From: Campylobacterales bacterium
Lineage (GTDB): Bacteria > Campylobacterota > Campylobacteria > Campylobacterales > Hydrogenimonadaceae
Assembly: GCA_027065515.1 (NCBI GenBank)
Contig: JAMOOM010000171.1
Coordinates: 1-32,954 of the forward strand
Direction: 5' to 3'
DNA: 32,954 nt
A program made the position numbers and the translations under genes. Each line of letters begins with the position of its first letter. The stretch's first letter is position 1. The notes beneath the pieces were generated by a model. The model had not been told where the DNA came from. It did no database searches and worked only from the letters and a program-made list of their open reading frames with translations. Below are positions 1-32,954 of this stretch, piece by piece.

Positions 1-560
1 GGGTAAATATTTTACGATATGTCTCCTCCATCGACCCAAATTCTCTGGCCATATCTTCGCGATCGGCATGAAAGCTGTACCCATCCTTCATGATAAACTC
101 GCGCCCGCGCATCAGTCCAAACCTGGGTCTGGCCTCATCGCGGAACTTGAGATTGATCTGGTATAGATTTACAGGAAGCTGCTTGTAGCTACCGACAAAC
201 TGTTTGACCATCTCCACCATCATCTCTTCATGGGTCGGACCAAGCACAAATTCGTTTCCTTTGCGGTCGTTGAAGCGTAGAAGTTCCGCTCCATACTTTT
301 CGTAGCGCCCACTCTTTTTCCAAAGCTCGGCAGGCGTCACGAATCCCAGCTGCACCTCCTGGCATCCCGCAGCATCGAGCTCCTCTTTCACGATGGAGCG
401 CACTTTGTCAAGCACCCTCTTTCCAAGAGGCAGATAATCGTAAATACCGCTGGAGACCTGATGGATAAAACCGCCCCTTACCAGATAGATATGGCTTGCA
501 AGCACCGCATCTTTGGGCGCCTCTTTGAGAGTCGGGATCAAGATTTTTGAAAATTTCATC
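1..560 (-). CDS. proS: Prolyl-tRNA synthetase, N-terminal part (continues beyond the left window edge)
   Basis: Minus-strand translation from ATG at 560: [53 protein letters not shown]...[13 protein letters not shown]; class II ProRS N-terminus with the GPTHEE motif. Missing from the ORF track because it is truncated. Confidence 0.93.
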
Positions 561-582
561 GACAACCTTTTTTGTTCAATTT

Positions 583-1890
583 TTATTTGATATCGTCTTT
601 CATGATAAACTCACATTTGTATTTATCCATCATCCGTACATCTGTATCGGCTTTGAACAGATATTTCATCGCCTCTATGATCGTATCGGCGCGGGGTTGA
701 TCGGCCACCTCCCTTAGCTGTTTGGTCGGAGTATGAAGAAATTTGTTGAAAGCGTTATGCATGGCTCTTTCAACATTCGCTCGGGAAGCTTCGTCGATAA
801 AACCCTTTTTTACAGCTCTTTCGATCTCCGTCATCGCAGCCTCTTTTGCCTGCAGCCGTATCTCTTTTATCAAAGGATCGATCATCAAAGACTGCAACCA
901 CTTGAAAAACTCCATCGTATAACGACCTACGATTTCATAAGCTTTTTTCGCATGCTCCCTGCGTAGAGCCAGGTTGGTATTGACCTGTTCTTGCAGATCG
1001 TCCACCGCATATACATGCACATTTGCATCCGATATCAGATCGATATCCCTAGGAACGGCAAGATCGAACCAGTGGCGTTCAAAATTGGCTGTGCCCACCA
1101 TTTTATCGGTGATTACAGGCTCGGGCGAAGCGGTGGCCGTAAAAAGAAGCCGGTAGCGATTGATATATCTACCCAGCGCATACAGTGGCTCCACTTCGAC
1201 ACGGTCTTGGACTTCACGCGCTATACGCTGCGCATTTTCGATGGAGCGGTTGAAGAGTATGACGTTGCACCCGTTCGCCGCCAGATGCTTCGTGACGATT
1301 TCACTCATTTCACCGGCGCCTACGACGATCGCGGTAAACCCGCCCAGGTTTCCGCCGAGCAGATATTTTGCCTGCGCTACAGCGGCACCTGCAACGGAAA
1401 CCGGACTTTTGGAGATATCTGTCGATCTGCGCACCTCAGCCGCGCATTTGAAAGCGTAGTGAATGATTCGCGAAAGCTTCTGTCCGCAAAAGCCTTTTTC
1501 GTATGCGAAACGAAAGGCGTCTTTGAGTTGTCCGGCGATCTGTGTCTCGCCGATGACCAGACTGTCGAGCGAGGAGGCTACTGAAAATATATGGTGTACG
1601 GCCCCTTCATCTTCATATACATCGGCGCGCCCTTCGAGCTCTTCTACGCTGAGTCCGCTATGGCGGTGCAACACCATAAATATCTCTCCCAACGCGGAGG
1701 ATGGATTGGACGTGCTGACGATACACTCGACCCTGTTGCATGTAGAAAGAAGAATCGCTTCGTTGACATCGCTGTTTTTCAATATCTGGCTCAACCCTTT
1801 TTGTTTCTCTTCGTCGTCTGAAAAAGCCAACTTTTCACGCACGGCGATATCTGTATTTTTATGGGAGAAACTCACGACCAGGTACTGCAT
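583..1890 (-). CDS. hemA: Glutamyl-tRNA reductase
   Basis: [23 protein letters not shown]...[12 protein letters not shown]...[17 protein letters not shown]...[15 protein letters not shown]. The ORF track start (2043) is an over-extension; the ATG at 1890 overlaps the upstream stop codon. Confidence 0.95.
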
Positions 1891-2795
1891 CAAAACTCCC
1901 TTTCTATCATCGCTTCCACGATCTGCGCAAGCCCCTCTTCGTTCTCGCCCTCCATCAGGGCGATCGCCTCTTCCCCAAGCTCTTTGGCGTAAAGATACGC
2001 TTTTTGCACCGCTGCAGTGACCTCCATCATTCCGCGGATCCACTCTTTTTGCTCATCCGCCAATTTTTTGCCGTGCATCGAAACCAGCCTCTCTCTCGCT
2101 TCGTCATCCAAAGATTCGTATAGATAGATATAAGGAAGCGTCGTTTTCCCCTCCTCGAAATCGTGCATGGCGGGCTTGCCGAGCTGTTCGCTGCTTTGGG
2201 TTATATCCAATATGTCGTCTATTATCTGAAAAGCTATGCCCAGGTTCTTCCCATAGAGTCCATAAATTTTTTCATCTTTTTTTGCCAGCATCGCCGCAGC
2301 CGAAGCGGTTGCTTCGATAAGCGCGGCGGTCTTTTGGTATATCATACGAAAATATCTTTCGATATCTGCATTGAAGCTCTTCGACATACGTACATCCATC
2401 ATCTCGCCGATACTCAAAAGAGTGACTGCGTGGGATACCTTTTTGGCGATATCCTCCTCGAAGGAGGTGAGCGCTTCAAAGCCTCGCGCATACAGCACAT
2501 CTCCCAACATTACCGCTTGTTTGCTCCCCTCCGATGCATTCACGGAAACCACACCTCGACGAAGTGGAGCGTCATCGATAACATCGTCATGCAGCAGACT
2601 CGCGGCATGAATCATCTCTACGATCGCCGCAAGCTCCGCTGCGCGCTCGTTCTCTCCTGCGATACGCAAAATGAGCTTGGCACGCAACCTCTTTCCGCGC
2701 GGCAAGTTTTCAAAAAGTCCATTTACATATGGATCGTCGAGCTCCTCGATCATTCTTTTCATGCGAACTTCTACATTTTCAAGCATCGATATCAT
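1890..2795 (-). CDS. Polyprenyl (octaprenyl-type) diphosphate synthase
   Basis: LLHDDVIDDAPLRRG (first Asp-rich motif) and FQIIDDILDI (second Asp-rich motif); trans-isoprenyl diphosphate synthase family. Confidence 0.92.
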   Translation of the reverse strand: MISMLENVEVRMKRMIEELDDPYVNGLFENLPRGKRLRAKLILRIAGENERAAELAAIVEMIHAASLLHDDVIDDAPLRRGVVSVNASEGSKQAVMLGDVLYARGFEALTSFEEDIAKKVSHAVTLLSIGEMMDVRMSKSFNADIERYFRMIYQKTAALIEATASAAAMLAKKDEKIYGLYGKNLGIAFQIIDDILDITQSSEQLGKPAMHDFEEGKTTLPYIYLYESLDDEARERLVSMHGKKLADEQKEWIRGMMEVTAAVQKAYLYAKELGEEAIALMEGENEEGLAQIVEAMIEREF

Positions 2796-3208
2796 CGCCC
2801 TTTTTCAAAATAGATTTCATTCTTTCCATACCCTTTGATCAAAAGATCGAACCACGCCTCTCTCTTCTTCGGATCGAACGCCTTGAATTGCAACAGCGCA
2901 TACGGGGTCCAATAGTTTGCCACATTTCCATCTGCCGGCTTTGAAAAAAGATCGATCATGAAGCTGTTTTTACGATATTTTGCATAGAGCAACGGTTGGA
3001 AATTTTGCCTGTCATAAGATATATGCATCACCAATCCGCCATTTTTATAAAGAGTCCATCGAAACGCCAAATGGTGATCTCTCCCCTGCGCTTTTATCTC
3101 TACATGTTGCAGTTGATCTTTTTTCAAAACGAACGTGGCTTTATGATCCCACATTTGCGCCGAAGCGAAAAATGGGATCAAAAGAAAAAACCGAAAAACT
3201 CTACTCAT
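2792..3208 (-). CDS. Conserved hypothetical secreted/periplasmic protein
   Basis: 138-aa ORF with an N-terminal signal-peptide-like segment (MSRVFRFFLLIPFFASAQ); overlaps both neighbours by a few bases, consistent with co-translation. Confidence 0.75.
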   Translation of the reverse strand: MSRVFRFFLLIPFFASAQMWDHKATFVLKKDQLQHVEIKAQGRDHHLAFRWTLYKNGGLVMHISYDRQNFQPLLYAKYRKNSFMIDLFSKPADGNVANYWTPYALLQFKAFDPKKREAWFDLLIKGYGKNEIYFEKGR

Positions 3209-3482
3209 TCTGTGTCAGAATATTCGCAGTCAACTCTATATATTTACTGAATTTACACTCATCGAGCACTTCGGTGTCGCTGAAAGTACGCCTTTGAATC
3301 TCGCTCTCCATCGCCTCTTCACCGATCTTCTCTTCCAGAATGATCTCCAAAAGACACATCCGCTCGACCATTTTGTCAAGCTCCAGCTCAACCAGATTTC
3401 TATTGGCATTGTAAACAATATCGAAAAATTTCTTTTTGGGAGAACCGCCCGAAAAGATATCCTCTTCATCTTCAAACAGCAT
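3201..3482 (-). CDS. DUF2018 family protein, HP0242-like
   Basis: LFEDEEDIFSGGSPKKKFFDIVYNANRNLVELELDKMVERMCLLEIILEE...ELTANILTQNE resembles H. pylori HP0242 from memory. Start taken as the internal ATG (MLFEDEED); the track start at 3509 is an alternative. Confidence 0.8.
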   Translation of the reverse strand: MLFEDEEDIFSGGSPKKKFFDIVYNANRNLVELELDKMVERMCLLEIILEEKIGEEAMESEIQRRTFSDTEVLDECKFSKYIELTANILTQNE

Positions 3483-3569
3483 ATAATTACCTTTTCTAAA
3501 ATTGCGCATCCGCGAAACAGGCGCCAGATAACGGCAGTTATTATACCACCCTTTTCTTGTGTAACCGTT

Positions 3570-5525
3570 TTAAAGGTCGCGCAGACTCTTTTGCGCCTCT
3601 TCCAGCTCCCTCAACGGTCTCGGTTCGTCGATATAATACCCCTGTGCGATATCCACTCCCATCTGACACACTTTCTCGTATACAGCTTCATCGCAGACAA
3701 ATTCCGCAACGGTTTTGATATTTAGCCTTTGTGCGAAGTCGATAATCGTCTCGGCGATGATTTCCAGATTTTTATCTTTGTGAACGTTCTTGATCAGCGA
3801 TCCGTCTATCTTTATATAATCGACATCGAGAGATGTAAGATAGGAGAAATTGGAGTATCCTGTGCCGAAATCGTCGATGGCGATCTTGCATCCAAAGTGC
3901 TTCATATCCTCTATAAAAATCGCCACTTCCGGGTAGTTTTCTATATTTTCGCTCTCGAGAAGCTCGAAAATGATACGATTTGCGACATGATGTTTTTCTA
4001 CTCTCTCTTTGATAAACTCGACCGTTTCGGCATTGAGAATATCCTCGACCGAAAGGTTGACCGAGAACGTAAACTCTTTTCTGTTTTCGAAATATATGCA
4101 GCTTTGCTCAACTATATGCCGCGTCATTTTGGGATAATAGTGTGTTTTTTGTGCCAACGAAAGGAAATGAAACGGGGATACGACCGTCCCGTCCTTTTTG
4201 ATCAATCGCATAAGAACCTCGTACCCTTTGACGTGATGATGCCTGATATCGTACAATGGCTGGCCATAGGCTTCGATTCTTCCATCCTCTAGGGCGCTTT
4301 TGATTTCAGATACCCACTGTATATTCTCCTTGTATCTCTTTTTCACCTGCCAATTTTGTGAAAAGAGCATAATGGGAACTCTTTGCTTTCTGGCCTCTTT
4401 CAGCGCCATATCGGCCTGCTCGATCGTCGGCATATATTCTATACTGGCGCCAATGGAGATACGAAGATCGATCCGATTCTCCTCGAAAAGAAAAGAGGTA
4501 TTCTCGATCTCTTCCCTGATCCGCTTCAGCAATTCAAGAGCCGACTTTGAGGTAAACTCCTTTTTGACGATGAAAACAAATTCATCCCCCGATGCACGAT
4601 AGAGCGCATCGAAATTCATCGAAGAGAGTTTCGCCCCCAGCTGTTTGAGTATTTCATCGCCCACATGATGCCCATAAAGATCGTTGATCTCCGTGAAATC
4701 GTCGATATTCGCGATCGCCAATAGGGCGCCATGTATTCTTGGAAGATCTCTCATCATCGCTCTTCTGTTCGGCAGGCCGGTCAACGAATCGCTGTAGAGC
4801 TGATCCCACAGCTTTTTGGTTTTCTGTTCGACTTGAATATGGAGATTTTCGTTCAGATGGGTAAGTTTTCTGGTGTACTCCTCGATCTTTTCTTGCATCT
4901 TTTCGACCGCTTCTTCGATCTGCCTTATCTCCCTATCCGAACTGAGCCTCTTGAACTTTACAGGATTTTTCACACTATAATCCACCAAAGAGTTGGCCAG
5001 TTCTTTAAGAGGATAGAGACGTTTTCTTATTAGATAGACAGTAAGCGCGTAAAAGAGCGCCAGCAGAAGCAAAAAAACCGCGAACATTTTGGTCAGTCGC
5101 AAAAGCATGGCATTGTAGGTATAGCTTACATAATCTACAACGAGTTTTCCAATTTTCGATTTGTCGCCGGGCCGGTAGATATCTGCCGATGTTTCGATCA
5201 CAATGCCATTTTCGGCAGAAACGCTTTTGTGAAGATCGTGGCAGACTCTGCCATTGCAATAGAGCTTGACCGCGACGATCTCTTTTTGTTTCAGAAGCTG
5301 CCTTAGTGCCTCCACCACCCGGTCATCCATACCAAGATAAAGATTTATACCTATTTGCGGGGCGAACATTTCGGCGATCAATTTCGCCTTCTCTTTCTCT
5401 ATATCGTAAAGCACCTGCTTGCTGAAATATTCGAAAAGAAAAAAAGCGACCGCAATGATCACGATACCCATAACGACTACATATCCCGTCAATGTGGCAG
5501 ATAGTGATCTTTGGCGTTTAAACAT
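3570..5525 (-). CDS. Membrane GGDEF-EAL protein with a CHASE8-like periplasmic sensor and HAMP-like linker
   Basis: TM segment, periplasmic region (NLYLGMDDRVVEALRQLLKQKEIVAVKLYCNGRVCH...), second TM, then LTGLPNRRAMM...RASGDEFVFIV (SGDEF) and GYEVLMRL...FSVNLS...ELLES...DDFGTGYSNFSYL...IKIDGSLI...AQGYYIDEP (EAL domain, EVL variant). Confidence 0.93.
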   Translation of the reverse strand: MFKRQRSLSATLTGYVVVMGIVIIAVAFFLFEYFSKQVLYDIEKEKAKLIAEMFAPQIGINLYLGMDDRVVEALRQLLKQKEIVAVKLYCNGRVCHDLHKSVSAENGIVIETSADIYRPGDKSKIGKLVVDYVSYTYNAMLLRLTKMFAVFLLLLALFYALTVYLIRKRLYPLKELANSLVDYSVKNPVKFKRLSSDREIRQIEEAVEKMQEKIEEYTRKLTHLNENLHIQVEQKTKKLWDQLYSDSLTGLPNRRAMMRDLPRIHGALLAIANIDDFTEINDLYGHHVGDEILKQLGAKLSSMNFDALYRASGDEFVFIVKKEFTSKSALELLKRIREEIENTSFLFEENRIDLRISIGASIEYMPTIEQADMALKEARKQRVPIMLFSQNWQVKKRYKENIQWVSEIKSALEDGRIEAYGQPLYDIRHHHVKGYEVLMRLIKKDGTVVSPFHFLSLAQKTHYYPKMTRHIVEQSCIYFENRKEFTFSVNLSVEDILNAETVEFIKERVEKHHVANRIIFELLESENIENYPEVAIFIEDMKHFGCKIAIDDFGTGYSNFSYLTSLDVDYIKIDGSLIKNVHKDKNLEIIAETIIDFAQRLNIKTVAEFVCDEAVYEKVCQMGVDIAQGYYIDEPRPLRELEEAQKSLRDL

Positions 5526-6060
5526 CCATAAACCTGACTATGGTATAAAGTGACTGTCTGAACCTCGGGACCCACTCGAGCGACCTTTTATTCATATAGA
5601 TCACCGTAGCGCGACGGATATCCAGGGCGATAGTGGCTCCAAATGCGAGATCTTCGAAGTCATATACGAATACCGGCACTCTTTTTTTGCGTGCGAGAGA
5701 GACCATTTTTTTTATATTCTCCTCTTTTCCTTTGAGCAGATAATATGCATCGCACTCCTCCTTGCCATCGATATCGTCGAATGTGGCATCTTTGACGAGA
5801 AAAGGTAGATTCGCCAACTCTCCTCCATAATATTCACCTATCTTCTGAATCACTCTTTTTGCAACCTCTCCATCCTCTCTTTCGTGAACCACCATCAAGA
5901 CTACCGGTTTTTTGGCCATCTGGTGACGCTGCACGAAACCATCCTCCAGCAAAAGAATTTTGGGGTAGATGCGGCTCTGCGCTTCGAGCAGTATATCGTT
6001 ATAATTGTACGCCCACAACAGCTGCGCAAAAATAAAAAACGATATTACAAGTCGCATCAA
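5518..6060 (-). CDS. YfiR/DUF4154-like periplasmic protein
   Basis: Signal peptide MMRLVISFFIFAQLLWA. The C-terminal half, CDAYYLLKGKEENIKKMVSLARKKRVPVFVYDFEDLAFGATIALDIRRATVIYMNKRSLEWVPRFRQSLYTIVRFM, follows the YfiR pattern (C-D-hydrophobic core, PVxxV, IN-like strand, final 'Lxx...' helix). Lies between a TonB receptor and a GGDEF-EAL gene. Confidence 0.65.
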   Translation of the reverse strand: MMRLVISFFIFAQLLWAYNYNDILLEAQSRIYPKILLLEDGFVQRHQMAKKPVVLMVVHEREDGEVAKRVIQKIGEYYGGELANLPFLVKDATFDDIDGKEECDAYYLLKGKEENIKKMVSLARKKRVPVFVYDFEDLAFGATIALDIRRATVIYMNKRSLEWVPRFRQSLYTIVRFMDV

Positions 6061-8120
6061 AACCCCTTTAAGAGCGTAATCATGACACGACGGCCCTCTT
6101 GAGGATAGTCGTTCATGTAATTATACGCTACAGATGGATAGCGAACGTCGGCGTCAAACAGATTCTGCATACCGAAACGAACTTTCAGATCATCACCATT
6201 ATGATAGCCAAACGCTATATCGAGTGTCGCGTAGCTATCCAGCTTGGAGCGCGGATCACCCCGCATCCGTTCCTTGGAACCCACATATTTTCCGACCAAT
6301 GCCATATCCAATGCGCCGCTGAGCCGATGCAGATAATACCCTTTGGCCATATGATGCGCGGCATTGGCCAAAGGATCGTCACCATTTTGCTTGCCATATA
6401 CATACGAGTAGTTCATATAGAGCGCATCGTCGAGCCCGATCGGCGTCTTGCACTCCACCTCCATGCCGTATATCTTCGAATCGGATGCGTTACGATATTC
6501 GTGCTCGGCATTGTTGTTATCGATCTGCTTGTCATTACGCAGATAAAAGATATTCACCTGCAAAAAAGAGTCCGTTCCCATTTTATGGATATAAGCGGCT
6601 TCGAACGCATCTACCCTCTCCGGCTCAAGAGCCAGATTTCCGACACGGGCATGGTTGTTTATGGTAAAAAGCTCCTGCCAGGAGGGAGAACGGCTCGATC
6701 GGCTGTAGATCGCTTTATAGATGTTGTATCCATCGGCTTGATACACGAGAGAGAGGCGGGGGTTGTACTGCACTTTCATGTGTGTCACCTTCTCGATATT
6801 CACACCTGCCTGCAGCGACAATTTATCGCTATAGTCGTATCTATCCTGGACAAAGAGGCGCTTGGCTCGCAAGTATGCATCCGGATCGCTAAACGGTGCT
6901 GCGCGAGAATAGTCCACCATCCCTATGCCGTCTCTCCTATCTGTCGTCTTGGTGATAACTTTATAGGTCTTGGTGTAGTCGATGTAGTATCCTGCGCTCA
7001 AAGAGTGGTTGCTCCATCCTCTATAGCTTCCGTATGAAGTCTGATAGAAGCGTCTCAGTTTCGCTTCGTGTTCGCCATAGAAACCATCTTTGTAAACCAC
7101 TCCGGAAGAGGTAGAGAAACCGGCTGGCAAAAGATGGGATTCGCTCTTGAATTGCGAATCTTTCCAGCCTGCTTTTATATGAATCTGCCACTTTTTCATG
7201 GATGGATGATAATCGGCTTCCATATATTTTTGCGGCATCCTCATGCTGTCATCAGGGTCTGGGAGAGCGCCGTTTATGCCATATGCACTTCCTCTTTTAT
7301 CATAGAGATATCCCGCGCGAAATGTCGTATCTTTATACCTAAGCGTCATTTGAAGCATAGAGTTTTTCATCCAGAGTGGAGCGCTACCGCTTCTGGCAAG
7401 CGAAACGTTTCGCGGACCATAAATACCGGTCGCAAGAGCATCGGGACCTGCCGGCAGATACTTGTCGTCTCTTTGATAATAAAACTGTGCATGAAGTGAA
7501 AGATCGTTTTTTTGGTAATTTTTTATAAATCCGCCCATTCTATACTCGTAGGATCCACCCTTTATGACGATACGGTCGTGATCTTCTTCGCTTTCAAAGC
7601 TATTTTGCGCATATGTAAAAACCCTGATCGATCCGGCATAGGCATTGTAGCCATCGCTGACACTCCCCGGTCCTCGCGTCACCTCGATCCTTTTGATCAT
7701 TTCGATCGGCATATCAAGATACATTCCATAACCGTCTATAAATAGATCGTTGACCTCCACACCGTCGATAAACAGCCTGCTCTGCCCATATGCACTGGGG
7801 TTTGATCCGCGGAATATAGCCCGCTTGTTGTCAAGATTGTCAGTGGCCATATCGACACCTGGCACCAGCTCCAGCGCATCTTTTAGATTGGTTACGCCAA
7901 TACGCTCCATTTCAGGCCCCTGGAAAACGGTGACGATATATGGCTGATACGGTTCGTTCATCTTCACTTTTTCGGCCAGATAGGAAATCTTTTGCATATC
8001 ATCCACAATGGAATCGATCGATGCCATCTTGTCGGTTTCGGCCAATAGCGTACTGTTTGGCTCAAATGCGAAAAGTACACTTCCGCCCAAAAACAGAAGA
8101 AGTTTCGATATCTTTTTCAC
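6057..8120 (-). CDS. TonB-dependent outer-membrane receptor
   Basis: Signal peptide; plug domain (VTNLKDALELVPGVDMATDNLDNKRAIFRGSNPS...RLFIDGVEVND...IKRIEVTRGPGSV); beta-barrel with YKAIYSRSSRSPSWQELF and a C-terminal GMQNLFDADVRYPSVAYNYMNDYPQEGRRVMITLLKGF ending in an aromatic residue. Confidence 0.93.
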   Translation of the reverse strand: MKKISKLLLFLGGSVLFAFEPNSTLLAETDKMASIDSIVDDMQKISYLAEKVKMNEPYQPYIVTVFQGPEMERIGVTNLKDALELVPGVDMATDNLDNKRAIFRGSNPSAYGQSRLFIDGVEVNDLFIDGYGMYLDMPIEMIKRIEVTRGPGSVSDGYNAYAGSIRVFTYAQNSFESEEDHDRIVIKGGSYEYRMGGFIKNYQKNDLSLHAQFYYQRDDKYLPAGPDALATGIYGPRNVSLARSGSAPLWMKNSMLQMTLRYKDTTFRAGYLYDKRGSAYGINGALPDPDDSMRMPQKYMEADYHPSMKKWQIHIKAGWKDSQFKSESHLLPAGFSTSSGVVYKDGFYGEHEAKLRRFYQTSYGSYRGWSNHSLSAGYYIDYTKTYKVITKTTDRRDGIGMVDYSRAAPFSDPDAYLRAKRLFVQDRYDYSDKLSLQAGVNIEKVTHMKVQYNPRLSLVYQADGYNIYKAIYSRSSRSPSWQELFTINNHARVGNLALEPERVDAFEAAYIHKMGTDSFLQVNIFYLRNDKQIDNNNAEHEYRNASDSKIYGMEVECKTPIGLDDALYMNYSYVYGKQNGDDPLANAAHHMAKGYYLHRLSGALDMALVGKYVGSKERMRGDPRSKLDSYATLDIAFGYHNGDDLKVRFGMQNLFDADVRYPSVAYNYMNDYPQEGRRVMITLLKGF

Positions 8121-8698
8121 CTATTTTCCAATCCATCAAAGAGATTTTTGTTCGCTTCGATACACTTTTTCGTAGAGAGTAGTACCGGAAAACGCTCTTT
8201 TTTCGCATATACTTTACCATCTCCGATAATTTCATACGGAAAACCGAAACGCCGAAGGAGTAGATAGAATCTTTTTTCGACCGAGCCCAAAGTAAACTCG
8301 ACACCCAAATTAAAAGCATGCATAAAAATATTTTTTTTCATCAACCTGAAAATTTCTCTGCTCTCTTTCATTCCTCTGCAATCGGCTCGTATAAATATAC
8401 GGGAAAGTTCCCCTACATTGTCTTCGTTTAGCCCCATTTTCTTCAAATTGAGATCAAAAGCGTTTTGTGTCGGATACCCTATCGGAGAATGATGAACGAA
8501 GCGGATACTCGCTGCAACTTCCCCACTTTCATCCAATACAGCAAAATGCTCACAACAGTTGTCATATTCATCTTTTTCCAGTCCATCCGGCAAATCCTCT
8601 TTTTTGTAAACACCCAGCTCTTCACAAGCTATGGCATATCTAAAACGATACACTTTCGTCAATAATTCACCATCTTTGGCCGCCAAGAAACTGAACAT
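8117..8698 (-). CDS. LuxI-like / PEP-CTERM-exosortase-associated-type N-acyltransferase
   Basis: KVYRFRYAIACEELG, GLEKDEYDNCCEHFAVLD, VAASIRFV and VGELSRIFI correspond in order to the LuxI-family signature (xRxxxF, GxExDxYD, R, ExSR). RBS-like aaggat precedes ATG at 8698. Confidence 0.72.
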   Translation of the reverse strand: MFSFLAAKDGELLTKVYRFRYAIACEELGVYKKEDLPDGLEKDEYDNCCEHFAVLDESGEVAASIRFVHHSPIGYPTQNAFDLNLKKMGLNEDNVGELSRIFIRADCRGMKESREIFRLMKKNIFMHAFNLGVEFTLGSVEKRFYLLLRRFGFPYEIIGDGKVYAKKERFPVLLSTKKCIEANKNLFDGLENR

Positions 8699-8729
8699 TG
8701 CAAATCCTTAAAATCCCGTATTTTTAAAG

Positions 8730-8747
8730 TATATTACACATAATATA
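8730..8747. promoter_or_regulatory. Perfect inverted repeat TATATTA-caca-TAATATA, candidate operator
   Basis: 7-bp arms with 4-bp spacer, read directly; 32-49 nt upstream of the acyltransferase ATG (8698) in the 62-bp gap to the RND gene. Confidence 0.4.
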
Positions 8748-8760
8748 TATTTTTTATAAA

Positions 8761-11700
8761 TCAGGCCATCGAACCATCGCATTTGAGGCGATACAAAACG
8801 GAAAAGAGCAGCGGCACGAAATAGAGGTTCAAAACGGTAGCCCAGATGAGGCCAAATCCCAGCGTTACCGCCATCGGCTTCAGTATCAGCGCTTGACCGG
8901 AAGCGAAGAAGATAAGCGAAGAGAGCCCCAACACTGTCGTGAGCGACGTAAGAAGAATCGGGCGCAGGCGCAGCCTGGCTCTTTCGATCAGCTCGTCGGA
9001 TGTGCGTGCATGCTTTATGAAATCGAGCATAATCAATCCATCGTTGACTACGACACCGGCCAAACCTACGATACCGATGAGGCTTGGCATGGTCAGATGC
9101 AATCCCATGATCATATGCCCCACCAGTACACCAAAAATCGAAAGAGGAATCGTAGCAAGAGTGACAAGTGGCAACGCCACGGAATCGAACATCCACACGA
9201 GTGCAACGAAAATAAGAAAAATTGCCACTACCGCCGACTGAACGATTTCGCGCTTGACGGTGCGATTCTCTTTCTCTTCTCCTTTTATATCTATTTTCAC
9301 CCCGTTTTTTCGCACTTTTTCAAAAACCGGTGAGAGTCTTCTCATCACCTCCGAAGATGTAATTTTCCGTTTGTTCAATGTGGCATATACAGTCCTGATC
9401 CGCTTTCCGTCACTTTTGAAGATTTTGGCGAAACTTTTTTTACGCTGCATATCTGCGATTTCGCGCAAAAGCACCCATTGGTTCCGATTAGGCACCTGAA
9501 GCTCAAAGTCGAAGAAGCGGGCAAGTTCATCTTTTTTCAGATCCTGAAGACGTATGCGCACCAGACCCTCATCGTTGAACATCTTTGCATATTCGCCTTT
9601 CAGGAAAAAAGGCTGCAGAGCCCTTGTAAGCATACCTTCGGTAAAACCGAGATCCTGGCCATAACGGTTGATCCGTAGTTTCAGCTCGTCTTCGCCGGCT
9701 TTGGCGTCATCGGTAACGTTTGAAACACCCGGCATATCAAAGAGTGCGCGCTCGATCTCTTTTAGTGCTGCAAGCACCCTCTTCTCATCTCCACCGAAAG
9801 ATATTTCCACATCGCTTTTTACGATACCCGCTTGCGGAACGATGACATTCAGCTCTTTGAAAAGCGGCCCGTATGCATCCTTTTTCTCTTTGAGAGGGGC
9901 GATGATCTTTTTGATCTCTTCGGCGATCTGCTGAGCCGAGTGGCGTCTTATCATATCCCGACTATCATATTCCGGACTCAGGTACGGATTTAGATATTTA
10001 TCGAAAAAGTTTTGCGGTACCGGCTCGTGAAGATTTACGAAAATATGGAAGAGATTGTCCGCGTTCTCCCCTACATTGTTGCTGTCGACTTTCAGCCCGA
10101 TAACCGTGGTGACCGAGGAGACATCCTCTTTGGATAGATTTTTCAAAAGCGAAGCTTCAAGCTGCGATACGATCTTTTCGTTGTCTTGAAGATCGTTGTT
10201 GATATCCACTTCTCCATTGACATATATCTGTGTCGTATCGAAATCCGGAAATAGCTGAAATTTACTCTCTTTGGCCAGTATCCACGTCCCTATTGCGATC
10301 AAAAGCACCATCGAAGGCAGCGCGATCGCTTTATGGCGTATCAGCGGTCCAAGTATGGCTTGGTATATGCGGTAGTTTCTATCCCAAAATCGATGAGTGA
10401 ATCCCAGCTCTTTCGTGGGCCTCAATATATCTTTTGCATGAAGCGGAAGAAAATAGAAAGCCTCAAACAGTGAGCTCAAAAGCAAGATCGTGATCATCAC
10501 CGGCAACACTTTGATAAATTCTCCAAGCTTTCCGGTAAGCATCAAAAGTGGCAGGAATGCAAAAACGGTCGTCATCGTCGCAGTCAACACCGCAGGAAAC
10601 ATCTCTACCGATCCTTTGATAGCCGCCTCTTTGGGCGATACCCCCTCCTCGATATAGCGATAGATGTTTTCAGCCACGACAATCGCCTCGTCCACCAGCA
10701 TACCCAAAGCGATCAGCGCCCCAAGAAGCGTTAGCATATTGAGGCTGTAGCCCAGAATTTCGGATGCTATTAGTCCTATCATAAAACTGACCGGTATGCC
10801 TATGGCCACCACGAGAGCGATCCGCGCATTCACGAACAGAAGCATCGAAAGAAAAACGAGCCCCAGACCGAATATGATGTTGGAAACGACGGTGTTGAGA
10901 CGGTTTTTGATCCAGACGGAGGTATCGGTATAGACATCGAATGTAAAGTCGGGGTAACGTTTCTTGTAAGTCTCCAGCATCGAGCGTATCTGCCTCGAAA
11001 GAGCGATAGCGTTGCCCTGTTCCGATTTGCTGACGGAGATGGAGACGTTTTTCGTGCCGTTGAAGTGCGATATCTCCTTTGGATCGCTGAGAGTGAAACT
11101 CACTTTTGCCACATCTTTTAGATAGAAACGCTTACCTTCGGCATGAAGTATCGTATTCTCCAAAGCGGCCTCCGTTTTTTCCCCGTTGATCGTACTGATA
11201 AAAAGATGCGTACCGCGCTGCTTCACCGAGCCGATAGGATAGATCGACGCCAGCTCTCTCACCGCAGCCACCACTGGGTCGTAGTGCAGTCCCAGCGCCT
11301 TGATTTTGGCACTTTCAAGCTCGATATCCAGCTCATCGTCGGCATCGCCATAGATGATTATGTCGCTGAGATCCTTGAAATTGGCAAGATCGCTCTTGAT
11401 TTCATCAGCCACTTCAAGAAGCTCTTTTTTGGGCTTGTTGGCAGCCACGGCGATCAGCACGAGAGGGAAATTGCGCTTGGCTATCCTGGCAACCGGCTCG
11501 TCCATATCCGCAGGCAGGTCGCGCCTGATATTGGCTATCACATCTTTTGCATCACTAAGAGCCATATCCGGATCGTTGCCGGGTTTGATATCGGCGCCTA
11601 TCATGAAATCGCCATTTTTTATCACGGATTCGATCGTACCGATCTCGCTTAGATTTTTGAGTCCGTCTTCGATCGAGTGGACCGCCATCTTGTCGAGCAG

Positions 11701-11877
11701 ATCCGAACTGGCTCCCGCATAGTGCCCGGTGATCGTGATACGGTCGAGATTGCTCGGAGGAAATATCTCTTTTGGTATATTGATATAGGCAAAAACCGAA
11801 AGCAGCATAAGAAATATCAAAAATATATGATTCAGGATCGGCTTTTCGATTGCAAAACGTATGAATTTTTCGACCAT
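8761..11877 (-). CDS. RND-family efflux transporter permease (AcrB-like)
   Basis: 1038 aa; FIRFAIEKPILNHIFLIFLMLLSVFAYINIPKEIFP N-terminus; LLGALIALGMLVDEAIVVAENIYRYIEEG (TM4 region); GIVGLAGVVVNDGLIMLDF (TM10 region). Confidence 0.93.
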   Translation of the reverse strand: MVEKFIRFAIEKPILNHIFLIFLMLLSVFAYINIPKEIFPPSNLDRITITGHYAGASSDLLDKMAVHSIEDGLKNLSEIGTIESVIKNGDFMIGADIKPGNDPDMALSDAKDVIANIRRDLPADMDEPVARIAKRNFPLVLIAVAANKPKKELLEVADEIKSDLANFKDLSDIIIYGDADDELDIELESAKIKALGLHYDPVVAAVRELASIYPIGSVKQRGTHLFISTINGEKTEAALENTILHAEGKRFYLKDVAKVSFTLSDPKEISHFNGTKNVSISVSKSEQGNAIALSRQIRSMLETYKKRYPDFTFDVYTDTSVWIKNRLNTVVSNIIFGLGLVFLSMLLFVNARIALVVAIGIPVSFMIGLIASEILGYSLNMLTLLGALIALGMLVDEAIVVAENIYRYIEEGVSPKEAAIKGSVEMFPAVLTATMTTVFAFLPLLMLTGKLGEFIKVLPVMITILLLSSLFEAFYFLPLHAKDILRPTKELGFTHRFWDRNYRIYQAILGPLIRHKAIALPSMVLLIAIGTWILAKESKFQLFPDFDTTQIYVNGEVDINNDLQDNEKIVSQLEASLLKNLSKEDVSSVTTVIGLKVDSNNVGENADNLFHIFVNLHEPVPQNFFDKYLNPYLSPEYDSRDMIRRHSAQQIAEEIKKIIAPLKEKKDAYGPLFKELNVIVPQAGIVKSDVEISFGGDEKRVLAALKEIERALFDMPGVSNVTDDAKAGEDELKLRINRYGQDLGFTEGMLTRALQPFFLKGEYAKMFNDEGLVRIRLQDLKKDELARFFDFELQVPNRNQWVLLREIADMQRKKSFAKIFKSDGKRIRTVYATLNKRKITSSEVMRRLSPVFEKVRKNGVKIDIKGEEKENRTVKREIVQSAVVAIFLIFVALVWMFDSVALPLVTLATIPLSIFGVLVGHMIMGLHLTMPSLIGIVGLAGVVVNDGLIMLDFIKHARTSDELIERARLRLRPILLTSLTTVLGLSSLIFFASGQALILKPMAVTLGFGLIWATVLNLYFVPLLFSVLYRLKCDGSMA

Positions 11878-11888
11878 TTACATCATCT

Positions 11889-12170
11889 TTAAAAAAGAGT
11901 ATCTAAAATCTGGTTTTTCACTTTCATCCCCTCTACTTTGCGGCTTAAAAGCTTATGCTCCTCCAGAAGAGCTCCATATTGGGTCTCGAGTCGATCGATG
12001 GCGCGGCTTTGATAGTAGATGCTGTTGCGCAGATAGATTTTTGGCAGCAGGATCATCAAAGCGATAAATACGGAGATGACGACCATCACCAGAAACTGCC
12101 AATCCGCCGTCGGGTCACTCAGTGCTTCGTCGATATTTTCGGCAAGCTCTCTTTTTTCTTTGCTATTCAT
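11889..12170 (-). CDS. Small bitopic coiled-coil protein, FtsL-like candidate
   Basis: 93 aa: short cytoplasmic N-terminus, one TM (FLVMVVISVFIALMILLP), then coiled-coil-like region (AIDRLETQYGALLEEHKLLSRKVEGMK); immediately downstream of and overlapping rsmH, the usual ftsL position. Confidence 0.6.
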   Translation of the reverse strand: MNSKEKRELAENIDEALSDPTADWQFLVMVVISVFIALMILLPKIYLRNSIYYQSRAIDRLETQYGALLEEHKLLSRKVEGMKVKNQILDTLF

Positions 12171-13095
12171 CGAAAAACCCGAAGCATCGAAGTTTTGCGC
12201 TTCGGCTGCGCGGATTTTGCCTTATCTCTTCAGCGGTGGCCGCAATCGGTTTGCGACTGAATGGTTTTCCGATCGCATGGTCGTTGCCGCATGTGCACCG
12301 AAAAGCTTCAGCAGGACAGATACAAGCCGTACTCCACTTTTTGAACCGCTGCTTGACGAGTCTGTCTTCAAGTGAATGAAAAGTTATAAGCCCCACAACG
12401 GCGCCTTTCGGGGGATTCTTCTCCAGCGAATCCAAAAGCCGCTCGATCTCTCCCAATTCGTCGTTTACAGCGATGCGGATGGCCTGAAAGAGTGCGGTGG
12501 CTGGATTTGTCCTGCCCCGCTTCGGCAACACTCCGCCCAGTATTTCCGATAGCTCCATACCGCTTTCGATCGGCTTTTTCGAACGTGCCTCGACTACCGC
12601 ACGCGCCGCTTTTCGCCACGATCTCTCTTCGGCATACTCTCTGAAAATTCTCTCGAGCTCCTCTTGCGGCCAGCCGTTGACCACATCGTATGCGCTCAAC
12701 CCGGCTTCGGGATCCATTCTCATATCGAGATTTTCAGACAGAAAACTAAAACCGCGCCTCTTCTCGTCCAGCTGCAAAGAAGATACGCCAAAATCGGCCA
12801 AAATCCCACACACGGGAAGGTTTAAAAGCTGGGGTAAAAGCTCTGAAAAGCGCCCTTTTTTGGCTTCGAAACGATCCGAAAAAGGAGCCAGCCGCTTTGT
12901 GGCGAAATCGATCGCTTCAGGATCCTGATCGATACCTATCAGGCGAATACCGGGAAATTTTTTCAAAATCGCTTCGCTGTGCCCTCCGTAACCGAGCGTA
13001 CAGTCTATAAATACCCCCTCGCTGGGCATCGCCTCGAAACATCGCAACACTTCGTTTAAAAGTACAGGAATATGGGGAATTTTTTCAGATGTCAT
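12163..13095 (-). CDS. rsmH: 16S rRNA (cytosine(1402)-N(4))-methyltransferase
   Basis: HIPVLLNEVLRCF, FIDCTLGYGGHSEAIL, GILADFGVSSLQLDEKRRGFSF, RTNPATALFQAIRIAVNDEL, FHSLEDRLVK. Confidence 0.96.
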   Translation of the reverse strand: MTSEKIPHIPVLLNEVLRCFEAMPSEGVFIDCTLGYGGHSEAILKKFPGIRLIGIDQDPEAIDFATKRLAPFSDRFEAKKGRFSELLPQLLNLPVCGILADFGVSSLQLDEKRRGFSFLSENLDMRMDPEAGLSAYDVVNGWPQEELERIFREYAEERSWRKAARAVVEARSKKPIESGMELSEILGGVLPKRGRTNPATALFQAIRIAVNDELGEIERLLDSLEKNPPKGAVVGLITFHSLEDRLVKQRFKKWSTACICPAEAFRCTCGNDHAIGKPFSRKPIAATAEEIRQNPRSRSAKLRCFGFFDE

Positions 13096-13835
13096 AACGT
13101 ACCGTTTTTATCGCGATTATACACCAATTCTCTCAATCTAAGTGCATTTTGCACGGCAAATCCTCCAAAATCGTTGTTGAAATAGACAAAAATCTCTTTC
13201 ATATCTTTTGCCGCGGAAACGATTCTGTCAGCCCACATCTCAAGCGTGCCATCGTCGTAGCTGCCTCCATACCGTCCGGTGGGACCGTGAAAGCGGATGT
13301 AGCCAAAATCGGCCGTCAGGACGAATGGAGTCGTCCGTTTTTCAAAATCGTTGATACACATCGCCACATTGTAGCTTTTAAGAAGATTGAAAACATCGTC
13401 GTTCATCCAGCTTTCGTGGCGAAACTCTATCGTATGACGCCAGCTGCGAGGCAATATCTCTAGAAACTCCTTCAAAAGATCCATATCCAGATGCAAGGAT
13501 GGAGGAAGCTGGAAAAGGATCGAGGCGGTCTTTTGCTTCAATGGCTTGATCAGATGAAGGTACCGGATCAGATCCTCTTTGGTCTCTTTGAGCTTTCGAT
13601 AATGGGTGATACCCCGATATGCCTTGAGGGCGAAAAGAAAATTTTCAGGAGCCATCTGCGCCCAATGTTCAGTGGTTTTAAGCCTTGGAAGATGATAGAA
13701 TGTGCTATTTAGCTCGACGGTATCGAACATCTTCATGTAATATTCGAAAAAATGGCTTTTGGGAAGATCCTGAGGATACAAAACACCCCGCCAATGCTCG
13801 TAATAAAAGCCCGATGTTCCAATATGAATACTCAT
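13092..13835 (-). CDS. DUF72 family protein
   Basis: MSIHIGTSGFYYEHWRGVLYPQDLPKSHFFEYYMKMFDTVELNSTFYHLP...YVYFNNDFGGFAVQNALRLREL-type DUF72 pattern; the track start (14057) is over-extended into bioA. Confidence 0.9.
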   Translation of the reverse strand: MSIHIGTSGFYYEHWRGVLYPQDLPKSHFFEYYMKMFDTVELNSTFYHLPRLKTTEHWAQMAPENFLFALKAYRGITHYRKLKETKEDLIRYLHLIKPLKQKTASILFQLPPSLHLDMDLLKEFLEILPRSWRHTIEFRHESWMNDDVFNLLKSYNVAMCINDFEKRTTPFVLTADFGYIRFHGPTGRYGGSYDDGTLEMWADRIVSAAKDMKEIFVYFNNDFGGFAVQNALRLRELVYNRDKNGTL

Positions 13836-15127
13836 AACGATTTTACCGCCTCGTATGCCGTCTCTATCAACTGTTTCATCTCTTCGTACGAAATGATATA
13901 AGGCGGCATGAAGTAGAGTACCGATCCTAGAGGGCGAACGAATACGCCACGTTTCAGGCAGTATTGGAAAATTTCGAGATTGACGCGATCTTTGGGTGCG
14001 AATCCTTCGAGCTCCACAGCTGCGATCATACCTGTTTGCCGAACCTCTTTTACGCAAGAAAGAGTCTCGAAAGGTTTTATCATCTCATGCATCCATTCCG
14101 CCTTTTCACGGTTGGAGACTATCACGTCATCTCTCTCGAAAATGTCCAGCACCGCATTGGCGCAACTGCATCCAAGTGGATTTCCGGTATAGCTGTGCGA
14201 ATGTAAAAAAGCTTTGTATTCGAGATAGTCGCAGTAGAATCTTTTATACATTTCATCCGTGGTCACAACCACCGCAAGCGGCATATAGCCACCTGTAAGG
14301 CCTTTTGAGAGACATAGAAAATCTGGTGATACACCCGCCTGTTCGCATGCAAACATCGTCCCCGTCCTACCAAAGCCAACCGCTATTTCATCCGCTATCA
14401 GATGGATATCGTACCTTTTGCACAGCTCCCTTGCCCGTACAAGATAGTGAGGATGGTACATATGCATCGAGCCCGCACACTGCACCAGCGGCTCGACGAT
14501 CAACGCCGAAATCCGAGTGGAGAGGGTTTTCAAAATATTCTCAAGCTGCTCGGCAGCCTCCTCGGCCGCCTCGTATGTTCTATCTTTCGGCACAGGCGTC
14601 TGCACGGATCGTATCAGTATCTGCTCGTACGTTTTCTTGTAAAGCTCCACATCTCCGACCGAAAGTGCGCCGATAGTCTCTCCGTGATAGCTGTTGGTCA
14701 ACGAGAGAAAAAGCGGACGATCCTTCCCGTTGTTGAGGTGGGCATGGTAGCTCATTTTCAGTGCGACCTCCACGGCACTGGATCCATTGTCCGCAAAAAA
14801 TACCTTGTTTAGATCGCCGGGGACTATTTCACAAAGCCTCTCGGCGAGCGTTACGGCAGGCTCATGGGTGAAACCTGCCAGAAGCACATGCTCGAGAGTC
14901 GATGCCTGCTCGGCGAGCTTGGCGCTTATATAGGGGTTGGCATGGCCGAATAGATTGACCCACCAGCTGCTGATGCCGTCGATATACCTGTTTCCTTCGA
15001 AATCTTCGAGCCAAACTCCTTCGGCCCGCTTCACAGGAACCAAAGGCAGTGATTCATGGTCCTTCATCTGTGTACACGGGTGCCAGATATGAGCCAGATC
15101 ACGCTGGATCATTTCGCTGTTTTTCAT
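13832..15127 (-). CDS. bioA: Adenosylmethionine-8-amino-7-oxononanoate aminotransferase
   Basis: HIWHPCTQMKDHE...GISSWWVNLFGHANPYI...LTNSYHGETIGALSVG...DEIAVGFGRTGTMFACEQAGVSPDFLCLSKGLTGGYMPLAVVVTT; PLP-binding Lys motif present. Confidence 0.95.
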   Translation of the reverse strand: MKNSEMIQRDLAHIWHPCTQMKDHESLPLVPVKRAEGVWLEDFEGNRYIDGISSWWVNLFGHANPYISAKLAEQASTLEHVLLAGFTHEPAVTLAERLCEIVPGDLNKVFFADNGSSAVEVALKMSYHAHLNNGKDRPLFLSLTNSYHGETIGALSVGDVELYKKTYEQILIRSVQTPVPKDRTYEAAEEAAEQLENILKTLSTRISALIVEPLVQCAGSMHMYHPHYLVRARELCKRYDIHLIADEIAVGFGRTGTMFACEQAGVSPDFLCLSKGLTGGYMPLAVVVTTDEMYKRFYCDYLEYKAFLHSHSYTGNPLGCSCANAVLDIFERDDVIVSNREKAEWMHEMIKPFETLSCVKEVRQTGMIAAVELEGFAPKDRVNLEIFQYCLKRGVFVRPLGSVLYFMPPYIISYEEMKQLIETAYEAVKSL

Positions 15128-15145
15128 TCAAAATCCTTATTTTTC

Positions 15146-15160
15146 TGACAACATTTGTCA
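15146..15160. promoter_or_regulatory. Inverted repeat TGACAA-cat-TTGTCA, candidate operator half of a tandem pair
   Basis: Perfect 6-bp arms with 3-bp spacer in the bioA/ppiD divergent intergenic region. Confidence 0.5.
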
Positions 15161-15165
15161 ATTTT

Positions 15166-15180
15166 TGGACAGTTTGTCCA
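15166..15180. promoter_or_regulatory. Inverted repeat TGGACA-gtt-TGTCCA, second member of the tandem pair
   Basis: Perfect 6-bp arms with 3-bp spacer; centre 20 bp from the first palindrome (15153 vs 15173). Confidence 0.5.
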
Positions 15181-15323
15181 TATCGCATACAAATTGCGGT
15201 AATTCCGCGCATAGGCACCATAATTTAAACAGGGATTAATTTCATATTCAATAAAATCTGTACAACAAAATTATATCGTATCGGGCATATCTCCGTTACC
15301 CAAATTCTTTCTTAAGGCCTCTT

Positions 15324-16796
15324 ATGATTACCTGGATGCAAAAACACAGAAAATATCTTGTCATCACGATCTGGATCAGCACGATCGCATTCGTGGGTGC
15401 AGGATTTGTCGGCTGGGGCACATACCAGTACGGCAGCAAAAGCAAAAACGTCGCCAAAGTGGGTGATGTTCCTGTCACCTATGCCGCTTTCGAAAGCGCT
15501 TATGGCAATCTTTATCAGCAATACAACCAAGCGATGGGTGGCAGGCTCGATGAAGCGACGGCCAAACGCATGGGGCTTAAAAAGAGGGTTCTTCAATCTC
15601 TTGTCTATCAGGCGCTGATAAAGAATTTTGCCAAAGAGCACGGTATCATCGTAAGCGACGAAGAGGTTCAAAAGGAGATCGTTTCCATTCCGGCTTTTCA
15701 AAAAAACGGCCATTTCGACAAATCCACATATCTCGCGACACTTAAAAACATGCGCACAAAACCAAAGATATTCGAGTCGAGCATCAAAGATGAGCTCCTC
15801 ATAAAAAAGACCCTCAGACTCCTCACTCCCGGTGTCGCTCCGCTTGAACTGGAAGCGTTCGGCGCTGCACTCTTCATGGCGGACAAACTTCGTTACAAAG
15901 TCTTTACATCCGATCAGATAAAAGTCACGGTGGACGAGAAAGAGCTCAAGTCGTGGTGGGAAAAACACAAAAGCGACTATATGACACCCAAACGCTACAA
16001 ACTGGCCATTACATGGATTGCTCCAAAAAACGAATCGATCGACGACAAAGAGATAGAAGAGTACTACAAATCGCACCGTACCGAATTTACAGACAAAGAG
16101 GGCAAAATTCTTCCACTCGAAAAGGTTCGCGACCTCGTAGCCAAAAAAGTAGCCCTCAAGCATACGAAGAAAGAGGCGGAGCTCGCCTATATCGCTCTCA
16201 AAAAAGGAAAAGCGTCTCCACAGGAGACGATCGTCGCAGATGCCGGCGACAGTCGCTTCTCTCCCGATATATGGAAAGCTATCGAAAGTGCTGCACCGGG
16301 AACGCTTCTCAAGCCGAAAGTGACAGGTGACAGATATGCAGTGATCCAGGTAGCAGAAATGATTCTTCCAAAGCCCAAAAGCTTCGAAGAAGCCTATAGC
16401 CAGGTCAAAGCCGACTACATATCCAAAAAAAGAGAAGAGCTTCTGCTGGCATTGGCGAAAAAAGCGAGCGACGATCTAAAAGATGCGAAGCTCTCGGACT
16501 ATGTGACAAGAGACGACGCCGACAAACTTCCACCACTTTCAAAAGATGAAGCTACGCGTTTTCTGCAACAGCTCTTCTCGTCAAAAAGCCAAAAAGGGGC
16601 GATACTGATCGGCAACAAAGCTGTCAGTTACGAAGTTGTGGAACAGAAGTTGCTTGATTCCGACAAGCTGACACAGTACAAAACGTTTATAGAGCAAAAT
16701 GCCAAAAAGATCAAATCGGATCTTCTGCAAAGCAGGCTGATCGAGAGATTGCAACAAAAATATCCGATAGAGATCTATATAAAGGAAACCGAGTGA
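15324..16796 (+). CDS. PpiD/SurA-like membrane-anchored periplasmic peptidyl-prolyl isomerase/chaperone
   Basis: N-terminal TM anchor (YLVITIWISTIAFVGAGFVGW), SurA_N-like segment (KVGDVPVTYAAFESAYGNLYQQYNQ...), rotamase-like region; upstream of ftsA as in other Campylobacterota. Confidence 0.85.
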   Translation: MITWMQKHRKYLVITIWISTIAFVGAGFVGWGTYQYGSKSKNVAKVGDVPVTYAAFESAYGNLYQQYNQAMGGRLDEATAKRMGLKKRVLQSLVYQALIKNFAKEHGIIVSDEEVQKEIVSIPAFQKNGHFDKSTYLATLKNMRTKPKIFESSIKDELLIKKTLRLLTPGVAPLELEAFGAALFMADKLRYKVFTSDQIKVTVDEKELKSWWEKHKSDYMTPKRYKLAITWIAPKNESIDDKEIEEYYKSHRTEFTDKEGKILPLEKVRDLVAKKVALKHTKKEAELAYIALKKGKASPQETIVADAGDSRFSPDIWKAIESAAPGTLLKPKVTGDRYAVIQVAEMILPKPKSFEEAYSQVKADYISKKREELLLALAKKASDDLKDAKLSDYVTRDDADKLPPLSKDEATRFLQQLFSSKSQKGAILIGNKAVSYEVVEQKLLDSDKLTQYKTFIEQNAKKIKSDLLQSRLIERLQQKYPIEIYIKETE

Positions 16797-18160
16797 GCAG
16801 ACCCCTCCTTGCGATAGACATCGGATCGAGCAAAATCAGTGTTGTCATCGCTGAACAAAAAGACGACACGATAAGCATTATCGGTTCCGGTGTCGCCAGG
16901 TCACAAGGTGTACGCAAAGGCACCATCACCAATATAGAGCTGACTTCACGCTCGATTCGTCAAGCTCTAAGCGACGCAAAGCGTGTCGCAGGCACCGCTT
17001 CCGCAAAAGCCATCATCTCGATCTCAGGCGCATATACCCGCTCCATAAACAGCTCCGGAATCGTAAATATCCCACAACAAGAGATTGGCATCAAAGAGAT
17101 AAACCGTGTCATGCAGACGGCTCTTTACAATGCCAACATCCCCAACGAATACGAAGTGCTGCATGTGTTGCCCTACAATTTCAAAGTTGACGAGCAGGAG
17201 TTCATCGAAGATCCATTCGGAATGAACGCAAGCAGGCTCGAGGTAGATACTCATATCATCACCACCCAAAAATCAAATCTAAGCAATCTTAAAAAAGCGG
17301 TAAAATCTGCGGGAGTAGATATAGAAAATGTCGTACTCGCTGGCTACGCATCCGCTATCTCCGTCCTCAACAGCGACGAAAAGGAGCTGGGTGTCTGTGT
17401 TATAGATATGGGGGCTTCTACATGTGAAATGGTGATACACTCCGGCAACTCTTTGAGATTCAATACATTTCTGGCAGTCGGATCCAACCATATCACGAAC
17501 GATCTATCGATGGCGCTGCACACCCCGCTCGGCGTGGCCGAAAAGATCAAACTCGAATATGGATCGCTAAAAACGCCTTCGAACGAGTTGATCGAAATCC
17601 CGATCATCGGAGATGAAACACAAAAGCATGAAATCTCTCTCGAGATCGTTTACAATGTAATTCAGGCGCGAGTGCAGGAGACACTGATGATTCTTGCCAA
17701 GGAGCTTGAAAAGAGCAATCTCAAAGAGCAGATCGGCGCCGGAATCGTACTGACAGGAGGCATGACCAAACTGGATGGCATCAGAGAGCTTGCAATGGCA
17801 ATTTTTGACAATATGCCCGTCAGAATAGCCAGACCCAGACAGCTTGAAGGTGATTTTGGACCGCTTAACGATCCGGCGTTCGCCACCGTTCTTGGACTTT
17901 TGGAATATGGGGCCGGAGCATATACCCAGTACGAAATCGATTCAAACAAAAAGATGCTCCACAAAAAAGAACCCATCGCAACCAACAAAGAGGAGCTAAG
18001 CGATATCTCGTTGTCTGCCAAACAAGAGGATCTCTCGGATAAAAAACTCCAAAACGGAGATATCAAACAGCGCCTGGCCCAAGTTGCTACACATGAAGAG
18101 GAAGAGAGCATTGGCCAGAAAATCAAAAAATTCTGGCACTGGATGACACAGATATTTTAA
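16793..18160 (+). CDS. ftsA: Cell division protein FtsA
   Basis: LLAIDIGSSKISVVIAEQ...VCVIDMGASTCEMVIHSG...GAGIVLTGGMTKLDGI; C-terminal amphipathic helix-like tail IGQKIKKFWHWMTQIF. Confidence 0.96.
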   Translation: MSRPLLAIDIGSSKISVVIAEQKDDTISIIGSGVARSQGVRKGTITNIELTSRSIRQALSDAKRVAGTASAKAIISISGAYTRSINSSGIVNIPQQEIGIKEINRVMQTALYNANIPNEYEVLHVLPYNFKVDEQEFIEDPFGMNASRLEVDTHIITTQKSNLSNLKKAVKSAGVDIENVVLAGYASAISVLNSDEKELGVCVIDMGASTCEMVIHSGNSLRFNTFLAVGSNHITNDLSMALHTPLGVAEKIKLEYGSLKTPSNELIEIPIIGDETQKHEISLEIVYNVIQARVQETLMILAKELEKSNLKEQIGAGIVLTGGMTKLDGIRELAMAIFDNMPVRIARPRQLEGDFGPLNDPAFATVLGLLEYGAGAYTQYEIDSNKKMLHKKEPIATNKEELSDISLSAKQEDLSDKKLQNGDIKQRLAQVATHEEEESIGQKIKKFWHWMTQIF

Positions 18161-18186
18161 TACCTATTTCAAGAGAGGAGTACAAA

Positions 18187-19344
18187 GTGAGGAATAAATT
18201 TTCAATCGAAGAGTCCCCAACGATTGCCGGAGCCAAGATCAAGGCAATAGGCGTAGGAGGTGGCGGTGGCAATATGATCAACCATATGATTCACCAGGGA
18301 ATCGATGGTATAGACTTGATTGTCGCCAACACCGATGCGCAAGCACTGGAAACATCCAAAGCACCACACAAGATCCAGCTGGGGGAGAAGCTCACCAAAG
18401 GTCTTGGAGCCGGTATGAAGCCAGAGATCGGAGAAGAGTCTGCACTGGAAAGCTATGATCACATCAAAGAGGTTCTCCAGGGCGCGGATATTGTTTTCGT
18501 CTCATCCGGTCTTGGCGGTGGCACCGGTACGGGAGCGGCCCCCATTATAGCTCAAGCCGCCAAAGAAGCGGGTGCATTGACGGTTTCGGTAGTGACGAAA
18601 CCTTTCCGCTTCGAAGGCCGCAAACGAATGAAACTTGCAGAAGCCGGACTTGAAGCGCTCAAAAAAGAGAGCGACTCAATAATCGTCATTCCAAACGAGA
18701 AACTTTTAAGCATTGTCGATAAGACATTGGGTATCAAAGAGAGCTTCAAGATGGTTGACAATATTCTCGCAAGAGCTGTCAGCGGTATCAGCAACGTCAT
18801 CCTCTCGCGCGGAGAGCACGATATAAATCTCGACTTTGCGGATGTCAACACCGTCATGAGTCACAGAGGTTTGGCACTGATGGGAGTAGGCGAAGCTACG
18901 GGCCCAAGTGCGGCTTACGAAGCGATAAAGAATGCGATCGAGTCTCCGCTTCTTGACAATATGGATATCAAGGGCGCCATGGGTGTGTTGGTTCATTTCC
19001 ATATACATCCCGACTATCCAATCCTTGAAATCAGCGAAGCGATGGGGATCGTAGAGGATAATGCCCACGAAGAGGCGCATGTGATTTTCGGCACCACGAC
19101 CGACACGAGCCTCTCCCTCGATGAAGTCAAGATCACGATCGTTGCGACAGGCTTTGAAAGTGCAGAAGCCGAAGAGGAAAAGACCGAAGTCAAAGATGAT
19201 AAAAAGCGACAGATTACACTAATGCAGCCTGAAAACAGCGAAAACGCCATTCCTGCAAGCACGCCGCGTGTCAAGGTAGTAGGCGGTTACGACAACGAAG
19301 AGATTCTAGATATTCCTACATGGATGCGCAACCAGATGGATTGA
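18187..19344 (+). CDS. ftsZ: Cell division protein FtsZ
   Basis: IKAIGVGGGGGNMINHMI...GLGGGTGTGAAPIIA (tubulin signature)...C-terminal DIPTWMRNQMD; GTG start with upstream agaggag. Confidence 0.98.
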   Translation: MRNKFSIEESPTIAGAKIKAIGVGGGGGNMINHMIHQGIDGIDLIVANTDAQALETSKAPHKIQLGEKLTKGLGAGMKPEIGEESALESYDHIKEVLQGADIVFVSSGLGGGTGTGAAPIIAQAAKEAGALTVSVVTKPFRFEGRKRMKLAEAGLEALKKESDSIIVIPNEKLLSIVDKTLGIKESFKMVDNILARAVSGISNVILSRGEHDINLDFADVNTVMSHRGLALMGVGEATGPSAAYEAIKNAIESPLLDNMDIKGAMGVLVHFHIHPDYPILEISEAMGIVEDNAHEEAHVIFGTTTDTSLSLDEVKITIVATGFESAEAEEEKTEVKDDKKRQITLMQPENSENAIPASTPRVKVVGGYDNEEILDIPTWMRNQMD

Positions 19345-19368
19345 ACCATCCGGTTGACATTTTCTCTT

Positions 19369-20130
19369 TCAACTTCTCTCTTGAAACTGGATGGGACCTT
19401 CACTCTTCCCGTCCAGAAATTGTCTGACGTATGGATTTTTTGTATTCTTGAAATGTTCGGCATCACCGGTCTCTATGATTTTTCCATCATAAAGCATTGC
19501 AAACCAATCACCGGCCTTGAAGCTCTCCTTGATATCGTGCGATATAAGCACGGACGTCACTCCAAGTCTCTTTTTCAAATGAATGATCATCTGAGAAATC
19601 AGATCGCTCGTGATTGGATCCAGCCCACTCGTTGGCTCGTCATACAGAATTATTTTTGGATCGAGTGCGATAGTGCGTGCCAACCCTACCCTTTTTCTCA
19701 TGCCACCGCTCAGCTCATCGGGAAAAAGATTCATCACCTCACCTGGCTTGAGCGCAACCATCTTTAGGCGCTCTACGACCCGCTCTCTAATCTCCTCTTC
19801 ACTCATATCCGTATGCTCACGCAAAGGAAAAGCTACATTTTCATAGACATTCATACTGTCGAAAAGTGCCCCGCTTTGAAACAGAAATCCGACTTTTTTC
19901 CTGATGGCACGAATCTGGTCTTCATCGGCGTGACTGATCTCTTCGCCATCCACCCATATCTCGCCTTCATCAGGCTTTAAAAGACCTACGATATGCTTGA
20001 TAATAGTCGATTTGCCGCCTCCGGAGAGACCCAGAATAACTGTCGTCTTTCCTTCGGGTATCGTCAGATCGATGCCTTTTAACACCTCTTTGGAACCGAA
20101 TCGTTTCTTTAAACCTTTGATCACTATCAT
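19369..20130 (-). CDS. ABC transporter ATPase, MlaF-like
   Basis: LGLSGGGKSTIIKHIVGLLKPDEGEI (Walker A), ELSGGMRKRVGLARTIALDPKIILYDEPTSGLDPITSDLI (signature/Walker B), MlaF-type GGMRKRV signature. Confidence 0.9.
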   Translation of the reverse strand: MIVIKGLKKRFGSKEVLKGIDLTIPEGKTTVILGLSGGGKSTIIKHIVGLLKPDEGEIWVDGEEISHADEDQIRAIRKKVGFLFQSGALFDSMNVYENVAFPLREHTDMSEEEIRERVVERLKMVALKPGEVMNLFPDELSGGMRKRVGLARTIALDPKIILYDEPTSGLDPITSDLISQMIIHLKKRLGVTSVLISHDIKESFKAGDWFAMLYDGKIIETGDAEHFKNTKNPYVRQFLDGKSEGPIQFQERS

Positions 20131-20148
20131 TGCCGATTTTGCCTTGTG

Positions 20149-20658
20149 TCAAACGATTTTTCTGTAAAAATATCGTCCTAAAAGTATCGCCAATGCTACC
20201 ACAAAGATCTTGAAATCCCACTCAGAAGCCATATGGGCTTTTTGAAAAAGTTCATTCTCCACAATGGATTCGCCCTGCCTTTGAAATTCCACAATCTGGG
20301 GTGTGTAGTAAAGCGTAAACATAAATCCGGTCCAAACCGTCACAAAAGCACTGAAAAAAGTGATCCTATCGCGATAAAATCTTATGAAATGATACCCCTC
20401 TACAACGATTATAACGACACATGTTATGTTGACAAGCCAATTCATTTTCAAGAATATCTGCGTCATGATAAGTCCCTCTTGAAAATGACCAAGTATCCCG
20501 CCTCCTAGAATATCATCTGCATGAAAGATTACGGGTGCCACCACTGCGCCGGCGCACAAAGAGGCGCCAAGCGTAATTCCAAGTAGCATCAAGTATGGAA
20601 TCCACATCTTTTTTGGAATGGAGAGTTCTATGTCCGGTTTCGGTTTTACTGTTTGCAT
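20149..20658 (-). CDS. DUF4149-like integral membrane protein
   Basis: Four predicted TM stretches; LLGITLGASLCAGAVVAPVIFH near the N-terminus, typical of DUF4149-like proteins. Confidence 0.7.
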   Translation of the reverse strand: MQTVKPKPDIELSIPKKMWIPYLMLLGITLGASLCAGAVVAPVIFHADDILGGGILGHFQEGLIMTQIFLKMNWLVNITCVVIIVVEGYHFIRFYRDRITFFSAFVTVWTGFMFTLYYTPQIVEFQRQGESIVENELFQKAHMASEWDFKIFVVALAILLGRYFYRKIV

Positions 20659-20668
20659 TATGTTTTTC

Positions 20669-21538
20669 CTAAAATTTGATATAAAATCCCCGGTCGAGGC
20701 CGGCTAGATCTTTGTAGAATGTTGGTATCGGGAGAGTGTTTTGTTTGCAAAATTTCAAAATCGCTTCTCGCTGGTCGTAGCCCATTTCACAGAGCAGATA
20801 CCCTATTTCACGCTCTTTGGCCGTCATTATGATACGTTTTAGCAACTCATCGCCCGCTTCACCGCCAAACAGAGCGCCGCTTGGCTCATGCTTCAATGAA
20901 TCGGGCAGCAAAAAGGAGGATTTGATATAAGGAGGGTTGGAGACAATCATCTCGAAATCACCTTCGACACCCTCCATCAGATCGGCCTTTTCAAGCCTGA
21001 TATTTTTTTGGACTCCATATTTTTCTATATTCTTTTTGGCATAAAAAAGCGCATCGGAAGAGATATCGGTGGCGGTTATTTGAAGATGTGGAAACTTCAA
21101 AGCCAGCATGATGCTCACCGCCGCACTGCCGACTCCTATCTCACAGATTCTTTCAATGCCATTTTTTTCTACAATTTCAGCGGCCATATCGACCAGGATC
21201 TCCGTCTCGGGGCGCGCGATCAATACGCCTGGACCTACATGAAGCTCCAAATCGTAGAAAGATACACTACCTGTGATATATTCGATCGGCTCGCTTTCGA
21301 GGCGCCTTTGCACAAAGTGTAAAAAACGTGTCAGCCCCTCTGGGGATATCGACTCGCCCGAGTGGGCATGGAGCCATATGCGCTCACGACCAAGAGCGTG
21401 CGCCATCAGGATTTCAGCCTCCAGGCGAGGCCTCTTCGTCATACAGTAGAGCTTTTTGGCGGCATCTTTCAGTACCGATTCGATCGCTACGGAATCGTTT
21501 CGAGCTGAAAACTTGTTGTTGCTAAAGATTGCATTCAC
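20669..21538 (-). CDS. prmC: Peptide chain release factor N5-glutamine methyltransferase
   Basis: RPRLEAEILMAHALG...GVLIARPETEILVD...ICEIGVGSAAVSIMLAL...MIVSNPPYIK (NPPY motif). Confidence 0.93.
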   Translation of the reverse strand: MNAIFSNNKFSARNDSVAIESVLKDAAKKLYCMTKRPRLEAEILMAHALGRERIWLHAHSGESISPEGLTRFLHFVQRRLESEPIEYITGSVSFYDLELHVGPGVLIARPETEILVDMAAEIVEKNGIERICEIGVGSAAVSIMLALKFPHLQITATDISSDALFYAKKNIEKYGVQKNIRLEKADLMEGVEGDFEMIVSNPPYIKSSFLLPDSLKHEPSGALFGGEAGDELLKRIIMTAKEREIGYLLCEMGYDQREAILKFCKQNTLPIPTFYKDLAGLDRGFYIKF

Positions 21539-22772
21539 CTTTCAGCGCCTCATCCTCTTTCTCGTCGGGAATATTCTTGTCGCCAAGAGCTTTGAGACGA
21601 TCGATCACAGGAGGATGCGAATGATAAAATATTTTTGTCAGGATATGTGATTTTGGAAAACTCTTGTTTTCATCGACCAGTTTTTTGAGCGCGCTGATCA
21701 GATCGGTGCTATTGCCATGAACCTGCACGGCATATCGATCCGCTTCGTATTCGTTGCGACGACTCACCAGACTCATAACAGGCATAAACACAAACATGAA
21801 GACAGGAAGCAGCAACAAAAATATCAGCATAATCATCGCAGGCGTCTGCATCACCCCGATCTCCAAAAACAGATTTGCCGGAAGATGGCCCAGAATATAG
21901 AAGCCCGCAAAAAGAATGCCGCCAAGCATCGCGATATTTTTATAGATATCTCTATGCTTGAAGTGCCCCAACTCATGGCTGAGTACAGCCAAAAGCTCGT
22001 TGTCTGTCAATTTCTCAAGCAGCGTATCGAACAACACGACTCGCTTGCTCTTTCCGATCCCTCCGAAATAGGCGTTCAACCGTGCGTCACGTTTGCTGGA
22101 GTCCATTACATAAACCCCTTCGCTTTTAAAGCCGCTCTTTTTCAAAAGATTATCGATCTTCTCCCTCAAAAGCTCATTTTCAAGCGGTGTAAAGGTGTTG
22201 AACATTGGCGCTATAACTGTGGGATATAGTAGATTGAGAAGCACCAGTACGGCAAATACCAAAATAAAGCTGAAAAACCACCACATAGGCACATTGATAA
22301 TGATCCACGATACGGCTGCCGCAAGCAAGGATGCAAAAAGCAGCGTCATGATGCCTCCTTTGATCTGATCCTTGATAAAGAGCTCCGGTGTCGAATGGTT
22401 GAATTTAAAGCGCTCATCGATTACGAATGTGGTATAGATCGCAAAGGGAAGCTCCACTATATAATTGACTACAAGAAAAATATCCACAGCCACTACTGCC
22501 TGAACGATCGGATCCATATTCCATGTGAGCGTGTCGATCCAGTGCAGCCCCCAGGCCAACCAGAATATGAAAATGGCATAATCGACGAGCGCTTCCACGA
22601 TCTTCACTCTTTCGTTCGATATGAGATATCTTGCCGATTTCATCCATGTGCTGGGCTTCATCAAAACCGGAGGCGCATCTTTGGCGCGAGAGACATATCC
22701 AATCTGCATAACGGATATATAGACTTTTAAAAGCACGTAAACAAAATATACTATAGAAATTATCTCAACCAT
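21522..22772 (-). CDS. M48 family metallopeptidase (CAAX prenyl protease 1-like)
   Basis: LLAVLSHELGHFKHRDIYKNI (HExxH) and RRNEYEADRYAVQVHG (third zinc ligand); multiple TMs. Confidence 0.94.
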   Translation of the reverse strand: MVEIISIVYFVYVLLKVYISVMQIGYVSRAKDAPPVLMKPSTWMKSARYLISNERVKIVEALVDYAIFIFWLAWGLHWIDTLTWNMDPIVQAVVAVDIFLVVNYIVELPFAIYTTFVIDERFKFNHSTPELFIKDQIKGGIMTLLFASLLAAAVSWIIINVPMWWFFSFILVFAVLVLLNLLYPTVIAPMFNTFTPLENELLREKIDNLLKKSGFKSEGVYVMDSSKRDARLNAYFGGIGKSKRVVLFDTLLEKLTDNELLAVLSHELGHFKHRDIYKNIAMLGGILFAGFYILGHLPANLFLEIGVMQTPAMIMLIFLLLLPVFMFVFMPVMSLVSRRNEYEADRYAVQVHGNSTDLISALKKLVDENKSFPKSHILTKIFYHSHPPVIDRLKALGDKNIPDEKEDEALKGECNL

Positions 22773-22876
22773 CCCGGGGTGATCCTTTTTGTCAAATTAG
22801 TTGGATTATAGCCAAGATAGGTTAAAATTCAATTTCCAAAACAGGAAGTAAAATATTTATATAAGAAAAGGCGCGT

Positions 22877-24826
22877 ATGGCACTTGTGGACCTTTTAGAC
22901 GTCGATAAACAGTTTGAATCCCAAATTATTTTCAAAGGCATCGACTTTCATATCGACGAATACGAGCGTATCGTAATCGTCGGTCGAAACGGCAGCGGCA
23001 AATCGACGCTGATGAGGATCGTCAGCGGAGATGTCGAGCCTGACAGCGGCAGACGCATCGTCCGGCAGGGAATCAAGATCGAAATGCTGGATCAGCAGCC
23101 GGTATTCGAGCCTGGGCTGAGCGTCAAAGATGCTATCGAGCTGGAGTTGACCGATATACAAAAAGCGAAACAGCGATATGAAGAGGTGTCGAATCAATTA
23201 TCCGAAGATTTCGAAAATCCTGCACTCCTTGACGAGCATGCGAAACTCACCGCTTTTTTGGATTATCACGACGCCTGGAATCTTGACGACAGGATCGAGC
23301 GAATCCTAAAGGAGTTCGACCTTAAAACCTACGAAGATCGCCCGGTAAATCTCCTGAGCGGGGGAGAACAACGGCGCGTGGCGCTGGCGTCTTTGCTGCT
23401 GAAAAAACCGGATATTCTGCTGCTTGACGAACCCACGAACCACCTGGATGTATATATGGTCGAATTTCTGGAAGAGCTGCTGCTCAAAGAGAAGTTCACA
23501 CTCCTGCTCATTTCACACGACCGCTACTTCATAGACCGTATAGCGACACGCACCGTCGAGATAGAAGATCATACGCTGCGAAGCTTCAAAGGCGGATACG
23601 AAAGCTACCTACAACAAAAAGAGGCGTTGTTGCACGCCATGCACAAAGAGCACGAAACGCTGCTGAAGATATTGAAAAGCGAGGAGGAGTGGCTAAGACG
23701 TGGCGTCAAGGCTCGGCTAAAGCGCAATGAGGGACGAAAGAAACGGGTTCTTGAAATGCGTGAACAGGCAAAAAAGAATCCTTCGGCAATTCGCAAGATA
23801 CAGATCGAGCTCGAACGCGAAAAACACCACTTCAACCGTGACGAGAGCGTCAGCCGAAAAAAAGTGCTTTTCGAGATAGAGCATCTTGAAAAACGGTTGG
23901 GAGACAAGCTGCTTATTCACAACTTCTCAAACCGCATCCTTCAAAAAGACCGTATCGCCGTAGTAGGCAAAAACGGCAGCGGAAAATCCACTCTTCTAAA
24001 ACTACTACTGGGACGCGAAAAAGCGGATGCCGGCACCATCAAACGGGGAGACTTCACCATAGGCTATTTCGATCAACACAGAGAGATGCTCGATGACGAC
24101 AAAAATCTTATCGAAACTTTCTGCCCTTTTGGAGGAGATCGCGTAGATGTGCAGGGCAAAAATATGCACGTCTATGGGTACCTGAAAAACTTCCTTTTTC
24201 CAAAAGAGTACCTGGATAAAAAAATAGGCGTACTCAGCGGTGGCGAAAAAAACCGCGTGGCGCTGGCTCTACTGTTTACAAAAAAAGTTGACTGCCTGAT
24301 TTTGGATGAACCGACCAACGACTTGGATATTCCAACCATCAATATACTCGAAGAGTATCTGCTGAACTTTTCCGGCGCGCTGATTTTTGTAAGCCATGAC
24401 CGCTATTTCGTCGATAAAATCGCAAAAAAACTCTTTATCTTCAAAGGTCACGGGATAGTGGAAGAGAGCTATCAGCCCTACTCCGAATTTCTCTCGATCG
24501 AAAAAGAGATCAATGCCCTCGTTCAGTATGAACACGAACTTGCAATCGAAAAGGAAAAACCAAAATCCCAAATGCCAAAAAGGCAGAAAAAACGGTTGAG
24601 CTACAACGAACAGCGCGAACTCGAAGTACTCCCGGCCGAGATCGAAATACTCGAAAATGAAATCGCCGAGCTCAATACATGCCTGGCCGATCCGGATTGC
24701 TACCAGCAAAAGGGCATACAAAATCTAACCGACGAACTCGACCGACTGGAAACGCTGTACAATACCAAAGCGGACCGCTATCTGGAACTTTTGGAACTTC
24801 AAGAAGAGATGGAAAGTGCAAAATGA
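22877..24826 (+). CDS. ABC-F family ATPase (Uup-like)
   Basis: Two ABC domains: GRNGSGKSTLMRI / LSGGEQRRVALASLLLKKPDILLLDEPTNHLD and GKNGSGKSTLLKL / LSGGEKNRVALALLFTKKVDCLILDEPTNDLD; charged linker; C-terminal coiled-coil. Confidence 0.94.
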   Translation: MALVDLLDVDKQFESQIIFKGIDFHIDEYERIVIVGRNGSGKSTLMRIVSGDVEPDSGRRIVRQGIKIEMLDQQPVFEPGLSVKDAIELELTDIQKAKQRYEEVSNQLSEDFENPALLDEHAKLTAFLDYHDAWNLDDRIERILKEFDLKTYEDRPVNLLSGGEQRRVALASLLLKKPDILLLDEPTNHLDVYMVEFLEELLLKEKFTLLLISHDRYFIDRIATRTVEIEDHTLRSFKGGYESYLQQKEALLHAMHKEHETLLKILKSEEEWLRRGVKARLKRNEGRKKRVLEMREQAKKNPSAIRKIQIELEREKHHFNRDESVSRKKVLFEIEHLEKRLGDKLLIHNFSNRILQKDRIAVVGKNGSGKSTLLKLLLGREKADAGTIKRGDFTIGYFDQHREMLDDDKNLIETFCPFGGDRVDVQGKNMHVYGYLKNFLFPKEYLDKKIGVLSGGEKNRVALALLFTKKVDCLILDEPTNDLDIPTINILEEYLLNFSGALIFVSHDRYFVDKIAKKLFIFKGHGIVEESYQPYSEFLSIEKEINALVQYEHELAIEKEKPKSQMPKRQKKRLSYNEQRELEVLPAEIEILENEIAELNTCLADPDCYQQKGIQNLTDELDRLETLYNTKADRYLELLELQEEMESAK

Positions 24827-25140
24827 AAATCGAAGATATCGAAAAAGAGATAAAAGAAAAACCCGGGGTTTTACTATATTTTTGGGGCGAACACTGCAAT
24901 GTATGCCATGCATTGAAGCCAAAACTTTTAGAAGCGTTTGAAAAAAACTTCCCAAAAATAGAATTTTTAACGATAAATATAGGCGATCATGCGGAGATCG
25001 CCGCACATTTTGGCGTATTCTCCATACCGACTGCCATAATTTTTTTGGATGGAAAGGAGTTTGCGAGAGTCAGTCGGAATGTCAGCGTCCCACTCCTCAT
25101 AGAGCGCATCCGCAGACCATATGAAATTCTCACCTCATAG
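24823..25140 (+). CDS. Thioredoxin-like protein with CNVC active-site motif
   Basis: VLLYFWGEHCNVCHALKPKLLEAFEKNFPKIEFLTINIGDHAEIAAHFGVFSIPTAIIFLDGKE; cis-Pro SIPT. ATG at 24823 overlaps the ABC-F stop (ATGA); the track start 24679 is over-extended. Confidence 0.9.
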   Translation: MKIEDIEKEIKEKPGVLLYFWGEHCNVCHALKPKLLEAFEKNFPKIEFLTINIGDHAEIAAHFGVFSIPTAIIFLDGKEFARVSRNVSVPLLIERIRRPYEILTS

Positions 25141-25198
25141 ACACCTACCGCAAGAAAACCACTTTTCTCTTTCATAAAAGGGTAGAAAAATGAGATAC

Positions 25199-25843
25199 TC
25201 ATATCTCCTGTGAAGGAAAAACGATCTCTAAAATGCGCAGGGGCGATGCCAATATCTCATCGCCCTGGGCCTCGCTCGTAAAGCCCCATGTCGCATAAAG
25301 TGCGCCGATACCCGCGTGACGTGCCGCATCCATATCTTTTTGGTTGTCGCCCACCATCCATGCATGATGTTTTCCATAATCGAAACCGTAATTTTTCAAT
25401 ATATGGTGCAACATTTCAGGATCGGGCTTGCTGGCGCCTACCGTATCGGGCCCCACAACATGGTCGAATCGCTCAAGAATACCGAGGTGTGAAAGCATGC
25501 GACACGCAAAAAGCGAAGGGGCATTGGTGGCTACGGAAAGTTTTACCCCACTGACAAAGAGTGTTGCAAGAAGTTCATCGATCCCAGGGTACAGCTGTGG
25601 ATTTTGAGTGCATTGATCGTAATAGTGGGACTCAAAAAGCACTTTATCTCGCGTCTCGTAATTTTCGGTGCCATAAAAGAGTTTGGCCAGATTGCGCACG
25701 GGACGATTGATAATCTCCACAACCTCCTCGCTCGACAATGGCTCAAGACCATGGTTTATAAGTCGCACATGATTGATCGTAGCGGTTATATCACGTGCCG
25801 AATCGATCAACGTGCCATCCATATCGAAAATAACGACTTTCAT
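25199..25843 (-). CDS. HAD family hydrolase, phosphoglycolate phosphatase-like
   Basis: VVIFDMDGTLIDSARDI, LSVATNAPS, GASKPDPEMLHHIL, WMVGDNQKDMDAARHAG. Confidence 0.9.
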   Translation of the reverse strand: MKVVIFDMDGTLIDSARDITATINHVRLINHGLEPLSSEEVVEIINRPVRNLAKLFYGTENYETRDKVLFESHYYDQCTQNPQLYPGIDELLATLFVSGVKLSVATNAPSLFACRMLSHLGILERFDHVVGPDTVGASKPDPEMLHHILKNYGFDYGKHHAWMVGDNQKDMDAARHAGIGALYATWGFTSEAQGDEILASPLRILEIVFPSQEI

Positions 25844-27060
25844 CGTCTTGCCATCGCTTTACCGGCCAGATAACCGCTAGCCCAGGCAAAATGCAGATTA
25901 TACCCTCCTCGCTTTCCGACGACATCCAGCACTTCTCCTGAAAAATATAGACCTGGAACGATTTTGGATTCCATGGTTTTTGCATCCACTTCGCTGCACA
26001 AAACACCTCCGCCTGCCACTTCGGCATGCCTGTATCCATGCGTATCCGATACGCTAAAACGCCAATCCGATATCCGTGAAGCGATCGCCCTGACATTTTT
26101 CGGAGTGAGGTCGGCGCCATTGCGTTCTAAAGGAATTTCTAGAGCTTGAAGAAGTGCTTTGGCCGATTTATAGGGCAATAGTCCCTGAAGAATCTCCACC
26201 GAGGTTGCAAATCCATTCCGCTTTGCCACCTTTTCTATACTGCCTACAAGCGACTGGCGTGAAAATTGAGGCAATAGATCGATCCCGAGTACTACATTTC
26301 GCCCATTGGCCATTGCCCTGGATGTCTCGATCGAAGCATCTAGGATCGAAAAACCGGATACTCCATATTTTGTAAAAAGGATATCTCCGCCATAAGTTTC
26401 ACTTCTTTTGCCATCGACATAGGTCGTAACCTCGCCATCGATCCTCACACCACTCATTTTTGAAGGCCATGGCTCCTTCAGATGCAAGCCGACCAATGCC
26501 GGCCACGGATCCACGATACTGTGTCCAAGCTGCCTGGCAAATGCGACGCCATCCATACCTCCTCCAAGCTGTGGCGCAGCAGCCAAACCGGTAGACACCA
26601 AAACTCTGTCGTAATCATAGCCCGCTTTGTCGGTAGAAAGATGAAAGCGGCCACCTGTAGATTCGATACTGCCAACTTTCTCTTCGGTGCGCAATCGCAC
26701 CCCCAGATGCAAAGCCTGCCGCTTCATCGCTCCATGCACCGATCTGGCTTCATCGCTCAAAGGGTAAGCCCTTCCATCATCGAGAGTTCGCAACAAAAGG
26801 CCAATCGACTCGCAAAAACGTGAAAAAGCTCTGAAATCGAATGTCTTGAGAGCATAATCGACAAAAGAGGGGTGGCGACCGAAATAATCTTCACATCCAA
26901 GAGATGTATTTGTGATATTGCATCTTCCGTTTCCGGAAGCCAGAATCTTTCGTCCAACTTCCGGACTCTGTTCGAAAAGGTCGGCGCGCACACCATTTCT
27001 CGCCGCTGTGATGGCAGCCATCAAACCTGCGGCTCCTGCGCCTACAATCGCTATTTTCAT
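25840..27060 (-). CDS. HI0933/BaiN-family NAD(P)/FAD-dependent flavoprotein
   Basis: IAIVGAGAAGLMAAITAARNGVRADLFEQSPEVGRKILASGNGRCNITN...GLYFSGEVLDVVGKRGGYNLHFAWASGYLAG. Confidence 0.93.
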   Translation of the reverse strand: MKIAIVGAGAAGLMAAITAARNGVRADLFEQSPEVGRKILASGNGRCNITNTSLGCEDYFGRHPSFVDYALKTFDFRAFSRFCESIGLLLRTLDDGRAYPLSDEARSVHGAMKRQALHLGVRLRTEEKVGSIESTGGRFHLSTDKAGYDYDRVLVSTGLAAAPQLGGGMDGVAFARQLGHSIVDPWPALVGLHLKEPWPSKMSGVRIDGEVTTYVDGKRSETYGGDILFTKYGVSGFSILDASIETSRAMANGRNVVLGIDLLPQFSRQSLVGSIEKVAKRNGFATSVEILQGLLPYKSAKALLQALEIPLERNGADLTPKNVRAIASRISDWRFSVSDTHGYRHAEVAGGGVLCSEVDAKTMESKIVPGLYFSGEVLDVVGKRGGYNLHFAWASGYLAGKAMARR

Positions 27061-27073
27061 TTTAGAGGCTGCA

Positions 27074-28540
27074 TCAAATAAACGAAAGAATCTCTTCTTC
27101 GATCTTCTCTTTATCTACCACCGTGGTATGAACGATCGGTTTTTCGAACAGTTCGGCGATCATCTTCGGCACAGACACACGATAGTGTTCGCTTACCCAC
27201 TCCAAAGCATCCAGATCACGCTCGGCATCGTAGCCAAGCGCCGCACTGACCGTACGGCTGAATTTCGTCCACTCCGCAGTGGAGTAGATTATCGTCTTGA
27301 GACTCTTTTTTCTCAACTTATCGTACGCCTTGAAGCACGTGGCCGTATGCGGATCCATCACGTACCCCTTTTTCGCATATTTCGCGATCACCTCTTTGCC
27401 CTCTTCGTCGCTGCTGAAAGTGGCATCGAAATCCTCTTTAAGCATCGCCAGCTCATCGTGCGAAAGTCGGTAGCGTCCTTTTCTATCCAGATCGTCCATC
27501 AGCTCTTTTGTGCGCTCGGGACCAAATTTATCGTAAAGTACGCGCTCCACGTTGGAGGATTTGAGTATATCCATCGCCGGAGATGTAGTCTGAATGAGCG
27601 ATTTGCATGTAAGATCGTATTCCCCTTTGGTGATCAGGTCGCTCAAAACATTGTTGATATTCGATGCTATGAGTATCTTTTCTACCGGAAGCCCCATTTT
27701 TTTTGCGTAATAGCCCCCCAGTGCATTGCCGAAGTTACCGCTAGGCACGACAAGGTAAACAGGCTCACCCAAGCCGATTTCACCCTTTTTTACAAGCTGT
27801 AGATAGCTGTGAATATGGTAGATGATCTGAAAGATGATTCGTCCAAAGTTGACTGAATTGGCCGCGGAGAGTTTTGTGTGACTTTGGGAGAGTCTGTTTT
27901 TAAAGCTCTCGCTGGATAGCAGATTTTTCAACGCCGTCTGTGCATCGTCGAAATTACCGTGTATGCCGATCACCTTTTCGTTGGGCGCATCCTCTGTGAC
28001 CATCTGAAGACGCTGCACATCGCTTGTGCCGCCTTCAGGATAGAGACAGGCGACTTTTACTTCCGCAGCGTTTTTGAAAGTCTCGAGTGTTGCAGGGCCG
28101 GTATCCCCACTTGTAGCCGCCATAATCAGATACTTCTCGCCACGTTTTTCCGCCAGCTTCGAGAGTATATAGCCAAATGGCTGGAGCGCCATATCTTTAA
28201 AAGCCCGCGTAGGCCCATGCCAAAGCTCACTGACAAACGCATCATCTTCGACGCCTACCAATGGCACCGGGTTTTCTGGATCGTCGAATGAATCGTATCG
28301 ATCAAGTGCCTTGTTCAGATCAGCCTCGTCTATATCGACATCGAACTTTTCAAAAAGAGCCCTGCTCAAATCCTTATAGTGGCTGCCAATATGGGCTTTG
28401 AAAAAGTCGAAATCGAGAGTTGGTAACCGCTTGGGCACATAAAGCCCTCCAAAACTGGCACTCGGGCTCAAAATGGCTTCGGAAAAAGAGACTTCGGCAG
28501 GCTTGGTACCGTCATTGCCGCGTGTTTCGATAAATGTCAT
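27074..28540 (-). CDS. thrC: Threonine synthase
   Basis: MTFIETRGNDGTKPAEVSFSEAILSPSASFGGLYVPK...LWHGPTRAFKDMALQPFG...AATSGDTGPATLETFK. Start set at 28540 rather than the track start. Confidence 0.95.
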   Translation of the reverse strand: MTFIETRGNDGTKPAEVSFSEAILSPSASFGGLYVPKRLPTLDFDFFKAHIGSHYKDLSRALFEKFDVDIDEADLNKALDRYDSFDDPENPVPLVGVEDDAFVSELWHGPTRAFKDMALQPFGYILSKLAEKRGEKYLIMAATSGDTGPATLETFKNAAEVKVACLYPEGGTSDVQRLQMVTEDAPNEKVIGIHGNFDDAQTALKNLLSSESFKNRLSQSHTKLSAANSVNFGRIIFQIIYHIHSYLQLVKKGEIGLGEPVYLVVPSGNFGNALGGYYAKKMGLPVEKILIASNINNVLSDLITKGEYDLTCKSLIQTTSPAMDILKSSNVERVLYDKFGPERTKELMDDLDRKGRYRLSHDELAMLKEDFDATFSSDEEGKEVIAKYAKKGYVMDPHTATCFKAYDKLRKKSLKTIIYSTAEWTKFSRTVSAALGYDAERDLDALEWVSEHYRVSVPKMIAELFEKPIVHTTVVDKEKIEEEILSFI

Positions 28541-28769
28541 GAAATCTTCCTGCTTTTTGGCACAGATTATAGCCAAAAGGAGGTTTCAGAGCGCTGAGAA
28601 TGTCGTTTGCGAAAGCTTCGTATATTACAATTGTGTATGTTTTCTATGTATCGCTGATAACGAACGCCCCGCATGGTGCCTGGCAGTATCATGCAAAACG
28701 GAAGCTGCCCCATATGGCCCAACCTCAACTTTTGGAATTGGCGGAAAATGGGAGATTGCCGTTTCAGCT

Positions 28770-30383
28770 CTATCGTTTTTCGCTTTTTTCCTCCGTTTCG
28801 ACGCTTCTTCTGTAGTGATAGGTGATGCGTCCGAGATGATAGATAGTTTCCGCCAGCCATGCCAGCATGTCTAGATAGCGGCTTCCTTCGTCGGTTCCCA
28901 CACTTTTTTTCGCGATGGCGGCTATTACGTCGGCACGGAGGCGTCGGGCGGAGGCGTCGACGGTTTTGTGGAGCCTCATCGATTTGGCGACCGCCGTCTC
29001 CCAGTCGCGCTCCAGGAGGTACTCTTCGAGTTCGGCGATCCCCTGGCGTACAGACTCGCGCAGGATGTCTATCTCCTCCAGCTCGATATGCAGAAACTCC
29101 GGGGCCCGGGTGCAGAGCTCACAGAGGGTCTGCAGGTGGTCGACCGTGTGGACGATCTCCAGCAGTTTCATCCGTTCGGGGCGACTCTCTTTTTCCAGAT
29201 GGAGGTCGTCGATGTAGTCGTAGATCGCTTCGATGGCGCGGTCTATCTCGTCGAGTTTCGAAGTGTCGTATCTCACACGAGGGTCCAGGCGCAGCTTCAG
29301 GCATTCGCTCAGACGCAGTATTTCGTCGTAAACGGTCTGGGAAAGTGCGTCGAGCGCCATGGAGGGGTGATTGAGCAGGTCTCTATCGAGTTTACGCAGA
29401 TAAGATGGCAGGCGCTCGGGAATGAGCCGCTCCATAAAGCGCGCGAAGTGCGAGGCGAAGGGCAGGATGGCGACAAGACCCAGGAGATTGAAAAGTGTAT
29501 GGAAAGCGACCAGCGCGATCTCGGCGTCGTTTTCAATGAAACCGGGCAGCATTCTTTCAACCAAAAGGGTGTAGGGTGTGACCAGAAGCAGCGCCATGGC
29601 ACCGGTGAAAAAGTTGTAGATGAGATGGGAAAAGCCTGTCCGCTTCGCCTGTACCGAGCTCCCGATGGAGGCGATGACGGCCGTCACCGCCGTGGCCACA
29701 TCCATCCCCACCACGAGCACCGCCGCCTGCTCGAAGGTCACGAGGCCCGCATAGAGTGCCGTCAGCGTCGCGGCGACCCCCGCGCTGGAAGACTGTGTGA
29801 CGAGAGTGAAGAGCATCCCCAGAAAAAAGAGCCGAAAGCGGTTGTACCACGTATCGGCGGGAAGGTCGGCGAAAGAGACGAGATGACGAAACCCTTCCAT
29901 TCCCTCCTGCATCAGACCGATCCCCACGAAAATGAGCCCGAAGCCAGCTACGGCGTATCCCACTCGTCCCACACTGCCTCTGCTCAGTAGCTTCATCAGC
30001 GCCCCCACGAGCACCAGAGGCATCGCCAGGGCGGTGATTTTGAGCTTGAACCCGAAAAGCGCGACGATCCAGCCTGTCACCGTCGTGCCGACGTTGGCAC
30101 CGAAGATGATCCCGAGGGCCTGAGAAAACTCCATGAGCCCCGCCGCCACGAATCCCACGGCGGCCACGGTGGTGGCGCTGGAAGACTGCAGTATCGCGGT
30201 CCCCACCGCGCCGGTCACCGCGCCGCTGAGGGGGCTTTTGGTAAAGCGCATCAGCCACCGGTGGATCGTCCCGCCGGCCAGCGCCTTGAGGCCGTCGGTC
30301 ATGATGATCATACCCAGCAGAAAAATCCCCAGCCCTCCGGCCGCTTCCATCAGTGAAGGCAAAAGAGCGTCGCTGGTTGTCAT
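28770..30383 (-). CDS. Na/Pi cotransporter family protein with PhoU-like C-terminal domain
   Basis: GLGIFLLGMIIMTDGLKALAGGTIHRWL...GTAILQSSSATTVAAVGFVAAGLM...VTQSSSAGVAATLTALYAGL (duplicated QSSSA motifs); helical PhoU-like C-terminus. Confidence 0.93.
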   Translation of the reverse strand: MTTSDALLPSLMEAAGGLGIFLLGMIIMTDGLKALAGGTIHRWLMRFTKSPLSGAVTGAVGTAILQSSSATTVAAVGFVAAGLMEFSQALGIIFGANVGTTVTGWIVALFGFKLKITALAMPLVLVGALMKLLSRGSVGRVGYAVAGFGLIFVGIGLMQEGMEGFRHLVSFADLPADTWYNRFRLFFLGMLFTLVTQSSSAGVAATLTALYAGLVTFEQAAVLVVGMDVATAVTAVIASIGSSVQAKRTGFSHLIYNFFTGAMALLLVTPYTLLVERMLPGFIENDAEIALVAFHTLFNLLGLVAILPFASHFARFMERLIPERLPSYLRKLDRDLLNHPSMALDALSQTVYDEILRLSECLKLRLDPRVRYDTSKLDEIDRAIEAIYDYIDDLHLEKESRPERMKLLEIVHTVDHLQTLCELCTRAPEFLHIELEEIDILRESVRQGIAELEEYLLERDWETAVAKSMRLHKTVDASARRLRADVIAAIAKKSVGTDEGSRYLDMLAWLAETIYHLGRITYHYRRSVETEEKSEKR

Positions 30384-30384
30384 C

Positions 30385-30465
30385 TTATTTGATTACCGTA
30401 TCGATCCAGTGCAGGTAGTCTGCGTCCCCCTCTTCGATTTTGAGGACGACCCTATACTTGCTCAC
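30385..30465 (-). CDS. Possible 26-aa small ORF overlapping the monooxygenase gene end and abutting the Na/Pi gene
   Basis: GTG start: (M)SKYRVVLKIEEGDADYLHWIDTVIK-TAA, then g-ATG of the next gene; read by hand, below the track length cut-off. Confidence 0.3.
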   Translation of the reverse strand: MSKYRVVLKIEEGDADYLHWIDTVIK

Positions 30466-30823
30466 ACCCCGCCCCGAAACGCGGCGCGTCATAATCGACC
30501 GGTTCGTCGCTGTAGGCGTTCACGTCCCACGCTTCGGCCAGGCCGTTTTCGTCCAGGCACTGCGTCTGGAAAAAGGCCTGGATCGCTTTTCGGTTGCAGT
30601 GGGCCTCGAAACTCTCCCTGTCAGCCCAGATCTCGCTGAAGACGATCGGATAGTCGTCCGACCCGCCGGCGCAGGGATTTTCGATGCGCCGTGTCACGAC
30701 ATACTGAATACATCCGTCTTCTCTGAGCGTATCTGGCTCCAGCGCCTTGAGCACCTCGAAAAGCTCCGCTTCTCTCCCCTCTTTCGCCCTGAATCTGGCG
30801 ATACAATAGATTTTCTTCGACAT
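30452..30823 (-). CDS. Antibiotic biosynthesis monooxygenase (ABM)-domain protein
   Basis: YCIARFRAKEGREAELFEVLKALEPDTLREDGCIQYVVTRR...IVFSEIWADRESFEAHCNRKAIQAFF. Confidence 0.88.
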   Translation of the reverse strand: MSKKIYCIARFRAKEGREAELFEVLKALEPDTLREDGCIQYVVTRRIENPCAGGSDDYPIVFSEIWADRESFEAHCNRKAIQAFFQTQCLDENGLAEAWDVNAYSDEPVDYDAPRFGAGCEQV

Positions 30824-30864
30824 ATCACTTCCCTCCCAAGCTATCTACTTCTTACTCCTTACTT

Positions 30865-31716
30865 TCAATGCACGATCTGCGTCCCGATCCCCTCGCTGGT
30901 GAAGATCTCCAGAAGAATCGAGTGTTCGATGCGTCCATCGATGATGTGCGCTTTTCCCACGCCCCCCTGGATCGCTTCGAGACAGGCATCCACCTTGGGT
31001 ACCATGCCGCCGCTGATGACCCCTTCGTTTTTGAGCAGGTCGATCTTTTCGGTGCCAAGCGTGCCGATGAGTTTGCTCTCGGCGTCCAGAACGCCCGGGG
31101 TGTCGGTCAGAAAGACCACTTTGGTCGCTTTCAGCGCCACGGCGATCTTGCTGGCGGCCAGGTCGGCGTTGATGTTGAATCCCGGCTCACCCGGGTCCTT
31201 GCTGGCGGCGATCGGCGCGATGACGGGGATGAAATCCTCTTTCATCAGATTCAGCACCACGTCGGCGTGGATATCCTCGATGATGCCGGTATAACCGAAT
31301 TTGCTGCGGTCTTTGGCTCGCGCCCGGATGAAGTGGGCGTCCTTGCCGCTGATGCCGATCGCCTTGGAGCCGTGATCGTTGAGCATCGAGACGATCTCCT
31401 TGTTCACTTCACCGCTAAGCACCATCTCGGCGATGCGCATCGCCTCTTTCGTCGTCACACGCTGTCCATCGACGAAACTGGTCTCGATCCCCAGATCGGC
31501 CAGCAGCTGGGTGATCTTCGGGCCGCCGCCGTGCACGACGACGGGACGGATGCCCACCAGATGCATCAGCACGATATCCTGAGCGAACTTCTCTTTCAGA
31601 TCCTCTTTGACCTGAGCCGCGCCGCCATATTTGACGACGATGGTCTGCCCCGCGAATTTCCTGATGAAAGGAAGAGTATCGAGGAGCGTCTGAACAACTT
31701 GCATCTTCTTTTGCAT
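30865..31716 (-). CDS. argB: Acetylglutamate kinase
   Basis: MQKKMQVVQTLLDTLPFIRKFAGQTIVVKYGGAAQV...VGIRPVVVHGGGPKITQLL...GFNINADLAASKIAVALKATKVVFLTDTPGVL. Start set at 31716, not the track start. Confidence 0.96.
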   Translation of the reverse strand: MQKKMQVVQTLLDTLPFIRKFAGQTIVVKYGGAAQVKEDLKEKFAQDIVLMHLVGIRPVVVHGGGPKITQLLADLGIETSFVDGQRVTTKEAMRIAEMVLSGEVNKEIVSMLNDHGSKAIGISGKDAHFIRARAKDRSKFGYTGIIEDIHADVVLNLMKEDFIPVIAPIAASKDPGEPGFNINADLAASKIAVALKATKVVFLTDTPGVLDAESKLIGTLGTEKIDLLKNEGVISGGMVPKVDACLEAIQGGVGKAHIIDGRIEHSILLEIFTSEGIGTQIVH

Positions 31717-31786
31717 GGGTTTTCTCCGTATGGATCGTAATGGCAGAGAGTATAACAGGTCTGAAGTAAAAATACGATGAGATCGG

Positions 31787-32872
31787 TTAAGGCAGCCCGT
31801 AAAGATGTCTGTAGAGAACGAAATGGATGACAAATCCCACCATGAACGCCACATAACCGGCTATGACGAATTTTCTGGTGAAAGAAGCGACATGTTTTTT
31901 CTCGCCGTAGGTGACGTAGAGTCTGTAGGTGATGAGATTGGCCAGGGCTGCGACGAGACTTCCAAATCCTCCCACGTTGGTCCCCCACAGCAGCGCTTCC
32001 CACTCGCCTGTGAACTTGTTCAACAGCAGGGTCGTCGGTACATTGCTGATAAACTGGCTCATCGATGCCGAAAGGATGAATATGTGTCCAGGATGGTGGA
32101 TCATCCCGCCTATCATCGCCTTGATGTTGTCTGTAAGCCCTATGAACGCCAGGAAGGTGAGCAGCAGACCATAGTCCACCTTAAGGCTGCGGCGGTCGAA
32201 AAAGAGCGCGAAGACCGGGGCCAGTACCGCCGTGCTCACCGACAACAGACGCAGCACACACAAAACAACGATTCCCAATAGCACCAGATAGCTCAGCGCC
32301 ATCGGCTTCTCGACAGGGCGTTTTTTTCGTCTGAACGAGGTATCTTTCGTCGCCTTCATAAAAAAGGAGACAACAAGAAAAAAGAGCAGCATTCCGATCG
32401 AAAAAGGGGCGATCGTTTCGATGAATGCCAGTGTATCTACATTGTAGAAAGAGTAGATGAAAAGATTCTGTGGCGTCCCAAATGGTGTCAGGGCAGCACC
32501 CACGTGGGCAGTGAGAGCCACCAGAATGGCAAGGTTTCCTTTTTGGCGGATATTGAGAGACAGGACGATCGGCAGCATCGTCACGAGACTCACATCGATC
32601 GTCACGACCATCGAGAGCAAAAACGTGATGATCACGAGTTTCGCCGGCAGCAGCGCGCCCCGTTCGATAACGGTCGCGGTTTTGAGGAGGAGATTGCTGT
32701 TTTCGATGCCTTTGACCACGACAAAAAGTGCGAAAAGAAGAAAGATGGGGACGAGCTCCCTATCTGTATAGTCGGGAAAGGCACCCCGGTAGAAAGAGGT
32801 GGCCAGCAGCCCAAACAGCGAAGCGAGCAGCAACCACTCTCTGACTATGAAATTCAGCAAAGCCCGTCTCAC
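31787..32872 (-). CDS. ArsB/NhaD/SLC13-type ion transporter permease
   Basis: Polytopic; VVTIDVSLVTMLPIVLSLNIRQKGNLAILVALTAHVGAALTPFGTPQNLFIYSFY and SQFISNVPTTLLLNKFTGEWEALLWGTNVGGFGSLVAALANLI. Confidence 0.85.
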   Translation of the reverse strand: MRRALLNFIVREWLLLASLFGLLATSFYRGAFPDYTDRELVPIFLLFALFVVVKGIENSNLLLKTATVIERGALLPAKLVIITFLLSMVVTIDVSLVTMLPIVLSLNIRQKGNLAILVALTAHVGAALTPFGTPQNLFIYSFYNVDTLAFIETIAPFSIGMLLFFLVVSFFMKATKDTSFRRKKRPVEKPMALSYLVLLGIVVLCVLRLLSVSTAVLAPVFALFFDRRSLKVDYGLLLTFLAFIGLTDNIKAMIGGMIHHPGHIFILSASMSQFISNVPTTLLLNKFTGEWEALLWGTNVGGFGSLVAALANLITYRLYVTYGEKKHVASFTRKFVIAGYVAFMVGFVIHFVLYRHLYGLP

Positions 32873-32905
32873 CCTTTCCTCTCCCCTATCTCATACGTCC
32901 AACGA

Positions 32906-32954
32906 CTACCGTTTGGGTTCTTTTTCCTCACCCGGTGGCGGTGGTGGAACTGCA
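32906..32954 (-). CDS. C-terminal end of an unidentified CDS entering from the right edge
   Basis: Open minus-strand frame ...AVPPPPPGEEKEPKR-TAG; too short to identify. Confidence 0.35.
   Translation of the reverse strand, partial: AVPPPPPGEEKEPKR

Follow-up and report, generated by a model that had tools for sequence, protein, structure and literature searches.

c-di-GMP is a bacterial messenger for biofilm formation and motility. In the ScrABC system of Vibrio parahaemolyticus, one operon encodes a synthase together with a periplasmic binding protein and a GGDEF-EAL protein of the inner membrane, whose phosphodiesterase is switched on by the bound S-signal (PMC11315295). In the YfiBNR/TpbB system of P. 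aeruginosa, a periplasmic protein, YfiR, lies beside an inner-membrane c-di-GMP enzyme; YfiR represses the inner-membrane cyclase and has been described as similar to a single lobe of ABC-type substrate-binding proteins (PMC4655355).

The locus described here is a four-gene cassette in the window (the whole 32,954-nucleotide stretch that was analysed). With ScrABC it shares the grouping of a synthase with a periplasmic protein and a GGDEF-EAL protein, a likeness in architecture only, which implies no homology to ScrA or ScrB: ScrA is an aminotransferase, whereas the cassette synthase belongs to the GNAT/LuxI superfamily; the cassette has a TonB-dependent receptor (TBDR) and ScrABC has none; and the periplasmic part of the cassette has a modelled YfiR fold. 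With YfiBNR the cassette shares a periplasmic YfiR-fold protein beside an inner-membrane c-di-GMP enzyme; however, the OmpA-like lipoprotein YfiB is missing from the cassette and its neighbours, which fall in other Pfam families, and the TBDR fills the outer-membrane place, while the output protein carries an EAL domain and a synthase is included. In a search of the open-access literature, no description of the combination of synthase, TBDR, YfiR and GGDEF-EAL protein was found, nor any account of YfiR joined with TonB-dependent receptors and c-di-GMP.

Layout and conservation of the four-gene block

Direct reading of the junctions confirmed what had first been noted: on the minus strand, the end of each of the four genes overlaps the start of the next, with open reading frames at the positions given in Table 1. 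The synthase and TBDR genes share GTGA (8117-8120), the YfiR-like and sensor genes overlap by 8 nt (ATGTTTAA, 5518-5525), and the TBDR/YfiR-like junction reads TTTTGATGCG. At this last junction the overlap first placed at 6057-6060 needs correction: the YfiR-like gene probably starts at the ATG at 6057, with a 1-nt TGATG overlap with the TBDR gene, and not at the TTG at 6060. The four genes are presumably co-transcribed; a promoter scan found no minus-strand sigma-70-like site in the 62-nt gap upstream of the synthase.

Table 1. Coordinates of the cassette genes and adjoining features in the window.
Feature	Length	Coordinates	Strand	Basis
Cassette gene 1, N-acyl synthase (LuxI/NAS GNAT superfamily)	193 aa	8117..8698	(-)	PF13444, PF00765, PF21926
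Cassette gene 2, TonB-dependent receptor (TBDR)	687 aa	6057..8120	(-)	PF00593, PF07715
Cassette gene 3, YfiR/DUF4154-like periplasmic protein	179 aa	5518..6057	(-)	AlphaFold2 model, Foldseek, PF13689 matches of homologues
Cassette gene 4, inner-membrane GGDEF-EAL sensor	651 aa	3570..5525	(-)	Pfam, residue alignment, fold model
AT-rich gap separating the cassette from the RND pump gene upstream	62 nt	8699..8760	(-)	Direct reading
AAGGA ribosome-binding-like site in the gap, 5' of the synthase		8709-8705		Direct reading
Upstream flank, RND (HAE-type) efflux pump gene, outside the core block		8761..11877	(-)	Pfam
Downstream flank, DUF2018 gene, first after the cassette		3201..3509	(-)	Pfam

Conservation was assessed in two sets of genomes from the class, of 250 and 398, and in one scan of GTDB species genomes with a single nine-residue pattern. 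The order synthase–TBDR–YfiR–GGDEF/EAL recurs in genomes of the class and in the GTDB scan, whose records include Hydrogenimonas, Nitratiruptor, Sulfurimonas, Arcobacteraceae and Helicobacteraceae MAGs; every relative found with this single pattern came from Campylobacterota. A strong synthase match (E below 1e-32) was present in 31 of the 398 genomes. Among 53 distinct synthase loci, 46 had at least 4 kb of sequence downstream, and all three partners were found in 43 of these and none in the other 3, so that the neighbourhood is conserved far beyond this strain, across several Campylobacterota families, contrary to one of the outcomes that would have refuted the original prediction. Synthases outside cassettes were seen at L086, L129 and L134, and in one sub-lineage (L045, L131, L133, L135 and L136) the sensor gene is inverted and divergent. 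Because the same order recurs in dozens of genomes, the arrangement is not due to chance.

The hosts include deep-sea-vent and sediment lineages, and the flanks of the block differ among them: rsmH and the RND gene in Hydrogenimonas, and elsewhere an HpcH/HpaI-type gene with a cytochrome-like gene (the latter assignment being weak) or unrelated genes. A sister Hydrogenimonas genome (G125, locus L176) has the same surrounding order as the window (glutamyl-tRNA reductase, polyprenyl synthase, a 143-aa gene, DUF2018, RND, a 93-aa gene, RsmH and aminotransferase) and lacks exactly the four cassette genes, from which it follows that the boundaries of the block are sharp. The four-gene block is a real unit. 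The RND pump was rejected as a core exporter, since it adjoins the block in Hydrogenimonas only and stays in the sister genome without it.

The four encoded proteins

The first gene had been predicted to encode a LuxI-like acyltransferase, and Pfam places its product in the LuxI/NAS superfamily (PF13444, 3.6e-10; PF00765, the LuxI-type AHL synthase family, 7.5e-9 and above the cut-off; PF21926, FeeM, 1.3e-6), the FeeM match lying just over the cut-off and an OlsB match under it. Residues R20, D43, D46, E97 and R100 are invariant in all 45 aligned cassette homologues and E41 is kept in 44; together they form what we take to be the LuxI-superfamily catalytic set (Arg, Glu-x-Asp-x-x-Asp, Glu-x-x-Arg). 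AHL synthases are the best PDB sequence matches, the closest named relative is from Hydrogenimonas sp. WV45_bin5 (72% identity), which assigns the host of the window to Hydrogenimonas, and plasmid records yielded no close copy, with only two distant AHL-synthase-like matches. The enzyme thus shares with LuxI-type AHL synthases the Arg/Glu/Asp/Asp/Glu/Arg set and the PF00765 match, but differs in that the LuxR autoinducer-binding domain (PF03472) is absent from 20 of 20 cassette genomes; the product would have no conventional LuxR receptor there, and LuxR-type perception of it was rejected.

In NCBIfam, each of the 11 cassette synthases tested came closest to the PEP-CTERM/exosortase-associated N-acyl amino acid synthases (NAS; TIGR03694, PF13444), although the window synthase, at 61.9 bits, falls under the curated cut-off of 111.95 and is shorter than the 241-position model. 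Exosortase itself is absent from the window genome and from 18 of the 20 cassette genomes searched, and an exosortase-linked role was accordingly rejected for most members. Long-chain N-acyl amides are the reported products of enzymes of the TIGR03694 type (PMC9762135); given this kinship and the lack of exosortase and LuxR domain in the genomes searched, an N-acyl amide or amino acid is predicted to be at least as likely a product as an AHL.

The TBDR has a signal peptide-like N-terminus, a barrel (PF00593, 1.1e-30) and a plug (PF07715, 4.7e-16). It has plug and barrel only, with no Pfam match to the STN signalling domain, and FecA-type transcriptional signalling was rejected for this reason. 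Its similarity to siderophore, haem and B12 receptors is below the cut-off; such similarity would suit an uptake role, in which an acylated siderophore-like carrier made by the synthase would, once loaded, be retrieved by the receptor, and its import reported by the YfiR-like protein and GGDEF-EAL sensor. The conserved block, however, consists of four genes only and includes neither an NRPS nor metal-ligand chemistry nor a transporter of the inner membrane, and carrier uptake is improbable.

The YfiR-like protein of the window has a signal peptide-like N-terminus and no significant Pfam match of its own, while DUF4154 (PF13689) is matched by 15 of 30 homologues (best 2.3e-9), including a paralogue elsewhere in the window genome. 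A weak PF04392 match fits the one-lobe resemblance reported for YfiR. Since a profile of the cassette members gave no match to PDB sequences, a fold comparison was required. The AlphaFold2 model built from 21 cassette homologues (mean pLDDT 93.2, pTM 0.87) matches, among PDB entries found with Foldseek, P. aeruginosa YfiR (4zhu, 4yn9 and 4yna; E 5e-5 to 8e-4), with TM-scores by target length of 0.71-0.72 against 4zhu and 4yn9; single-domain substrate-binding proteins of Rhodothermus also match in the same search. On this model the 180-aa protein adopts the fold of YfiR, in agreement with the resemblance originally proposed, whose absence would have refuted the prediction.

The two conserved cysteine pairs of Pseudomonas YfiR are mostly missing here: 42 of 65 members have no cysteine after residue 20, and none of the 65 has four. 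This bears on a YfiBNR-type stress system, in which the YfiR-like protein would repress the sensor according to redox state or envelope stress, with receptor and synthase as passengers. The fold and the repressor role of Pseudomonas YfiR (PMC4655355) speak for such a system; against it stand the missing cysteines, the lack of a YfiB/OmpA-like gene in the block and the conserved pairing of TBDR and YfiR, which leave it very improbable.

The fourth gene encodes the sensor (EAL 1.9e-61, GGDEF 4.9e-22). In the model of its N-terminal part (pLDDT 82, pTM 0.55), two transmembrane helices enclose a helical/four-strand domain in the periplasm, and a coiled stretch follows the second of them, the membrane assignment being made from sequence. 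Among the domain-sized matches of this model in the PDB, the best is to CdgS9, a LapD orthologue, through its periplasmic output domain (4u64, E 9.8e-4), so that the periplasmic domain of the sensor looks LapD-like; HAMP was detected in 12 of 20 homologues, and the layout follows that of LapD and CdgS9, with the LapD-like domain between two TM segments and then a HAMP-like region, GGDEF and EAL. The block has no LapG-like gene, however, and in contrast to a pure c-di-GMP receptor the EAL catalytic residues are all kept in 47 of 47 aligned sensors, which disfavours a degenerate LapD-like receptor and makes an enzyme the predicted function. In the same sensors the GGDEF motif reads SGDEF in the window and in most members, and GGDEF in some. 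The identity of the sensor is as first proposed, and its effect on c-di-GMP is better predicted as that of an active phosphodiesterase, possibly bifunctional, whose cyclase half may or may not be active.

Shared inheritance and the proposed circuit

Pairwise distances of the four proteins in 23 genomes correlate at 0.88-0.96 and, after regression on RsmH, still at 0.77-0.90 (permutation p at its floor of 0.0005, the sequences not being independent); the co-inheritance of the four genes survives this housekeeping-gene control. Gene order kept through common descent alone, with no functional coupling, would agree with the restriction of all relatives found to Campylobacterota. It was already disfavoured by the variable flanks around an intact block and by the sister genome that lacks exactly four genes, and with the correlations that persist after the RsmH regression it is extremely improbable. 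At equalised alignment length the synthase tracked receptor, YfiR-like protein and sensor about equally, the receptor not clearly better, and specific coevolution of synthase and receptor beyond shared inheritance was not borne out by this subsampling.

The best explanation, held with moderate confidence, is a self-contained, co-transcribed circuit that converts an acyl signal into a c-di-GMP change. The synthase would make an N-acylated small molecule that exits the cell as a diffusible product; the TBDR would recognise and bind this molecule as its ligand at the outer membrane, and either import it or signal occupancy through its plug. The YfiR-like protein, with its fold like that of a single-lobe substrate-binding protein, would act as the relay, binding the ligand or the receptor and docking on the LapD-like domain of the sensor. 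Through this contact the cytoplasmic GGDEF-EAL module, with its EAL half predicted active, would be switched, bringing the phosphodiesterase under control and changing c-di-GMP, in a direction that we infer rather than observe, and hence attachment or motility. The synthase product would be the receptor's ligand, and the receptor would talk to the YfiR-like protein.

The original prediction of a produce/sense/respond module is thereby supported in part, by the conserved unit, the modelled YfiR fold and the co-inheritance, and altered in its predicted output, its LapD-like sensor domain and its model: YfiBNR alone does not serve, and on our best reading the closest working analogue would be ScrABC, the cassette being built from unrelated parts. 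More tentatively, though it is a real possibility, the circuit may be a form of LuxR-independent cell–cell signalling in Campylobacterota, in which a dedicated TBDR would perceive an acylated autoinducer at the outer membrane and a YfiR-fold protein would convey it to a c-di-GMP enzyme of the inner membrane. Such a circuit would be a new quorum-sensing class, with a synthase added to a general TBDR–YfiR relay; vent and sediment Campylobacterota would gain a signalling system without LuxR, and a TonB-dependent receptor would be given a job, the perception of a self-signal wired to c-di-GMP.

Synthase-free modules and a possible wider relay

TBDR–YfiR–GGDEF modules without a synthase are common. 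In the YfiR tree, a 100/100 branch separates 44 synthase-linked rows and three synthase-free rows from 16 synthase-free rows. One of the three (L034) retains, immediately before the receptor gene, what is left of a decayed synthase, and at another locus (L137) the synthase is reduced to a 70-aa fragment; in both, the remnant lies beside an intact receptor module. The simplest reading of these sequences is that the synthase joined the relay apparently once and was then lost a few times.

Because synthase-free modules are common, the receptors can have exogenous ligands, and that of the window need not be self-made. The main rival to the acyl-signal circuit is environmental sensing with a separate acyl product: the module would sense an exogenous ligand (a metal chelate, a nutrient or another species' molecule), and the synthase product, a surface-active N-acyl compound or a lipid, would serve the same switch in lifestyle without being the receptor's ligand. 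The frequency of three-gene relatives and the two genomes with a decayed synthase and an intact module are in its favour, as is the capacity of FeeM/NAS and OlsB-type families to make N-acyl amino acids and ornithine lipids. It accounts less well for synthase and receptor genes that overlap, are co-inherited and trace to one apparent acquisition, and we consider it rather unlikely.

The acyl-signal circuit would then be one form of a broader arrangement. Synthase-free TBDR–YfiR pairs occur with a GGDEF-only protein (L046), with PAS-GGDEF-EAL proteins (L051, in the window genome, L058 and L060) and with histidine kinases (L036, L049, L050, L055 and L056), and an N-terminal sensor region similar to that of the cassette is recognisable in most of these outputs. 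A similar sensor region on GGDEF, GGDEF-EAL and histidine kinase outputs fits a relay with a replaceable output, and suggests a general receptor-to-YfiR-to-inner-membrane relay to which the synthase was added. This wider and largely unnamed relay, in which a TBDR would act through a YfiR-fold protein on an inner-membrane sensor whose outputs are interchangeable, would make it directly testable how the occupancy of an outer-membrane receptor can be read inside without FecA-type sigma-factor signalling. At two further loci (L048 and L053), a YfiR-like gene lies beside a kinase or GGDEF gene with no adjacent receptor.

Putative relay loci with histidine kinase genes

Histidine kinase genes adjoin pairs of TonB-dependent receptor (TBDR) and YfiR-like genes at the compared loci L036, L049, L050, L055, and L056, divergently oriented relative to the pair at L036; L048 is likewise a histidine kinase case, but without an adjacent receptor. 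The N-terminal region of these kinases is similar to the GGDEF-EAL sensor domain. The loci that combine the TBDR–YfiR pair with a histidine kinase would represent this relay in a form whose output is a two-component system.

Synthase and putative reception genes

The second cassette in the window's own genome (L051) is without a synthase. The TBDR–YfiR–sensor blocks directly downstream of the decayed synthase remnants of L034 and L137 are intact, as though reception had outlived production in these lineages. Cassette-type synthases are also found at L086/L128 and L129, with TBDR, YfiR, and sensor genes all absent nearby. The divergent gene pair of L134 connects an acyl synthase with c-di-GMP a second time, and in a different manner. 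In other Campylobacterota (L138–L142), longer FeeM/NAS-type genes (251–253 aa) are preceded by two genes, one of about 230 aa and one of about 615 aa (at L140, only the former was seen), an arrangement that is possibly the classical exosortase-type setting.

Cell-division genes near the cassette

The SurA-like, ftsA, and ftsZ genes near the cassette are an ordinary cell-division cluster.

Coordinates of the cell-division cluster and of features at compared loci
Feature	Location	Position	Strand
SurA-like chaperone gene, then ftsA, ftsZ	window	15324-19344	plus
TBDR-YfiR-PAS-GGDEF-EAL cassette	L051, contig C103	440-5420	
Decayed synthase remnant	L034	directly upstream of 6306	
Decayed synthase remnant, directly upstream of block	L137	8374-8586	
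Related synthase divergent from dCache-GGDEF gene	L134, genome G074 (another Hydrogenimonas)	8138-10520
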